Origin: Ottowia beijingensis
GTDB lineage: Bacteria > Pseudomonadota > Gammaproteobacteria > Burkholderiales > Burkholderiaceae_C
Direction: 5' to 3'
Length of the DNA: 64,000 bases
Assembly (NCBI RefSeq): GCF_013423955.1
Contig: NZ_JACCKX010000001.1
Coordinates: forward strand, 372,001-436,000
The translations under genes were made by a program, and so were the position numbers. Below are positions 1-64,000 of this stretch, piece by piece (the stretch's first letter is position 1; every line of letters starts with the position of its first letter). The notes below the pieces were generated by a model. That model was not told the DNA's origin. It was given only the letters and a program-made list of their open reading frames with translations, and searched no databases.

Positions 1-77
1 GTCGACTCATTGAGTGGTGGCGGCGGTGGTGGCGGTGGCGGCGGCGGTGGCGGCGGCGCGTTCTTGTCGGTGGCCAT
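1..77 (-). CDS. N-terminus of a polyproline-leading protein (partial at window edge)
   Basis: An ATG on the minus strand at 77-75 is preceded by AAGGAA at good spacing and opens a frame that runs off the window. The protein begins MATDKNA, followed by about 14 consecutive prolines and then LNES. The underlying DNA is a run of GGN triplets (CCN on the coding strand), so the repeat is coding and prone to slippage. Product unknown. It is co-oriented with the next leftward gene (100-743) and the repressor. A proline run this close to the start would be expected to depend on EF-P for translation. Confidence 0.5.
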   Translation of the reverse strand, partial: MATDKNAPPPPPPPPPPPPPPLNES

Positions 78-99
78 GTTTTTTCCTTATCGGTAGCGC

Positions 100-743
100 C
101 TAGTTGGCGGCCGGCCGGCTCAATGATTCTGCGCACTGCTTGGCTCGCTCGGCTGCGCCCGCATAGCCCGAGGTGTTGATCGGCAGTGTGTCGTACAGCG
201 TGTCGTAGGGCCAGAACCGAAGGCGCAGTCGCGCATTGCGCGCCTTGGGCAGCGCTTCCAGAATCTTCGGCCCCTGGCTGCTGCCCACCACATGCTGCCC
301 GCCCTTGACGTCCAGCGGCACGAAGTCGAGGTTGTCCAGCTTGACCCCCATGCCATTCAAGTTGTTGTGGAAGGTGTCCTTGTCGGTGCTGGTGCGCACC
401 CCGAACGTCGAACCGGACTCGCTCACCGATATCACCAGATGCGCCGGGATGAACTTGAAGTCGCCGCCCTTCGTGGGGTCTGGTGAAGTCACCGGCGAAA
501 TGATCAGGCACGCCGTCTTGCCCGTCATATCGTCCTTGCTGCGCCGAAACTCCCAGGCCCCGGCCCGCGCGCGCCCGCCCAGGTTGCTGTCCCAAACCTT
601 CACCTCTTCGGCCTTGTGCGACGTGGCGCAGGGGCATCCGAATAGGTGATGCGGCCGTCGGGCCCCTCGCACTTGTTCTGGGCCCAGGCCGGCGAGCACA
701 GCAAGGCCAGTGCGGCCAGCGCGAGCGGTGGTGTCTTGATCAT
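100..743 (-). CDS. Exported hypothetical protein with DUF4124-like start (frameshifted)
   Basis: The start at 743 gives a clear signal peptide (hydrophobic LALAALALLC, cleavage after SPAWA) followed by a short DUF4124-like stretch, CEGPDGRITYSDAP. At about 631 the frame breaks: adding one base to a CCCC-type run joins it to CATSHKAEEVKVWDSN and a C-terminal domain that ends at 100. Read through, the protein is about 214 residues and probably periplasmic. Function is not recognised. It lies left of the repressor on the same strand. It could be a phage-carried accessory gene or a host gene beyond the prophage end. Confidence 0.55.
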
Positions 744-774
744 CTTCCGTTACTCCTCTTCCGATAGCTGTTGC

Positions 775-1563
775 TCAACGTGGCGCGCCGCTCATCCTCG
801 GCGCGGCAGTTCTCCGTGTGGCCAGCGCGTAGCCGTAGGTGCGGCGCAGGCCCAGCTCGCTCATACCCTTGACGTAGCTGGTGCCCACGTTGGCCGCCGC
901 CCACTCCAGCACCCGCTGGCGCTTGCCGGCGTAGGCATCCAGCGCATCCAGCAGCGCCAGCACGTCGGGCACCGTGGGCTGGGCGGGTGGCGCGGGCTGC
1001 TCGGCTGGCTCTGGCGCCCGCTGGTGGTACACGTAGACGTTGCCGCGCACCTGGCCGATCTGCGTGCCCGAGCCCGATTGATCCAGCCGCCAGCCCACGC
1101 GCGCCAGCACCCGCCGCAGCAGCGCCATCAACGCGTCGAGCTGCGTGCCCATGTCAGCCCGTTTTTCGCTTGCGGGCGCAGGCGCGCCCACCGTCACTGG
1201 GCCGCTGCTGTGGCCCACCTGCACGCCGCCGCCGCTTTGCGTCATCGTCATGCCGCCAGGCAGAGCGCCGCCCACCAGGGCGCCCATCGCCGCGCGTCGC
1301 ACCGCCGCGGGGGCATCGCGGTAGTAGGCGAGCAGCGTCTGCTCTTCGGGCGATAGCGCCGTGGCCGAACGCTCGCCCGTGAGGATGTAAAGCACGTCAG
1401 CGCCTTGAGCAGCCCACGCTGCCAGTACAGCGGCGTTCGGAAACGCGCTCTCCTTTTCCCACGCGATCTGGCTGTTCTTCGACGAAGCGCCAAGCCCAGC
1501 GAATGCGGGCTGGGTAAATCCCAGCCGCTCCCGCTCTGCCTTGATGCGCGCGCCAACACCCAT
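775..1563 (-). CDS. Prophage repressor, XRE-type HTH
   Basis: This is the likely lysogeny repressor: it is transcribed leftward, divergent from the Ner-like gene and transposase, as in Mu-like phages. The N-terminal 65 residues form an XRE-type helix-turn-helix (IKAERERLGFTQ, then a recognition region through IAWEKESAFPN and LYILTGERS). There is no S24 peptidase domain. The middle contains two similar short segments, VQVGHSSGPVTVG and TQIGQVRGNVYVY, separated by about 45 residues. The C-terminus is Ala/Arg-rich. The ATG at 1563 is preferred; a GTG at 1572 would add three residues. A perfect inverted repeat 24 bp upstream (1587-1604) is the probable operator. Confidence 0.75.
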   Translation of the reverse strand: MGVGARIKAERERLGFTQPAFAGLGASSKNSQIAWEKESAFPNAAVLAAWAAQGADVLYILTGERSATALSPEEQTLLAYYRDAPAAVRRAAMGALVGGALPGGMTMTQSGGGVQVGHSSGPVTVGAPAPASEKRADMGTQLDALMALLRRVLARVGWRLDQSGSGTQIGQVRGNVYVYHQRAPEPAEQPAPPAQPTVPDVLALLDALDAYAGKRQRVLEWAAANVGTSYVKGMSELGLRRTYGYALATRRTAAPRMSGAPR

Positions 1564-1581
1564 TTTCTGCACTCAACTACT

Positions 1582-1609
1582 TTGCAAGTCCAGTTTGCTG
1601 GACTAACAT
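1582..1609 (+). promoter_or_regulatory. Early promoter overlapped by an operator palindrome
   Basis: A perfect 7-bp inverted repeat with a 4-bp loop, AGTCCAG-TTTG-CTGGACT (1587-1604), lies between the divergent repressor and Ner-like genes. A sigma70-like promoter pointing right, TTGCAA (1582-1587), 16 bp, TAACAT (1604-1609), is covered by this palindrome. A repressor bound here would block early transcription. Both the operator role and the promoter are inferred from position and sequence. Confidence 0.5.
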
Positions 1610-1675
1610 TCGCTTCACCAAAACTCAACAACCCGTGCGACAGCGCCAACTGCTGCACAGAAAACAGGACCCGCC

Positions 1676-1923
1676 ATGGCCCTCAAAACCCGCCAGCAGA
1701 TCCGGGACGAGTTCGCCGCCAGCGGCGTGCCGTACTCGGCCTGGGCGCGCCAGCGTGGCTACAGCCCCAACATGGTCATCGCCATCGTCAACGACGATGA
1801 CCGCAACCCCGCCTGAAATGCCTGCGCGGCGACGCGCACAACATCGCCGTCGAACTTGGCCTCAAGCGCGGCCAGGTGTTCAAGGGCGACGCCGGCGACC
1901 TGCGCCTGGCAGCGGTGGCGTGA
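1676..1923 (+). CDS. Ner/Cro-like DNA-binding protein (frameshifted)
   Basis: A small early regulator divergent from the repressor, in the position of Mu Ner. Its N-terminus MALKTRQQIRDEFAASG and the HTH-like VPYSAWARQRGYSPN resemble the short DNA-binding proteins that follow repressors in BcepMu/B3-type phages. The frame stops at 1816, but one extra C in the run at 1807-1810 continues it as LKCLRGDAHNIAVELGLK, the usual second half of this family, to a stop at 1923. The corrected length is about 82 residues. It probably tunes early transcription and represses the repressor promoter. Confidence 0.6.
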
Positions 1924-1931
1924 GGCGCGCC

Positions 1932-1994
1932 ATGATTCCGCAGCATCCTACACCGCGGCGCAACCCGCTCGGCTTCGTCGCGGGCGCCCCGTGA
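1932..1994 (+). CDS. Very short ORF (20 aa), doubtful
   Basis: An ATG eight bases after the Ner-like stop encodes MIPQHPTPRRNPLGFVAGAP and ends in TGATG, overlapping the next start at 1994. The tight coupling suggests a translated leader or linker peptide, but it is too short to assess and has no clear Shine-Dalgarno sequence. Confidence 0.25.
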   Translation: MIPQHPTPRRNPLGFVAGAP

Positions 1995-2196
1995 TGGGCG
2001 CGAGCGCCAAGGTGCACGCCATCACGCCGCAGGTGCGGCGCGACGAGCGCGGCAACTACGACCTCGGCGACCGCTCGCCCGAGATGGCCCGCGCCATCGC
2101 GGCCGACATCCGCCGCCGCGCGCTCACCGAACCCGGCTTTCTGGATCACTGGAAGCCGGCTCCCGCAGCCACCGCGCCGCATCCAGCAACGTGTAG
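1994..2196 (+). CDS. Small early phage hypothetical protein
   Basis: It starts within a TGATG overlap with the preceding tiny ORF. The visible conserved part, ITPQVRRDERGNYDLGDRS followed by PEMARAIAADIRRRAL and LTEPGFLDHWKP, reads like a compact early phage protein. The 3' end is unclear. In the direct frame it runs on as low-complexity sequence antisense to the gene at 2124-2410; a one-base change near 2160 would stop it at about 2196, which I prefer. No function is recognised. Confidence 0.4.
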
Positions 2197-2410
2197 AACC
2201 AGCCCGCATCATCCGGCGCCCGCTGCGCATGCTCCTGCAGCTGCTGCGCCAGCGCATCGGCGCTCAGCACGCCTGCGGCGTCCAGCGCGCGCGCCAGCGC
2301 CAGCCACATCTGCGCGTGCGCGTCGAGCATTGAGCCGTGGGCCTGCAGCACGTAGCGGTCGCTCTCGCGCCGCAGCTGCGCCAGGTGGTGTTCTTTCTGG
2401 GGTCGGTCAT
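2124..2410 (-). CDS. Leftward hypothetical protein inside the early region (frameshifted)
   Basis: On the minus strand an ATG at 2410 opens MTDP. One extra C in the CCCC run near 2404 gives a continuous ~95-residue helical protein with segments such as EHHLAQLRRESDRYVLQ, MLDAHAQMWLALARALDAA and DDAGWFYTLLDAARWL. The amphipathic regularity and absence of stops support real coding. It is the only convincing leftward gene between repressor and Mor and overlaps the 3' end of the rightward gene at 1994. Function unknown. Confidence 0.45.
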
Positions 2411-2506
2411 GAATCGCTCCTGGTTGACTTCGATGCGGTCATTGTTGGCCGCCGCCCGCGGCGCCACCAGCCCCACGCCGGCGATTTGTTTGGAAGGCGG
2501 TGCGGC

Positions 2507-3006
2507 ATGAGCGCGCGCCTGTCTCCAAGCCGCCGCAAGTTCTGGAAGACCTACCAGCCCACCACGCTGCGCGCCGCGCTCGAAGGCTGCAAGGAGCACG
2601 CCCGCGAGGCCGGAACCTCAGCGTCGAGCGCATCGCCACCGACATGGGGCTGAACGACCACTGGTCGCTCTACAAGTGGATCGAGTCCGGCCGCTTCCCC
2701 GCCGTGCTGCTCACCACCTACCAGAACGTGTGTGGCATCAACCTGGTCACGCGCTGGATGGCCATGCACGAGCGGCGCCTGCTGGTGGACATGCCCGTGG
2801 GCAAGGCCGGCGACGAGGACGACATGGTGGCCCTGGCCACCCAGTTCAGCCAGGCCGTGCAGCTGCTGCGCGACTTCTACAAGAGCAACGGCGCCACCGA
2901 CCCGGCGCCGGTGCTCGACGCCCTGCGCTCTCACCTGGAGAGCGTGGCCCATCACCACATCAACGTGGCTGGCTTCAGCCAGCCCGAGCTGGACTTTGCG
3001 CCATGA
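2507..3006 (+). CDS. Early phage protein, putative DNA-binding regulator (frameshifted)
   Basis: The start at 2507 gives MSARLSPSRRKFWKTYQPTT and continues to a break at about 2611 (GCCGGAACC, one base short), after which LSVERIATDMGLNDHWSLYK and WIESGRFPAVLL follow to a stop at 3006. The central stretch looks like an HTH (IATDMGLNDHWSLYKWIESG). Proteins with this layout are common in the early region of B3/BcepMu-like phages and are usually left unnamed. Corrected length is about 166 residues. The stop overlaps the next ATG (3003). Confidence 0.6.
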
Positions 3007-3239
3007 CCGACGTCTTCACGCCCCACATCAGCGCGGTCGACACCCGCCGCGGCTGCGTCATCGTCACCAGCATGCACCTGGGCCGCGCGCACCAGGTCGT
3101 GCTCAGCCCCGCGCAGGCGCGCGATCTGGCCTTGCGCCTGGTCGAGCAGGCCGCCCGGGCCGACCCGCCGCCGCGCCTGCACGGCGCCGAGGTGACCGAG
3201 TTCCTGCCCAGCGGCTACCCCGAGGAGGCCGCGGCATGA
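3003..3239 (+). CDS. Hypothetical phage protein (78 aa)
   Basis: The ATG at 3003 overlaps the upstream stop and the 3' end overlaps the next start (3236), so it is translationally coupled in the early operon. The sequence (TPHISAVDTRRGCVIVTSMH, then VVLSPAQARDLALRLVEQAA) predicts two beta strands followed by a helix. I recognise no family. Confidence 0.6.
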   Translation: MTDVFTPHISAVDTRRGCVIVTSMHLGRAHQVVLSPAQARDLALRLVEQAARADPPPRLHGAEVTEFLPSGYPEEAAA

Positions 3240-3535
3240 GCCAGGACACCCGCAACCTCACCCTGCGCACCCTCGACGTGCTGGAGGCCCTGTGCGGCTA
3301 CGCCGCCACCGGCGCCACCAACGGCGAGCTGGCCGAGGCAGTCAAAACCAGCGCCCCCAACATCACGCGCGCCATGGCGCAGCTGATTGAAAAGGGCTGG
3401 GCACGCAAGGACGAACAGACCGGCCGCTTCTTCCCCAGGCCCGACTTCACGCGCCTGGCCTTCCGCGTGATGGCTGATTTCGACCGCATCACCCGGCGCT
3501 ACGACGACATGCGCCGATCCATGACCGGCCAATGA
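3236..3535 (+). CDS. IclR-type winged-helix DNA-binding protein
   Basis: A 99-residue protein that is essentially one winged-helix domain: TLRTLDVLEALCGYAATGAT, NGELAEAVKTSAPNITRAMA, then a wing around GWARKDEQTGRFFPRP. This matches the N-terminal HTH of IclR-family regulators without the ligand-binding domain. Such minimal IclR-HTH proteins are regular members of transposable-phage early operons. It probably regulates early genes or the host. The start overlaps the preceding stop. Confidence 0.7.
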   Translation: MSQDTRNLTLRTLDVLEALCGYAATGATNGELAEAVKTSAPNITRAMAQLIEKGWARKDEQTGRFFPRPDFTRLAFRVMADFDRITRRYDDMRRSMTGQ

Positions 3536-3582
3536 GCCGCGCCATTTTCTTTTCTTCAACCAACCGACGCCTGAATCCACCC

Positions 3583-4468
3583 ATGTCACGCACCGCAAAC
3601 GCCAAACGCGCCCCAACCGAATCTGCCGAAATCCTGCCAGCTGCCGCCAGTGCCGTCGAAGCCGGGCAAGCCCTGCAAATTGCCACCGAGCAGTCTGCCC
3701 GCGCCTTGGCGGCGCAGCTCGGCTACGAAGGCGCCGTCGCCGTCGGCGCGCTGGAGGACGGCATCCGCTTCTACCAGCGCCGCACCGTCGAGGCCATTCT
3801 GGAAACCGGCAAGCGCCTGCTGCTGCTCAAGGTTGACGCCGCACGGCGAATTCATCAGCCGCTGCGAGCTGCTCGGCTTTGCCGACCGCACCGCGCGCCG
3901 CTTCATGCAGGCGGCGGCCAAAACCGCCAAATCGGCCAATTTGGCCGTTTTGAGCGCCCAGGTCAAATCGGCGTCGGCATTCCTGGAGCTGGTCACCCAC
4001 GACGACGACGATCTGGAGGCGCTCAGGGACATCGACGACATCGACCGCATGTCCGCCAGCGAGCTGCGTGCCGCGCTGCGCGAGATCAAGGCCGAGTCCG
4101 AGGCCACCAGCGAAGTCCTGGCCAAGAAGAACGCCAAGATCGACAAGCTGGAGCGCGAGAAGAAGCTGATCGCCCGGCTGCCGCCCGAGGAGGCTTGGGC
4201 GGCGGTCAAGAAAGAAGCCTCCGCGATCATGGCCGACGCGCTGGGCGCCATCCGCGGCAACTTCCGCCAGGCGCTGGTGGCCCTGGCCGATGAGCGCGAC
4301 GTGGGCGCCGACAACGCCGTCTTCATGGCCGGCCTGGTGGGCCAGCTCGCGGCCGAGCTGGCCGCGCTGCGCAGCGAGTTCGATCTGCCCGACGTGAGCA
4401 ACGCCGCCGACCAGGCGCTGATGGCCGAAGTGGCCCAGTGGGCGCCCCAGGCCGCCGCTGCCAACTGA
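3583..4468 (+). CDS. DUF3102-family phage protein (frameshifted)
   Basis: Begins MSRTANAKRAPTESAE. Its DUF3102-type core contains GIRFYQRRTVEAILETGKRL, then GEFISRCELLGFADRTARRF, a coiled-coil-rich middle (EIKAESEATSEVLAKKNAKI) and a C-terminal region resembling known DUF3102 phage proteins (GLVGQLAAELAALRSEFDLP). The frame breaks at about 3836, inside a stretch that should read LLLLK-x-TPHGEF. The family is frequent upstream of transposase A in Mu-like phages; its role is unknown. An ATG at 3532, overlapping the previous stop, is an alternative start. Confidence 0.65.
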
Positions 4469-4479
4469 AGGGGCGCACC

Positions 4480-6294
4480 ATGCGCAAGCGCGTGCCGGCC
4501 CCCGTGGCCGAGGTCATTGTCAACACCGGGCAGTCGGTAGCCAGCGCCGCGCGCGGCGAACGCGGCGCCCTGGTGGCGGCGGCGGCCCAGGCCACCGGGC
4601 GCTCGCGCGCCACGGTGTACCGGCACATGCGGGCCATGTCGGTGCAGCCCGCGCGGCGCCAGCGTGCCGATGCCGGCACCACCAGCGTCACGCGCGAGGA
4701 GGCGCTGGCCATCAGCGAGCTGCTGATGGCCGCCATGCGCAAGAACAACAAGCGCCTGATGACCGTGGCCGATGCCCTGCAGGTGCTGCGCTACGACGGC
4801 AGCGTGCGCTGCGAACGCGTCGACCCGGCCACCGGCGAGGTGTCGCCGCTGTCGGCCGCCGCGGTGGAGCGCGCGCTGCGCTTGTACGGCGTGCACCCCC
4901 GGCAGCTGCTGCGCCCGGCGCCCACCACCGAGATGCAAAGCCTGCACCCCAACCACGTCTGGCAGATCGACGCCAGCCTGTGCGTGCTGTACTACCTGAG
5001 CAACGGCCAGGCCGTGGGCGACGGCCTGCAGGTGCTCGACGCCGACAAGTTCTACAAGAACAAGCCCAAGGCGCTGGAGCGCGTGGAGGCCGAGCGCGTG
5101 TGGCGCTACGTGGTCACCGACCACTACAGCGGCGCGCTCTTCGTGCACTACGTGATGGGCGCCGAGAGCGCGCTCAACCTGGCCGAGAGCTTCATCGCCG
5201 CCATCTGCCAGCGCACCGTGGGCGGCCAGGCCGACCCCTTCCACGGCGTGCCGCTGATGGTCTACATGGACCGCGGCGCGGCCAACACCAGCGGCATGGC
5301 GCGCAACCTGTTCCGCCGCCTGCAGGTGCGGCAAGAGGCGCACATGCCCGGCGCGCCCTGGGCCACCGGACAGGTGGAGAAGGCGCAGGACATCGTGGAG
5401 CGCAAGTTCGAGGCCGCACTGCGCTTTCAGCCCGTGCACAGCCTGGCGCAGCTCAACGACAGCGCCCGCTGCTGGGCGCGGCACTTCAACGCCAGCGCCG
5501 AGCACAGCCGCCACGGCCGCACCCGCACCGACCTGTGGCTGACGATTGCGCCCGAGCAGCTGCGCGTGGCCCCCGCGCCCGAGCTGTGCCGCGAGCTGCT
5601 GACGCACGAGCCGGTGGCACGCCGCATCACGCAAACGCTCACCGTCGAGTTCAAGGGCCGCGAGTACGACCTGCGCCCAGCGCTGCAGCAGCTGGGCGAC
5701 GTGATGGTCGGCGAGAAGCTGCTGGTCACCTACAACCCCTACGCCACGGCCAGCGCATGCATCGTGGAAGTGGCCGAAGACGGCAGCGAGCGGCTCATCG
5801 CCATCCCGCAGGTCGAGCGCAACGACGCGGGCCTGCGCACCGACGCGCCGGTGTTCGGCCTGGGCTTTGCCGCCATGCCGCAAACCGCCGCCGACCGCCA
5901 CCGCAGCGAGATCGCGCGCCGCACCTACGACGCCGCCACCGACGAAGAGGCCGAGCGCGCGCGCAAGGCCAAGGCGCTGCCCTTCGGCGGCCGCATCGAC
6001 CCGCTGCGCCAGGCGCGCGAGGCCGTGCTGCCCACGCCCATCCCCAAGCGCGGCACGCCGCTGCAGCCCACCGTGCAGGCCCCGGCCGCTGCGGCCGAGC
6101 CGCGCCTGCTCACCCACTTCGAGGCCACGCGCGAGCTGACGGCGCTGGGCGTGGCCATGAATCCCGAGCGCGTTTCCCAGCTGCGCGCCTGGCACCCCGA
6201 GGGCGTGCCGGAAGACCAGCTGGCAACCCTGCAGCACCGCCTCACCGTCCGCGCTGGTTTGCGCGTGGTGGGTGGCGTGGCTGCGAATGAGTGA
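4480..6294 (+). CDS. Mu-like transposase A (DDE integrase-type)
   Basis: It catalyses strand transfer for phage integration and replicative transposition. An N-terminal HTH (AAAAQATGRSRATVYRHMRA) precedes an RNase H-like core. The catalytic triad is visible as D164 (HVWQIDAS), D264 (VYMDRGAANTS) and E300 (GQVEKAQDIVERKFE), with 35 residues between D264 and E300 as in retroviral-type integrases. A C-terminal beta domain (about 400-450, RRITQTLTVEFKGREYDLRP) matches Mu transposase C-terminal folds. The ATG at 4480 has a strong GAAGGGG ribosome site. At 604 residues it is close to the normal family length. The frame is intact, and ATPase B follows after one small gene. Confidence 0.9.
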   Translation: MRKRVPAPVAEVIVNTGQSVASAARGERGALVAAAAQATGRSRATVYRHMRAMSVQPARRQRADAGTTSVTREEALAISELLMAAMRKNNKRLMTVADALQVLRYDGSVRCERVDPATGEVSPLSAAAVERALRLYGVHPRQLLRPAPTTEMQSLHPNHVWQIDASLCVLYYLSNGQAVGDGLQVLDADKFYKNKPKALERVEAERVWRYVVTDHYSGALFVHYVMGAESALNLAESFIAAICQRTVGGQADPFHGVPLMVYMDRGAANTSGMARNLFRRLQVRQEAHMPGAPWATGQVEKAQDIVERKFEAALRFQPVHSLAQLNDSARCWARHFNASAEHSRHGRTRTDLWLTIAPEQLRVAPAPELCRELLTHEPVARRITQTLTVEFKGREYDLRPALQQLGDVMVGEKLLVTYNPYATASACIVEVAEDGSERLIAIPQVERNDAGLRTDAPVFGLGFAAMPQTAADRHRSEIARRTYDAATDEEAERARKAKALPFGGRIDPLRQAREAVLPTPIPKRGTPLQPTVQAPAAAAEPRLLTHFEATRELTALGVAMNPERVSQLRAWHPEGVPEDQLATLQHRLTVRAGLRVVGGVAANE

Positions 6295-6305
6295 AGGAAG
6301 GAACC

Positions 6306-6518
6306 ATGCGAACCCAGACCCGAGAAGAAGAGCTGTCGCACAAGCTGCTGGAGCATCTGGCCAAGGAAAAACCGCGCCGCGCGGTCGTCGCCTTGCTGTT
6401 GGCCGCATCGGCCATTGCCAAGGCGTGCAACGACAACCAGGGCGTGGCCGAGATCATGCGCGTCACGGCCGACCACGTCGAGAACGACCTCGCCGTTGAC
6501 TTGGTGGCGCTGCAATGA
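6306..6518 (+). CDS. Small helical phage protein between A and B
   Basis: A 70-residue protein with an excellent ribosome site (AAGGAAGGAACC before ATG 6306). It is fully helical, with an N-terminal charged segment (REEELSHKLLEHLAKEKPRR), a hydrophobic alanine-rich helix (AVVALLLAASAIAKACND) and an acidic C-terminus. Its stop overlaps the ATPase start (6515). Function unknown; position and coupling suggest a role with the transposition proteins. Confidence 0.6.
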   Translation: MRTQTREEELSHKLLEHLAKEKPRRAVVALLLAASAIAKACNDNQGVAEIMRVTADHVENDLAVDLVALQ

Positions 6519-7728
6519 CCCTCGCCAACACCCTCGGCCGCATCGCGCTCAGCCAGCGCGATCTGGCCCGTGAGAGCGGCCAGAGCCTGGCGGCCATCAA
6601 CGCCATCGTCAGCCGCGGTGAATGGCCCAAGCGCCGCACCGCCGCCGTGCGCGCCAGCGTGGTCGACGCGCTGCGCAACGCCGGTGCCACCACCGCCGAG
6701 CTGCGCGATGTGTCGCTGGCCACCGGCGACGACGCCAAAGAAAAGGCCCCGAGCGCGCCAACGCCCGAGGCCTGTGTTTCCGCCCCTGTCGAAGTCAACC
6801 AAAACCCAACCGAGAAGGAAGAACCGATGTTACTGCAGAACACCCCCATCACCCCACAGGCGCTCAAGCACTTCAAGCTGCCGCGCAGCCCTTCGTGGAT
6901 GACGTGCAAAGCCGCGACGACGTGTACCAGAGCCCGGCGGTGCGCTACGCCCGCGCCGCGCTGCTGGACGTGGCGCAGAACCACGGCTTCTTCGCGATGG
7001 TGGCCGAGTCGGGCGCCGGCAAGACCACGCTGGCCGAAGAGCTGGAGCAGCGGCTGATCGACGAGGGCAAAGACATCGTCATCATCAAGCCCTACGTGCT
7101 GGCCATGGAGGCCACCGACACCAAGGGCAAGACCCTGCGCGCCACGCACATCGCCGAGGCCATTGCCTACGCGCTGGATCCGCAACTCAAGATCAAGAGG
7201 AGCCCGCAGGCGCGCTTTGCCCAGCTGCACCAGCTGCTGCGCGACAGCCGCCGCGCCGGCCGCCGCCACCTGCTGCTGATCGAGGAGGCGCACTGCCTGC
7301 CGCTGGCCACGCTCAAGCACCTCAAGCGCTTCCTGGAGCTGAAGGACGGCATGCAGCGCGTGATCGGCGTGGCGCTGATCGCCCAGCCCGAGCTGCGCAA
7401 CGTGCTGCACAGCCAGAACCCCGAGGTGCGCGAGGTGATGCAGCGCTGCGAGGTGGTGGAGCTGCCGCCGCTGGACAACGACCTGGAGGGCTACCTGCAG
7501 CACAAGTTCGCGCGCTTCGACCTGCGGCCAGAGGATGTGTTCGAGCCCGATGCCTTCAACGCGCTGCGCGCGCGCCTGATCCGCACGCCGCGCGGCGCCA
7601 AGGGTGGTGATGGAGCCGTGAGCACCTGCTACCCGCTGGCCGTGCACAACCTGGTGGCCCGCGCCATGAACGCCGCCGCCGCGGCCGGTTACCCCAAGGT
7701 CGACGCGGCCGTGGTGACCCACTGCTGA
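6515..7728 (+). CDS. Mu B-like AAA ATPase, target-selection protein (frameshifted)
   Basis: Partner of transposase A: an ATP-dependent DNA-binding protein that selects targets and stimulates A. An N-terminal HTH domain (LGRIALSQRDLARESGQSLA, AINAIVSRGEWPKR) and a linker precede the AAA core, with Walker A ESGAGKTT and Walker B HLLLIEEAH. As in Mu B, the HTH is fused to the ATPase. The frame breaks at about 6889: one extra C in CCC restores LPRSPFVDDVQSRDDVYQSP. An internal ATG at 6827 with AAGGAAG upstream could give a form without the HTH. The corrected length is about 404 residues. Confidence 0.82.
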
Positions 7729-7739
7729 TGGAGGCCGCC

Positions 7740-7898
7740 ATGCACCAGACCCTGCACCTGTACCTGGTCAAGATCACCTGCCTGGGCTGCGCGCGCTACG
7801 AGCTGCGCGCCTGCAGCAGCAGCTGCGATGCCATCGTCGATGCGCTCACGCGCTACCCGCAGGCCCGCGCCGTGGGCGCGCGAAAGGTCGGTCCATGA
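7740..7898 (+). CDS. Small cysteine-containing phage protein (52 aa)
   Basis: Begins MHQTLHLYLVKITCLGCARY; an alternative ATG at 7728 overlaps the ATPase stop and adds MEAA. It contains a CLGC pair and two later cysteines (RACSSSCDAIVDAL), which suggests a small metal-binding or beta-alpha fold. Its stop overlaps the next start (7895). It is not a family I can name. Confidence 0.5.
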   Translation: MHQTLHLYLVKITCLGCARYELRACSSSCDAIVDALTRYPQARAVGARKVGP

Positions 7899-8077
7899 GC
7901 GCCGCCGTCAACGACACCACGCGCCGCTTCCCGCGCACCGAGGGCGAGGCCTTCCGCACCGCCAGCTGGCGCAACCCCATTGAAGGCCCGTACCACCGCC
8001 CGCGCTGGCTGCTCGAGGCCGTGCGCTGGGCGCTGGTGGTGCTGGCCGCCCTGGCCATGGTGGGGGCGCAGCTGTGA
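7895..8077 (+). CDS. Small single-pass membrane protein (60 aa)
   Basis: A polar N-terminal half rich in Arg and Thr (TTRRFPRTEGEAFRTASW) is followed by one C-terminal membrane segment, LLEAVRWALVVLAALAMVGA. It is coupled to the genes on both sides by start/stop overlaps. Tail-anchored small membrane proteins of this kind in phage early operons often affect exclusion or host physiology; no specific role can be assigned here. Confidence 0.55.
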   Translation: MSAAVNDTTRRFPRTEGEAFRTASWRNPIEGPYHRPRWLLEAVRWALVVLAALAMVGAQL

Positions 8078-8535
8078 TCACCCACCGCCTGATGACCGAG
8101 CGCTACGAGGCCATCGTGCGCCTGCTGTACGCCCAGGGCCGCGCCAGCGCGGCCGATCTGCTCAGCCTGTACCGCGCCCAGCCGCTGACGGCCAAGCGGC
8201 TGCACGCCATCCTGGACGATCTGGCCGGCTACGGCTGGGTGAGCCGCGTGCACGATCACCGGCGCACCGGCGCCCGCGCCGTGGCCTGGGTGGTGGCCGA
8301 CGAGGTGCTGGCGCACCTGCAGCAGCCGGCGCGCCTGCCGCTGCACCCCGGCCATCTGCCGCCCGGCGCGGCCGCCACGCGGCGCGCGCCGCCGGCCCCG
8401 CCCGCGCGGCGCGGCCCGGTCACGCCGCCCACCTACCGCGCCGCGCCCCAGCCCTACGTGCCGCCGCCCGCGCCGCCGCTGCGGCCCGGCGCGCTCGACT
8501 TTCTTGCCCACCCCAGCCACGGAGCCTGCCGATGA
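8074..8535 (+). CDS. Winged-helix-like phage protein with proline-rich tail
   Basis: Starts at a GTG overlapping the previous stop (ATG 8092 is an alternative). The first ~80 residues look like a winged helix (YEAIVRLLYAQGRASAADLL, TAKRLHAILDDLAGYGWVSR). The remaining ~70 are Pro/Ala/Arg-rich low complexity. It is probably an early regulator with a disordered tail. It overlaps the next gene at 8532. Confidence 0.55.
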   Translation: MITHRLMTERYEAIVRLLYAQGRASAADLLSLYRAQPLTAKRLHAILDDLAGYGWVSRVHDHRRTGARAVAWVVADEVLAHLQQPARLPLHPGHLPPGAAATRRAPPAPPARRGPVTPPTYRAAPQPYVPPPAPPLRPGALDFLAHPSHGACR

Positions 8536-8804
8536 GCACTACCGCCACCACCCCCGCGCCCGCGCCCGATCCCGAATCGCGCGCCTTCGTCGACCTGGCG
8601 CACCAGCTGCTGGCCGTGCTGCGCGCCGACGCGCCCGACGCCGCCACCGCGCTCGACGCGCTGATCCACACCTACGTCGCCATCGTGCGCACGCACCCGC
8701 AGCTCGGCCACCTGGCGCAGCGCAGCCTGGTCAGCGCCTCGCGCGCGCTGCTGGCCAGCCACGGCGCGCCGCCCACGCTGCCGCCATCCACCGCCTTCCA
8801 TTGA
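8532..8804 (+). CDS. Hypothetical helical phage protein (90 aa)
   Basis: After a Thr/Pro/Ala N-terminus the body is helical (FVDLAHQLLAVLRADAPDAA, then LDALIHTYVAIVRTHPQLGH, SLVSASRALLASHG). Its ATG overlaps the preceding stop. No family is recognised. Confidence 0.55.
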   Translation: MSTTATTPAPAPDPESRAFVDLAHQLLAVLRADAPDAATALDALIHTYVAIVRTHPQLGHLAQRSLVSASRALLASHGAPPTLPPSTAFH

Positions 8805-8817
8805 CCGGAGACCCGCC

Positions 8818-9368
8818 ATGACCACCACCCCACTCGACACCATGCGCAAGCAGGCGGCCAGCTACGCCGCCGCGCGCGACAAGCTGGCCGCCCTGGTGCA
8901 GGCCATGAAAGACGAGATCTCCACCGTCGAGCGCGGCGCCATGCCCGACATCCTGCGCGCCGCGCGCAAGATCGCCGCGCTGCACAACGACCTGGCCGCC
9001 GACATAGCGGCGCACCCCGAATGCTTCGCGCGCCCGCGCACCATCGTCGTCGATGGCTTGAAATTCGGCCTCCAGAAACAGCGCGGCAAGATGACGTGGG
9101 ACAGCGATGAGCAGCTGGTCGCGCGCATCGACAAGCTGGCCGCCGAAGGCGCGCTGACACACGAGCAGGCCGTGATGCTGGTGGTCAACCAGCCCCGCCC
9201 CGTGGCCGCCGCCCTTGAACAGCTCGACGGCAAGCTGCTCAAGCGCCTGGGCGTCACGGTGACGGCAGACACCGACGCGCCGCTGATCAAGAGCGTGGAC
9301 GGCGACGTCGAAAGACCGTCAGCGCCATCGTCAAGCAGGCCGTCAAGGGCGCGGAGGTGGCGGCGTGA
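8818..9368 (+). CDS. DUF3164-family protein (frameshifted near the 3' end)
   Basis: A characteristic transposable-phage early protein, often placed near Gam/nuclease-inhibitor functions but without a demonstrated role. Visible features are an N-terminal coiled coil (AASYAAARDKLAALVQAMKD), a conserved centre (TIVVDGLKFGLQKQRGKMTW) and the LTHEQAVMLVVNQPRPVAAA stretch. At about 9311, one extra A in GAAAG gives EKTVSAIVKQAVKGAEVAA and a stop at 9368 overlapping the next GTG. Without the correction the frame runs on into Arg/Ser-rich noise. Confidence 0.7.
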
Positions 9369-9568
9369 ACAAGGCCAATGTGATCAAGGCGCTGAGCGAC
9401 AAGGCTGCCGAGCACGCTACCTGGGCTTCGCTCCGTGATGACGAGGCTGAGAGCCGTACGGATGTGGTCGAGAAGCGCAACCAGCACGACATCGCCGAAG
9501 AGCACCGGCAGCAGCAAGGCGAGCTGCTCGCCACCGTCAATCACCTCAATGGCGTGAGCCCCGAATGA
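9365..9568 (+). CDS. Small charged helical phage protein (67 aa)
   Basis: GTG start overlapping the DUF3164 stop. The sequence is strongly charged and helical (VIKALSDKAAEHATWASLRD, then VEKRNQHDIAEEHRQQQGEL), like a short coiled coil. It overlaps the next ATG at 9565. Function unknown. Confidence 0.5.
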   Translation: MNKANVIKALSDKAAEHATWASLRDDEAESRTDVVEKRNQHDIAEEHRQQQGELLATVNHLNGVSPE

Positions 9569-9792
9569 GACGCGCAGGCCCCATCGCCCGCGCCCAGGCC
9601 ACCCAGGGCCTGCGCCTGGCCCGTAACGCGCCCGGCTGCGGCCAGTGCGCCCACGCCGAACCGCGCCAGCCCGCCGGCGCCTACAACGACCTCTGGCGCC
9701 TGCACTGCAGCGTCGGCGGCTTCGGCGTGGGCGCCGCCACCACGTGCAACCGATTCACCGTGAAGGAAAAGCCATGTTCAAGCAAGCCATGA
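9565..9792 (+). CDS. Small Cys-rich phage protein (75 aa)
   Basis: The core has CGQCAHAEP, a later Cys in LWRLHCSVGGFG and a last one in TTCNRF, spaced like a zinc-binding fold. It is coupled to the gene before it and overlaps the rdgC start (9775) by 18 bases. The extreme C-terminus (KPCSSKP) is read through the rdgC ribosome-binding region, so the true end is assured only by the stop at 9792. It may be a zinc-finger-type early protein. Confidence 0.5.
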   Translation: MRRAGPIARAQATQGLRLARNAPGCGQCAHAEPRQPAGAYNDLWRLHCSVGGFGVGAATTCNRFTVKEKPCSSKP

Positions 9793-10708
9793 TCTATCGC
9801 CTGGGCAGCTGGCCCGCCAGCGCCGCCGAGCTGGAGAGCGCGCTCGCCGCCGAGCCATTTGCGGAGTGCGGCGCCACGCAGCAGAGGTCCACCGGCTGGG
9901 TGCCGCCGCGCGGCGACGAGCACGGCGCGCTGGTCGAAACCGTGGACGGGCAATGGATCGCCCGCTTCGCCATCGAGACCAAGGCCGTGCCCGGCGATGC
10001 CGTGCGCCGCAAGGTGGAAGAAGCGGTACAGCACATCGAGAAGACCACCGGCCGCAAGCCCGGCAAGAAGGAGTTGCGTGACCTGCGCGACGACGCGCTG
10101 ATCTCGCTGCTGCCGCAAGCCTTCCCGCGCCGCAGCACCGTCACGGTGTGGATCGAGCCCACGCAGCGCTGGCTGGTGATGGACGTGGGCGCGCAGGGCA
10201 AGGCCGACGAGGTCATCACCAGCCTGGTGCGCGTGGCCGGCAAGGGCTTCGGCGTGGGCCTGCTGCAGACCGCCACCTCGCCGCAGGCCGCCATGGCCGC
10301 CTGGCTGGCCGACGCCGAAGGCGACGCCCTGCCCCACGCCTTCAACATCGAACGCGAGTGCGAGCTGATGGGCGGCGGCGAAGAGCCGGCCGTCGTCAAG
10401 TTCGGCCGCCACCCGTTGCAGATCGAGGAAGTGCGCCAGCACATCGCAGAGGGAAGCTGCCCACGCGCCTGGCGCTGAGCTGGGCAGGCCGCATCGGCTT
10501 CACGCTGACGCAGCGGCTGCAGCTGCTGAAGATCGCCTTCCAGGAGGGTGTGTTGGACACCCGCCAAGATGCGCCCACAGAGGACCGCTTCGACGCCGAT
10601 GTGGCTCTGATCACCGGGGAGCTGTCCAGTCTCATTGACGACCTGGTGGAGGCGCTCGGTGGCGAGTCCGACGCGGCGGCCGTGACCGACCAGGCGCAGG
10701 TGGCGTGA
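9775..10708 (+). CDS. rdgC: RdgC, recombination-associated protein, phage-borne (frameshifted)
   Basis: RdgC forms a ring-shaped dimer that binds duplex DNA and limits RecA-driven recombination. The family is recognisable throughout: MIYRLGSWPASAAELESALA, TGWVPPRGDEHGALVETVDG, LPQAFPRRSTVTVWIEPTQR, and the C-terminal DRFDADVALITGELSSLIDD with VEALGGES. The frame breaks at about 10455 (GAGGGAAGCTG), where one base restores AEGKLPTRLALSWAGRIGF. Corrected length is about 311 residues, normal for RdgC. It sits in the early operon with DUF3164 and before GemA, roughly where Mu keeps its Gam DNA-end protector. Start at ATG 9775 with AAGGAAAAG upstream. Confidence 0.85.
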
Positions 10709-10941
10709 TGCCCCGCCTTCTGCAAGTCAACACCGCCGGCGCGTGGAAGCACGTGCAGACCATTCGCAGCGGCCAGCCCGACAGCGCCAGCGATCTGGCG
10801 AACGCCAAGGCCGCCGTGGTGCTGCTGGCCGTCACCACCGACGAGCAAGTGAGCTGGCGCATCGTTGATCGCCGCCCCGGCGCCGAGGACGAGGTGATTG
10901 CACGGTGGGATCGCAAGAGCGGATGGAGGTCGCGGTCATGA
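10708..10941 (+). CDS. Hypothetical phage protein (77 aa)
   Basis: The ATG overlaps the rdgC stop (TGATG). The sequence suggests a small beta-rich fold (LLQVNTAGAWKHVQTIRSGQ, then VVLLAVTTDEQVSWRIVDRR). The downstream gene starts inside its last codons (10938). No family is recognised. Confidence 0.55.
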   Translation: MPRLLQVNTAGAWKHVQTIRSGQPDSASDLANAKAAVVLLAVTTDEQVSWRIVDRRPGAEDEVIARWDRKSGWRSRS

Positions 10942-11132
10942 GCAGCAAGCGCCGCATCCGCCGCAACCAGTGCGGCCGCAAGGTGCGCCACGCCGACGAG
11001 GCCGCCGCGCGCCGCGCCATCTGGAAACTGGCCCAGGCCTACGGCGGTGCGCTGGGCTACATGGCCGCCTACCGCTGCCCGCACTGCAGCGGCTGGCACA
11101 TCGGCCACGCCAACGCGAGGAGCAAGATGTGA
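10938..11132 (+). CDS. Small zinc-ribbon-like phage protein (64 aa)
   Basis: Very basic N-terminus (MSSKRRIRRNQCGRKVRH), a helix (ADEAAARRAIWKLAQAYG) and a C-terminal CPHCSGWHIGH motif that looks like half of a zinc ribbon, with Cys/His ligands. Probably binds nucleic acid. The ATG lies four bases inside the upstream gene, and the stop overlaps the next ATG at 11132. Confidence 0.55.
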   Translation: MSSKRRIRRNQCGRKVRHADEAAARRAIWKLAQAYGGALGYMAAYRCPHCSGWHIGHANARSKM

Positions 11133-11659
11133 TGACGCAGTTTGGTCGTCCAGCCGATCTGGCGCCGGGTCATGGCGCTGGCGGTGCGTCAGGAAACGAT
11201 TTGCACAGGGGTAGGCGCGCCGATTGGGCGCCGGGTGCGGCCGATGTACGTCCGGCGGCGCGAACGTGCCTGAACGGCCCGCAATCCGAAGCCGCCGCGC
11301 CGCCCGATCTGCTGGCCTGGCTGCGCGCGCAATCGGTCGCCGACGCTGCGCAGGCGCTGGGGCTGTCGCGGCGCACGGTCTACCGGCTGCAGGGCGGCTA
11401 CTGGCCGGCCGATGCGCGCAAGGTCGCGACGGCCTGGGCCGCCTACCGCGGCCGCACCGGCCGCGTGGAATCGTCCTGGTTCCTGCGCCGCGTGCGCGCC
11501 GGCGGCGTCGTGCTGCACGCCGGCCGGTCGTGGTCGGGCGTGGGCCTGCAGCAGCACGTGGGCGAGCTGGTGGCCGTGGCGCGCATGCCCGACGGCGCGT
11601 TGCTGGCGCAAACGCTGGAGCTGCCCGCGCAGCGCCTGCCGCTGGAGGCGCTGCCGTGA
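11132..11659 (+). CDS. HTH-containing phage protein
   Basis: About 175 residues. The N-terminal 60 residues are Gly/Ala/Arg-rich and unstructured, so the true start may be further in. From about residue 60 an HTH is clear: DLLAWLRAQSVADAAQALGL followed by SRRTVYRLQGGYWPADARKV. The rest is a small beta-rich domain (VESSWFLRRVRAGGVVLHAG). A DNA-binding early or middle regulator is likely. The stop overlaps the GemA GTG (11656). Confidence 0.5.
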   Translation: MTQFGRPADLAPGHGAGGASGNDLHRGRRADWAPGAADVRPAARTCLNGPQSEAAAPPDLLAWLRAQSVADAAQALGLSRRTVYRLQGGYWPADARKVATAWAAYRGRTGRVESSWFLRRVRAGGVVLHAGRSWSGVGLQQHVGELVAVARMPDGALLAQTLELPAQRLPLEALP

Positions 11660-12087
11660 CCGCCAACCACATCGCCGCCATCCATGTGCTCAAGGCCAGG
11701 CTGCGCTTGACGGACGAGGACTACCGCGCGCTGCTCAATCACCTCACCGGCCACACCAGCAGCAAGGACTGCACGCCCGCGCAGCAGCGGCAGGTGCGCG
11801 ACCACCTGCAGGGGCTGGCTGAAGCAGCGGGTGTGGCCAGCCCGCAGCGCCGCGCCGGGTTCGAGGCCCGCTACCTGGTCGCCAGCCCGCGCGAGCGCAA
11901 GGTGTGGGCGATCTGGCTGGACATGGCGCGCCGCGGCCTGGTGCACAACAAAAGCGCGCAGGCGCTGGATGCCTTCGTGCAGCGGCAGACCGGCGTGTCG
12001 GCGCTGCGCTGGTGCAGCGCCGCGCAGCTCGACGCCGTGATCGAGGCGCTCAAGCTGTGGCAAAAGCGCGGGGTGGAGGTTCGGTGA
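11656..12087 (+). CDS. GemA-like protein (Mu gp16 family, DUF1018)
   Basis: Matches the Mu gp16/GemA family: AIHVLKARLRLTDEDYRALL with a TSSKDCT segment, then YLVASPRERKVWAIWLDMAR and a C-terminal VSALRWCSAAQLDAVIEALK. Mu GemA modulates host gene expression, supercoiling and DNA replication. GTG start overlapping the previous stop; the stop overlaps the Mor-family ATG. The length of 143 residues is typical for the family. Confidence 0.75.
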   Translation: MTANHIAAIHVLKARLRLTDEDYRALLNHLTGHTSSKDCTPAQQRQVRDHLQGLAEAAGVASPQRRAGFEARYLVASPRERKVWAIWLDMARRGLVHNKSAQALDAFVQRQTGVSALRWCSAAQLDAVIEALKLWQKRGVEVR

Positions 12088-12551
12088 TGTCCAGCGCGCG
12101 CCACATGTCTCCCGCCGAGGTCGCCGTGATGGACGCGCTGCTGCCCGAGCGCCTGGCCGGCAGCTCGCGCGAGCTGGCGCAGTGCCTGTTCGAGGCCCTG
12201 GTGCTGGCCGACGAGCGCGCGGGCTGCGCCGCCCCGGCCGGTGACTGGGCGGCGCAGCTGCAGGCCTGGGCGCAGCAGGTGCAGGGCCAGCTGCGCCACG
12301 TGTCCGACCGGCTGGGCGGGTTCAACTTCTACCTGGCCAAGAATCCGGGCTTCGACATGGACGCGCGCGACCGGGCCATGTGGGACGAGTTCCGCGGCGA
12401 CTACCGCGCCATGGCGCAAAAGTACGGCATCACCGAGATGCGCGCGCGCCAGATCATCGACGCCGCCCGGCGCGAGGAGCTGGCCCGCCGGCAGGGCCGG
12501 CTGGACCTGGACGGCAACGCCCCGGCGACGATCAAAACTAAAGCGCTTTAG
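12087..12551 (+). CDS. Mor-family middle/late transcription activator
   Basis: The C-terminal half carries the Mor/C-type DNA-binding domain: HVSDRLGGFNFYLAKNPGFD, then DRAMWDEFRGDYRAMAQKYG and ITEMRARQIIDAARREELAR, the recognition HTH. Mor and C of Mu switch on middle and late genes by binding dyad sites. The last codons (ATIKTKAL, stop) lie inside the 18-bp palindrome at 12536-12553. In other transposable phages the lysis and terminase genes follow; here the protease gene starts 27 bp after the stop. Confidence 0.75.
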   Translation: MSSARHMSPAEVAVMDALLPERLAGSSRELAQCLFEALVLADERAGCAAPAGDWAAQLQAWAQQVQGQLRHVSDRLGGFNFYLAKNPGFDMDARDRAMWDEFRGDYRAMAQKYGITEMRARQIIDAARREELARRQGRLDLDGNAPATIKTKAL

Positions 12552-12553
12552 TT
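12536..12553. promoter_or_regulatory. 18-bp perfect palindrome before the head operon
   Basis: AACTAAAGCGCTTTAGTT is a perfect palindrome overlapping the Mor-family stop codon and ending 24 bp before the protease ATG. A near copy (15 of 18 bases) occurs at 23028-23045 before the distal tail operon. Paired dyads before the head and tail operons mirror the C-activated PI and PP promoters of Mu, so I infer an activator binding site. The binding protein is not known. Confidence 0.5.
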
Positions 12554-12577
12554 CGCCCGGCGCACCCTCGCGCGACG

Positions 12578-13759
12578 ATGCCGCCCATGGCATCGAAAGC
12601 GCCCATCACCCGCAAATCCCGGCCCGCTGCAGGCGCGGTGGCCGTGGCCGCCTGCCTGTTCGACGCCGCGGGCCTGCAGGAGGCCGGCGCCGCGCCGGCG
12701 GGCCGCGTGCTGATGCAGATCACCCCGGCGGGCGACTTTGGCCCCAGCGACGGCCGCGCGCTCGACGTGCCGGCCTGGCGCGTGGATGCCGCCATTGCCG
12801 CGCGCGTCATCGCCGCGCACAACCCGGCGCAGCCGCTGGTGATCGACTACGAGCACCAGACGCTGCACGCCGAGTCCAACGGCCGGCCGGCGCCGGCCGC
12901 GGGCTGGATCCACGCGCTGCGCTGGATCGACGGGCGCGGCCTGTTCGCCGAGGCCGAGCTGACGCCGCGCGCGCGCCAGCAGGTGCAGGACGGCGAGTAC
13001 CGCTACTTCAGCCCCGTCATTCAGTACGACCCCGCCAGCGGCGCGCTGCAGCGCGTGCTGATGGGCGCGCTCACCAACAACCCCGCCATCCACGGCATGC
13101 AGGCCATCGACCTGACGGCCGCGGCCACGGCCCGTTTCAACCCGACCCACCCACAGGAGACCGATGTGACCCTGCTCCAGAAACTGCTGGCCGCCCTGGG
13201 CCTGCCCGCCGACACCACCGAAGAAGCGGCCCTGGCCGCCTGCGCCGCGCGCCGTGCCCAGGCCGATGCCGCGCTCACGGGCCTCAAGCTGCAGGCCGAT
13301 GCCAACGCCGACGCCATCGTTGCCGCCTGCAATGCAACGGCGGCCGTCATCGCCACGCCCGCCACGCCCGACCCGGCCAAGTTCGTGCCCATCGAGGCCC
13401 TGCAGGAGATGCAGGCCAGCATGGCCACGCTGAGCGCCAAGGTGCAGGTGCGCGAGGTCGATGACCTGGTGGCACCCGCCCTGGCCGATGGCCGCCTGCT
13501 GCCCGCGCAGGAGGTGTGGGCGCGCGACCTGGGCAAGGCCAACATCGCCGCCCTCAAGCAGTACCTGGCCAGCGCGCAGCCCATTGCCGCGCTGGCCGGC
13601 ACCCAGACCGCTGGCCAGGCGCCCGCCGGTCTTGACCAGCACGGCCTGAGCGCCGACGAACGCGCCGTGGCCGCCGCCTGCGGCCTGACCCCGAGCAGTT
13701 CGCCACCGGCCGCGCCGCGGCCTGACGCAACGCCTTTGCACCAGGAGCAACACCCATGA
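12578..13759 (+). CDS. Phage protease/scaffold (Mu gpI-like)
   Basis: Head-maturation protease of the Mu I family with a scaffold-like C-terminal half. N-terminal family features are GRVLMQITPAGDFGPSDGR, VIDYEHQTLHAESNGRPAPA, AAGWIHALRWIDGRGLFAEA and YRYFSPVIQYDPASGALQRV. The C-terminal ~200 residues are Ala-rich and helical (DKVQVREVDDLVAPAL-type), suited to an internal scaffold. The frame is intact at 393 residues. The ATG at 12578 or 12587 could serve. The stop overlaps the next ATG (13756). It directly follows Mor because the intervening block is missing. Confidence 0.82.
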   Translation: MPPMASKAPITRKSRPAAGAVAVAACLFDAAGLQEAGAAPAGRVLMQITPAGDFGPSDGRALDVPAWRVDAAIAARVIAAHNPAQPLVIDYEHQTLHAESNGRPAPAAGWIHALRWIDGRGLFAEAELTPRARQQVQDGEYRYFSPVIQYDPASGALQRVLMGALTNNPAIHGMQAIDLTAAATARFNPTHPQETDVTLLQKLLAALGLPADTTEEAALAACAARRAQADAALTGLKLQADANADAIVAACNATAAVIATPATPDPAKFVPIEALQEMQASMATLSAKVQVREVDDLVAPALADGRLLPAQEVWARDLGKANIAALKQYLASAQPIAALAGTQTAGQAPAGLDQHGLSADERAVAAACGLTPSSSPPAAPRPDATPLHQEQHP

Positions 13760-14181
13760 CCGCCTTGACTCAAGACCGCCCCACGCCCGAGCGCGACGGC
13801 CGCCGCGTGAGCGATCCGCTGGCCGCCGCCGCCGTGATCTACGCCGGCGCCCTGTATGTGCTGGACAGCGCGGGCGCCGCTGCCGCGGCCACCGCCGCCG
13901 CCGCCACGCCGGTGCGCGCCGTGGCCACGGCACGCGCCAGCGCCGCCGCGGGCGACTCGCGCGTGGAAGGCGTCCTGGGCGTGTTCCGCTTCGACAACGG
14001 CAGCGGCGCTGCCGAGCTGACGCGCGCCGACATCGGCGCCGCCGCCTACGTGGTGGACGACCAGACCGTGGGTGCCACCGGTACCTGCGTGGCCGGCCCG
14101 GTGTTCGACGTCGATGACGCCGGCGTGTGGGTGCATGTCGGCGCCGCCGTGGCGCCTGCCGCGGCCCCGCCGGCGGGCTGA
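13756..14181 (+). CDS. Small head protein, decoration-like
   Basis: 141 residues, Ala/Val/Thr-rich, lying between protease and major capsid where transposable siphophages encode a head-decoration or stabilising protein. Predicted beta structure alternates with alanine runs (VIYAGALYVLDSAG, AAYVVDDQTVGATG, VFDVDDAGVWVHVGAAVAP). The assignment rests on position and composition; I recognise no diagnostic motif. Confidence 0.6.
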   Translation: MTALTQDRPTPERDGRRVSDPLAAAAVIYAGALYVLDSAGAAAAATAAAATPVRAVATARASAAAGDSRVEGVLGVFRFDNGSGAAELTRADIGAAAYVVDDQTVGATGTCVAGPVFDVDDAGVWVHVGAAVAPAAAPPAG

Positions 14182-14242
14182 CGCGCGCCCCCGACATCGA
14201 TCACCTCTTCAAGCCGACGCCCCCTCATTTCAGGAGCCCTTC

Positions 14243-15151
14243 ATGCTCATCAACAACGCCAACCTCAAGACGCTGTTCGTCGCGTTCAACGCCGCCTTCA
14301 AGGCCGGGCTCGGCCAGGCCGCCAGCCAGTACGGCCAGATCGCCACCACCGTGCCCAGCACCACCGGCGCCGAGGAATACGGCTGGCTCGGCCAGCTGCC
14401 CGGCCTGCGCGAATGGCTGGGCGACCGCGTGGTGCACGCCATCGGCAACCACGGCTACACCATCAAGAACCGGCCCTTCGAGCTGACCGTGGGCGTGCCG
14501 CGCACCGCCATCGAGGACGACACCTACGGCGTCTACACCCCGCTCATGACCGAGATGGGCCGCGCGGTGGAGGCGCACCCCGACCAACTGGTGTTCGGCA
14601 TGCTCAAGAGCGGCCACAGCGGGCTGTGCTACGACGGCCAGCCCTTCTTCAGCGCCACGCACCCGGTGCTGAACGACAAGGGCAAGCCCGTCGCCCAGAG
14701 CAACGCCACCGGCAACGGCACGGGCGACGTGTGGTACCTGCTGGACACGCGCCGCGCCCTCAAGCCGCTGATCTACCAGACCCGCAAGGCGCCCAACTTC
14801 GTGGCGCTCACGGCCGAGACCGACGACAACGTGTTCAACCGCAGCCAATACGTGTACGGCGTGGACGCGCGGCGCAACGCCGGCTACGGCTTCTGGCAGC
14901 TGGCGCATGCCAGCAACGCCACGCTGAACGCCGAGAACCTGACCGCCGCCATCACCGCCATGGAAACCCGCACCGGCGACCACGGCCGCCCGCTGGGCAT
15001 CAGCCCCAACCTGCTGGTGGTGCCCAAGAAGCTGCGCTTCGACGCCAAGAAGCTGCTCGAGGCCGACCTGGTGCCCAACGCCGCCGGCACCGCGACCGAG
15101 TCCAACCCCGTGAAAAACGTGGTGGACCTGCTGGTCGCCGACTGGCTGTAA
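14243..15151 (+). CDS. Major capsid protein (Mu gpT family)
   Basis: Main shell protein of the head. Family hallmarks are LKTLFVAFNAAFKAGLGQAA at the N-terminus, EEYGWLGQLPGLREWLGDRV, NRPFELTVGVPRTAIEDDTY, GVYTPLMTEMGRAVEAHPDQ and a C-terminal PNLLVVPKKLRFDAKKLLEA. The length of 302 residues is normal for gpT. A good AGGAG ribosome site precedes ATG 14243. The frame is intact. A 100-bp gap follows before gp36. Confidence 0.88.
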   Translation: MLINNANLKTLFVAFNAAFKAGLGQAASQYGQIATTVPSTTGAEEYGWLGQLPGLREWLGDRVVHAIGNHGYTIKNRPFELTVGVPRTAIEDDTYGVYTPLMTEMGRAVEAHPDQLVFGMLKSGHSGLCYDGQPFFSATHPVLNDKGKPVAQSNATGNGTGDVWYLLDTRRALKPLIYQTRKAPNFVALTAETDDNVFNRSQYVYGVDARRNAGYGFWQLAHASNATLNAENLTAAITAMETRTGDHGRPLGISPNLLVVPKKLRFDAKKLLEADLVPNAAGTATESNPVKNVVDLLVADWL

Positions 15152-15253
15152 CCGACACCTCCAGAGCCGTGCGGCGACTGCGCCGCGTCTGCGGCCGGGG
15201 GCGGATAGGCCGACCCAAGCGAACGCCCCGGCAACCCAATTTTTGCAAAGGCC

Positions 15254-15766
15254 ATGCCCTACATCACTCATGCCGAACTCGCTGAAAACCCCGGAGCGCT
15301 GGAGCTCTCCGAGGTGGCCAGCGACGAGCACGCCCAGCCAGTCGCGGCCGGCCTGCTCGACGCGCTGCTGCGCGGGCAGGACGTGGGCGCCTGGCCGGCC
15401 GACGACGTGGCCGCCGCGCAGCGCGCCGTGGCCCGCATCGACGCCGCCGTGGCCGATGCCGACGCCGTGATCGACGGCTACCTGGCCAAGCGCGGCTACG
15501 CGCTGCCGCTGCAGCCCGTGCACCGCCTGGTCACCGCCTGGTGCCGCGCCATCGCGCGCTACCACCTGCACAAGAACCGACTCGCGCCCGACGGCAAGGA
15601 CCCCATCGAGCGCGCCTGGCGCGATGCGCTGCGCCTGCTGCAGCAAGTGGCCGACGGCAAGTTCGCGCTGGGCGCCGGCGACCCGGTGGCCGTGCACAAG
15701 CTCGACGCGCGCTTCGACAGCGCGCCGCTGGTCTTCGGCCGCAAGCAGCTGCGCGCCTGGAGGTAG
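15254..15766 (+). CDS. Mu gp36-like protein (DUF1320), head-tail connector
   Basis: DUF1320 proteins act at the head-tail interface. Here the body reads ARIDAAVADADAVIDGYLAK, RGYALPLQPVHRLVTAWCRA, IARYHLHKNRLAPDGKDPIE and ARWDALRLLQ-type helices, with a C-terminal beta segment (FDSAPLVFGRKQLRAW). 170 residues, close to family length. It sits after the capsid and before gp37, as in Mu. Confidence 0.78.
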   Translation: MPYITHAELAENPGALELSEVASDEHAQPVAAGLLDALLRGQDVGAWPADDVAAAQRAVARIDAAVADADAVIDGYLAKRGYALPLQPVHRLVTAWCRAIARYHLHKNRLAPDGKDPIERAWRDALRLLQQVADGKFALGAGDPVAVHKLDARFDSAPLVFGRKQLRAWR

Positions 15767-15771
15767 CGGGC

Positions 15772-16245
15772 ATGAGCTTTGCGCCCTTCGACACCTCGCT
15801 CATCGTTGAGCGCCTGGTCACTCAGCTGCCCGCGCTGCACTTCGTTGGCGGCGCGGCCGACTACGCCGCGGTGAAAGAGCTGCGCGGCTTTCGCACGCCC
15901 AGCGCCTATGTGATCTTTGCCGAGGAGAACAACACCGGCAAGGTGCCCACCAGCATCGGCGTGTGCGCGCAGGAATCGCTGGTCGAGTTCGGCGTGGTGC
16001 TGGCCCTGCGCAACTGGCGCGAGGCGCGTGGCGAGCAGATGCAGGCCGACATGCGCCAGCTCATCGGCCAGGTGCGCGCCGTGCTCATCGGCCACAAGCC
16101 CGCCGCCGCCGGCGCCCGCGTCATCGGCTGGCAATCCGGCAAGGTGCTCGACTACGACGCCAGCGTGCTGCTATTTGCCGACGTGTACCAGATGCACCAT
16201 GTGATGCACCGCGACGAGGTGGCCCCATGCCCGCCGCGAGCCTGA
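15772..16245 (+). CDS. Mu gp37-like protein (DUF1834), tail terminator type
   Basis: Follows gp36 after 5 bp. The DUF1834/gp37 pattern is visible: TSLIVERLVTQLPALHFVGG, TPSAYVIFAEENNTGKVPTS, QESLVEFGVVLALRNWREAR and QMQADMRQLIGQVRAVLIGH, then a closing strand with ASVLLFADVYQMHHV. Proteins at this position cap the tail and join it to the head. 157 residues, frame intact. Confidence 0.75.
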   Translation: MSFAPFDTSLIVERLVTQLPALHFVGGAADYAAVKELRGFRTPSAYVIFAEENNTGKVPTSIGVCAQESLVEFGVVLALRNWREARGEQMQADMRQLIGQVRAVLIGHKPAAAGARVIGWQSGKVLDYDASVLLFADVYQMHHVMHRDEVAPCPPRA

Positions 16246-16251
16246 CGCGCC

Positions 16252-16830
16252 ATGAGCAGCGAGCCGGCCCTCACCCTCAAGCGCGGCGGCACGTTGCGCC
16301 TGCACTGCCAGCTGCAAAGCGGCGGCGCCGGCGTGCCGGTGGCCGGCTGGCAGATCGACTGCTGGTTGCGCGATGCCGCTGGGCGCCGCGTGGCGGCACT
16401 GGCCGTCACGCCGACCGACGTGGCGAGCGGCCGCTACGAGCTGGGGGCCGAGCCGGCGGACACCGCCGGCTGGCCCGCCGGCCTGCTGTCGGGCGACATC
16501 CGCTACCAGGACAGCAGCGGCCGCGTCATGCACACCTGCACCTTCACGCTGGCACTGCTCGACGCGGTGACCACCCCTGAGAGTCCGCCCATGAGCACCA
16601 CCGTCATCGAGCCCGCCTGCCAGCTAGTGACCACCGTCACCCACCAGGGCCACAGCGTCGGCATCACCGTCGTCGGCGTGCCCGGCCCGGCCGTGCCTGG
16701 CACGGGCGGCGGCGCCGGCATCAGTGCCGACCCCGGCAACCGCGCCATCGCCGGCACCGACGGCGGCGTGTACGTGCGCGACGACCTCGTGCCCGATCCC
16801 TTTGCGTACTACATCCTGGCCAAGGCCTGA
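16252..16830 (+). CDS. Putative tail-tip/adhesin-like structural protein
   Basis: 192 residues. The N-terminal ~110 residues form a beta-sandwich-like domain (LTLKRGGTLRLHCQLQSGGA, GWQIDCWLRDAAGRRVAALA, LLSGDIRYQDSSGRVMHTCT). The second half has a Gly/Pro-rich linker (VPGPAVPGTGGGAGIS) and the pattern NRAIAGTDGGVYVRDDLV, seen in many phage tail-fibre proteins. It starts a three-gene cassette (16252-18408) between gp37 and the tail tube. No enzymatic motif is visible. Confidence 0.55.
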   Translation: MSSEPALTLKRGGTLRLHCQLQSGGAGVPVAGWQIDCWLRDAAGRRVAALAVTPTDVASGRYELGAEPADTAGWPAGLLSGDIRYQDSSGRVMHTCTFTLALLDAVTTPESPPMSTTVIEPACQLVTTVTHQGHSVGITVVGVPGPAVPGTGGGAGISADPGNRAIAGTDGGVYVRDDLVPDPFAYYILAKA

Positions 16831-16841
16831 AAGGAACCACC

Positions 16842-17363
16842 ATGACTCTTGAACAACGCCTCATCGCCCTGGCCCAGGCCATGGGCGCCGACGTGAAGGC
16901 CCTGCTGCAGGCGCAGGGCAGCCTGTCGGCGCTCAGCACCACGGCCAAGAACAACCTGGTCGCCGCCATCAACGAGCTGAAGACCGCCCTGGACAACGCT
17001 GGCACCGGCGGCGTGGCCATTGACGATGCCGCCGGCGACGGCGCCACCACCGTCACCTGGTCGGCCGACAAGATCCACGACACCATCGAGGCCGCCAAGA
17101 CTTTGGTGAAGGACGAGCTGACCGATGGCGCGGCCGCGGCGCTCGACACCCTGGCCGAATTGGCCGCTGCGCTGAACGACGACCCCAACTTCGCCGCCAC
17201 CATCGCCGGCGAGATCGCCAACCGCGTGCGCTTCGACGCCGCACAGGTGCTGACCGAGCCGCAGCAGGCCCAGGCCCGCAGCAACATCGGCGCCCAAAGC
17301 GCCGCCGCCATCGGCAACCCGGATCACGACCTGGTGGCCGATTACACCGACGCAAAGGCCTGA
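16842..17363 (+). CDS. Tail-fibre-like protein sharing its N-terminus with the next gene
   Basis: 173 residues with an AAGGAA ribosome site. The first ~54 residues (LEQRLIALAQAMGADVKALL, then SALSTTAKNNLVAAINELKT) are clearly paralogous to the start of the downstream protein. The remainder carries WSADKIHDTIEAAKTLVKDE and LTEPQQAQARSNIGAQSAAA, the latter a common tail-fibre repeat ending (QARSNIGA). It probably forms part of a receptor-binding or fibre-attachment structure. Confidence 0.6.
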   Translation: MTLEQRLIALAQAMGADVKALLQAQGSLSALSTTAKNNLVAAINELKTALDNAGTGGVAIDDAAGDGATTVTWSADKIHDTIEAAKTLVKDELTDGAAAALDTLAELAAALNDDPNFAATIAGEIANRVRFDAAQVLTEPQQAQARSNIGAQSAAAIGNPDHDLVADYTDAKA

Positions 17364-17367
17364 AGTC

Positions 17368-18408
17368 ATGAGCTTGCAACAGCGTTTGACCGCACTGGCT
17401 CAGGCTGTGGGCGGCGATGTCAAGTCGCTGCTTGCCGCCCAGGGTTCGCTGCAGGCGTTGACCACCTCGGCTAAGAGCAACTTGGTGGCGGCGGTCAACG
17501 AACTCAAAAGCGCGGTCGATGCGGCCGGTGGCGGCGCGTCAGACGAGCTGCTGCACGGCCCCGCCATCGTGTCGCAAAAGCTGCTGGAAGGCCCAGTCGC
17601 ATTTAACAACTGGATCGCGGTGTCGGGCAACCTGGTCATCTTTCGGCAACTGCTTGACTCGCTCGCCGGGCTGACCTATCTGGTCAACAACAGCGTTGCC
17701 ATGCAGTCGCTGGCCGGCAACGCAACGGCCATGGGCGAGGTGGCTGCCAGCGCGTCGGCGATGGCCGCGATGGCCGCGAGCCAGACCTCCATGAATGCAC
17801 TTGTGGCCCATGCGACCGCGCGCACTGCCGTGGCCAGCAGCGCGGTCGCCGTGGCGGCATTGGCTGCCAGCCCGGTCGCCATGCACACGTTGGTCAACAA
17901 CCAACCGATGCTCAGCGCATTGGTCTCGAGCGCGCATTGGGGCTTGTTCGAGGCCAGCACGGTGCTCCCTGTGTTTGGGGGCTCGCTCGCCATGGTGGCC
18001 GACGCGGCGCCTGGCTTCGCCACGACCTCGGCATCGAGCGTCTATGCGGCCGGCTTTGAGGCCTTTCGCGCGTTTGACGGCGTCGCCGCATCCCGCTGGG
18101 CCGCGGCCGGTGTAGCGGCCTCTGGAGCTTGGCTGCGGGTGTCGTTCGTGCAGCCTCGGTTTGTGCACACGCTGCGCGTGGTGCCCAATGCCAATGATGT
18201 GTACACCGCATGGCGGCTGGACTACAGCGACGACGCGGCCAACTGGTCGCCGGCTTACAGCGCAGCGTCCTACACCGCGCAGGCGGGTGTTGCCACAACC
18301 CATCCGGTGGCGGTGGCCGGGCGCCACCGGCATTGGCGCTTCTTCGTTGTCACCAGCTCGACCGGTTTTGCCGCGACGCGCGAGCTGGAACTCGACGGCT
18401 GGCTCTGA
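17368..18408 (+). CDS. Tail-fibre-like protein with discoidin (F5/8 type C) end
   Basis: 346 residues. The N-terminal module (LQQRLTALAQAVGGDVKSLL, TTSAKSNLVAAVNELKSAVD) repeats that of the upstream gene. The centre (about 110-190) is a run of short Ala/Met repeats such as AMGEVAASASAMAAMAASQT, typical of repetitive phage fibre shafts. The C-terminal ~140 residues look like an F5/8-type carbohydrate-binding domain (EAFRAFDGVAASRWAAAGVA, WLRVSFVQPRFVHTLRVVPN, WRLDYSDDAANW, final RELELDGWL). I infer a receptor-binding protein with a sugar-binding tip. Confidence 0.62.
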   Translation: MSLQQRLTALAQAVGGDVKSLLAAQGSLQALTTSAKSNLVAAVNELKSAVDAAGGGASDELLHGPAIVSQKLLEGPVAFNNWIAVSGNLVIFRQLLDSLAGLTYLVNNSVAMQSLAGNATAMGEVAASASAMAAMAASQTSMNALVAHATARTAVASSAVAVAALAASPVAMHTLVNNQPMLSALVSSAHWGLFEASTVLPVFGGSLAMVADAAPGFATTSASSVYAAGFEAFRAFDGVAASRWAAAGVAASGAWLRVSFVQPRFVHTLRVVPNANDVYTAWRLDYSDDAANWSPAYSAASYTAQAGVATTHPVAVAGRHRHWRFFVVTSSTGFAATRELELDGWL

Positions 18409-18445
18409 GCCCACAACCACCTTTCAAACCGTACAGGAGGTCTCC

Positions 18446-18627
18446 ATGGAAAAACCAAGCACATCGAACTCGTCAAACCCCACCGCCACGCCGGCCGCGA
18501 CTACCAGCCGGGCGCGCGGCTCACGCTGCCGGCGCACAAGGCCGACTGGCTGATCGGCGTCGGCAGCGCGCGCGATGCGTCGCCGGTGCCAGCGCCGACG
18601 CCGGCCAAGCCAGGCGCAAAGGACTGA
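18446..18627 (+). CDS. Short tail-module protein (~60 aa, frameshifted at the start)
   Basis: A strong AGGAGGT ribosome site precedes ATG 18446. One extra A in the AAAAA run at about 18450-18454 gives METKHIELVK-type sequence: KHIELVKPHRHAGRDYQPGA, RLTLPAHKADWLIGVGSARD and a Pro/Ala tail. This matches the short proteins (LLKPHTHAGRDYPPG type) encoded between connector and tail-tube genes in transposable phages. Without the correction the frame gives only Ser/Thr/Arg noise. Role unknown. Confidence 0.6.
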
Positions 18628-18689
18628 GCGAGGGCGCACGGCGCACCCTCCCTGCCACCCCTGATTCAACCCAACGGAGCACACCCACA

Positions 18690-19504
18690 TGCCAGCCAAC
18701 GTTTCCACCCCGATCATCTGGAACGGCCAGGGGCCGGTCCACATCGGCACCTACGACCCGGTCAACGGCCGGGCCGAACAGGGCTTTCTGACCAACCTCT
18801 ATTCCGTGGGCTGCGGCAACCGCACACTCACGGCCACGCCCTCGCGCGAGACCACCACGCTCAACGAGAGCTGCTCCGGCCAGCGCCTGACGCTGAAGGA
18901 AATGGAGACCAGCAAGAGCCTGCAGGTCAGCCTGTCGATGGTGCAGTTCGACAGCCGCACGCTGGCGCAGGCCTTCTTCGGCGAGGCCGTGCTCAAGGAG
19001 GGCGGCACTGTGACCGAGGAGGTGCTGGCCAGGCTGGCGCCGGGCGACTACTTCTTCCTGAAGCACCCGCGCGTGTCCAGCGTGGTGATCGAGGACAGCA
19101 CCGCCGGCACGCCCATCACCTACGTGGAGGGCACGCACTACCTGATCGACGACGCCGACCACGGCCGCTGCCGCCTGATCGCCCACCCGGGCGCGCCCGA
19201 TCCCGAGCACGTCGAGCCGCTGAAGGTCGACTATGAGTACGCCGGCTTCATCAACATCGCGGCCTTCAGCAAGACCAATGTCGAGAAGGGCATCGTTTTC
19301 AGCGGCATCAACGGCGACGGCCAGAAGGTGCGCGTGATCATTCCGCGCATCAGCCTGGCGATGAACGGCGACTTCGGCTGGATCACCGACGAGGCCAGCG
19401 AGCTGACGCTCGGCGGCCAGGCGCTGTACGTGCCGGATCTGCAGACCGACCCGATGTACGGCCCCTTCATGCGCATCGACACGATGCCGGACCTGCCGGC
19501 CTGA
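18690..19504 (+). CDS. Major tail tube protein
   Basis: 271 residues forming the tube of a non-contractile tail. Characteristic stretches are TPIIWNGQGPVHIGTYDPVN, GFLTNLYSVGCGNRTLTATP, KEMETSKSLQVSLSMVQFDS, VDYEYAGFINIAAFSKTNVE and VRVIIPRISLAMNGDFGWIT. It lies between the tail-tip cassette and the tape measure, as the tube gene does in B3-like phages. No sheath gene is present nearby. Frame intact; a strong terminator follows the stop. Confidence 0.72.
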
Positions 19505-19542
19505 CGGTGATGTGGCCTGGCGACAGGCCGCGCGCGCCCATG

Positions 19543-19580
19543 AAAAACCGCGCCGGGCGTTTGTGCCGGGCGCGGTTTTT
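19543..19580. terminator. Bidirectional hairpin terminator after the tail tube gene
   Basis: AAAAACCGCGCC (19543-19554) pairs perfectly with GGCGCGGTTTTT (19569-19580), with A- and T-runs on the two flanks, so it can end transcription from both sides: the rightward tail tube gene and the leftward small membrane gene at 19597-19743. Confidence 0.8.
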
Positions 19581-19596
19581 GTTTGGGGGCGTGGGG

Positions 19597-19743
19597 TCAG
19601 TGGCGCGGGCCAAGCAGGCGCCAGCAGATGCCGGCCCAGGGCGCGGCCAGCGCCACGCCCAGCGCCAACACCGCTGGCAGCACCAGGCCGTAACCCAGCA
19701 GCACGAAGGCGAGCAGCGCAAAGAAAGCCATGAAGCGAAGCAT
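19597..19743 (-). CDS. Small leftward membrane protein (48 aa), moron-like
   Basis: The minus-strand frame from ATG 19743 gives MLRFMAFFALLAFVLLGYGL, then VLPAVLALGVALAAPWAGIC and WRLLGPRH: two hydrophobic segments with a basic end, a credible two-helix membrane protein. It is opposite to all surrounding tail genes and sits against a bidirectional terminator, which is the layout of a phage moron. The ribosome site is weak. It occupies the place where tail-assembly chaperone genes are usually found. A start at 19731 (MAFFALL) is possible. Confidence 0.5.
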   Translation of the reverse strand: MLRFMAFFALLAFVLLGYGLVLPAVLALGVALAAPWAGICWRLLGPRH

Positions 19744-19771
19744 GGCTGGATGTTAAAGCGAGAGGAGCACC

Positions 19772-22700
19772 ATGGCAACCGATCTGAAGGCCAAGCTGGT
19801 TGTTGAGGCGCAAGCCACTGGCCAGCAAGAGCTGGCCGGCATGGCCGCCGACGTCAAGAACCTGGCGGGCGAGAGCGAGCGCAGCGCGCAGAAGCAGACC
19901 ACCTCGCACCGCCGCATCGCCGATGGGGTCAAGTCCATCAGCGCGGAACTGGCGCTGGTGCGCAACGCGTACATCGGCCTGCAGGGCCTGATGGGCGTGG
20001 TGCACTCGGTGCGCGGGCTCACCGCCACGGCCGACGCCGTGAGCAACCTGCAGGCGCGCATCAAGCTGGTGACCGGCGAAGGTCAGCTGTTCGAGGAGAT
20101 GTGGGAGCGCGTGGCGCAGACGGCGCAGCGCACCAACAGCGACCTGGGCGCCACGGGCGACCTGTTCAGCCGCATCGCCGCCGTCGGCAAGGATGCCGGC
20201 CTGAGTGCGCAGCAGGCTGCCGAACAAAGCCTGGCCATCACCGAGTCGATCAACCAGGCGGTGCAGCTGTCGGGCGCCTCGGCCGAGGCCAGCCAGGCGG
20301 CGGTCACCCAGCTGATCCAGGGCCTGCAGTCGGGGTGCTGCGGGGTGACGAGTTCAACTCGGTGATGGAGCAGGCGCCGCGCCTGGCCCGCGCGCTGGCC
20401 GACGGCCTGAAGGTCACCACCGGCGAGCTGCGAGCCATGTCGCAGGCCGGCAAGCTGAGCGCAGACACCGTGATCCGGGCGCTGCAGTCCCAGGCGGATG
20501 TGCTGGAGCAGGAGTTCGGCACGCTGCCGCAGACCATCGGCCGCTCGATGGAGAACCTGGCCACGTCCTGGTCGCTGTTCGTCAGCCAGGCCGACCAGGC
20601 CAGTGGGGCATCGCAGAAGATCGCCAGCGCCATCGACCTGCTGGCCGACAACCTGGACACCGTGGCCACCGTGGCCTGGCGCGCCGGCCAGGTGATGCTG
20701 GCCATGGTGGCCATCAAGACGGTCAAGACGGTCTATGAGTTCGGCGTGGCGGCGCTGAGCAGCGCGCGGGCGCTGGATGCGGTGGCGGCCTCGGGCGCGC
20801 GTGCGGGCGCAGCCATCAACGTGGCGTCGGCCGCTCAGCAGCGTTTTGCCCACATTGCGCGCAGCCTGGGCTACGCCACCATTGCCGACCAGGTGTTGCG
20901 CATCTCCATGGCCTACATGGAGCTGCGCCAACAACAGCAGCAGCAGGCGCAGCTGACCGATGCGCTGGCCGAGAAGGATGCGCGCGCGGCCCGGCGTTTG
21001 AGCGAGATTTCGCAGGCCACCGGCGTGCTGGTGCGCAGCATGGAAGAGTTGAATGCCGCGCAGGCATCCGGCGCCCTGGTGTTCAGCGAAGCCGAAGGGC
21101 GCTGGATGTCGGCTGCCCAGGCGCAGCAGCAGCTGGGCCTGGCGGCCGAGAACACCGCCGACCGGCTGGCTGGCCTGAACGCCGCTGCCGCCGTGGAGCA
21201 GTTCCACGCCATCGTCGAGGAAAGCGGCAAGGCGGAGGAGGCGCTGAAGAAGCTGGTCGAGGGCCTGCGCTTCGACGACGCCACCAGCGTGGCCGGCTTC
21301 ACGCGTGCGCTGGAGGCGCTGCGCAATGGCGGCACGCTCACTGCCCAGCAGGTGGGCGACGCCTGGCAGCAGGCACTGGCCAAGCTGGACGCGGGCCAGA
21401 TCGACCGCGTGCGCACCCAGCTGGAGGCCGCGGCCGCGCAGGGGGTCATCAGCGCGCAGCAGCTGGCACAGGTCAATGACCAGATCCTCACGGCGTCTTT
21501 CGCGCGGCTGGGCGTGAACTCGGCGCAGGCGCTGGGGCAAATCAGCAAGGGCGCGCAGGACGCCATCGGCTCGGTGGCGCTGGTGATGGAGACCCTCGAC
21601 GCGGCCGGCGCGCAGTCCGAAGAGGCGGCGCGCGCCATCGAGCTGGCGTTTGCCGCTGCCGTGCCCAAGGCCGACAGCCTGGAGGCTGTGGCGGCGCTGG
21701 AGCAGCAGCTTGCGGCTGTGGGCGAGTCCGGCAAGATCGGTGCGGCGGGCGTGCAGCGTGTGCAGGAGGCGCTGGACCGCCAGCGCGCCGCCATCCACGA
21801 CCAGCTGCCCGGCATCCAGAGCCTGGGCGAGGCCCTGCGCCAGCTGGGCGTGAAGCCGCAGGCCGAGCTGAACGCGATGGCGCACAGCGCGCGCACCGCG
21901 TTCGACATGGTGAAGGCCTCCGGCAGCGCCACCGCGCGTGAGCTCAATGACGCCTGGCGCGTGATGGCCGAGGCGCAGATCGCCGCCAACAACGGCGTGG
22001 CCGATGCGGCGCTGGTGGCGCAAGCCAAGCAGCACGGCTTCGTGATCCAGGCCGACGAGGCCGGCAAGGCGGTGGTGGTCAGCATGGCCGATGCCATCGC
22101 GGCGATGCGGCAGTTCGGCGGCGCCGCCGAGCGCGCGGGCATGCAGGCGCGTGGCGCGGGCGAAGAGGCGGCCGAAGGCGCTGACGCCGCGCGCGAGGCG
22201 CACGAGCAGGCCGCACAGGCCATCGAGTTCACCTGGCTGTCGGCCCGCACACAGGCCAGCCGCTATGCCGACGAGGCGGCGCGCCACGCCGAGACGATGG
22301 TGGGCACGCTGCAAAAGTACCTGGGCACCGGCATGAGCTGGAACCAGTACATCGGTGCCTGGAACAGCTATTACGGCGACCTGCGCCGGATGGCCGAGGA
22401 GTATGCGGCGGCGCTGGAGGGCATCGACGCGCGCCAGCAGGCGCTGGAGCGGCGCAACAGCGGCGCGGCCAAGGGCGTGGACGACTTGCGCATGCGCCTG
22501 CTGGAGCTGAGCGGCAGCGAAGAGGAGATTGCCCAGGCGCGTGCGGCGCGCGACCGTGCCGAGGTGGAGCGCCAGATCCAGCTGGCGCAGCTGGAGGCCG
22601 AGCGCGCCAGCGTGCGCGGCGACCATGGGGCGGCGCAGCGCTTTGCCGAAGAGGTGGCCTTGCTGCAGGAGCAGCTGAGCTGCTGGGGCAGATCGAGCGC

Positions 22701-22913
22701 GCCGAGAAGCGCCAGCGCAAGGAGCGCAGCCAGAGCGGTGGCGCGGGCGGTGGTGGCGGCAGCGGCTCGTCGGGCAGCAGCGGCGGCAAGGGTGGTGGCA
22801 TGGCGGCGCCCAACGTCAACATCACCCTCAACGCGAACGGCGTGAACGACCCGGCGCGACTGGCCCGCATGATCGAGCCCGAGCTGAAGCGGCTGGGGCG
22901 CCTGGCGCGCTGA
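19772..22913 (+). CDS. Tail tape-measure protein (two frame breaks)
   Basis: Long, Ala/Gln-rich, mostly helical protein of about 1047 residues that sets tail length and takes part in DNA ejection. The N-terminus (LKAKLVVEAQATGQQELAGM) leads into a conserved tape-measure region (LGATGDLFSRIAAVGKDAGL, VLRGDEFNSVMEQAPRLARA, LSADTVIRALQSQADVLEQE). The coiled-coil body follows, and the C-terminus ends NVNITLNANGVNDPARLARM. Breaks at about 20334 (GGGG, one G short) and about 22680 (CTGAGCTGCTG) must be corrected. The ATG at 19772 has GAGAGGAG upstream. A Gly/Ser-rich linker is present near the end. Confidence 0.8.
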
Positions 22914-23079
22914 CCTTGCATGACGAATGACCGCGCCTGGCGGCGCATGACAAATGACAAAGCGCCATTGGTCATTGAAGCGCAGCGAAGTCATTCGTCA
23001 TTCGTCATGCGGCGCAGCCGCGGTCATTAGTAAAGCGTTTTAGTTGGCGACGGGCGCGGCGGGCCGGCACCATGCCCGC
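22914..23079. promoter_or_regulatory. Structured gap with AATGAC repeats and the second palindrome
   Basis: The gap between tape measure and the next tail gene holds GAATGAC/GTCATT words several times in both orientations (for example ATGACGAATGACCGCG at about 22920 against CGCGGTCATT at about 23019), able to fold into hairpins. At 23028-23045 lies TAGTAAAGCGTTTTAGTT, matching 15 of 18 bases of the palindrome at 12536. I infer a terminator-like structure followed by a start region for the distal tail operon. Confidence 0.45.
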
Positions 23080-26000
23080 ATGCCTTCCGTGCAGCGCTTC
23101 CTCTCCGGCCGCCACAACCTCGCGCGCACCGCCGCGCTGGTGGCCAGCAGCGTGCGCGCCAGCCGCGCCATCGAGCGCGTGCACGCGCAGCGCACGGGCG
23201 GTGGCCGGGTGCGCCTGGCGGGCGACTACATTGGCCACGAGGCCGCCGACGTGCAGGTGCGCATCAGCGCCACCGGCGGCGTGCCGCGCGCCAGCGTGCC
23301 GCAGTTCGTGGGTGTGGGCAATGGCGGCCTGCAGGTGCTGGCGGTGGATGCCGCCGCGCCGCTGCAGGGCATCACGCTGACCCTGGCCGACCTGGGCGTG
23401 GCCACCGCGCACGCGCTGCTGGACGTGCGCGAGGTGCAACTGCGGGCCCGCGCGCCAGGTGCGGTGGGCAACAGCATTCGTGTTTCGGTCGAGCCCCGCC
23501 TGGTGCGCACGCCCACCGCCTGGGCGCTGCTGGCCGACTGGCCGGCCGGCACGGCGGTGCAGACCGGCCCGCAGTGGGACTTTGGCGGCCTGCCGCTGAA
23601 CGCGCAGCAAGAGCTGGACGCCGCCAGCCCGCGCATCCAGTTCGGCAGCGACCCGCAGGTGTACCGGCCGTGGCGCCGCTTCAAGGACGGCGCCTGGCAG
23701 TTCGGCCTGTCGCCGGCGCTGGAGCGCAACGTGCCGGCCGGCACGCCGGTGCTGGCGGTGACGGGCGGCTACGTGGTCACCGTGACGGACGGCGTGGCCA
23801 GCGAGACCTTTGGCGACGTGGACGCGGCGCAGCCGGCCATCGAGAGTTTTCACGACCTGCTGCTGGCGCTGGCCGATTCCGCCCTGGTGGAAGTGGCCGG
23901 CGTGGTGGCGGCCGACCGCACGGTGGGCGGGCAGGCCGCCATCGACGTGCCGCTGCGCACCCAGGCCTGGCTGCTGGCGCTGGGCGGCAAGGTGGCGCTG
24001 GCCGGCGTGGCCGTGCCGCCCGGCGCGCCCACGCAGGCGGTGACGCTGCGCTGCATCAACGACGACGTGGTGGGCGCCGAGCGCTGGAGCGTGGCCGGTG
24101 ATGTGTCGGGCACGCTGCCGGTGGCCACCACGGGCGTGCCCTATGCCAGCGCGGCGGCGCTGTTCACCGTGCCGCGCATCGACCCGGCGGCGGCGGGCAG
24201 CGGGCGCTGGTCGTTCAAGTTCCGCCCGGCCGCGCGCGAAGCGGGCGAAGGCGTGCCGTCCATCTGCCTGCGGCCGTTCCGGCTGGGGCGCAACGCGGTG
24301 CCGCGCACCGTGACGTTCACCTACACCAAGCGGCCGCCGGCCGATTGCAAATGCAGCGACATGCCCACGCCCCGGCTGTCGTTGGCGTGTTTGGGGCTAA
24401 CAGAGGAGGCTGCATTGATTGACGCCGAATACCAATCCCGGCTGGAGGCGCTGTACAAGTGGCGCAGCGACTTCACCGAGGGCAACAGCGGGCTGCCCAG
24501 CGTCGACGACGACATTCATGGCGTTGACGTCACGCTCGCCAACCGCGTGACCGCCGTGCTCGCGCAGGGGTTGACCGACCTGTTTGCGGCCCCGCCGGCC
24601 GTGGCCGCCGCGCTGACCGAGTGGGATGCTGCGCTGGTCGCGCTGAAAGCCGACCTGGCCAGCCTGGAGACGGCGACCGGCGTCGATGACGATCTCTACG
24701 AGAAGGCGCTGGTTCTCCGGGAAAACGGCAACCTGGCCATCAGGTACGTGGATCAGTACGCGGCCCGCTACGAGGCCCGCATGGACTACGTGCGCACCCT
24801 GGCGGGCATCGTCCCAAAATCTGAATCCAGCAGCAGTGATGCGGGCAGCTGCTGGACCGACCACGGCGGCACCCACTGGTGGGTCGACGCCGAGGGTTAT
24901 TACCTGCCCGCATTCACCAACCAGGCCTACGTCAGCGCGCGGCGCGATACCGATACGGGCCGGGCTTACTCGACGCAGGAGTTCGGTTTCGGCCTGGTGG
25001 TGGCCTGCCCCGAGCGCCTGCGCGAGGGCGACGAGATCACGCTGCGGATCGAGGCGGTGGACGGCGAGCGGCCCTACCGTGTGGGTGATGAGGCCATCAT
25101 CCAGACGATAGGCGCCGGCCCGGCCTGGCTGGCGGGCGGCGTGGACGGCACCGACGTGCAGACCTGGCGCGTGCTGGGCGGCGCCAGCGGCGCGCTGCCC
25201 GACTACGTGGTGCCCACCGATGGCGCGCCCGTGCCCGACTATGCGGCCGCCGGCATCACGCTGCGCATGGCGCCGGGCGGCATCCCATTCAGCCTGGGCG
25301 ACACCTTCACGCTGGCGGTGGAAGCCGGGCAGTATCAGTGGCGGCAGGACGGTGGCGCCTGGTCGGCCGAGGCCGACATTCCAGCCGATGGGCAGGCGCT
25401 GCTGGCCGATGGGTTGACGGTGCACTTCGACGCTGGCGCCGCGCCCTCGTTCGTGCCGGGCGACGATTACGTGTTCCGCGTGCACCAGCCCTGGGCGACC
25501 AGCCACGTGCGCGATGCGCAGGCCAGCGCCTGGGGTTGGGACGGCAGCAACGCCACGCTGGAGATCGACCTGGGTGCCGTGCAGCCGCTGGGCGCGCTGG
25601 CGCTGGCGCGCTACACGCTGCCGGCGGGCGCCGTGCTGGCGTTCGAGCTGTCGGACGACGGCGCTGGCTGGACCGCGCCCGTGGCGCTGGACACCAGCGG
25701 CCCGGCCTGCGTGCACCTGCTCGACGCCGCCGCGCGCCACCTGCGGCTGACGGTGGCGGGCGCCGAGGGCGGCCACATCGGCTGGCTGTGGGTGGGCGTG
25801 CCGCTGGCCACCGACCACCACGCCAGCAGCTGCCAGCGCCGCCGCCGCTGGGCCGCGCGCCGCGGCGACGGCCCCAACGCGGCCAGCCTGTACAGCGGTG
25901 TGGGCGACGGCTGGAGTCTGGCGTGGGAGCCGGGCGATGCGCAGAGCAGCCGCCTGCTGGCGGCCGATGTGGCGCAGTTGGTGGGCCTGTTGGACTGGGC

Positions 26001-26178
26001 GCAGGCCCATGACGAGCCGCTGCTGTTCGTGCCGCACCACCAGCACCCGCAGGACGCGGCGCTGGTGCGCTTTGCCGCCGATGCGCTGGAGGTGACCGAC
26101 CTGCACGCCTGGCAGCCCGACAGCGCGGGCGACCGCATCCTGTCGGCCGCGCTGGAGCTGGACCCGGTGTATGCGTGA
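23080..26178 (+). CDS. Large distal tail protein of B3-like transposable siphophages
   Basis: 1032 residues from ATG 23080 (MPSVQRFLSGRHNLARTAAL). No enzyme motif is visible. The chain is a succession of beta-rich domains (VRISATGGVPRASVPQFVGV, LSPALERNVPAGTPVLAVTG, DDYVFRVHQPWATSHVRDAQ) with a central helical insert (AALTEWDAALVALKADLASL). The terminal part (YSGVGDGWSLAWEPGDAQSS) resembles large unnamed tail proteins of B3-type phages. It is followed immediately by the next tail gene (overlap at 26171). Probably part of the tail tip or central spike. Confidence 0.65.
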   Translation: MPSVQRFLSGRHNLARTAALVASSVRASRAIERVHAQRTGGGRVRLAGDYIGHEAADVQVRISATGGVPRASVPQFVGVGNGGLQVLAVDAAAPLQGITLTLADLGVATAHALLDVREVQLRARAPGAVGNSIRVSVEPRLVRTPTAWALLADWPAGTAVQTGPQWDFGGLPLNAQQELDAASPRIQFGSDPQVYRPWRRFKDGAWQFGLSPALERNVPAGTPVLAVTGGYVVTVTDGVASETFGDVDAAQPAIESFHDLLLALADSALVEVAGVVAADRTVGGQAAIDVPLRTQAWLLALGGKVALAGVAVPPGAPTQAVTLRCINDDVVGAERWSVAGDVSGTLPVATTGVPYASAAALFTVPRIDPAAAGSGRWSFKFRPAAREAGEGVPSICLRPFRLGRNAVPRTVTFTYTKRPPADCKCSDMPTPRLSLACLGLTEEAALIDAEYQSRLEALYKWRSDFTEGNSGLPSVDDDIHGVDVTLANRVTAVLAQGLTDLFAAPPAVAAALTEWDAALVALKADLASLETATGVDDDLYEKALVLRENGNLAIRYVDQYAARYEARMDYVRTLAGIVPKSESSSSDAGSCWTDHGGTHWWVDAEGYYLPAFTNQAYVSARRDTDTGRAYSTQEFGFGLVVACPERLREGDEITLRIEAVDGERPYRVGDEAIIQTIGAGPAWLAGGVDGTDVQTWRVLGGASGALPDYVVPTDGAPVPDYAAAGITLRMAPGGIPFSLGDTFTLAVEAGQYQWRQDGGAWSAEADIPADGQALLADGLTVHFDAGAAPSFVPGDDYVFRVHQPWATSHVRDAQASAWGWDGSNATLEIDLGAVQPLGALALARYTLPAGAVLAFELSDDGAGWTAPVALDTSGPACVHLLDAAARHLRLTVAGAEGGHIGWLWVGVPLATDHHASSCQRRRRWAARRGDGPNAASLYSGVGDGWSLAWEPGDAQSSRLLAADVAQLVGLLDWAQAHDEPLLFVPHHQHPQDAALVRFAADALEVTDLHAWQPDSAGDRILSAALELDPVYA

Positions 26179-27800
26179 CGCCTGGCTGCAGATCGACGGC
26201 GGCGCCGATGGCGTGACGCTGAACCTGCTGCCAGCGGGCCAGGGCGGCGCCGCCGGCCGAGGGTTTGAGCCTGGCCTGTCTGGCGGGCCTGCCGCCCATC
26301 GAGCGGCCGCTGTCGGTGCCGGGCATCGAGGCCGCGCCCACCAGCAACATGGAGGTCGAGTTGGACAACGCCGACGGCGCACTGACGCGCCTGTGGGCTG
26401 ACCGCCCGCCGGTGCGCCGCGCTGCGCGTGTGCGGGCCGGCGGCGGCGTGCTGTTTGCCGGCGTGGTGACCGGCGTGCAGCTGGGCGCCCGCGTGCGACT
26501 GAGCCTGGAGGCCGGCATGGACCGCCCGCTGTCGGACAACCTGCCGCTGCGCACCAGCGCGGTGTGGGGCGGCTGGCGCGAGCTGCGCGTGCTGCCCTGG
26601 GGCTGGGGCCAGGTGACGGTGGCACCGATCCAGTACAGCAGCGACCAGCGCGTGTTCGCGCTGCTGGACCACCCGATCCAGGGCGTGGACGAGGTGCGCC
26701 GCGACGACGTGGCCACGCCGGCCTATGACTGGCGCAACGGTGTGGACAGCACGGGCCGCGCCGTGTCGTTCATCGAGCTGGCGCAGCCGCTGGCCGAGGG
26801 CGAGCGCCTGGCCGTGACGCTGCGCGGGCGCATGCACCCGGACACCGGCCGCCTGCTGCAGACGCCGGCCGAAATCCTGCACGACGTGCTGGCCCACCTG
26901 GCCGGCGCGCCGGTGCAGTGGGCCGACTTTGACGACTACCGCACCGAGACCGCCGAGTGGGTGCTGGGCGGCCTGCTGGACGACAACACCGTGAGCGTGC
27001 GCGCCGCGGTGGACCAGCTGATGCAGTCGGCCGGCGGTGCCTGGTCGGCCGCCATGCCCGGCATTGCCCTGACCTGGCCACCGCTGCCCGACGACGCCGC
27101 GCCGGCCTTGCGCGTGGACCGCCTGGCCGCGCCCGAGCTGCAGGCGGCCACCGCCGCCACGGGCATCGTCACGGTGCTGCGCGTGTTGTACGACTACGAC
27201 CACGCGGCCGGCCGCTACCGCCGCGCGGTGCAGCTGCGCGCGCCCGACGCGGTGCGCGAATACGGCGCGCTGGAGCAGGAGTGGCCCGCGCCCTGGCTGC
27301 GCACGCCGCGCCAGGCCGAGGCGCTGGGCCGGCGCATGCTGGCCTGGCTGGCGCGCCCGCGCTGGCGCCTGGGCTGGCGCCAGGACTGGGCCGATGTGGC
27401 CACGGGCAGCTGGGTACACATCGAGCACCCGCTGGCGCCCATTGCCGGCCGCCACCGCCTGCTGGCGGCGCGGCTGGACCTGTCAGGGGCCGAGCTGGAG
27501 GGCAGCATCGAAGCGCCCGTGGGGCCGGTGCCGGCCATCGAGACCACGCGCCTGTCCACCGCGTTCGAGCCGGTGATTCAGGCCGGCATCACGGTGGAGG
27601 TGGCCGGCAGCGAGATCATCTTCACGGCGCGCGACGAGCAGGGCAAGGCGCTGCCGGGCGCGCGCATCACGCTGAACGGCGGCGCCACCCGCATCGCCGA
27701 CGCGGCCGGGCGCGTGTCCTTCCCCGTCGCGCGCGGGCGGCATGTGCTGCTGATCGAGGCCGACGGCTACCCGGCGAGCGAGGCGGTGGTGGTGGTATGA
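26171..27800 (+). CDS. Tail-tip hub-like protein with a C-terminal Ig-like domain (frameshifted)
   Basis: ATG 26171 starts inside the upstream gene (MRDAWLQIDGGADGVTLNLL). The frame changes at about 26258 in a G/C-rich stretch and continues GLSLACLAGLPPIERPLSVP. The middle has hub-like beta domains (LSVPGIEAAPTSNMEVELDN, VLFAGVVTGVQLGARVRLSL). The last ~70 residues (IFTARDEQGKALPGARITLN, GRVSFPVARGRHVLLIEADG) form a carboxypeptidase-regulatory-like/Ig fold, often used for surface binding. Corrected length is about 543 residues. Its stop overlaps the next ATG (27797). Confidence 0.6.
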
Positions 27801-28433
27801 GCGAGCGGCGTCGCTTCTTCCCGGCCACGCCGGTGCAGCGGGTGCCGGGGCGCACGGTGGAGCTGGAGATGCAGCTGCGGCCGGAGGCGCCGGTGCTGGC
27901 GCCGGCCGCGCCGCCGCCCCTGCCACCTGCAGTTGGTGTGCCGGCGGCCACCTGGCTGCCAGGGCGCTTCACGGCCATGTGGCAGAACGAGGACCCGCCC
28001 GAAATCAGCGCCGAGGCGGATGGCCGTACCCGCATCCACTTCTGGGGGTACCAGACCTGGTGGGTGGGTGAGCCCATGCTGGTAGATGGCGTGCCGGCAC
28101 CGCTGCCAACCCCGGCGTGGCGCTGCGTGCAGGTGGACATGGAGCCCGGCTGGGGCGAGTCCGCGCTGTACGGCGTGCTGTGGGATGCCCCGCGGGGCGC
28201 AGTGGGTGCTGGCGTGGAACTCGCCCGCCGATCCCGCGCCCGACTTGCCGCTGCTGCAAGGCTGGCAGGTCAGCAGCCTGGGCGACCGTGCCCGCGTCGA
28301 TCAGGCGCTGGTGACGGTGGCGTTCCTGGCGGACGGCGGCAACAGCGGCGAGGCGCAACTGGTGGCCCGCGCCATGCTGGGCGATACCGTGCTGGGGGAA
28401 CTGGTGTTGAACGTCACCCGGCAAGGATGGTGA
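27797..28433 (+). CDS. Tail protein, last of the tail operon (frameshifted)
   Basis: About 212 residues. After MSERRRFFPATPVQRVPGRT and a Pro/Ala linker come WLPGRFTAMWQNEDPPEISA and GRTRIHFWGYQTWWVGEPML. The frame breaks at about 28190; one extra C in CCCC restores DAPRGAQWVLAWNSPADPAP, and the protein ends LGELVLNVTRQGW. Aromatic-rich beta structure suggests a tail-tip component. No family can be named. Confidence 0.55.
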
Positions 28434-28601
28434 GCCCATAGAAAAAGACGGGCGACCGCCGATGGTGCTGAGAACACCGCCGACGGCCCCTTCCTGCAGA
28501 GCAAGCTGCAAGTCAGGCGAAGACCCGCCACCTGTGCACAGGCGGAGCGAGCCTATCAGAGATCGGCCGGCCATTGCGGCTGGCGCAAAGGACTTGCACC
28601 C

Positions 28602-29366
28602 ATGACAAAACCCATCATCCCCTGGATCGGCGGCAAACGTCGCCTGGCGCGGCACATCCTGCCGTTGTTCCCCGCGCACACCTGCTACGTCGAGCCGTTC
28701 TGCGGCGCGGCCGCCCTTTTCTTCAGCAAGCCGCCGGCCAAGGCCGAGGTGCTGAACGACATCAACGGCGAGCTGGTGAATCTGTACCGCGTGGTGCAGC
28801 ACCACCTGGAGGAGTTCCTGCGCCAGTTCAAATGGGCGCTGACCAGCCGGCAAATCTTCAAGTGGCTGCAGGCCACCCCACCCGAGCCGCTGACCGACAT
28901 CCAGCGCGCCGCGCGCTTCTTCTACCTGCAGAAGAACGCCTTCGGCGGCAAGGTGGCTGGCCAGACCTTCGGCGCCAGCGCCACCGCGCCGCCGCGGCTG
29001 AACCTGCTGCGGCTGGAGGAAGACCTGTCGGACGCCCACCTGCGGCTGGCTGGCGCCACCATCGAGCACCTCGACTGGGCCGAGTGCATCCGCCGCTACG
29101 ACCGGCCCGCAACGCTGTTCTACTGCGATCCGCCGTACTGGGGCACGACGGGCTATGGCGTCGGGTTCGAGCTGGCCCAGTACGACCGCCTGGCCGAGCT
29201 GGCCAGGAGCATCCAGGGCAAGATGGTCATCAGCGTCAACGACATCCCCGAGATGCGCCAGGCCTTCGGCGGCCTGGCCATGGAGCGCGTCGAGATCACC
29301 TACGCCGTAGGCGGCAAGGGCCGGCCGGCCGGGCGATCGGGCGAGCTGGTCATCCGCAGCTGGTGA
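28602..29366 (+). CDS. Orphan Dam-like DNA adenine methyltransferase
   Basis: N6-adenine methyltransferase of the Dam (MT-A70-unrelated, alpha-type) family, 254 residues. Motifs: PWIGGKRRL (residues 7-15), the AdoMet-binding YVEPFCGAAALFF (29-41), NDINGELVNLYR and the catalytic DPPYWG at 176-181. No restriction enzyme gene is next to it. A modification gene at the right end is usual for Mu-like phages (Mu carries mom there), so it may protect phage DNA from host restriction or regulate phage genes. The target is probably GATC by family, but this cannot be read from sequence. A GATC lies at 28561, 41 bp before the start. Confidence 0.85.
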   Translation: MTKPIIPWIGGKRRLARHILPLFPAHTCYVEPFCGAAALFFSKPPAKAEVLNDINGELVNLYRVVQHHLEEFLRQFKWALTSRQIFKWLQATPPEPLTDIQRAARFFYLQKNAFGGKVAGQTFGASATAPPRLNLLRLEEDLSDAHLRLAGATIEHLDWAECIRRYDRPATLFYCDPPYWGTTGYGVGFELAQYDRLAELARSIQGKMVISVNDIPEMRQAFGGLAMERVEITYAVGGKGRPAGRSGELVIRSW

Positions 29367-29460
29367 GTCGCGGAAAGCCGACAGACCGGCCGAAAGGGCT
29401 TGCTGGCGGGGCCGTTCAGAGCGTCAATCAGCTCATCCCGCCCCGCACCAAGGACCCCCG

Positions 29461-29816
29461 ATGACCGCCACCCAGACCCCCGCCACCCAGAACGAAGCCT
29501 GGGGCTTCTGGGGCACCATGGAGGAGCACGCCCCCGCCGCCTGGCCGCTGGCATTGCAGGCCATCTGCGCCGCCACCGCCCAGCCCCTGGACGACGCCCG
29601 CGCCTTCCTCGACAGCCGCCACGGCCGCCACTTCGCCGACAGCGTGCGCGACGCCCTGGCGCGGGGCCAGGCCCTGCCCAAGGCCATCGACACCGCCACC
29701 GCCCAATGGATGACCTGGGGCATCGGCCGCACCACCAGCCGCCAACACGGCATCCCCGCGGCCTGCCCTACCTAACCGGCTTCGTGGCCCACTGCGGCAT
29801 CGCCCAAGCAGCCTGA
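29461..29816 (+). CDS. Hypothetical protein at the right end of the prophage (frameshifted)
   Basis: About 118 residues: AWGFWGTMEEHAPAAWPLAL, DARAFLDSRHGRHFADSVRD, AIDTATAQWMTWGIGRTTSR. One extra C in the CCCC run at about 29757 restores the conserved ending PRGLPYLTGFVAHCGIAQAA. Proteins ending this way are widespread in proteobacterial plasmids and prophages and have no known role. A rho-independent terminator follows 20 bp after the stop. Confidence 0.6.
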
Positions 29817-29836
29817 TTCGCCCCCAAAAACAGCCA

Positions 29837-29860
29837 AGCCACCCCAGCGGTGGCTTTTTT
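29837..29860 (+). terminator. Rho-independent terminator at the prophage right end
   Basis: AGCCACC (29837-29843), a five-base loop, GGTGGCT (29849-29855) and a run of T residues. It ends the rightward phage transcript and marks the last position I assign to the prophage. Confidence 0.8.
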
Positions 29861-29910
29861 GTCGTCCTATCATTGCTGCCTGTGCAATTCCTTTGCCGCA
29901 GGCACAACGC

Positions 29911-29954
29911 TTTTGAGCAGCCAATATCGCGCTTCTCACCGCTCAAATATCGCG
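29911..29954 (+). promoter_or_regulatory. Repeat-bearing region before the response-regulator gene
   Basis: AATATCGCG occurs twice (29923-29931 and 29946-29954, 23 bp apart), and TTTGAGC/GCTCAAA form an inverted repeat around the first copy. The spacing of about two helical turns fits binding by a dimeric regulator, possibly the NarL-type protein encoded 18 bp downstream. This is inferred from sequence only. Confidence 0.35.
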
Positions 29955-29971
29955 GCGCGCTTCATGCGGTG

Positions 29972-30613
29972 ATGAACACCGAGCCGGCACCATCCCCCAT
30001 CCTGTCGCCTGTCACACCGCTGCTGATCGCCGATGACCATCACCTGGTACGGGATGGATTGAAGTTGATGGTCATGGCCATGTTTCCCGATGCCTGCGTG
30101 CTGGAAGCCGCCAACGCAGAACAGATGATTCGACAGGTGCGGCGTTGCAACGGCGTCGCCCTGGCGATGGTCGACCTGAACATGCCGGGCATGGACAAGG
30201 GTGCCGCGCTGGGCTTGCTGGGCCACGAATTCCCGCGGCTGCGCCTCGTCGTGGTGTCGGCGCTGACCTCGCCGGACGTCATCCGCCGCGCGCTGGCATT
30301 GCCCGCGGTGCATGCGTTCGTGCCAAAGAGCGCGGGCGCATCGCATATGCGGGAAGCGATCGAAGCCGCGCTGCACAACCGCAAGCTGCCGTTTTCGCCT
30401 GCTCCCGATGCGGAGCCGCCACTGGATGCGGCGCTGACGCCGCGCATGCAGGAAATCCGGAGCCTGCTGCGTCAGGGCCTGTCGAACAAGAGCATTGCGC
30501 GGCAGCTCAATCTGTCCGAGGGCACGGTGAAGAACTACATGTCGGAGATCTTCCGCGCGCTGTCGGTCTCCAACCGCACCCAGGCCGCGCAATACGACAC
30601 CGAGACAGCCTGA
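29972..30613 (+). CDS. NarL/LuxR-family response regulator
   Basis: 213 residues from ATG 29972. The receiver domain carries the acidic pair DD at 21-22, phospho-acceptor D68 (AMVDLNMPG) and a conserved Lys in FVPKSAG. The C-terminal LuxR-type HTH (about 150-210) reads LTPRMQEIRSLLRQGLSNKS, IARQLNLSEGTVKNYMSEIF. The next gene is a hybrid histidine kinase 37 bp downstream on the same strand, the likely partner. Target genes are unknown. A longer reading frame from 29873 exists, but the extra N-terminus is not receiver-like. Confidence 0.85.
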   Translation: MNTEPAPSPILSPVTPLLIADDHHLVRDGLKLMVMAMFPDACVLEAANAEQMIRQVRRCNGVALAMVDLNMPGMDKGAALGLLGHEFPRLRLVVVSALTSPDVIRRALALPAVHAFVPKSAGASHMREAIEAALHNRKLPFSPAPDAEPPLDAALTPRMQEIRSLLRQGLSNKSIARQLNLSEGTVKNYMSEIFRALSVSNRTQAAQYDTETA

Positions 30614-30650
30614 AAAGACGCTGCCCTGCGGGGCCGCGCCGCCCCACGCC

Positions 30651-32363
30651 ATGAGCGCCATCGGCCTGCCGGAAATCCCCACTGGTCAGACGCAGCCGGT
30701 CAAGCTGTACCTGCTGATCCGCGCCTGCGAACTGCTGCTGGCACTGGTCTTCGTGCCAGTGCTGCCGTGGTGGCAACCCGCCTTGTGGTTCGCACTGGTG
30801 GCCAGCACCGGGACATGGGGCTTTCTGCGCGTGCGGCGCGCCGACTTCAAGCTGCTGGCGACGCGTGCGCGGCGCAACATCTACCGGCGTTATGTCTGGC
30901 AATCGGCGCTCGCGGTGGGCAGCGCCTGCTGGCTGCTCTATGTGCCGCGCAGCCACGGGCTGCAGGCGCTGCTGGGCATGTTTCTGGCACTGACGGCCTG
31001 CCTGGTGGCCATGTGGGGCGTGCGGGACATGCCGCGCACGGCCGTGGCGGTGAGCCTGATCCTGGGCCCGACGGTGCTGCGATGGATGGTCGACGGCGCG
31101 CTGGAGCGCCGTCCCATGGTCTTTCTGGTCGGGGTCTGCGGCGTGGTGCTGGGCGCCATGATCGTCTACACCGCCACGCTGCATGCCGAACGCATCGCCC
31201 GCGAATCGGTATTGCGTGAGCGGGCCGAGCGCGCCAGCGATGCGATGGCCGAGATGGGCCTGGCCAAGTCAAGATTCTTTGCTGCCGTCAGCCACGACCT
31301 GCGCCAGCCGGTGCACGCGATCGGCCTCTACCTCGAGCCGCTGTCGCGCGCGCTGGGCCCGGATACCCACTCGGAGATGCGCCGTGCGCTCAACGGCATC
31401 CGCCAGTCCTGGCATGCGCTAGACGATCTGCTGGCCCAGGTGCTTGACCTCACGCGCATGGACGCGGGCACGCTGCAAGCCAGCATTCATCCGGTTGGAC
31501 TGGGGCCGCTGGTGCGCGCCGCGGTGCTGCAGCACAGCGCCATGGCAGAGCGCGCCGGCGTTCGCCTGGTGGCCGCGCTGCCTGACGATAAAGCGCCGTG
31601 CGTGTATGCCGACGAGATCATGCTGCGCCGGGTCTTGTCGAACCTGGTCGATAACGCGATCAAGTTCTCGCCCCGCGGCCGCTGCGTGCTGCTGGCTGTA
31701 CGACCGGCATCCCAGGCGTGGCACCTCCAGGTGCGCGATGCGGGCCCCGGCATCCCGATCGAGCAGCAGGAAAGCGTGTTCCAGGAATTCATGCAACTGG
31801 ACAATCAGGCGCGCGACCGCCAGCAGGGCCACGGCCTGGGCCTGGCGATCTCGCGCCGCTTCGCGCACCTCATGCTCGGCAGCCTGACGCTGCGTTCGGC
31901 GCCGGGGCGTGGCAGTTGCTTCACGCTGACGCTGCCGCTTGCAGCCCCGCCACGGCTGCAAGCGCACGAGCCCGATACAGGACCAAGCAGCGAACTGCCT
32001 GCCGACGGCCCATGGGCGCCTGCCCCACGCGACATCCTGCTGGTGGAAGACGACCCGCTGGTGGCCGACGCGATGTCGCAACTGCTGGGCAGCTGGGGAC
32101 AAACCGTGCGCCACGTCGATACGGTGGCTGCGGCCTGGCGCGCACGCGCCTTCGGCCAGCTCGCGATCTGCGATGTGCGCCTGCCACATGGCGGCAACGG
32201 CTTGGAACTGGCGCTGGGTCTGCGCGCGCTGGGCAAGCAGGTGTTTCTCATCACGGGAGAAACCGACGCTGGCCTGCGCGCCGACGCACAGGCGGCCGGG
32301 CTGCCCTTGCTGACCAAGCCTGTCTCGGCCGCACAGATGATGGCCGCGCTGCAGGATACCTGA
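30651..32363 (+). CDS. Hybrid sensor histidine kinase with C-terminal receiver
   Basis: 570 residues. Several membrane segments lie in the first ~175 residues (LYLLIRACELLLALVFVPVL, ALAVGSACWLLYV, GMFLALTACLVAMWG, FLVGVCGVVLGAMIVYTATL) with no obvious sensor domain. The H-box SHDLRQP has H215. The catalytic domain shows N335 (NLVDNAIKF), DAGPGIP (363-369) and GHGLGLAI (393-400). A receiver follows with EDD at 466-468, D508 (ICDVRLP) and K556 (LLTKPVS). It is co-transcribed with the response regulator upstream. The IS element is inserted 18 bp after its stop. Confidence 0.87.
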   Translation: MSAIGLPEIPTGQTQPVKLYLLIRACELLLALVFVPVLPWWQPALWFALVASTGTWGFLRVRRADFKLLATRARRNIYRRYVWQSALAVGSACWLLYVPRSHGLQALLGMFLALTACLVAMWGVRDMPRTAVAVSLILGPTVLRWMVDGALERRPMVFLVGVCGVVLGAMIVYTATLHAERIARESVLRERAERASDAMAEMGLAKSRFFAAVSHDLRQPVHAIGLYLEPLSRALGPDTHSEMRRALNGIRQSWHALDDLLAQVLDLTRMDAGTLQASIHPVGLGPLVRAAVLQHSAMAERAGVRLVAALPDDKAPCVYADEIMLRRVLSNLVDNAIKFSPRGRCVLLAVRPASQAWHLQVRDAGPGIPIEQQESVFQEFMQLDNQARDRQQGHGLGLAISRRFAHLMLGSLTLRSAPGRGSCFTLTLPLAAPPRLQAHEPDTGPSSELPADGPWAPAPRDILLVEDDPLVADAMSQLLGSWGQTVRHVDTVAAAWRARAFGQLAICDVRLPHGGNGLELALGLRALGKQVFLITGETDAGLRADAQAAGLPLLTKPVSAAQMMAALQDT

Positions 32364-32381
32364 CCAGTGGCTATATATTAA

Positions 32382-33127
32382 GGGTCTTAGGAAGCAAACG
32401 CTATCAAAGCGGATTGTTTCTGAGCAAGGATAGCAATGCTTGGTAGAGGTTCTGATTTCGATGATTGAAGCGAAACTCGGTCTCCTTCAAGTGCAGATAG
32501 AACGTCTTGCGCGGCACGCCATTGAACTGCGCCAGTCGCCGCTTGGCGAAGCTCCAGAAGCTCTCGATGCCATTGACATGCACCGAGCCACGTGCGAGCT
32601 CATTGGCCCCGTGGCTGACCCGAAAGTGCTTGTCAAAGCCCACGTCCACCAGCCCGTCGTAGCCTCTCCAGCCATCAGTGTGAATGATGCTGGCAATGTC
32701 GGCCTTGCCCCGGATGATGGCCTGCAAGGTGCGTTTGGAGGCATCGGGCACGATCTCGGTGTAGACACAGTCGCCTCGCTTGAACAAACCAAAGACCACC
32801 GTCTTGCGGCCCGCGCCGCGGCCGCGCAAGCCGCGTACGCGACGGGGACCGAAGTAGGACTCATCGGCTTCGAGCTCTCCGACAAAGGGCGAGCGCGCTT
32901 CACAGTGCTCGGCCATGCGAGCACGCATGCGCAGATAGATGCTGTTGACCGAACGCAGCGACAGCCCGCACAGTTGGGCGCAGTCGGTGGCCGTCAAATC
33001 CATGGCGAAGTAGCGCACGAGCTGGCGAAACTTCGCTTCACTGATCTTGGAACGCCTGAAGTACCTGTTTTCTGAATCACGATAGGAAGTTAGCTCACTT
33101 GGTAGAGAGGTTTGCTTCCTAAGACCC
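32382..33127. mobile_element. IS1595-family insertion sequence (ISXO2-like), 746 bp
   Basis: Inverted repeats GGGTCTTAGGAAGCAAA (32382-32398) and TTTGCTTCCTAAGACCC (33111-33127) are perfect over 17 bp, flanked by a 7-bp target duplication. One leftward transposase gene fills the element. The short size and single ISXO2-like transposase fit the IS1595 family. It inserted just downstream of the histidine-kinase gene without disrupting a coding region. Confidence 0.88.
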
Positions 33128-33129
33128 AT
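32404..33129 (-). CDS. ISXO2-like transposase (IS1595 family)
   Basis: About 241 residues. The N-terminal region (RRSKISEAKFRQLVRYFAMD) and an HTH (ATDCAQLCGLSLRSVNSIYL) precede the DDE core: first Asp in GELEADESYFG, second in IIHTDGWRGY, and the acidic residue in NGIESFWSFAKRRLAQFNG. The C-terminus (ETEFRFNHRNQNLYQALLSL) is the usual RFN-type end of ISXO2-like enzymes. The only ATG near the end, at 33129, uses two bases of the flanking target duplication; otherwise a non-ATG start inside the element is used. The frame stays open further upstream, but that part lies outside the IS. Confidence 0.85.
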   Translation of the reverse strand: MGLRKQTSLPSELTSYRDSENRYFRRSKISEAKFRQLVRYFAMDLTATDCAQLCGLSLRSVNSIYLRMRARMAEHCEARSPFVGELEADESYFGPRRVRGLRGRGAGRKTVVFGLFKRGDCVYTEIVPDASKRTLQAIIRGKADIASIIHTDGWRGYDGLVDVGFDKHFRVSHGANELARGSVHVNGIESFWSFAKRRLAQFNGVPRKTFYLHLKETEFRFNHRNQNLYQALLSLLRNNPL

Positions 33130-33203
33130 ATTAAATAGCGCCAAAACCAGTCTGAATCGGCGGCTGGGTTTCGTAGCTTGTTCCGGTGCCGTCGCCTTCC
33201 TTT

Positions 33204-33934
33204 TCAGATGGCATCCGATGGCGGATGCGTGCGCGCCACTGCGCCTTCCGGGCGGAGCACCCGCGCCTCGTAGACGGCATCGGACGTGGTGCCTTGCCAA
33301 CGATTGAACGAAGCATCGAACCGCCTGATCTGCGGCAGCCCCACCAGCACCGGCAGCGGCCCGTGCAGCAGGTTGTTGGAGATGTCCACTTCGCGCAGCG
33401 CGAGATGGCTTCGAGACGCCGTCATCACACCGCTCAACCGGTTGTTGGCAAGCATCAGGCGCTCCAGCCTCGGGGTGGCGTGCAGTGCGGGCACCGGGCC
33501 GTCGAGCAGGTTGTTGTTGGCCTTCAGGACGCGCAGTTGCGTCAGCCCGCGCAGCGAAGGGAGGGGACCGTGCAGGTAGTTGAGCGACACCGTCAGTTCG
33601 CGCAACTGTGTTAGCGCGCCGAGGTAAGGTAAGCGGCCGCGCAGCTGGTTGTTGGACAGGCGCAGCCCGATGACGTGACGCTGCTGGTCATCGCAGCGCA
33701 CGCCCGTCCATTGGCATTCGCTTCCAGCCGGTCCGCGCCAGCCGGCGCGCTCGGTCCACTGCGACCCTGCGGTGGCCTCGAACAGCGCAAGCAGCGCCTG
33801 CCGCTCGCTGGCCGGCACGGCAGCCTGTGCGCTGCCGGCCGCCATGGCGGCTGCCAACAGCAGGGCATAACGACCAGGCCGGATCGCCGACGTGCGCAGG
33901 TCGCGACGCCACGGGCGTGAGATAGGGTGTTCAT
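33204..33934 (-). CDS. Secreted leucine-rich-repeat protein, plant-type LRR (frameshifted in signal peptide)
   Basis: The ATG at 33934 has a GAGGAGA ribosome site. A one-base break at about 33873 joins the start to the signal peptide YALLLAAAMAAGSAQA. The mature N-terminus (ERQALLALFEATAGSQWTER, then CQWTGVRCDD) resembles the N-cap of plant LRR proteins. About six repeats follow, such as LRLSNNQLRGRLPYLGALTQ and LKANNNLLDGPVPALHATPR, of the LxxNxLxGxLP (plant-specific) type. There is no kinase or membrane anchor, so it is probably exported to the periplasm or beyond, with a protein-binding role. Confidence 0.75.
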
Positions 33935-34200
33935 CGGTATCTTCTCCTCAAACATAGGTGATGGGCAACGGCCCTGCCGCGCTCAGCGACCAGCGGCCGT
34001 GCGCCAGCGTAGGCAGCAGGGGGCGCCACGCCCACCTGAAGAAAGTCACCTTTCGCGCCACTCGACTTGTTTCGTCCCCTTTCGGAGGGACGCTAGGCGG
34101 CACGCATGACGAAGTTCACCTGTGCCCGGATCGAAGCGGTTCCTACAGTACCTCGCATCCCGCGCGGCATGTTGCTGCGCCGTCACCCCGAGAGCCGCCC
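33935..34200. other. Gap between divergent LRR and hydrolase genes
   Basis: 266 bp. It holds the LRR ribosome site (33937-33950) and must contain promoters for both directions. I see no clear -35/-10 pair or strong dyad. An open frame reading from 33958 into the hydrolase exists, but its sequence before 34201 does not look like protein. Confidence 0.35.
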
Positions 34201-35139
34201 ATGCCACACTTCGCCTCACCCTTCGTCACCGCAAGCGATGCGCACCCGATCCGGTCGCGGCCCCCACCGCGAGAGATCGGCCGCTTCGCCGAGACCTCCT
34301 CCGTCCGCTGGCTGCGCCGCGTGTTCGCCGTGCTCAACCGCACCGCTCCATCCGCTTCGGCGCGCCTGGCCTACGCGCTGCTCACGCGCCCGCCACGCGT
34401 GCCGGAGCGCGCATGGGAGGCGGCGATCCGCGCGCAGGCGCACACCAGCGCGCTGCCCTTTGGCACAGGCCGTCTGGCCGTCTACGAATGGGGCACCGGG
34501 CCCGCAGTGCTGCTGGTACACGGTTGGGGCGCCCGTGCCACACATTTCGGCAAGCTGGTTCCTGCCCTGGTCGCTTCGGGGCGGCGCGTCGTGGCCTTCG
34601 ACGCGCCTGCGCATGGCCGCTCCAGCGGGCGCCACACCACGCTGCCCGACTTTGCTGAGGCGGTGGCCGCGGTGGCTGGACATGCGGGAGAAATCCAGAG
34701 CTTGATCGCGCATTCCTTCGGCGTCGCCATGGCCCTGTGGGCGCAAGCCGAATGGGGCCTGCGCGTTCAGAGGCAGGTGCTGTTCAGTTCCCTCGACCAC
34801 TGCCAGTGGGTGACCGAGGAATTCGCCCGTCTGGTAGACCTGCCCTCAGCGGTGATCGAACGCGGCCGGCAGCTGATGGTCGAGCGCACCAACGGACGCA
34901 TGACCTGGGACGCCCTGTCCGTGGCCGACTGGCTGCGGCAAAGCACGGCGCCGACCCTGCTGCTGCACGACGCCGACGATGCCGAGGTCCCAATTCACCA
35001 CTTCTTCAACCTCATGAAGGCGTGCGCCCAGCGTCCGCTCGATCTGCACGTGACCGAGGGGCTCGGACATCACCGCCTGCTGGGCGATGCCGGCGTGATT
35101 GCCCGCGTCATGGACTTCCTGCACGCGCCAGGGCACTGA
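34201..35139 (+). CDS. Alpha/beta-hydrolase
   Basis: 312 residues. After a basic ~75-residue N-terminus the hydrolase core starts (YEWGTGPAVLLVHGWGARAT, with the HG oxyanion motif). The nucleophile elbow is SLIAHSFGVAMAL, where Ser follows His (AHSFG, a GxSxG variant lacking the first Gly). The acid is probably in LLHDADDAEVPIHHF and the base is the His pair in TEGLGHHRLLGD. No lid sequence reveals the substrate; an esterase-like activity is the safest description. No signal peptide, so cytoplasmic. A 49-aa membrane protein gene follows after 33 bp. Confidence 0.75.
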   Translation: MPHFASPFVTASDAHPIRSRPPPREIGRFAETSSVRWLRRVFAVLNRTAPSASARLAYALLTRPPRVPERAWEAAIRAQAHTSALPFGTGRLAVYEWGTGPAVLLVHGWGARATHFGKLVPALVASGRRVVAFDAPAHGRSSGRHTTLPDFAEAVAAVAGHAGEIQSLIAHSFGVAMALWAQAEWGLRVQRQVLFSSLDHCQWVTEEFARLVDLPSAVIERGRQLMVERTNGRMTWDALSVADWLRQSTAPTLLLHDADDAEVPIHHFFNLMKACAQRPLDLHVTEGLGHHRLLGDAGVIARVMDFLHAPGH

Positions 35140-35172
35140 CCTTTTCTTATCCTTCAACCCACAGGTGACACC

Positions 35173-35322
35173 ATGCATATCGCCTTCTCACACCCGTTGT
35201 GGCTGCTTGCGCTGCTGGCCGGGCCAGCCGCGCTGACCGGTCTGGCCTGGCTGGCCGCGCTGATCGCCCGCATCGCCCACGGCATGCCCAAGCGCAACGA
35301 GGACATGGTGCTGACGGAGTAG
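35173..35322 (+). CDS. Small membrane protein (49 aa)
   Basis: ATG 35173 is preceded by ACAGGTGA. The sequence is one long hydrophobic region (LWLLALLAGPAALTGLAWLA, ALIARIAHG) followed by a charged tail (MPKRNEDMVLTE). It lies 10 bp from the convergent fhs stop. Likely real because of its clean hydrophobic profile and spacing from the hydrolase gene; function unknown. Confidence 0.5.
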   Translation: MHIAFSHPLWLLALLAGPAALTGLAWLAALIARIAHGMPKRNEDMVLTE

Positions 35323-35332
35323 CACGGCGGCG

Positions 35333-37014
35333 TCAGAACAGCCCCGTCACCTGCCCCGTGTCGTCCAGGTCGATGGTTTCGGCCGCCAGGCGCGCGGGCA
35401 GCCCGGGCATGGTCATGATGTCGCCGCACACCAGCACCACGAAGCCGGCGCCGGCCGACAGGCGCACTTCGCGGATGTGCACGGTGTGGCCGGTGGGCGC
35501 GCCCAGTCGCTTGGGGTCGGTCGAGAAGCTGTACTGGGTCTTGGCGATGCACACCGCCAGGTGGCCCCAGCCGTCGGCCTGCAGCTGCTTCAGGCGCGCC
35601 TCGGCCTCGGGGCTGGCGGTGATCTGCGCGGCGCCGTACACCTTCTGCGCCACCTGCAGCGCCTTGTCCCACAGGCTGTGCGCGTCGTCGTAGGCGAAGC
35701 GCGGCGCGCGCGGGGCGTGCTGATCGCACAGCGCCACCACTTCGCGCGCCAGCTCGGTCGCGCCCGCGCCGCCATCGGCCCAGTGGCGCGACAAGGCGTA
35801 GGGCACGCCGCGCGCGGCCATGCGGCTTTGCAGCAGCGCGTGCTCGGCCGTGGTGTCGGCCACGAAGTGGTTGGCCGCCACCACGCAGGGCAGGCCGAAC
35901 ACCTCGCGCACGATGTGCAGGTGGCGCTCCAGGTTGGCCAGGCCGGCCTCCAGCGCCGCCAGGTTCTCCTGCGCCAGCGCGTCCTGGGCACGCCGCCCTG
36001 CATCTTCAGCGCGCGCACCGTGGTCACCAGCACGGCGGCCGTGGGTTGCAGGCCGGCGATGCGGCACTTGATGTCGAAGAACTTCTCGGCCCCCAGGTCG
36101 GCGCCAAAGCCGGCCTCGGTGATGGCGTAGTCGCCCAGCTTCAGCGCCGCGCGCGTGGCGATGACGGAATTGCAGCCGTGCGCGATGTTGCCGAACGGCC
36201 CGCCGTGCAGCAGCGCGGGGTTGTTCTCCAGCGTCTGCACCAGGTTGGGCGCCAGCGCGTCCTTCAGCAGCACGGCCATGGCGCCATGCGCTCTCAAATC
36301 CGCAGCGGTCACGGGCTTGCGGTCGCGCGTTTCGGCCACCACGATGCGGCCGAGGCGCTCCTTCAGGTCGCTCATCGAGCGCGACAGGCACAGCACCGCC
36401 ATCACCTCCGACGCGGCGACGATGTCGAAGCCGCCCTCGCGCGGGTAGCCGTTGGCCGGGCCGCCCAGGCCCACGGCGATGTGGCGCAGCGCGCGGTCGT
36501 TCATGTCCATCACGCGGCGCCAGAACACGCGCCGCACGTCGATGCCCATCGCGTTGCCCTGATGCACGTGGTTGTCGAGCACGGCGGCCAGCAGGTTGTG
36601 CGCCAGCGCGATGGCGTGGAAGTCGCCGGTGAAGTGCAGGTTGATGTCTTCCATCGGCACCACCTGCGCGTGGCCGCCGCCGGCCGCGCCGCCCTTCATG
36701 CCGAACACCGGGCCGATGGACGGCTCGCGCAACGCCAGCACGGCCTTGTGGCCCAGCCGGTTCATGCCGTCGGCCAGGCCGACCGAGGTGGTCGTCTTGC
36801 CCTCGCCCGCCGGCGTGGGGCTGGTGGCGGTGACCAGGATCAGCTTGCCATCGGGCCGCTCATCCAGCGACTGCAGCCAAGGCAACGCGATCTTGGCCTT
36901 GTAGTGGCCATAGGGCACCAGGTGTTCGTCGGCGATGCCGAGGCGCTCGCGCGCGATGTCGGTGATGCGGCGCAGCGTGGCGCGGCGGGCGATGTCGAGG
37001 TCGTGAAGGGCCAT
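35333..37014 (-). CDS. fhs: Formate-tetrahydrofolate ligase (frameshifted)
   Basis: Catalyses ATP-dependent formation of 10-formyl-tetrahydrofolate from formate, feeding one-carbon metabolism in the cytoplasm. Family signatures: [20 protein letters not shown] (P-loop), [40 protein letters not shown] and the C-terminal [20 protein letters not shown]. The frame breaks at about 35998; one extra C gives [20 protein letters not shown]. The corrected length, about 561 residues, is typical. Start ATG 37014 ([20 protein letters not shown]). A housekeeping enzyme, so the break is most likely a sequence error. Confidence 0.88.
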
Positions 37015-37206
37015 GGGCAGGGTTCGGCGTTGAGCGTGCGGCGTTGAGCGTATCAGCGCGGCCGGGCGTGGCCCGAGCGGATTTTCACCCTGAGGCGGGC
37101 GCCACTCAGCGCTTGCCGCGGCCGACCGGGCTGCCACGCTTGGCGGCCTTGCGCGCTGACGGCGAGCGCGCGGCGGTGGCGCGCGGCGGCAGGCCAGTGT
37201 GCTGCG

Positions 37207-39519
<2,313 letters not shown>

Positions 39520-39630
39520 GGGGTCACGGCGGCGCAAGGGGCCTGGGCGGCCGGCCGTGTGCAGGGCAGATGGGGGCTGATTCTAGGTTTTCAGCCCATT
39601 CCGCGCTGCCGCAGGCTCTTCGGGCGCGGC

Positions 39631-40182
39631 TCAGTGCCGCTCGATCAGCTGGCCGCGCAGCTCGCCATCGGGATAGCGGGCGGTGCGGATGTTCACGTAC
39701 CACTGGCCGGCCAGCAGGTCGGCGCGCTGCCGGGGCGTGAGCATGGCGCGGCCTTCGGCAGGGTTGGCGAGCGTGCGGCCGAGCATCATCACGCGCGGCG
39801 CGACTTCGCCGCTCATGCCGGGGCTGTGGAAGTGCGCGCCGGTCACCGGGCCGCTCAGGCCGCTGAAGTTGAGCTTCCACTGCAGCAGGCCGGTATTGCG
39901 GTTGAGCACGGCCACCAGCTCACCCTGCGCGGCGCTGTCGCTGGGCGGCACCACGTTGCTGCCGTTCAGCCGGGCGCTGAAGGCCGCCAGCTCGGGCTGG
40001 CGCGCGGGCTCGGCGCGCGGCATGGGGCGGATCGGCGGCGCCGGCTGCGTGACGGGCGGGCTGGCGCAGGCGGCCAGCAGGGCGGTGGTGATGGCGGCCA
40101 CGGCCCAGCGCCCGCTGCGGGCGACACCAAGGGGAACGGCGAAGGAAAAAATGCGCGGACGACATGCCGCGCACCTTATCAC
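39631..40182 (-). CDS. CHRD-domain lipoprotein (copy 1)
   Basis: 183 residues. The lipobox LLAACASPP places Cys at about residue 39. A Pro/Arg linker and a CHRD domain follow: AFSARLNGSNVVPPSDSAAQ, GELVAVLNRNTGLLQWKLNF, GPVTGAHFHSPGMSGEVAPR and GQWYVNIRTARYPDGELRGQ. CHRD domains are beta-sandwiches of unknown role in bacteria. Probably anchored in the envelope. It is paralogous to the next gene on the same strand (40246-40883), 63 bp upstream of it. Confidence 0.78.
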   Translation of the reverse strand: MIRCAACRPRIFSFAVPLGVARSGRWAVAAITTALLAACASPPVTQPAPPIRPMPRAEPARQPELAAFSARLNGSNVVPPSDSAAQGELVAVLNRNTGLLQWKLNFSGLSGPVTGAHFHSPGMSGEVAPRVMMLGRTLANPAEGRAMLTPRQRADLLAGQWYVNIRTARYPDGELRGQLIERH

Positions 40183-40245
40183 CCGCCCCGCCTCAGCCGG
40201 GCGGGGCTTACAGGCGGATACCTTCGTGTCGTCTGGCTTGCGACT

Positions 40246-40883
40246 TCAGTTCACCACGCGCAACTGGCCGCGCAGCTCGCCCGACGGGTAGCTGGTGGTG
40301 TGCACGTTGACGTACCAGCGCCCGTCCATCAGGTCGACCGCCTGGTTGGGCGTGAGCGTGGCGCGGCCCTCGTAGGTGGGGCCGAAGGGACCGGGCCACA
40401 CCATCACCGCGGGGGCGGTCTGCCCCTCGGCCGCCGGGCCGTGGAACTGCACGCCGGTGATCGCGCCGCTGAGGCCGGACCAGGTGGTCTTCCAGCGCAG
40501 CACGCGGGAGTTGCTGTCGTACACGGCGTCGAGTTGCGCCGTGCCATTGCTGCGCGTGGGCGGCATGGCGCTGCTGCCGTCGAGGCGCGTGATCAGCGCC
40601 ACCAGGTGGGCGTTGGGGTCGATCGGTGCGGGCACGGCGACCGGCGGCGGCATGGTCTGCCCCACCGGCGGCAGCGGTTGCGGCACGGGCTGCGACGGCG
40701 GGATGGCCTGCGGCTGCGCGATGGGCGGCGGCGGCACCTGCGGCCCGGGCAAGGGCTGGGCGCGCGCACGGGCGGCGGGTCGTAGCGCGGCCCCAGATCG
40801 ACCGTGGCGCAGGCGCTGGCCAGCAGGGCGGCCGCCAGCACGGCAACCGAATGGCGCGGAGGAACCAGGTGGATCGAAGACAT
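40246..40883 (-). CDS. CHRD-domain lipoprotein (copy 2, frameshifted)
   Basis: ATG 40883 with AAGGAG upstream gives MSSIHLVPPRHSVAVLAAAL and a lipobox ending LLASAC. The frame breaks at about 40770 in a Pro/Arg segment; the continuation is a long Pro/Gln linker (QVPPPPIAQPQAIPPSQPVP) and a CHRD domain (ITRLDGSSAMPPTRSNGTAQ, LSGAITGVQFHGPAAEGQTA, YVNVHTTSYPSGELRGQLRV). The linker is much longer than in copy 1. The tandem arrangement indicates duplication. Confidence 0.75.
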
Positions 40884-41031
40884 GCGGGCAACTCCTTTGC
40901 TTGTGACGTGGAACTGGGGCGATGTTAAGCGCGGCGGGGGCGTGCCTCTGTAGGTCGGTGCCCGCACGCGCCCACGCAAAGCGCCCCGGGGCACCCCTCG
41001 AACGCGGGGTGACGCGGCACTGCCACACCTG

Positions 41032-41101
41032 CAATAGCTACCATTAAAATAGCGCCTGGCGCTTGCTGCATGGGCGCTCAAGGCCAATTTGGCTTGAAAT
41101 T
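41032..41101. repeat. Dispersed AATAGC-type intergenic repeat
   Basis: AT-rich head AATAGCTACCATTAAAATAG followed by GCGCCTGGCGCTTGCTGCAT and a tail through TTTGGCTTGAAATTC. It sits in the 234-bp gap between the CHRD and sixA genes. A related element with the same order of words lies at 44757-44820, and the IS target at 32371-33137 is another. I associate these with Comamonadaceae from memory. Confidence 0.55.
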
Positions 41102-41117
41102 CAGCGCGCGGCGCGGT

Positions 41118-41579
41118 TCACAGCAGCTCGGCCGTCTGCACCGTGACCACCACGGTCTGCAACTGGCCGTCGCGCTCGCGGCTGCGCAGCCACCAGATGG
41201 CGCCCTTCTTGACCGAGCATTCGTGCTCGGCCATGCCCAGCAGGCGCGAGATGGTCTCGCCCAGCGTAGGCTGGTGGCCGACGATCAGCACCGGCGCCTT
41301 GCCATTCGGCCAGCCGGCCAGTTGCAGCAGCTGCTCGGGGCTGGCACCGGGCTGCAGCTCGTCGTGCAGCTTGTACTTGCGGCCCAGCGCCAGCACCGTC
41401 TGCTCGGTGCGGATGGCCGGGCTGCACAGGATGCGCGTGCCCTCGGGCAGCTGGCGATCCAGCCAGGCGGCCATGCGCGTGGCCTGCTTGTCGCCGCGGC
41501 GCGTCAGCGGGCGGTCCAGGTCGGTCATCATGCCTTCGGGGTCTTGCGCCTCGGCGTGGCGCCACAGAATCAGGTCCAT
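41118..41579 (-). CDS. sixA: Phosphohistidine phosphatase SixA
   Basis: 153-residue histidine-phosphatase-superfamily enzyme that removes phosphate from phosphohistidine. The catalytic RHG-like motif is WRHAEAQDP (His8) near the N-terminus. Also visible are DLDRPLTRRGDKQATRMAAW, RILCSPAIRTEQTVLAL and the second His in VLIVGHQPTLGETISRLLG. It lies 23 bp downstream of ppk1 on the same strand; sixA next to polyphosphate-kinase genes is common in this group. Frame intact. Confidence 0.87.
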   Translation of the reverse strand: MDLILWRHAEAQDPEGMMTDLDRPLTRRGDKQATRMAAWLDRQLPEGTRILCSPAIRTEQTVLALGRKYKLHDELQPGASPEQLLQLAGWPNGKAPVLIVGHQPTLGETISRLLGMAEHECSVKKGAIWWLRSRERDGQLQTVVVTVQTAELL

Positions 41580-41602
41580 CGTTCACTCTCCTCCAGATTG
41601 CT

Positions 41603-43660
41603 TCAGGATCGGTAGCGCTCCATCAAGGCCGCCTGGGCGCTGGGGCCGGGTGGCGCACCGGGCGGGACGACGCTGCGGTAGTGCCCGCCGTCTTCCATCA
41701 CCCAGGCGTCGCGCGCGTCGTGCAAGTAGGCCAGCAGGCATTCGTCGATGATGCGCTGGCGCAGCAGCGGGTCGGTCACCTGCCAGGCGGTTTCGACGCG
41801 GCGCAGCATGTTGCGGTTCATCCAGTCGGCCGACGACAGCCACAGCTGCTCATCGGCCCCGGCGCGGAAATAGAACACGCGCGAATGCTCCAGAAAGCGG
41901 CCGATGATGCTGCGCACGCGGATGTTTTTGGTCAGCGCCGCCGGCAGCATGCAGGCGCCGCGCACGATCAGGTCGATCTTCGCCCCCGCATCGCCGGCGC
42001 GCAGCAGCGCCACGATCAGCGCCTCGTCGGTCAGCGCGTTCATCTTGGCGACGATGCGCCCGCCCCGCCCCTTCATCGCTGCCTGCGCCACGGCGTCGAT
42101 CTTGGCCAGCATCTGCCGGTGCAGCGTGAACGGCGCCAGCAGCATGCGCTGCATGCGCGGCAGGCGGCTGTGGCTGGCCAGGTGCACGAACAGCTGGTCC
42201 ATGTCGGACGTGAGGCGCGCGTCGGCCGTCAGGTAGCTCAGGTCGGTGTACAGCGCCGCCGTGCGCGGGTTGTAGTTGCCGGTCGACAAATGGCCGTAGC
42301 GGCGCAGCTGGCGGCCTTCGCGCCGCGTCACCAGCAGCATCTTGGCGTGGGTTTTGAGGCCCACCACGCCGTACACCACCTGCGCGCCAGCGCGCTCCAG
42401 GTGTTCGGCCCAGTTGATGTTGGCCTCCTCGTCGAAGCGCGCCTTCAGCTCGACCACGGCCGTCACTTCCTTGCCGCGGCGCTGCGCGTCGATCAGCAGG
42501 TCCATCATGCGGCTGTCGTTGCCGGTGCGGTAGATGGTCTGCTTGATGGCCAGCACGGCCGGGTCGTGCACGGCCTCGCGCAGGAAGTCGATCACGCCGT
42601 CGAAGCTCTCGAACGGCAGGTGCGTCAGCACGTCGCCGCGCTTGAGGCGCTCGAACACCGATTCGCCGCGCTTGAGTTGCACCGGATAGCTGGCGCTGTA
42701 GGGCGCGAACAGCAACTCCGGGGCGTCGACCAGCGAGATCAGCTGCTGCAGGCGCACCAGGTTCACCGGCCCTTGCACCTTGAACAGCGCCTCGGCCGGC
42801 AGCCTGAACTGGCGCAGCAAAAAGTCGGACAGCTCGGGCGAGCAGGCCGACGACACCTCCAGCCGCATGGCCAGGCCGTAGTGGCGCTGGTGCAGTTCCT
42901 GCCGCAGCGCAGTGCGCAGGTTCTTCACTTCCTGCTCGTCCACCGACAGATCGGAATCGCGCGTGACACGGAAGTGCGAGAAGTCGCCCACCTCGCGCCC
43001 CGGGAACAGATCGGGCAAGTGCGCGCGCACCACGCTGGAGAGCATGACGAACAGCGTTTCGCCGCCGCTCACGCGCTCGGGCAGGCGCAGCACGCGCGGC
43101 AGCACGCGCGGCACCTTGACGATGGCGATCTCGTTGCGGCGGCCGAAGGCGTCCTTGCCCTTGAGCTGCACGATGAAGTTGAGCGACTTGTTGGCCACCT
43201 GCGGAAACGGGTGCGCCGGGTCCAGCGCCACCGGCACCAAGAGCGGCTTGACCTCGCGCAGGAAATGCTCGCGCACCCACTTGCGCTGCGCCTCGTTGCG
43301 GTCGAGGTGCGACACGATGCGCAGGCGCTTGGCGGCCATGGCCGGCAGCAGCACGTCGTTGTAGATGGCGTACTGCCGGTTCACCAGCCCGTGCGCGGCC
43401 GCCATCAGGCGGCGCATGCCGCCACCGGCGTCGGTGCCGGCGCGCCAGGCCGTCAGGTGCGGCTCGGCGCGCACCTCGAAGAACTCGTCCAGGTTTGACG
43501 ACACGATGCACAGGTAGCGCAGGCGCTCGAGCAGCGGCACGTCGGGCCGCTCGGCCCAGTGCAGCACGCGGTGGTTGAAGTCGAGGATGCTGGCATCGCG
43601 GTCGAGCAGCGGGTAGCGCGCGAGGATGGCGGCGGTATCAGCGGCGGCGGCGGCAGGCAT
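41603..43660 (-). CDS. ppk1: Polyphosphate kinase 1
   Basis: Makes inorganic polyphosphate from ATP. 685 residues, the usual PPK1 length, frame intact. Diagnostic stretches: PLLDRDASILDFNHRVLHWA and YLCIVSSNLDEFFEVRAEPH (N domain), FPQVANKSLNFIVQLKGKDA, HLPFESFDGVIDFLREAVHD, TIYRTGNDSRMMDLLIDAQR, the catalytic His region YGHLSTGNYNPRTAALYTDL and a second conserved His in GRFLEHSRVFYF. It follows the glycosyltransferase gene by 38 bp and precedes sixA by 23 bp. A place in a phosphate-regulated run is inferred from neighbours. Confidence 0.93.
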   Translation of the reverse strand: MPAAAAADTAAILARYPLLDRDASILDFNHRVLHWAERPDVPLLERLRYLCIVSSNLDEFFEVRAEPHLTAWRAGTDAGGGMRRLMAAAHGLVNRQYAIYNDVLLPAMAAKRLRIVSHLDRNEAQRKWVREHFLREVKPLLVPVALDPAHPFPQVANKSLNFIVQLKGKDAFGRRNEIAIVKVPRVLPRVLRLPERVSGGETLFVMLSSVVRAHLPDLFPGREVGDFSHFRVTRDSDLSVDEQEVKNLRTALRQELHQRHYGLAMRLEVSSACSPELSDFLLRQFRLPAEALFKVQGPVNLVRLQQLISLVDAPELLFAPYSASYPVQLKRGESVFERLKRGDVLTHLPFESFDGVIDFLREAVHDPAVLAIKQTIYRTGNDSRMMDLLIDAQRRGKEVTAVVELKARFDEEANINWAEHLERAGAQVVYGVVGLKTHAKMLLVTRREGRQLRRYGHLSTGNYNPRTAALYTDLSYLTADARLTSDMDQLFVHLASHSRLPRMQRMLLAPFTLHRQMLAKIDAVAQAAMKGRGGRIVAKMNALTDEALIVALLRAGDAGAKIDLIVRGACMLPAALTKNIRVRSIIGRFLEHSRVFYFRAGADEQLWLSSADWMNRNMLRRVETAWQVTDPLLRQRIIDECLLAYLHDARDAWVMEDGGHYRSVVPPGAPPGPSAQAALMERYRS

Positions 43661-43698
43661 GGCGGCACTTCAAAAATGGAGCATCGCCGCAGGATACA

Positions 43699-44753
43699 TC
43701 AGCCCGCCGCCGGTTGTGCCAGCGTGGCCGGGCGTGCCGGCACGAGGTATTCGCGGAACAGCCGGGCCGCCGCGTCCCAGCCGAAGCGCTGCGCGTGCGC
43801 CCGCGCATCGGCACGCGGAATGCGCAGCGCCTGCTGCACCGCATGGCGCAGGTCGGTGTGCATCACGCCGCCCACCGGCTGGCCGGGCGCGGCGGCCAGC
43901 ACCTCGGTGGGGCCATCCACCGGGTACGCCGCCACGGGCGTGCCCGCAGCCATGGCCTCGAGCATCACCAGGCCAAAGGTATCGGCCCGGCTGGGAAACA
44001 CGAACACGTCGGCCGCCGCGTACACGCGCGCCAGTTCTTCGCGGGGCAGTACGCCCAGCCAGCGCACCTGCGGGTAGCGGGCGCGCAGCTTGTCCTCCAC
44101 CGGGCCGACGCCGCACACCACCTGGGTGCCGGGCAGATCCAGCTCCAGAAAGGCCTGGATGTTCTTCTCGTACGACACACGGCCGACGAACAGGTGCAGG
44201 GGCCGTGCGATGCGCCCCAGCGGCGCGTAGTCGATGGCCTTGGGCTCAAAGGCGAACAGGCGCGTGTCCACGCCGTGCGTCCATTCGCGCAGGTGGGTGA
44301 AGCCGCGCTGCGCCAGTCCCGCCGCCACGCCGCGCGTGGGCACCATCACGCCCGACGAGGGCCGGTGGAAGTGGCGGAAGAAGGCATAGCCCCACGGCAG
44401 CGGCAGCCTGACGGCGGCGTGCAGGATCTCGGGAACTTCGTGTGGAAGGCCGTGGTGAAGGCCCAGCCGCGGCGCAGGCAATGGCGCCGCGCGGCCCAGC
44501 CCAGCGGGCCTTCGGTGGCGATGTGCACGGCGTCGGGCTGCGCGCGGTCCAGCAGGCCGCGCACTTGCGAGCCGGGTCGCACGGCCAGGTCGATGCCGGG
44601 ATAGCCCGGGCAGGGGCGGGTCTTGAACTGGCCGGGCTCGATGACGATGACCTCGTCGCCGCTGGCGCGCAGCGACTGCACCAGCTCGACCAGCGTGGTC
44701 ACCACGCCGTTGACCTGCGGCTGCCAGGCGTCGGTCACCAGAGCGATTTTCAT
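43699..44753 (-). CDS. GT4 glycosyltransferase, candidate glycolipid synthase (Agt-like; frameshifted)
   Basis: About 351 residues. Begins MKIALVTDAWQPQVNGVVTT, a typical GT4 acceptor-domain start. The donor domain shows LFVGRVSYEKNIQAFLELDL, VCGVGPVEDKLRARYPQVRW, and the E-x7-E motif in FVFPSRADTFGLVMLEAMAA. The frame breaks at about 44435; one extra C yields HTKFPEILHAAVRLPLPWGY. It is next to a PlcP-type phosphoesterase on the same strand. That pairing is known from bacteria that replace phospholipids by glycolipids under phosphate limitation, where PlcP makes diacylglycerol and Agt glycosylates it. Another mannosyl- or glucosyltransferase role cannot be excluded. Confidence 0.72.
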
Positions 44754-44756
44754 GGA

Positions 44757-44820
44757 ATTACTTCTAAAATAATAGCTGCTTGCGCTTGATGGGCAAGGGC
44801 TAGAGGCTTATTTGATTTAA
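44757..44820. repeat. Dispersed AATAGC-type repeat before the glycosyltransferase gene
   Basis: Contains CTTCTAAAATAATAGCTGCT, then TGCGCTTGATGGGCAAGGGC and TAGAGGCTTATTTGATTTAA. The order of words (AT-rich AATAGC head, GCTTG, TGGGC, AAGGC, T-rich end) matches the element at 41032-41101. It begins four bases from the glycosyltransferase start codon on the upstream side. Confidence 0.55.
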
Positions 44821-44825
44821 GAAAA

Positions 44826-44951
44826 CAAACAGCCGGACGCAGAGGACGCCAAGGTTTCGCAGAGGGCGCAGAAGAAAACATTGGTTTGGCTGTTTCTTTT
44901 GCGCCCTCTGCGGAGCTTCTGCGTCCTCTGCGTCCGGCTGTCCGGCTGTTT
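44826..44951. repeat. Large imperfect inverted repeat between the phosphoesterase and glycosyltransferase genes
   Basis: Left arm 44826-44879 contains CAGCCGGACGCAGAGGACGC and CGCAGAGGGCGCAGAAGAAA. Right arm 44889-44951 is its complement with small gaps (TTTCTTTTGCGCCCTCTGCG, CTGCGTCCTCTGCGTCCGGC). The loop is about 9 bases. A transcript through this region would form a very stable hairpin directly after the phosphoesterase stop codon (44951). CGCAGAGGACGC words repeat within each arm. Confidence 0.75.
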
Positions 44952-45835
44952 CACACGGTTTCCACCGCCCGCGACGGCGGCACCTCGGCCGCGTGGCCGG
45001 GCTGCCAGAAGATCAGCTCCAGCCGCCCGTCGTGGTGCTCCACCAGCGCGCTGCGGCTTTCCACCCAGTCGCCGTCGTTGCAGTACAGCATGCCGTCGAT
45101 GCTGCGGATCTCGGCATGGTGGATGTGGCCGCACACCACGCCGTCGTAGCCGCGGCGACGTGCCTCGTTGGCCACCGCCACCTCGAAGTCGCTGACGTAG
45201 TTCACCGCCTTCTTCACCTTGAGCTTCAGGTAGGCCGACAGCGACCAGTACGGCAGCCCCAGGCGCGCGCGCAGGCTGTTGAAGTGGCGGTTGAGCTTGA
45301 GCACCGCCTCGTAGGCGTGGTCGCCCACATAGGCCAGCCACTTGGCGTGCTGAATCACGCCGTCGAAATAGTCGCCGTGCGTGATCCACAGGCGGAAGCC
45401 CTCGGCGGTGACGTGCACCGTCTCCTCCACCACGTCGATGCCGCCGAAGTTGTGGTTGAGGAAATGGCGCGCGAACTCGTCGTGGTTGCCCGGCACATAG
45501 ACCACGTGGCAGCCCTTGCGCGCGCGGCGCAGGAGCTTCTGCACCACGTCGTTGTGCGACTGCGGCCAGAACCAGCGCCGGCGCAGCTGCCAACCGTCGA
45601 TGATGTCGCCGATCAGGTAGAGCGACTCGCTGTCGTGTTCCTTCAGGAAGTCGAGCAGCGGCCCGGCCTGGCAGCCCGGCGTGCCGAGGTGGATGTCGGA
45701 TATGAAAATGGCGCGGTACCGGGGTCGGTCGCGCGCCATGTCGGGCTCGTCGGCATCGCCGCCGCCACGCTCGGGCGGCGGACCCTGCCACGGCAGATCG
45801 GGGCCGCCAAAACGCGCAGTGACATCGCGGAACAT
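44951..45835 (-). CDS. PlcP/LpxH-like metallophosphoesterase
   Basis: Calcineurin-like phosphoesterase with all metal motifs: FISDIHLGT, LIGDIIDGWQ, VPGNHDEFAR, THGDYFDGV and VCGHIHHAEI. Usually annotated UDP-2,3-diacylglucosamine diphosphatase, but the segment WPQSHNDVVQKLLRRARKG, the ~262-294 residue length and the neighbouring GT4 gene fit the PlcP type, which acts on phospholipids to release diacylglycerol during phosphate starvation. A charged N-terminal extension precedes MARDRPRYRAIF, so ATG 45739 is an alternative start. The stop lies at the edge of the inverted repeat 44826-44951. True LpxH (lipid A synthesis) remains possible. Confidence 0.75.
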   Translation of the reverse strand: MFRDVTARFGGPDLPWQGPPPERGGGDADEPDMARDRPRYRAIFISDIHLGTPGCQAGPLLDFLKEHDSESLYLIGDIIDGWQLRRRWFWPQSHNDVVQKLLRRARKGCHVVYVPGNHDEFARHFLNHNFGGIDVVEETVHVTAEGFRLWITHGDYFDGVIQHAKWLAYVGDHAYEAVLKLNRHFNSLRARLGLPYWSLSAYLKLKVKKAVNYVSDFEVAVANEARRRGYDGVVCGHIHHAEIRSIDGMLYCNDGDWVESRSALVEHHDGRLELIFWQPGHAAEVPPSRAVETV

Positions 45836-45964
45836 GGCCGGTCGAACCGCCGCGGAGCAGGCGAAGTCAGCGGCCGCCGCGGCCGGACCTGCGCCGGCCG
45901 CCAGCGGCGTCCCCCTCGCGCAGCAGAGGGGGAAGGCCCGACGGAGACTCAGGGGGTGCTCACC

Positions 45965-46811
45965 TCAAGCCCCCAGGAAATGCTTGCGATAGCGCGGATG
46001 CAGGTCGGCGAAGCGCATCATCAGCGGCAGGTCGGCGCTGTTGAAGTCCGGGTCCCACGCGGGCGGGCCCAGCACCTTGGTGCCCAGGCGCAGGTAGCCC
46101 TTGATCAGCGCCGGCGCCTCGACGTCGAGCCGGTCGTTCAGGTTCTCCAGCGGCAGGGCCAGGCGCGGGCGCACCTGGAACTCGATGGGCGCGAGGTGCT
46201 TGGCGCGCACCTGGCGCCAGATGCTGGCCGCCACGTCGCCATTGAACACGCCGCCCTGCATCAGCGGGATGCTGGCGCAGCCGATCATGGTGTCGAGCTG
46301 GTTGCGCACCATGAACTCGCCCAGCGCCGTCCACAGCGCCATGATCACGCCGCCATGGCGGTGGTCGGGGTGCACGCAGCTGCGGCCCAGCTCCACCATG
46401 CGGTTGCGCAGGCCGCGCAGGCGCGTCAGGTCGAACTCGGTGTCGCTGTAGGTGCTCCCCACGCGCCTGGCCTGCACGGGCGTGAGCACGCGGTAGGTGC
46501 CGATCACTTCCTGCGTGGCTTCGTCGCGCACCAGCAGGTGCTCGCAGTAATCGTCGAACAGATCGATGTCGTGGCCGGGCACGGGCGTGTTCAGGCGCGC
46601 ACCCATCTCACCGGCAAAATCTGATAGCGCAGGCGCTGCGCGGCCCTCACTTCGTCGTGGTGCCGCGCCCACGCCACGCTGATCCCGCCGCCGACGCTTT
46701 TTGCCAGCGACCCCAGAATCGCGCCGTCGCCGCCCGGATGAAGCGACCCCGGGGAAGATGCGCGGGCGAAGCCGGCGAAAACGCGATCGTGGGGGTGGGC
46801 AGTTCTTTCAC
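45965..46811 (-). CDS. olsB: OlsB-like N-acyltransferase (ornithine-lipid synthesis; two frame breaks)
   Basis: GNAT-type acyltransferase that attaches a 3-hydroxyacyl chain to the alpha-amino group of ornithine, the first step of ornithine-lipid synthesis. Conserved parts: VAWARHHDEVRAAQRLRYQI, FAGEMGARLNTPVPGHDIDL, FDDYCEHLLVRDEATQEVIG, ELGRSCVHPDHRHGGVIMAL and the end DLHPRYRKHFLGA. Breaks at about 46757 (CCCC) and 46613 (TTTT), each one base short. A GTG at 46811 with AAAGGAG upstream starts VKELPTPTIAF. Ornithine lipids contain no phosphorus and replace phospholipids under phosphate stress. A PHO-box-like site lies upstream. Confidence 0.78.
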
Positions 46812-46883
46812 GATGGAGGCTCCTTTCCTCTTTCTCGTGGGCTTCATGTTCATGGCGGTGCGTGACTTGCACATGGCAATCAA

Positions 46884-46901
46884 ATGAAAGATTGATGACG
46901 G
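46884..46901 (-). promoter_or_regulatory. PHO-box-like sequence upstream of olsB
   Basis: Read on the minus strand, CCGTCATCAATCTTTCAT matches the PhoB consensus CTGTCATAWAWCTGTCAT at 15 of 18 positions: two imperfect direct repeats (CCGTCAT, TTTCAT) 11 bp apart. It is 73 bp upstream of the GTG start, a normal distance for a PhoB-activated promoter. A weak -10 (CATGTG) follows about 10 bp later. The match is by eye and untested. Confidence 0.5.
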
Positions 46902-47117
46902 TACACCGCATCGGCGCCCTGCCCCCGAATCAGGCGTTTGAAGTTGCGTGCAGATGCAACCAAGCCCGCCGCCGGCAGGGGCGGGCTCGGGCAGCCGTCT
47001 GATCCCCGAATCGCGCCACGCCCCGAGGGCGACCCCGGCCAAGAAACGCATCTCGCCCAACGCATCAGAGCCCTTACCCCCGATGCGGGCAAACACGCCG
47101 CCGCGGCATCCCGTTAA

Positions 47118-47137
47118 GATAGTAATCAGTTACTATC
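47118..47137 (+). promoter_or_regulatory. TetR operator dyad
   Basis: GATAGTAA-TCAG-TTACTATC is a perfect 8-bp inverted repeat with a 4-bp centre, 15 bp before the tetR start codon. Its AT-rich sequence and position fit an operator bound by the adjacent TetR-family protein, so autoregulation of the exporter operon is inferred. Confidence 0.65.
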
Positions 47138-47152
47138 TTTATCGTCCCCCGC

Positions 47153-47776
47153 ATGGAACCCGCGCTCCCCAAACACCTCCCCGCCGACGCGCGGCGTGCC
47201 CACACGGTGGAGGCCGTGATGGCATTGGCCGCCACGCAGAACCCGAGCGAGATCACCACCGCCGCCATCGCGCAGCACATGCAGCTGACGCAGGGCGCGT
47301 TGTTCCGGCATTTCCCCAACAAGGAGGCGATCTGGCAGGCCGTCATGCAATGGGTGGCCGAGCAGTTGCTGGGCCGGCTCATTCGCGCGGCCGAAGGCAA
47401 AGAGGCCAAGGCATCGTCCGTCGCCGCGCTGCGCGCCATGTTCCTGGCCCACATCGGCTTCGTGGCCGAGCACCCCGGTGTGCCGCGCATGATGTTCGGC
47501 GAACTGCAGCGCGCCGAGACCACGCCGGCCAAGCAGCTGGTGCAGGCCTTGGTGACGCACTACGGCCAGCGCCTGCACACCCTGCTGGAAGAGGGCAAGG
47601 CGCGCGGCGAGCTGGCGCCCACGCTGGACAGCCAGGCCGCCGCCACGCTGTTCATCGGCACCGTGCAGGGCCTGGTGATGCAGGCCATGCTGGCCGGCGA
47701 CATGGGGCGCATGCGCAGCGATGCGCCCCGCGTGTTCGAGATCTACCTGCGCGGCATTCGGAGCGACGCGACATGA
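47153..47776 (+). CDS. TetR-family repressor of the downstream exporter operon
   Basis: 207 residues. The N-terminal HTH is clear (HTVEAVMALAATQNPSEITT, AAIAQHMQLTQGALFRHFPN, KEAIWQAVMQWVAEQL). A helical ligand-binding domain follows (MFLAHIGFVAEHPGVPRMMF, AATLFIGTVQGLVMQAMLAG). Its stop overlaps the HlyD-type gene (ATGA), so it is the first gene of the exporter operon and probably its regulator through the dyad at 47118. The ligand is not known. Confidence 0.83.
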   Translation: MEPALPKHLPADARRAHTVEAVMALAATQNPSEITTAAIAQHMQLTQGALFRHFPNKEAIWQAVMQWVAEQLLGRLIRAAEGKEAKASSVAALRAMFLAHIGFVAEHPGVPRMMFGELQRAETTPAKQLVQALVTHYGQRLHTLLEEGKARGELAPTLDSQAAATLFIGTVQGLVMQAMLAGDMGRMRSDAPRVFEIYLRGIRSDAT

Positions 47777-48920
47777 AACTTCCCATCCGGGGCCGCACCC
47801 TCGGCCTGCTGGCCATCCTCGTGCCGCTGCTGGCACTGTTCGTCTGGGTGGTGCTGCGCGCCGGCCCGCTGGCGCCGGTGCCGGTCACGGTGGCCCAGGT
47901 GCAAAGCCGTGCCATCCAGCCGGCGCTGTTCGGCATCGGCACCGTGCAGGCGCGCTACACCTACAAGATCGGCCCCACCCTGCCGGCGCGCGTGCGCACG
48001 CTGAACGTGCACGTGGGCGATGCCGTAAAGGCTGGCCAGTTGCTGGGCGAGATGGACCCGGTGGACCTGGACAGCCGGATGCAGGCCCAGCAGGCGGTGC
48101 TGGGCCGCGCCGAGGCCAGCGTGCGCGAGGCGCAGGCGCGCCAGGCCTTCGCCCGCTCGCAGGCCGAGCGCTACCGCGTGCTGGAGCAGGCCCAGGCCGT
48201 GAGCCGCGAAAGCCTGGACACGCGCCGGCAAGAGCTGCAGATCGCCGACGCCGCGCTGACCGTGTCGCAGCAGGAGCTGGCCCGCGCCCGCGCCGACCAG
48301 CAGGCGCTGCGCGCGCAGCGCGACAACCTGCGCCTGCTGGCGCCGGTGGACGGCGTGGTGGTGCTGCGCGATGCCGACCCCGGCACCACCATCGTGGCCG
48401 GGCAGACGGTGATCGAGCTGCTCGACCCGAAGACGCTGTGGATCAACACCCGCTTCGACCAGGTGCGCGCCGCCGGGCTGGCGGCCGAACTGCCGGCGCA
48501 GATCGTGCTGCGCTCAGGTGCCGGCGAGCCGCTGGCCGGCCTGGTCAGCCGCATCGAACCCAAGGCCGACGCCGTGACCGAGGAAACGCTGGCCAAGGTC
48601 GACTTCGCGCAGATGCCCACGCCGCTGCCGCCCATCGGCGAGCTGGCCGAGGTCACCGTCACCCTGCCCGCGCGCCGGCGGCGCCCACCATCCCCAACGC
48701 CGCCGTGCACCGGCAGAACGGGCAGACCGGCGTCTGGCGCATCCAGGGTAACAACCCCGTCTTCACGCCCGTGCAGCTGGGTGCTGCCGATCTGGACGGC
48801 CACGTGCAGGTGCACGATGGCCTGAAGGAAGGCGATCAACTGGTGGTCTACAGCGAAAAACCGCTGAACCCGCGCCACCGGCTGCAGGTGGTCGAGCAGA
48901 TCGCCAAGGGGGCGAAATGA
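47773..48920 (+). CDS. HlyD-type membrane fusion protein (DevB-like; frameshifted)
   Basis: Periplasmic adaptor of an ABC exporter. A membrane anchor (LGLLAILVPLLALFVWVVLR) is followed by a lipoyl/barrel domain (YTYKIGPTLPARVRTLNVHV, GDAVKAGQLLGEMDPVDLDS), a long coiled coil (RMQAQQAVLGRAEASVREAQ) and barrel segments (DGVVVLRDADPGTTIVAGQT). The frame breaks at about 48680; the corrected end reads AAPTIPNAAVHRQNGQTGVW, LGAADLDGHVQVHDGLKEGD. About 382 residues. Its stop overlaps the permease start. The gene order adaptor-permease-ATPase matches DevBCA-type systems. Confidence 0.8.
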
Positions 48921-50119
48921 TCAGCCTGGCCGGCCGCGACATCCTGCACGGCTGGGGCAAGTTCGTCTTCACCGGCATCGGGCTGGGCCTGCTGATCGGC
49001 GTGACGCTGATCATGGCCGGCGTGTACCGCGGCATGATCGACGATGCCCAGGCCCTGCTGGACAACAGCGGCGCCGACCTGTGGGTGGTGCAGCAGGACA
49101 CGCTGGGGCCCTACGCCGAGCCCTCCAGCCTGCCCGACGACGCCTACCGCAGCGTGCGGCTGACGCGCGGTGTTGAACAGGCCGTCAACATCACCTACCT
49201 GACGATGCAGGCGCGGCGCGGCAGCCAGGACGTGCGCACCATGGTAGTGGGCGTGGCGCCCGGCGCCAGCACCCAGCCCGGCTGGCCGCGCCATCTGGTG
49301 GCGGGCCGCCACCTCACGCACAGCCATTACGAGGCGGTGGCCGACATCGCCTCCGGCTTCGCGCTGGGCGACCGCATCCAGATCCGGCGCAAGCAGTACA
49401 CCGTGGTGGGGCTGACGCGGCGCATGGTGTCCTCGGGCGGCGATCCGATGATCTTCATCCCGCTGAAGGATGCCCAGGAAGCGCAGTTCCTCAAGGACAA
49501 CGACGCCATCTGGCAAAGCCGCCGCCGCACCCAGGCCAACCCCGCCTTCAACCGGCCCGGCGCCCCCGGCGTGCTGGATGCCGTGATCGCCTCGCAGAGC
49601 AGCAACACCTCGGTCAACGCCGTCTTGGTCACGCTGCAGCCGGGCCATTCGGCCGACGAGGTGGCGCAGTCCATCGAGCGCTGGAAGCGCCTGACCGCCT
49701 ACACGCGCGCCGACATGCAGGAAATCCTGGTCGGCAAGCTGATCTCCACCTCGGCCCGGCAGATCGGCATGTTCCTGGCCATCCTGGCGGTGGTCAGCGC
49801 GGCCATCGTGGCCTTCATCATCTACACGCTGACCATGGACAAGATCCGCGAGATCGCCGTGCTCAAGCTCATCGGCACGCGCAACCGCACCATCGCCTGG
49901 ATGATCGCGCAGCAGGCGCTGGCGCTGGGCCTGATCGGCTTCATGGTGGGCAAGATCGCCGCCACGCTGGCCGGGCCGGCGTTTCCACGCTACGTGCTGC
50001 TGCTGCCGCAGGACACCATCACCGGCTTCTTTGTCGTGATGGGCATCTGCCTGCTGGCCAGCCTGGTGTCGATCCGGCTGGCGCTGAAAGTGGATCCCGC
50101 CGAGGCGGTCGGAGGCTGA
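48917..50119 (+). CDS. ABC exporter permease, FtsX/MacB type (DevC-like)
   Basis: 400 residues. The first membrane helix (FVFTGIGLGLLIGVTLIMAG) is followed by a ~220-residue periplasmic domain, then three helices typical of FtsX permeases (QIGMFLAILAVVSAAIVAFI, AWMIAQQALALGLIGFMVGK, GFFVVMGICLLASLVSIRLA). The cytoplasmic coupling segment (MDKIREIAVLKLIGTRN) is well conserved. It overlaps the adaptor gene and is 2 bp from the ATPase gene. The substrate is probably a lipid or hydrophobic compound by family, without direct evidence. Frame intact. Confidence 0.83.
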   Translation: MISLAGRDILHGWGKFVFTGIGLGLLIGVTLIMAGVYRGMIDDAQALLDNSGADLWVVQQDTLGPYAEPSSLPDDAYRSVRLTRGVEQAVNITYLTMQARRGSQDVRTMVVGVAPGASTQPGWPRHLVAGRHLTHSHYEAVADIASGFALGDRIQIRRKQYTVVGLTRRMVSSGGDPMIFIPLKDAQEAQFLKDNDAIWQSRRRTQANPAFNRPGAPGVLDAVIASQSSNTSVNAVLVTLQPGHSADEVAQSIERWKRLTAYTRADMQEILVGKLISTSARQIGMFLAILAVVSAAIVAFIIYTLTMDKIREIAVLKLIGTRNRTIAWMIAQQALALGLIGFMVGKIAATLAGPAFPRYVLLLPQDTITGFFVVMGICLLASLVSIRLALKVDPAEAVGG

Positions 50120-50121
50120 GC

Positions 50122-50829
<708 letters not shown>

Positions 50830-50915
50830 CGCTGCCGCACGGGCAGAATGCGGCGCGTGAGCCCCCGACGACCTCGCCCAGCCGCGCCGAACATGCCCTG
50901 GCCTGTCACCCCGCC

Positions 50916-51458
50916 ATGCCCTGTGCGGCGGTGCGCAGCCTGCGCGCTGCCTGGCACTGGCGCACCCAGGGCGGCACCCCGCGACTGCACCTGCGCTACA
51001 CGCTGCACGCCGATGTGCAGGCGCTGCGGCTGCCTGACAGACGACCGCCACGTTTTGCCGACGGCCTGTGGCGCCACACCTGCTTCGAGGCCTTCGTCGG
51101 CGCGCCCGGCGGCAGTGCGTACCACGAGTTCAACTTCGCACCCTCGGGCGAATGGGCGGCCTACGGCTTCAGCGCCGAGCGACAGCGCGATGCGGCGGCC
51201 GACCAACCCCTGGCGTCGCTCGCGCTGGCGCCCTTGGTGCTGCAAGATGGCTCGGTGCTGACGCTGGACGTGGGCCTGCCGCTGGCCGCGCTGCCCGCCG
51301 GTGCGCCCGATGCACCGTTGCCGCTGGGCCTGACGGCCGTCATCGAAGCACAGGACGGCCACCTGAGTTACTGGGCGCTGCACCACCCCGCCGCGCAGCC
51401 CGACTTCCACCATCGTGGCGGCTGGACGGCGCGCGTGCCGGCACCTCACGCTGCCTGA
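50916..51458 (+). CDS. DOMON-like domain protein
   Basis: 180 residues from ATG 50916. A beta-sandwich of the bacterial DOMON-like type: RTQGGTPRLHLRYTLHADVQ, RFADGLWRHTCFEAFVGAPG, SAYHEFNFAPSGEWAAYGFS and LGLTAVIEAQDGHLSYWALH, with the final FHHRGGW. Related domains bind sugars or heme; this group is undefined. Homology-like sequence (AEHALACHPA) continues just upstream of the ATG in the same frame, so the true start may be earlier with a lost base. Overlaps the convergent methyltransferase by 13 bp. Confidence 0.62.
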   Translation: MPCAAVRSLRAAWHWRTQGGTPRLHLRYTLHADVQALRLPDRRPPRFADGLWRHTCFEAFVGAPGGSAYHEFNFAPSGEWAAYGFSAERQRDAAADQPLASLALAPLVLQDGSVLTLDVGLPLAALPAGAPDAPLPLGLTAVIEAQDGHLSYWALHHPAAQPDFHHRGGWTARVPAPHAA

Positions 51459-52155
51459 GTCTGCGCGCCGTCGTCCGGCTTGCGCGCCACGATGAAGGCG
51501 CGCACATCGCGGCCGCTGCCCGTGCCGTGGCGTTCGCTGGCCTGCACCTGCAGGCCGGCGCGCTGCATGGCGGCGCGCAGGCGCGGTTCGTCCAGGAACT
51601 GCAGGTACGGCGCCCGGCCCATGGCACGCAGCACGGGCATCAGCAGCCGCAGCCCGCCCACGGCGAACGGGTTCAGCTCGGCGATGCACGGCGTCTTGGA
51701 GATCAGCAGCCCGCCGGGCCGCAGCGCGCGCACGATGCCGGCCAGCGCGGTGTCCAGGTCGGCGGTCAGGTGCAGCAGGTTGAAGGCCAGCACGCGGTCG
51801 TAGCGCGCCTGCCCCAGTTCGGGTGCGTCGGCGTCGGCCAGTTCGAACACCAGTTGCGGCACCGGCTGCGCCGCCAGGCGCTCGCGCGCGATGGCCAGCA
51901 TCTCGGGCGAAAAGTCGGTGGCCAGCAGGCGCCCCGTGTGCGGCGCCAGGCGCAGCGCGGTGCTGCCGGTGCCGCAGCCCAGCTCCAGCACCTCGTGCGT
52001 GGGCGCCAGCAGGCCGATGACGCGCGCCAGGCTCTTTCGTAGCCCGCCGGGTCGCTCATGGTGTGGCCGGCATAGCGGCGGGCGATCCAGTTCCAGAAGC
52101 GGGCCCGGCGCGCCTGCGCGGCGGCCTGGGTGCCCGGGGGCGAAGTCGTGTTCAT
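51446..52155 (-). CDS. Class I SAM-dependent methyltransferase (frameshifted)
   Basis: About 236 residues. ATG 52155 gives MNTTSPPGTQAAAQARRARF, NWIARRYAGHTMSDPAGYE; one extra A at about 52038 restores KSLARVIGLLAPTHEVLELG. AdoMet motif I is VLELGCGTGSTALRL, followed by LLATDFSPEMLAIARERL and ADADAPELGQARYDRVLAFN. Such small enzymes methylate diverse small molecules; the substrate is not evident. Cytoplasmic. Confidence 0.75.
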
Positions 52156-52281
52156 GTTGTCTTTCAGACCGCTTGGGCGGCGATGCACGCATCGTAGCCC
52201 GGCGCGCACGGCCTGACGCACAATCACGCCCAAGCCCCGAGCGGACCCGCGCCGCCAGCTATCAAAACACAAGTCATGCCC

Positions 52282-53485
52282 ATGCAATTCGGCCTCGAAC
52301 GTTTTCTGCAAGACCCTGCGCTGCGCGCCCCTGAAAGGCCGCCGCGTCGCGCTGCTGGCGCACCCGGCCTCGGTCACGCGCGATCTGACGCATTCGCTCG
52401 ATGCACTGGCCGCCCTGCCCGATGTGCGGCTCACCGCCGCCTTCGGCCCGCAGCACGGCCTGCGCGGCGACAAGCAGGACAACATGATGGAGTCGCCCGA
52501 CTTCACCGACCCGCGCCTCGGCATCCCCGTGTTCAGCTTGTACGGCGAGGTGCGCCGCCCCACCGACGCGATGCTGGCATCGTGGGACGTGGTGCTGGTC
52601 GACCTGCAGGACCTGGGTTGCCGCATATACACCTTCATCACCACGCTGCGCTACGTGCTGGAGGCCGCGGCGGCGCACGGCAAGGCCGTATGGGTGCTCG
52701 ACCGCCCCAACCCCGCCGGCCGCCCGGTGGAAGGGCTGACGCTGCGCGACGGCTGGGAGAGCTTCGTCGGCGCCGGCCCTATGCCCATGCGCCATGGCAT
52801 GACGATGGGTGAGCTGGGGCACTGGTTCATCGATTTGCTCAAGCTCGATGTCGAATACCGCGTCATCACCATGCAAGGCTGGCAGCCCGACGCCGCGCCC
52901 GGCTTCGGCTGGCCGACTGAACGGACGTGGGTCAATCCCAGCCCCAACGCCCCCAACTTGAGCATGGCGCGCGCCTATGCCGGCACCGTGATGCTGGAAG
53001 GCACCACTTTGAGCGAAGGCCGCGGCACCACGCGCCCGCTGGAGCTGTTCGGTGCGCCCGACATCGACACGCGCCGCCTGCTGGCCGACATGCGTGCGCT
53101 GGCCCCCGACTGGCTGCGCGGCTGCGTGCTGCGCGAATGCTGGTTCGAGCCGACCTTTCACAAGCACGTGCACCAGCTGTGCGCCGGCGTGCAGATCCAC
53201 GTGGAAGACCCGACGCATTACGACCACGCCGCCTTCCAGCCCTGGCGGCTGCAGGCGCTGGCCTTCAAGGCGATCCGCCGCCAGCAGCCCGGCTACCCGC
53301 TGTGGCGCGACTTCCCCTACGAATACGCCTTCGGCAAGCTGCCCATCGACGTGATCAACGGCAGCCCGCTGCTGCGCGAATGGGTGGACGATGCGCAGGC
53401 CACCCCGGCCGATCTGGACGCGCTGGCCCAGGCCGACGAAGCGGCTTGGCGGCAGGCACGCCAGCCGTTTCTGCTTTATGAGTGA
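52282..53485 (+). CDS. DUF1343 protein, NamZ-like exo-N-acetylmuramidase (frameshifted)
   Basis: DUF1343 members include NamZ, which removes terminal N-acetylmuramic acid from peptidoglycan fragments. The sequence shows RRVALLAHPASVTRDLTHSL, FGPQHGLRGDKQDNMMESPD, VFSLYGEVRRPTDAMLASWD, VLVDLQDLGCRIYTFITTLR and VWVLDRPNPAGRPVEGLTLR. Later come GTTLSEGRGTTRPLELFGAP and CWFEPTFHKHVHQLCAGVQI. One base is missing at about 52333 (GCCCCTGAA). About 401 residues. No signal peptide, so cytoplasmic muropeptide recycling is inferred. ATG 52276 is an alternative start. Confidence 0.78.
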
Positions 53486-53562
53486 AATCGGCCTCCAGCG
53501 CCCATCCAGAAAGTGCCAGCTATCGTTTGTGAAGTAAAACGCATCCAGAGAAGGAAACCGCC

Positions 53563-53913
53563 ATGAGCGCCGTCACGATCTACCACAACCCCCGGTGCAG
53601 CACCTCGCGCAACGCGCTGGCGCTGCTGCGCGAGCGCGGCATCGAGCCGCAGGTTGTCGAATACCTCAAGACCCCGCCCAGCCGCGATGAGCTGCAGCGC
53701 ATCGCCGCCGCCACCGGCGAGCCGCTGCGCGCCCTGCTGCGCACCAAGCAGCCCGAATACCTGGAGCAGGGTCTGGACGATCCGCAGCTGTCCGACGACC
53801 AGCTGCTCGACGCCATGCTGACCACGCCGGTGCTCATCAACCGCCCGATCGTCGTCAGTGCGAAAGGCGCGCGCCTGGGTCGGCCGCTGGAGCGCGTGCT
53901 GGAGGTGCTGTGA
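53563..53913 (+). CDS. arsC: Glutaredoxin-dependent arsenate reductase
   Basis: 116 residues of the ArsC/Spx-like family. The catalytic Cys12 is in YHNPRCSTSRNALALL. Other family parts are VVEYLKTPPSRDELQRIAAA, LLRTKQPEYLEQGLDDPQLS and the Arg in VLINRPIVVSAKGARLGRP. It reduces arsenate to arsenite, although some family members act on other substrates. AGAAGGAAACC precedes the ATG. No arsR or arsenite pump gene is nearby; a chromate transporter pair follows 86 bp downstream. Confidence 0.83.
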   Translation: MSAVTIYHNPRCSTSRNALALLRERGIEPQVVEYLKTPPSRDELQRIAAATGEPLRALLRTKQPEYLEQGLDDPQLSDDQLLDAMLTTPVLINRPIVVSAKGARLGRPLERVLEVL

Positions 53914-53998
53914 GCACCTGGCCGCACCCCATGACCGCGCCCTGAAAACGCCACGCCGGCCGCCACGTCAGGCCGCCCCGCCCACCGCACGCACCGCC

Positions 53999-54660
53999 AT
54001 GCCCCTGCCCCGCCGCCCGCCGAGCCGCTGAACGCCCCGCGCTCGCGCGCCGACCTGTTCTGGTCGTTCACCTGGCTGGCGCTGCAGGGCTTTGGCGGCG
54101 TGCTGGCGGTGGTGCAGCGCGAGCTGGTCGAGAAAAAGCGCTGGCTCTCGCGCGAGCAGTTCATCGAGGACTGGGCCGTGGCGCAGATCATGCCCGGCCC
54201 CAACGTGGTCAACCTGTCGATGATGATCGGCGACCGCCACTTCGGCCTGAGCGGCGCGCTGGCGGCGCTGGCCGGCATGCTGGTGCTGCCGCTGGGCGTG
54301 GTGCTGGTGCTGGCGGCGCTGTTCGCCACCGTGGCCGACCATGAGCTGGCGCAGCGCGCGCTGCGCGGCATGGGCGCGGTGGCCGCGGGCCTGATCATCG
54401 CCACCGGCATCAAGCTGATCGCCGCGCTGCGCAGCAACGTGATGGGGCCGGCCGCCTGCGCGCTGCTGGCGCTGGCCAGCTTCGTCGCCATCGCGCTGCT
54501 GCGCTGGCCGCTGGGCGCGGTGCTGCTGGTCATCGGCGGCGCCGGCTGCGCCTGGGCCTGGCACCGGCTGGGCGCCACGCCGACGCCACCGGGGCCGCTG
54601 GCGCACGGCGCGCCCCACCCCGCCGCGCTGACCGATGCCGACTCGGGGCAGAAGCCATGA
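53999..54660 (+). CDS. Chromate transporter, first half (short ChrA; frameshifted near start)
   Basis: About 220 residues. The ATG at 53999 reads MPLPRR; one base added near 54018 joins it to PAEPLNAPRSRADLFWSFTW and the CHR domain: LQGFGGVLAVVQRELVEKKR, WLSREQFIEDWAVAQIMPGP, NVVNLSMMIGD. Membrane helices follow (ALAGMLVLPLGVVLVLAALF, GAVAAGLIIATGIKLIAALR). Short CHR proteins work as pairs encoded in tandem; the second gene starts at 54657 with ATGA overlap. Likely exports chromate or a related anion. Confidence 0.8.
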
Positions 54661-55252
54661 CCATCACCCTCACCCCCGCCGACTGGCTGGCGCTGTTCAC
54701 GCACTTCCTGTCGCTGTCGCTGCTGGCCGTGGGCGGTGCCATTGCCACGGCGCCCGACATGCACCGCTACCTGGTCGGCGCGCGCGGCTGGCTGAGCGAC
54801 GGGCAGTTCAGCGCCTCCATCGCGCTGGCGCAGGCGGCGCCGGGGCCCAACGTGCTGTTCGTCGGCCTGGTGGGCTGGAACGTGGGGCTGAACGCCGGCG
54901 GCGGCCCGGCCGGCGGGCCACGCGCCTATGCGCTGGCGCTGGGGGCGTGGCCGTGGCCATGCTGGGCATGCTGATCCCTTCGGGCATCCTGACCTACACC
55001 GCCACGCGCTGGCTGTACCGGCACCGCGGGCTGCGCGCGGTGCGCGCCTTCAAGGCCGGCATGGCGCCCATCGTGGTGGCGCTGCTGATCGCCACCGGCT
55101 GGCTGCTGACCGCCGCGCACGACCAGCCCGCGCGCGACGCGCCGCTGTGGCTGCTCACGGCCGCGGCCACCTTGATCGTGTGGCGCACCCGGCTGCACCT
55201 GCTGTGGCTGATCGGCGCCGGCGCGGTGCTGGGGATGCTGGGGCTGGTCTAG
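54657..55252 (+). CDS. Chromate transporter, second half (short ChrA; frameshifted)
   Basis: About 199 residues, overlapping the first half. CHR features are LFTHFLSLSLLAVGGAIATA, PDMHRYLVGARGWLSDGQFS and IALAQAAPGPNVLFVGLVGW. One G is missing from GGGGG at about 54945, after which AVAMLGMLIPSGILTYTATR and further helices (MAPIVVALLIATGWLLTAAH, LLWLIGAGAVLGMLGLV) follow. Works with the preceding protein as one transporter. Confidence 0.8.
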
Positions 55253-55414
55253 CGCCGCGCTGGCGGCCCGCGCATCGGCGGGCGGGCACGGGTCAGCGCA
55301 AGCATTAAGGGGAGTATGCCTCTCCAGCGCCTGCCCATCGGGCGCTGGCGGCCTGCATGGCAGGGAGTATGTGCCTTCACTGTGCGGCGGCCACGCCGGC
55401 CGCTCACCCTTCCC

Positions 55415-56178
55415 TCAGAAGTCGAGCAACTGCGGCAGCACCTGCGCCGAGGTTCCGGCCAGCACCCGGTGGGCAATGTCGTCCAGCTCGCTCGGGTGCG
55501 GGTTGACGATGACCACGCGCGCACCGGCCGCCCGCGCCTGGTGCGCGAGGCCGGCGGCCGGGTACACCGCGCCGGCGGTGCCCACCACCAGCATCACGTC
55601 GCAGCGCTCGGCCGCCTGCTCGGCCGCGGCCAGCGCGTCCATCGGCAGCATCTCGCCGAACCACACCACCGCCGGGCGCAGCAGGTTGCCGCACTGCGCG
55701 CAGCGCGGCGGGTGGCCGGGCTCGGCCTGCGCCACGCCACAGCCGTCCTGCGGGCGGCGCGCCAGCGCGCAGGGTCGAGCCACTGGTCGTCGAAGATGTT
55801 GCCGTGCAGCGCCAGCACCTCGGGGCTGCCGGCCTTCTGGTGCAGGCCGTCCACGTTCTGCGTCGCCAGCGTCAGCCGGCCGGGGTGCCGCTGCTGAAAC
55901 GCCGCCACGGCGTGGTGGCCGGCGTTGGGCTGCACGTGAACCATGTTGGCGCGCCGCTCGGCGTACCAGTCCCACACGCGCTGCGGGTCGCGCCGGAAGG
56001 CGGCTTCGGTGGCCAGGTCTTCGGCGCGGAAGTTGGCCCACAGGCCGGTCTGCGCGTCGCGAAACGTGGGCACGCCCGATTCGGCGCTGACGCCGGCGCC
56101 CGTCAGCATGGCGATGTGGGCTGCGTCCTGCAGCCATTGGCGCACCTCGTCCTGCGCCGGGAAGAAAGCAGCGGTCAT
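55415..56178 (-). CDS. Sirtuin NAD-dependent protein deacylase (frameshifted)
   Basis: CobB-like sirtuin of about 254 residues. NAD-binding motifs are MLTGAGVSAESGVPTFRDAQ and TQNVDGLHQKAGSPEVLALH, with the catalytic His in ALHGN. After a break at about 55775 come a zinc pair (RCAQCGNLLRP), VVWFGEMLPMDALAAAEQAA, VVGTAGAVYPAAGLAHQARA and IVNPHPSELD. Start ATG 56178 (MTAAFFPAQDEVRQWLQDAA). It removes acyl groups from lysines using NAD. Confidence 0.83.
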
Positions 56179-56206
56179 GGCGCGCGAGCTTACCAAGCCG
56201 GCGGCG

Positions 56207-57343
56207 TCAGACCGGCGCACGCAGGCACTGCTGGTAGCGCGTGTCGACACGGCCGGCGAACCATTCGGTGGTCAGGCGGCGCTGGATCTTGTCGCTCTGC
56301 AGGCGGATCTGCGGCATGGCCTCGGTGATGGCGTAGCCGGTGCGCTGGCGGTGCAGCGCGGCGATCTGGCGGTAGGTGGCGGTGTCGAACAGCGCGGCGC
56401 GCTTTTCCTGCCGCAGGTCGCGCAGCACGGCCTGCGGATCGGCCGCCACGCCGTGGCGCGCCAGCGCCGCCAGCACCGCCCGGTAGGTGGCCGAAGGGGC
56501 GGCGGCGCCCTCGGCATACGACAGCAAATCGCCGTCGGGCGCCAGCCGCTGGCCCGACAGCGCCGACACCATGCGCTGGAAACCCGCGTTGCGGCTGGCG
56601 TGGTGGCCGGCGTTGTAGTCGGCGAACAGGTGCCGCCAGTCGGCGTAGTGGAACTCGTACTTCAGCAGGTGCGCGATGCCGTAGAACAGGCCGCCGGCGC
56701 GGCTGTAGAGCCGGGCGCGGATGTCGGGCTCGGGGATGTCGTGCTCGCGCGCAAAGTCGCGTGCAAACGCCACCGACACCTGCATCGAACCCAGCGTGGA
56801 GATCAGCGTGTCGACATCCTTGCCGGCCAGCCGCAGCAGCGGGCCGGTGAGGTGCGCAGCCGTGAAGGCCTGGTACCAGTGCTCCAGGTCGCGCTCGGTG
56901 CGGATGGCGCGCAGGTTGTCGTGGAAGCTGCGCCCGTTGGCCGCCTGCTGCCGCAGGCGCACGTTGATCGCCGCCCACGCGGCCGGGTTCTGCGAGATCT
57001 GCTGCAGCTTGCCGAGCGTGATGTCGGCCAGGCCGGGCACCTCGGGGTCGGCCACAAAGCCGCTTTCCTGCGCCACCACGGCGATGGCTGCGCACACGTT
57101 CTGGCGCGTGGCGCGCAGGTCCAGCCCCGCGAAGGCGACGCGCATGTCGCGCGCCCAGCCGGCGTCGATGGTGCGGTGCGGCGTGGCGTGGCGCATCAGG
57201 CGGTGCATCTGTGCCACGCTCAGCTCGGGCGGTGGCGCTGCGGGCTGCGGCCCGCAGGCCGCCAGCGCCAGGGCCAGCAGCCCCGCGCCCGCTGCACGAT
57301 GCAGCGCGCGCCAGCAAACCGGGGCGGAGCGAAACGGGGTCAT
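56207..57343 (-). CDS. DUF1615 lipoprotein
   Basis: 378 residues. Signal peptide with lipobox LLALALAACGPQ. The body matches DUF1615: NVCAAIAVVAQESGFVADPE, ISQNPAAWAAINVRLRQQAA, LISTLGSMQVSVAFARDFAR, YSRAGGLFYGIAHLLKYEFH, HLFADYNAGHHASRNAGFQR. The VVAQESGF stretch and overall pattern recall lysozyme-like folds, so a peptidoglycan-related role is possible but unproven. Anchored in the envelope. Start 57343 (MTPFRS) or 57352. Frame intact. Confidence 0.75.
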   Translation of the reverse strand: MTPFRSAPVCWRALHRAAGAGLLALALAACGPQPAAPPPELSVAQMHRLMRHATPHRTIDAGWARDMRVAFAGLDLRATRQNVCAAIAVVAQESGFVADPEVPGLADITLGKLQQISQNPAAWAAINVRLRQQAANGRSFHDNLRAIRTERDLEHWYQAFTAAHLTGPLLRLAGKDVDTLISTLGSMQVSVAFARDFAREHDIPEPDIRARLYSRAGGLFYGIAHLLKYEFHYADWRHLFADYNAGHHASRNAGFQRMVSALSGQRLAPDGDLLSYAEGAAAPSATYRAVLAALARHGVAADPQAVLRDLRQEKRAALFDTATYRQIAALHRQRTGYAITEAMPQIRLQSDKIQRRLTTEWFAGRVDTRYQQCLRAPV

Positions 57344-57452
57344 GCAGAGCAACAGGGCTGTTCAGAAAGGAGGCCCGCCTTCAACGTGCCAACCCGCCCT
57401 TCAGGCGACCGGCCGCCGCTTCAGCTGTGACAGGCTGCAACCTGCGGCAGCC

Positions 57453-58108
57453 TCACAAGCCGTTCTCGACCATTTGCAGCAAGCGCTCGCCCAGCGCACG
57501 ACGCGCGGTGGCAGGGTGCCGCGCAGCGGCCCGTCGATGATGAGCAGCGCCATGCCATGCACCGCCGACCAGGCCAGGTATTCGGCCTGCGGGCGCCGCT
57601 CGGCCGGCAGCACGCCGGTGGCGACCATGGCATCCAGCGCGGCGCCCAGCAGCTCGAACGGGTTCAGGCCCAGGGCGGCGGTGCGCGCCGGGTCGGGCGG
57701 CACCTGCACCTCGTGCTGGCCGAACACGAAGGCGGTGCGGAACAGCCCGGTTTCGGCCTGCGCAAACCCCAGGTAGCCGGTGCCCACCGCGCGCAGCAGC
57801 GCACGCGCCTGCGCCGCCGGCTCGCGCACGCGCAGCGCCTTGCGCCATTCGCGCTCGATGGCCTGCGCCAGCGCGCCCAGCGCGTGCGCGCGCACGGCGT
57901 CGAACAGCGCCTGGTGGTTGGCGAAATGCCGGTATGCGGCATTGGGCGCCACGCCCGCCTGGCGCGTGGCCTCGCGCAGCACCACGGCGGCGGGCCCGCC
58001 CTCGCGCGCCAGCGCAATGCCGGCGTCGAGCAGCGCACGGCGCAGGTCGCCGTGGCGGTAGGTCTCGCGCGGCGGCGCGGCATGGGGCGGGCGTTTGCGA
58101 ATGGTCAC
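57453..58108 (-). CDS. TetR-family regulator (frameshifted near the 3' end)
   Basis: About 219 residues. HTH: YRHGDLRRALLDAGIALARE, VVLREATRQAGVAPNAAYRH, FANHQALFDAVRAHALGALA. A C-terminal TetR domain of the WHG type follows (VGTGYLGFAQAETGLFRTAF, YLAWSAVHGMALLIIDGPLR). At about 57515 a one-base change gives RRALGERLLQMVENGL and a stop at 57453, instead of a longer out-of-frame tail to 57401. It is divergent from the DUF1428/PhnB cluster, which it probably regulates. Confidence 0.75.
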
Positions 58109-58249
58109 AGGCGTGTCGTCGGGCCGAGCTTAAGGTGGAATCCCTGATGGGCACAGGGTTAAATGTGAACGCTATCCATTTTAGTGCAGAATAAAAGTGA
58201 ACGGCGTACACAATGGCCGCTGGGTTTTCGGCAAGACAAGGAGACAGAC
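58109..58249. promoter_or_regulatory. Divergent control region between tetR and the DUF1428 cluster
   Basis: An AT-rich island at about 58160-58203 in otherwise G/C-rich DNA contains the direct repeats AATGTGAACG (58162-58171) and AAAGTGAACG (58194-58203), 32 bp apart. Promoters for both genes and the TetR binding site are expected here. AAGGAGACAGAC is the ribosome site of the rightward gene. Confidence 0.45.
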
Positions 58250-58603
<354 letters not shown>

Positions 58604-58631
58604 TGCTTCATTCGCCTGAACGGAGCCCACC

Positions 58632-59120
58632 ATGACCGCACCCGCCCGCAACACCATCTGCCTGTGGTTCGACCGCGATGCCGAAGCAGCCGCGCGCTTC
58701 TACGCCGCCACCTTCCCCGATTCCGCCGTCGGCGCCATCCACCGCGCGCCGGGCGACTACCCCGATGGCCAGCAGGGAGACGTGCTGGTGGTCGAGTTCA
58801 CCGTGCTCGGCCTGCCCTGCATGGGGCTCAACGGCGGGCCCGCCTTCAGGCACAGCGAGGCCTTCTCGTTCCAGGTCGCCACCACCACGCAGGAAGAAAC
58901 CGACCGCTACTGGAACGCCATCGTCGGCCACGGCGGCCAGGAAAGCGCCTGCGGCTGGTGCAAGGACCGCTGGGGCATCTCGTGGCAGATCACGCCGGTG
59001 CAGCTCACCCGCGCCACCACCCACCCCGACCGCGCCGCCGCCAAGCGCGCCTTCGACGCCATGATGACCATGAAGAAGATCGACATCGCGGCCATCGAGG
59101 CGGCGGTGGCCGGACGATGA
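58632..59120 (+). CDS. VOC-superfamily protein (3-demethylubiquinone methyltransferase-like domain)
   Basis: 162 residues of the PhnB/VOC type: NTICLWFDRDAEAAARFYAA, FTVLGLPCMGLNGGPAFRHS, EAFSFQVATTTQEETDRYWN, CGWCKDRWGISWQITPVQLT. The name of the domain is historical; no methyltransferase activity is implied. A good GGAG site is upstream. Second gene of the cluster. Confidence 0.82.
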   Translation: MTAPARNTICLWFDRDAEAAARFYAATFPDSAVGAIHRAPGDYPDGQQGDVLVVEFTVLGLPCMGLNGGPAFRHSEAFSFQVATTTQEETDRYWNAIVGHGGQESACGWCKDRWGISWQITPVQLTRATTHPDRAAAKRAFDAMMTMKKIDIAAIEAAVAGR

Positions 59121-59156
59121 CCAATCCCCCTATCCCACCCGCAACGGAGCAAGACC

Positions 59157-59594
59157 ATGCAATTCAACCCCTACCTCAACTTCGACGGCGACTGCGCCGA
59201 GGCCTTTGCGTTCTACAAGGACGTTTTCAACGGCACCGTGGTGCACCAGAGCACCTTCGGCGAGATGCCGCCCGACCCCGACATGCCGCCCTTGCCAGCC
59301 GAGGCAAAGCACCGCGTCATGCACGTGCACCTGCAGGTCGGCCAGCAGGCGCTGATGGGCTCCGACACCCTGCCCGGCGCGTGCAGCGGCGAACCCGGCG
59401 GCTACAGCAAGCCGCAGGGCCTGTGGGTGTCGATCGGGGTGGACAGCATGGCCGAAGGCCAGCGCGTGTTCGACGCGCTGGCGGTTGGCGGCCAGGTGAC
59501 GATGCCCTTCGCCGCGACGTTCTGGTCGCCCGGCTTCGGCATGGTCACCGACCGCTTCGGCACGCCGTGGATGGTGAGCACGCCGCACGAGTGA
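59157..59594 (+). CDS. PhnB-like VOC protein
   Basis: 145 residues: NPYLNFDGDCAEAFAFYKDV, FGEMPPDPDMPPLPAEAKHR, VMHVHLQVGQQALMGSDTLP, FWSPGFGMVTDRFGTPWMVS. Typical PhnB-like single VOC unit pair; substrate unknown. Third gene of the cluster, 36 bp after the previous one. Confidence 0.83.
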   Translation: MQFNPYLNFDGDCAEAFAFYKDVFNGTVVHQSTFGEMPPDPDMPPLPAEAKHRVMHVHLQVGQQALMGSDTLPGACSGEPGGYSKPQGLWVSIGVDSMAEGQRVFDALAVGGQVTMPFAATFWSPGFGMVTDRFGTPWMVSTPHE

Positions 59595-59607
59595 GGACCG
59601 CAGCACC

Positions 59608-60021
59608 ATGCCCATCATCACCATCGAAACCACCGTCCGCGCCCCTCTTGACCGCGTCTGGGCCGCCTGGAACGACCCGCACGCCATCGAGCAATGGAAC
59701 GCCGCCACGCCCGAATGGCACACGCCGCGCGCCAGCGTGGATCTGCGCGAGGGCGGCCGGTTCTGCGCGCGCATGGAGGCGAAGGACGGCAGCGCCGGCT
59801 TCGACTTCGAGGGCACCTACACGCGCATCGCGCCGCAGCGCCTGATCGAGTACGTGATGAGCGACGGGCGCGCCGTGCGCGTCGAGTTCATCGACGGCGC
59901 CGATGGCGTCACGGTGCGCGAGCGCTTCGACGCCGAGGACGCGCACAGCGCCGGGCAGCAGCGCCAGGGCTAGCAGGCCATCCTGGACAACTTCGCGCGG
60001 CACGTCGAAGCGCGCGGCTGA
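59608..60021 (+). pseudogene. SRPBCC (AHSA1-like) protein with an in-frame TAG
   Basis: AHSA1-type ligand-binding protein: PIITIETTVRAPLDRVWAAW, NDPHAIEQWNAATPEWHTPR, FEGTYTRIAPQRLIEYVMSD, VRERFDAEDAHSAGQQRQG. A TAG at 59971-59973 stops it at residue 121. In the same frame QAILDNFARHVEARG follows to TGA 60019-60021, and the family normally has Trp (TGG) at the stop position (GWQAILDNFARHVE). So a single G-to-A change truncates the C-terminal helix. The 121-residue product may fold poorly. Fourth gene of the cluster. Confidence 0.75.
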
Positions 60022-60053
60022 GCGCTTTCCCTCAACCACCAAGGAGCATCCCC

Positions 60054-60439
60054 ATGAAACCCAACCCCGTCGTCTGGTTCGAGATCTACGTGCAGGACAT
60101 GGCCCGCGCGCAGGCGTTCTACGAGGCCGTGTTCCAGTGCCGGCTGGCGCCGCTGGGCGCGCCCGAAGGCGAAGCCAGCGACTACCAGATGCTGGCTTTT
60201 CCGGGTGAAATGACGACCATGGGCGCCGCCGGCACGCTGTGCAAGATGGAAGGCGCGCCCTCCGGGGTGGCGGCACCCTCGTCTACTTCGGCTGCGACGA
60301 CTGTGCCGTGGAGCAGGGCCGCGTCGCGGCCGCCGGCGGCCAGGTGTTCAAGCCCAAGTTCGCCATCGGCGAATACGGCTTCGCCGCCCTGGTGACCGAC
60401 ACCGAGGGCAACATGATCGGCCTGCATTCGATGGCCTGA
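60054..60439 (+). CDS. VOC-superfamily protein (frameshifted)
   Basis: About 128 residues. KPNPVVWFEIYVQDMARAQA, FYEAVFQCRLAPLGAPEGEA, SDYQMLAFPGEMTTMGAAGT; a one-base break at about 60268 (CCGGGGTGG) leads to GGTLVYFGCDDCAVEQGRVA and KPKFAIGEYGFAALVTDTEG, ending NMIGLHSMA. Classic VOC dimer half. Last gene of the small-protein cluster, with AAGGAGC before the ATG. Confidence 0.78.
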
Positions 60440-60603
60440 ATGGCCCCGCACCCCCGCGATCGCGGGGTGTTGCCCGGGTGCCAGGCGCCCGGCCCATGTC
60501 GGCGGCCCGGTTTTTCGTGAAGCAGTTGCGTTTCGCCGGCGCTCGCACGCAGGGCAGCGGCGCAGGCTGGTGACAATGCGGCGGCTGCCCTGCCAGGGGC
60601 AGT

Positions 60604-62374
60604 ATGTCCGCCCCTTGCCACGCCAAGCCCCGTCACCGTGCTGCCCCTGCTGCGTTCCTGTCACTGCGCCAGCTGCTCACCCTGCCCTACGTGCTGGTGG
60701 TGCTGGCGGTGACGCTGGTGATCGGCGGCCTGTCGTACAACGCCGGCCGCCACGCGGTGGACGAACTCGGGCCAGCTGCTGCGCGAGACCACGGCGCGCA
60801 TCGCGGCCGCCACCAAGACGCACATCGCCGGCGCCAAGGGTGTGCTGGAGGCGGCCTTCCCCGCCGGCGTGCAGCCGCCAGCCGACTGGGACGCCGACGA
60901 CATCGCCGCCCTGCGCGAGCGCTTCTGGATCGCCACCAGCATCCACCGCAACCCGCACAACTACGCCTACTACGGCGACCAGCAGGGCCGCTTCTTCGGC
61001 TTGATGCGCCATGCCGACGACTCGGCCGAACTGCGCCTGCGCCCCAGCGGCCAGGGCGTGCGCGAACTTCACGCCTTCAACGGCATCCACGGCGCGCTGG
61101 GCCCGGCGCAGCCCGAAACGCGCGTATTCGAGCCGCGCGAGCGCCCTTGGTACCAGCTCGGCCTGCAGGCCGCCAGCAACACCTGGTCGCCGATCTACAT
61201 CGACTTCCGCTCGCAGGAGCTGGTGACCACCTTCGTGCGCCGCGTGTCCGTGGGCGACGCGCCGGCCACCGGCGTGGTGGCCACCGACCTGCCGCTGCAG
61301 CGCATCAGCGAATTCCTGCAGCAGCTCGAGCTGACCCCGAACGCGCTGGCCATGGTGGTCGAGCCCGACGGGCAGATCATCGGCATGTCGGCCGGCGAGC
61401 CGGTGCAGCGCGACGCCAGCGGCCAGTACACCCGCGTGCACGCCGAGCGCGCCGGCAACGCCCTGGCGGCCGACGCCTTTCGTTCCGTGCGCGCCTTCAT
61501 CGGCAAGGACAGCGAGCCGCGCACCGCCGCCTTCCGCAACGAACAGGGCCAGACCATCCAGGTCGGCTACACCCACCTGCGCGACGAGGCCGGCCTGAAC
61601 TGGTGGGTGGTGGTGGCCGTGCCGCGCGCCGACTTCATGGGCGACATCGAGCGCAGCGCCTGGCGCTCGCTGGTGCTGTCGCTGCTGGCGGCGCTGGCGG
61701 CCATCGGCGTGGGCTGGGTGGTGCTGCGCGTGGTGGGGCGCATGCTGGGCCAGTTCATCGAATCGGCGCAGCTGGTGGGCGAAGGCCGGCCCTCGCCGCC
61801 GCTGCCGGTGAGCCGCCAGGACGAGCTGGGCGTGCTGGCGCGCAGCCTGTCGGACATGCAGGTCAAGCTGCAGACCGACACGCTCACCGGCCTGCTCAAC
61901 CGCGACACCTTCATGCGCGGGCTGAAGGACCGCTTCCAGCGCCACGCCAGCGGCAGCCATCCGCAGCCCTTTGCCGTGCTGTTCATCGACATCAACCGCT
62001 TCAAGGCCATCAACGACACGCTGGGCCACGCGGTGGGCGATGCCGTGATCCGCGAGATGGCCGAGCGCCTGCGCACCCACGTGCGCATGCAGGACCGCGT
62101 GGGCCGCTACGCCGGCGACGAGTTCGTGGTGCTGCTCGACCAGATCCGCGACCCGGCCGACGCCGAGACGGTGCGCCACAACCTGGAGCAGCTGCTGCGC
62201 CAGCCGCTGCAGAGCGTGCTCCTGCTCGACCCGGCACTGGCCGCCATGGGCGCCACCGTGGGCGCGGGCGTGTGCCCCACCGACGCCACCGAGATCGGCG
62301 ACCTGCTCACCTTCGCCGATGGCGACATGTACCGGCGCAAGCCGGGCGCGGCGGCGGGCGACTCCAGCGGCTGA
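60604..62374 (+). CDS. Diguanylate cyclase with periplasmic sensor (GGDEF; frameshifted)
   Basis: About 590 residues. The first membrane helix (LPYVLVVLAVTLVIGGLSYN) is followed by a break at about 60772 (one extra G), then a Cache-like periplasmic domain (PRERPWYQLGLQAASNTWSP, IYIDFRSQELVTTFVRRVSV). The second helix (SLVLSLLAALAAIGVGWVVL), a HAMP-like linker and the GGDEF domain (TDTLTGLLNRDTFMRGLKDR, FIDINRFKAINDTLGHAVGD) come next. The active-site motif is AGDEF, and an inhibitory RxxD (RMQD) lies five residues before it. Likely makes c-di-GMP in response to an external ligand. Confidence 0.83.
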
Positions 62375-62447
62375 CGGCCGCCACGCTGATGACGTCAACC
62401 TATTTGACGTTTTCCAAAGCATGTCGGCGCATGCCGCGCCAGGAAAG

Positions 62448-62482
62448 CCCCTCTCCCTCTGGGAGAGGGTTGGGGTGAGGGC
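62448..62482. repeat. Hairpin repeat of the CTCTCCC/GGGAGAG type
   Basis: CTCTCCC-TCT-GGGAGAG (62451-62467) followed by GGTTGGGGTGAGGG. This exact kind of sequence recurs in many proteobacterial genomes as an intergenic repeat. Here it lies between the cyclase and the convergent small membrane-protein gene and may act as a terminator. Confidence 0.6.
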
Positions 62483-62530
62483 CGGCAGCGTGTCATGCAG
62501 GACGGAATCGTCGATAAAGAGGAATCTGCG

Positions 62531-62821
62531 TCACCACGGCGGTAGCACATGCTCTGCCGCATGAACGCTCTTCAGAAGCGCATGGCCCAGAAAGCCGTTG
62601 AGCGCAACGACCGCCACAAACCCCAACCAAGTGGTGAACAAGTCTGGCATCACCAGCCCGGCCAACGCCCCCATGAACAGGCCAAGGGCCGAACCTGCCA
62701 CGGAACACCCCAACCGATAGCTCCTGGGCACATCACGCAAACCCGGTGACCGCCAGGCCAGCGCCCATGCGACCAGGCAGCCCAAGGCAAACGACGACAC
62801 CCACCAAGGCCAGGCAGGCAT
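62531..62821 (-). CDS. Small membrane protein (96 aa)
   Basis: Three predicted membrane helices: WVSSFALGCLVAWALAW, GCSVAGSALGLFMGALAGLV and LGFVAVVALNGFLGHALL, joined by short charged loops (RSPGLRDVPRSYR). It lies 6 bp downstream of rlmB on the same strand and is probably co-transcribed. No family is recognised. Confidence 0.6.
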   Translation of the reverse strand: MPAWPWWVSSFALGCLVAWALAWRSPGLRDVPRSYRLGCSVAGSALGLFMGALAGLVMPDLFTTWLGFVAVVALNGFLGHALLKSVHAAEHVLPPW

Positions 62822-62827
62822 GCAGCG

Positions 62828-63586
62828 TCACACCCCGCGCAGCACGCCGCGCTGGCGCCGCGCCTCGTACAGGCACACGCCGCTGGCCACGCTGACGTTC
62901 AGGCTTTCCACCGCGCCCATCATGGGGATGCGCACCAGCGCGTCGCAGGTCTTGCGCGTCAGTTGGCGCATGCCCGGTCCCTCGGCACCCAGCACCAGGG
63001 CGGTGGCCATGGCCAGGTCGACGTCGTACAGCGTCTGCTCGGCGTCGTCCGACGCACCGACGACCCAGATGCCGCGCTCCTTCAGCTCGCCCAGCGTACG
63101 CGCCAGGTTGGTGACCATGAAGTAGGGCACCGTCTCGGCCGCGCCGCTGGCCACCTTGGCCACGGTGGCGTTGATGCCGGCGGCGTGGTCCTTGGGCGCG
63201 ATCACGGCGTGCGCGCCGGCGCCGTCGGCCACGCGCAGGCAGGCGCCCAGGTTGTGCGGGTCGGTCACGCCGTCCAGCACCAGCAGCAGCGGCACGGCGC
63301 CCTGCTCCTGCAGGTCGTCCAGCAGTTCGTCCAGCGTGCGCACGCCTTCCAGCGCCTGCACGCGCGCCACCACGCCCTGGTGGCCGGCGCTGCCGCACAG
63401 CTTCATCAGGCGCTGCGCGTCGGCCTCTATCACGCGCGCGCCGGCCTCGGCGGCGCGGTTCAGAAACTGCTTCATGCGCGCGTCGCGCCGCGTGGGATCG
63501 ACGTAGATCTCGACGATGGACGCGGGCGCCGTCTTCAGGCGCACGCCGACGGCGTGGAAGCCGAACAGGACTTTGGGGGCAGACAT
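62828..63586 (-). CDS. rlmB: 23S rRNA 2'-O-methyltransferase RlmB (TrmH family)
   Basis: 252 residues from ATG 63586 ([20 protein letters not shown]); a longer frame to 63634 is unlikely. The N-terminal substrate-binding domain is followed by the SPOUT knot: [60 protein letters not shown] and [20 protein letters not shown]. RlmB methylates G2251 of 23S rRNA in E. coli. Frame intact. Confidence 0.88.
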
Positions 63587-63815
63587 GGCGCGATTATCCG
63601 CGCTTGCGTTTTGATAGTGGCTGGCGCTTGTCACACATGGTTTTCAAGAGGAATCGATCTGAAATCCTTGAATTGCGAGCGCAGGCAGCTATCAAACCCA
63701 TAGTACTTCGCCTCGTGTGCTTAGACCTTGCGAGCCGTTTGCAACGCCGAGGGCGGGCCGGCCAAGCCTCACGCGGGGGCATTGGTTTGAGGCCACGCCC
63801 TAAACTCTGCACCGC
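63587..63815. repeat. Gap with a dispersed-type inverted repeat
   Basis: 229 bp between divergent genes. GTTTTGATAG near 63608 and CTATCAAAC near 63690 form an inverted repeat, and TGGCTGGCGCTTG after the first arm recalls the repeats at 41032 and 44757. Promoters for rlmB and the next gene must lie here; I see no clear -35/-10 pair. Confidence 0.4.
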
Positions 63816-64000
63816 ATGATGAGCCTGCCCGCCCTCACCCCGCTGGAGCACGCCGCCTTCGTGGCCGCGGGGCTGCTCACCTACATCGTCATCACGCGCG
63901 TGCGGCGCCAGCGGCGCCACCCCTATGCGGCGCTGGCCTGGGTGATGGGCATCGCGGCCTTTCCGTACCTGGGCCTGCCGCTGTTCCTGGTCTTCGGCAC
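63816..64000 (+). CDS. Probable cardiolipin synthase, N-terminus (partial)
   Basis: The frame from ATG 63816 (a second ATG follows at 63819) runs off the window. The 61 visible residues show one membrane helix (EHAAFVAAGLLTYIVITRV), a basic loop RRQRRHP, and AALAWVMGIAAFPYLGLPLF, LVFG. That is the two-helix anchor with the conserved A-W-x-P/F-P-x-G-x-P-x-F-x-x-G pattern of bacterial cardiolipin synthases. The phospholipase-D catalytic domains would be beyond the edge, so the assignment rests on this anchor only. Confidence 0.55.
   Translation, partial: MMSLPALTPLEHAAFVAAGLLTYIVITRVRRQRRHPYAALAWVMGIAAFPYLGLPLFLVFG

Follow-up and report, generated by a model that had tools for sequence, protein, structure and literature searches.

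A tag-and-helix gene cassette in a Mu-like prophage of Ottowia beijingensis: a probable clip-together fibre with an exchangeable tip

Two adjacent prophage genes of Ottowia beijingensis encode proteins that begin alike and end differently, which raises the question of whether the two products occupy one virion site side by side or follow one another in a single structure. The genes lie in a stretch of 64,000 nucleotides, here called the window (contig NZ_JACCKX010000001.1, positions 372,001 to 436,000, forward strand), of a bacterial genome of 4.29 Mb. By profile matches, positions 14225-19501 of the window are the part of a Mu-like prophage where head genes give way to tail genes; there, the genes of a gpT-type major head protein (PF10124, E 3.1e-118), gp36 (PF07030, E 4.2e-27) and a tail terminator (PF23840, E 2.4e-47) are followed by the cassette and the tail tube gene (NF052337, E 2.5e-32). 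Judged by these marker genes, the phage is Mu-like with a siphophage-type tail module. The cassette comprises a 192-aa ORF (16252-16830) and the genes encoding P1 (16842-17363) and P2 (17368-18408), with the following features:

16252..16590, + strand: P-1 half of the 192-aa ORF, possible beta-sandwich adaptor (weak phrog_1084 and phrog_5774 matches)
16591..16830, + strand: P0 half of the 192-aa ORF, tag carrier (in-frame ATG at 16591; separate genes of relatives)
16801..16827, + strand: C-terminal tag of P0, FAYYILAKA (tag pattern)
16842..17363, + strand: P1, consisting of helix, linker and C-terminal tag (phrog_4757)
16842..16904, + strand: N-terminal helix of P1, the putative socket, residues 1-21 (AF2 helix 3-25; heptad-like pattern, invariant Asp17)
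17334..17360, + strand: C-terminal tag of P1, VADYTDAKA (AF2 helix 164-172; tag pattern)
17368..18408, + strand: P2, consisting of helix, stalk and discoidin tip, with no tag
17368..17430, + strand: N-terminal helix of P2, the putative socket, residues 1-21 (helix matrix, module profile, P2 consensus)
17431..17529, + strand: second half of the shared module in P2, residues 22-54 (module profile)
17680..17949, + strand: P2 stalk, about nine decapeptide repeats (autocorrelation)
18025..18321, + strand: F5/8 type C (discoidin-like) tip domain of P2 (PF00754)

Both halves of the 192-aa ORF correspond to separate genes in relatives. The counterpart of P-1 is a gene of about 100 aa, e.g. in loci L006 and L012; in the window this half has no Pfam match and weak matches to phrog_1084 (E 0.0076) and the head-tail joining family phrog_5774 (E 0.0022), and a beta-sandwich adaptor is a possible reading of its fold. 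The P0 half terminates in DGGVYVRDDLVPDPFAYYILAKA. A small gene at 18448-18628, after P2 and ahead of the tail tube gene, has a conserved body that lies in a reading frame lacking a nearby start codon; it is intact in L003 and L004, and the window copy is disrupted or misread.

As the preliminary description had stated, P1 (173 aa) and P2 (346 aa) are encoded by two ORFs on the same strand, 4 bases apart, and their N-termini are clearly alike: in a search of the one genome they are 68% identical over residues 1-66 (E 1.3e-14), and a module profile, with P1 among its contributors, matches P1 with an E-value of 9e-25 and P2 with 2e-22. The proteins diverge past this shared start, again in line with that account. 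P1 contains the QARSNIGA segment, and P2 continues into an Ala/Met-rich repeat shaft of about nine 10-residue units (residues ~105-194, the last two poor), with autocorrelation at lag 10 over residues 99-190 (z = 6.0 against 300 shuffles), followed by a discoidin domain (PF00754, F5/8 type C, residues 220-318, E 1.1e-8, 35.7 bits against a curated cut-off of 28.2). The likeness over some 54 residues was borne out for the window but not as a general rule, since most relatives match over about 22-42 residues only. The module profile spans residues 1-51 in the P2 proteins of the window, L003 and L004 and less in most others, and the second half of the module (residues 22-54) is common to P1 and P2 in few phages only. 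In the consensus of 56 P2s, drawn from the 66 of at least 90 aa outside a 44-member tip cluster (of the ten omitted, eight have a relative in this set and two are loci from phage records), conservation ends at about residue 21. The ~54-residue match between P1 and P2 of the window is unusual. In L079 the second half of the module (an LTTTAKxNLVAAINEL segment) is matched three times in a row, at 2980, 3130 and 3205, without the first helix.

P1 belongs over its full length (residues 1-172, E 3.4e-46) to phrog_4757, a family of unknown function that matches all 48 members of sequence set A2; P2 matches this family over residues 1-57 only (E 1.6e-13). Parts of P1 match several PHROG tail and tail-fibre families, and Pfam, searched with E up to 1, returned for P1 nothing but DUF5682, below its cut-off. 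The AF2 model of P1, based on 48 sequences, contains helices at residues 3-25 and 164-172, the latter coinciding with the C-terminal tag (pLDDT about 87); with a pTM of 0.30 it serves for secondary structure only. In the fold search of the PDB with this model, 13 chains aligned, none of them usefully (best Z 2.8), and the three BFVD matches with E <= 0.001 are a tail fiber, a minor tail protein and an unnamed protein. The P2 model has a pLDDT of 31.7 (four sequences in the alignment, two of them fragments), and no claim is based on it. Stretches related to the P2 stalk occur in PDB 7qlr (E 1.3e-4) and in the tail fiber family phrog_7809 (E 8.6e-10). Among PDB entries, the tip domain matches the discoidin-type domains of glucanase/chitosanase (E 1.3e-6). 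Stalk and tip, searched in 300 genomes from the same order, gave one weak match besides their own copy.

A related peptide of about nine residues, the tag, ends both the gene before P1 and P1 itself. It takes the form ...DPLAYYILAKG or ...FAYYILAKA before P1 and ...DFVADYTAAKA before P2, and in other lineages both tags change together, e.g. to ...LTLIFENGLI and ...FVAVFEAGLV. Its occurrence was counted in a P1 set of 150 full-length proteins, 127 of them unique and closed (identical proteins counted once). Copies of the window and duplicates (L001, L002, L092, L094, L103, L106, L115, L120, L165 and L182) and the partial match L177 were left out before counting, and the gene fusion L121 was kept out of the tag and downstream counts. 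The tag pattern, which is loose, was written after examples of both kinds of tag and includes calls made by eye, occurs at the end of 125 of the 126 remaining P1 proteins and at 258 of 19,003 control ORF ends.

Upstream of P1, 65 of the 127 loci have an ORF that ends in a strict tag between positions -45 and +15 relative to the first base of P1, compared with 74 of 16,244 random positions (0.46%) in the same test. The other 62 loci comprise 42 with a terminase-like gene upstream and also L219, 15 whose upstream ends look by eye like degenerate tags (e.g. LAHYILASN, LVLLFENKLI), L112, where the tag is there and cut by the contig edge, and L121, L210 and L212, which have no clear upstream tag. 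A matrix built from P1 tags alone missed the P0 tags (score of at least 8 in 1/127 loci; at least 6 in 10/127, against 3/20,000 at random); since P0 and P1 tags differ by role, the looser pattern was used, with random-position controls. P2 ends match the tag pattern in four of 119 closed proteins (3.4%, control ORF ends 1.4%), and none of these four is followed by a helix gene. In the Gordonia phage Stormageddon (L323, 2213-2493), two tiny genes of 48 and 45 aa with tag-like ends precede P1.

With the tag removed, the 80 tag carriers fall into 25 clusters, one of which holds 55 carriers, and some of the small clusters may be distant relatives. The carrier in the L009 cassette is a gpV-type baseplate protein (PF04717, phrog_9992) with a Gly-rich linker before the tag. 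DNA patterns for LAYYILAK and one tag of class L (see below), scanned over 2.9 million viral contigs, gave 49 stretches (47 and 2), many of them on contigs already in the P1 set and hence not an independent sample. The tag lies at the C-terminus of an ORF in 48 of the 49, and a helix gene comes next in 46 of those 48; the exceptions are L288, probably a chance match, L309, which ends with its contig, and L301, which ends inside the tag. LAYYILAKG is encoded by nine different DNA versions; as the synonymous sites of the tag vary, the amino acids are what is kept.

The gene after P1 begins with a helix of the P1 type. A scoring matrix trained on P1 helices only, applied to this gene, detects the helix start in 121 of 124 loci and at none of 1,865 random positions, these being the draws out of 3,000 that lay far enough from P1; besides L121, two loci with short downstream sequence are left out of the count. 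The three loci under the threshold are L087, with nothing, L026, with a helix-like start scoring 5.0, and L210, with a helix-like segment 17 codons in. The cassette arrangement is found in phages of both Proteobacteria and Actinobacteria. Sixteen named isolates were compared, namely Cygsa01, phiN3, PMBT3 and CcrPW, which are also among the 127, and Burley, Tanis, BL57, C1, Ep020, Fork, Domovoi, RHph_N46, Stormageddon, Pumpernickel, Nocardia P3.1 and Aflac, the last of which is close to Burley. The upstream tag is recognised by eye in 16/16 of them, the tags of RHph_N46 being weak, and the downstream helix in 14/16, CcrPW and Nocardia P3.1 having no annotated helix gene after P1.

Tags and helices fall into classes that go together. 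The class of the upstream tag equals that of the P1 tag in 63 of 65 loci (52+11), two being unclassified and none crossed, in a count not corrected for descent. The P2 helix in turn changes according to which class the P1 tag belongs to: its position 13 is basic in 0 of all 64 class-K helices and in nine of 14 class-L helices taken one per tip cluster, a comparison that ignores descent. The two joints can also be distinguished by role. In class K, a YYIL-type core is present in 48/51 P0 tags and 0/51 P1 tags, and P1 helices are told apart from P2 helices in 89 of 102 cases (leave-one-out). The P1 and P2 helices within one phage are somewhat more alike (mean score 57.1) than a P1 helix and a P2 helix from different phages (53.4), which counts against a purely role-based split. 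In both proteins helix positions 3, 7, 10, 14 and 21 are mostly hydrophobic, and position 17 is Asp in 51/51 cases in P1 and in P2 alike. If the helix is a heptad repeat, Asp17 would take a core position, and a lysine close to the end of the tag would be a natural partner for it.

The genes around the cassette differ among relatives. In L010 a baseplate J gene lies downstream, and in L240 the cassette is placed between the terminase (GpA) and portal genes, a protease gene and a phage_cap_E capsid gene following at a greater distance. It follows the major capsid gene by five to seven genes in Caulobacter phage C1 and by two to four in Microbacterium phage Fork, and it precedes lysin and holin by a few genes in the Gordonia phages Burley and Tanis. 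Because the neighbourhood varies in this way, the word "tail", used for the window proteins in the preliminary description, cannot be concluded for them. Complete carrier-linker-tip sets are also seen in Caulobacter phage C1 (L270, 4509-5916) and Brevundimonas phage Domovoi (L321, 2111-4486), which are giant Dolichocephalovirinae phages; these sets are candidate capsid-side fibres.

The gene directly upstream of P1 is terminase-like and untagged in 43 of the 127 loci (42 and L219). All 42 upstream ORFs of this group were compared with the terminase of L240 and resemble it; L240 itself is not among the 127, its P1 being identical to that of L239. As the terminase group has no tagged upstream gene, the first joint there must differ or be absent. 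P1 and P2 stand directly behind the terminase gene in, e.g., L127, L166, L172, L180, L219, L239 and L254. In this group the P2 tip, some 130 aa long, is conserved and not variable, the opposite of tip exchange, and it forms the 44-member cluster, which includes L225 from outside the group. A second prophage of the same O. beijingensis genome also carries a terminase-adjacent P1-P2 pair with the conserved 130-aa tip (G000:C1:1489139-1489775, 1488747-1489746; L180, L263-L265), and in the 60 kb searched around this one prophage of the terminase group there was no other convincing tagged ORF.

P2 proteins with a clear helix range from 58 to 878 residues. Their tips, 110 in number, form 42 clusters, with 44 tips in the conserved ~130-aa type and the remaining 66 in 41 clusters. 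Pfam matches among the 56 P2s of the consensus set include collar (6), discoidin (2) and GDPD, GDSL esterase, CBM, C1q, BNR and laminin-G (one each). P2 of Microbacterium phage Fork (L320, 3106-4866) is annotated as a hydrolase and has a weak pectate-lyase-like match (PF12708, just under the cut-off); from this likeness its tip is possibly enzymatic, on the same helix start.

Two relatives, the first of them close, bear on tip exchange. Across most of 14201-16841, L004 shares 95-100% of its DNA letters with the window; identity falls to 57-82% between 15101 and 15280 and, at 14801, 15341 and 16181, to 83, 90 and 82%. It is 73-90% in P1, 60-77% in the P2 module and 35-63% in the tip, which is not alignable, and beyond the tip it is 83-100% over 18461-19180. 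In L003, P1 is a mosaic (68-100%), the first ~60 bases of P2 are 63-77% identical and the rest of P2 is 92-100% identical, and this jump places a junction near residue 18-20, at the end of the first helix. The preliminary description had suggested comparing related prophages for recombination at the module border; these two comparisons, which are no survey of such events, show an unalignable tip between mostly near-identical flanks in L004 and a junction inside the P2 module in L003. The same description had proposed a duplicated docking module with exchangeable tips, possibly a host-range cassette. A docking-type module and a swappable P2 tip agree with the data; exchangeable tips on both proteins are not supported, since P1 is a linker that is conserved and ends in a tag itself, and the variable tip belongs to P2 only.

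These observations probably reflect a fibre whose parts clip together in the order P0-P1-P2 and whose last link bears an exchangeable tip. P0, in the window fused to the small protein P-1, would be fixed to the virion, and its C-terminus, a short helical tag, would be received by the N-terminal helices of P1, probably arranged as a trimeric bundle. In the same way, the N-terminal helix bundle of P2 would take up the C-terminal tag of P1. As P2 is tagless, the chain would stop there, with the stalk and tip pointing outwards and the tip presumably contacting the host surface. Two related but distinguishable tag-helix pairs would enforce the order, and, the last link being constant only in its first ~21 residues, any domain that gained this start could clip on, so that tips could be exchanged between phages. 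The second joint would simply replace a covalent link, and a natural fusion agrees with this. The preliminary description had named a single fused gene at this place as a finding that would contradict it; such a gene is found once in the set, in L121. Its P1 part runs on into a Gly/Asn-rich linker and then a tip, a second module being absent, and the order along the chain is helix, tag, glycine/asparagine linker, tip. The absence of a second module from this fusion fits the chain reading. The region immediately before L121 showed no tagged gene, a point that the chain model leaves unexplained.

According to an earlier picture, P1 and P2 would dock in parallel as alternative or competing fibres on the same virion site through their shared module. 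Homologous modules, alike over about 54 residues in the window, are what this picture leads one to expect, but it leaves the P1 tag, present in 125/126 P1 and 4/119 P2 proteins, without a task, and it accounts neither for helices that differ by role (89/102) nor for the P1-tip fusion L121 without a second module; parallel docking is thus considered unlikely. The tag might instead be no docking element at all but a C-terminal fold element or another signal (a trimer cap, a chaperone site or a nucleotide translation signal), in which case the shared helix would be independent of it. In favour of this, the tag lies right against the start codon that follows, where a translation signal would be expected, and the P1 helix lacks an adjacent tag in 43/127 loci. 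A translation signal was set aside because the synonymous sites vary, as the nine DNA versions of LAYYILAKG illustrate; the class of the tag moreover varies together with those of the P1 tag and of the helix that follows, and carriers without detectable similarity bear the tag, which together make a role other than docking quite improbable.

The close likeness of the two modules past the first helix in the window lineage suggests conversion or re-duplication, and P2 could on this ground be viewed as a decaying copy of P1 with a foreign tail, the product of recent duplication without shared function. This is very hard to reconcile with a helix that is kept while the remainder is replaced in 121/124 loci, in phages of Proteobacteria and Actinobacteria, and is given hardly any credence here. 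An unlimited polymer of P1 is disfavoured by the role-specific tags. More speculatively, the tag and helix may form a general portable connector that is grafted onto any tagged part of the virion (capsid-side genes, baseplate spike or tail), with one helix start recruiting any tip; where the joints are not kept apart, P1, as plug and socket in one, could also polymerise into long filaments like those on the heads of giant Caulobacter phages. This extension is regarded as doubtful, and the ordered P0-P1-P2 chain as the preferred explanation.

Fibres and adhesion devices made of several proteins end to end are exemplified by the T4 long tail fibre and the lactococcal BppU-BppL organelles; we know of no small tag-helix order in these that is common to unrelated phages. 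The anchor-branch receptor-binding systems of phages G7C and K1-5 and the Klebsiella KP32/KP34 groups, as far as the available part of their description goes (PMC6872550), resemble the cassette in that one phage has several fibre proteins, the second of which is presumed to attach by a short conserved N-terminal peptide while the rest is swapped freely. Such a start, followed by a variable remainder, is found in P2 (~21 residues, 56 P2s). For the anchor-branch systems, the same part of that source places the acceptor in a T4gp10-like domain within the first protein, and each phage group has a different peptide. In the cassette, by contrast, the N-terminal helix of the later protein would act as acceptor for a tag that the earlier protein donates at its C-terminus, and two joints of this kind would follow one another. 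No T4gp10-like family occurs among the listed Pfam, PHROG (best 25 of 30 for P1) and NCBIfam matches of P1 and the 192-aa ORF, from which weak matches were filtered.

A joint of this sort has been solved in JBD30 (Casadabanvirus), where the baseplate hub contacts the receptor-binding protein; in the available part of the report (PMC11445458), it is a single joint within the core baseplate. Another phage of that genus, JBD5, shares a gpT-type head gene (PF10124) with the window; between its tail terminator (PF23840) and tail tube (NF052337) genes there is one 59-aa gene and no cassette, so that the window cassette is an insertion relative to JBD5. The last large tail gene of JBD5 before the putative receptor-binding protein, a presumed hub by its position, has no tag at its end. 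In the Gordonia phage Burley, gp8 is a P1 homologue in the same gene order and is annotated as a head fiber protein, a name that is an annotation; no structure was found, and for P1 no phi29-type head fibre match was seen in Pfam. The novelty of the tag-helix order rests on searches of the open-licence literature, in whose listed titles and abstract starts it was not found; the available parts of a preprint (PMC13252515) and of the phage 7-7-1 paper (PMC12796354) do not describe it.

If the ordered chain is real, a C-terminal tag of ~9 residues and an N-terminal helix of ~21 residues would be enough to find such fibres, and to tell carrier, linker and tip apart, in very different phages, in which many such genes are now called "hypothetical protein" or "tail fiber protein". 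The head filament gene of phiCbK, a phage related to these giant phages of Caulobacter and Brevundimonas, had not been established in 2012, when gp76 was proposed, according to the available part of that report (PMC3556154). The cassette would provide candidate genes for the capsid-side fibres of giant Caulobacter and Brevundimonas phages.
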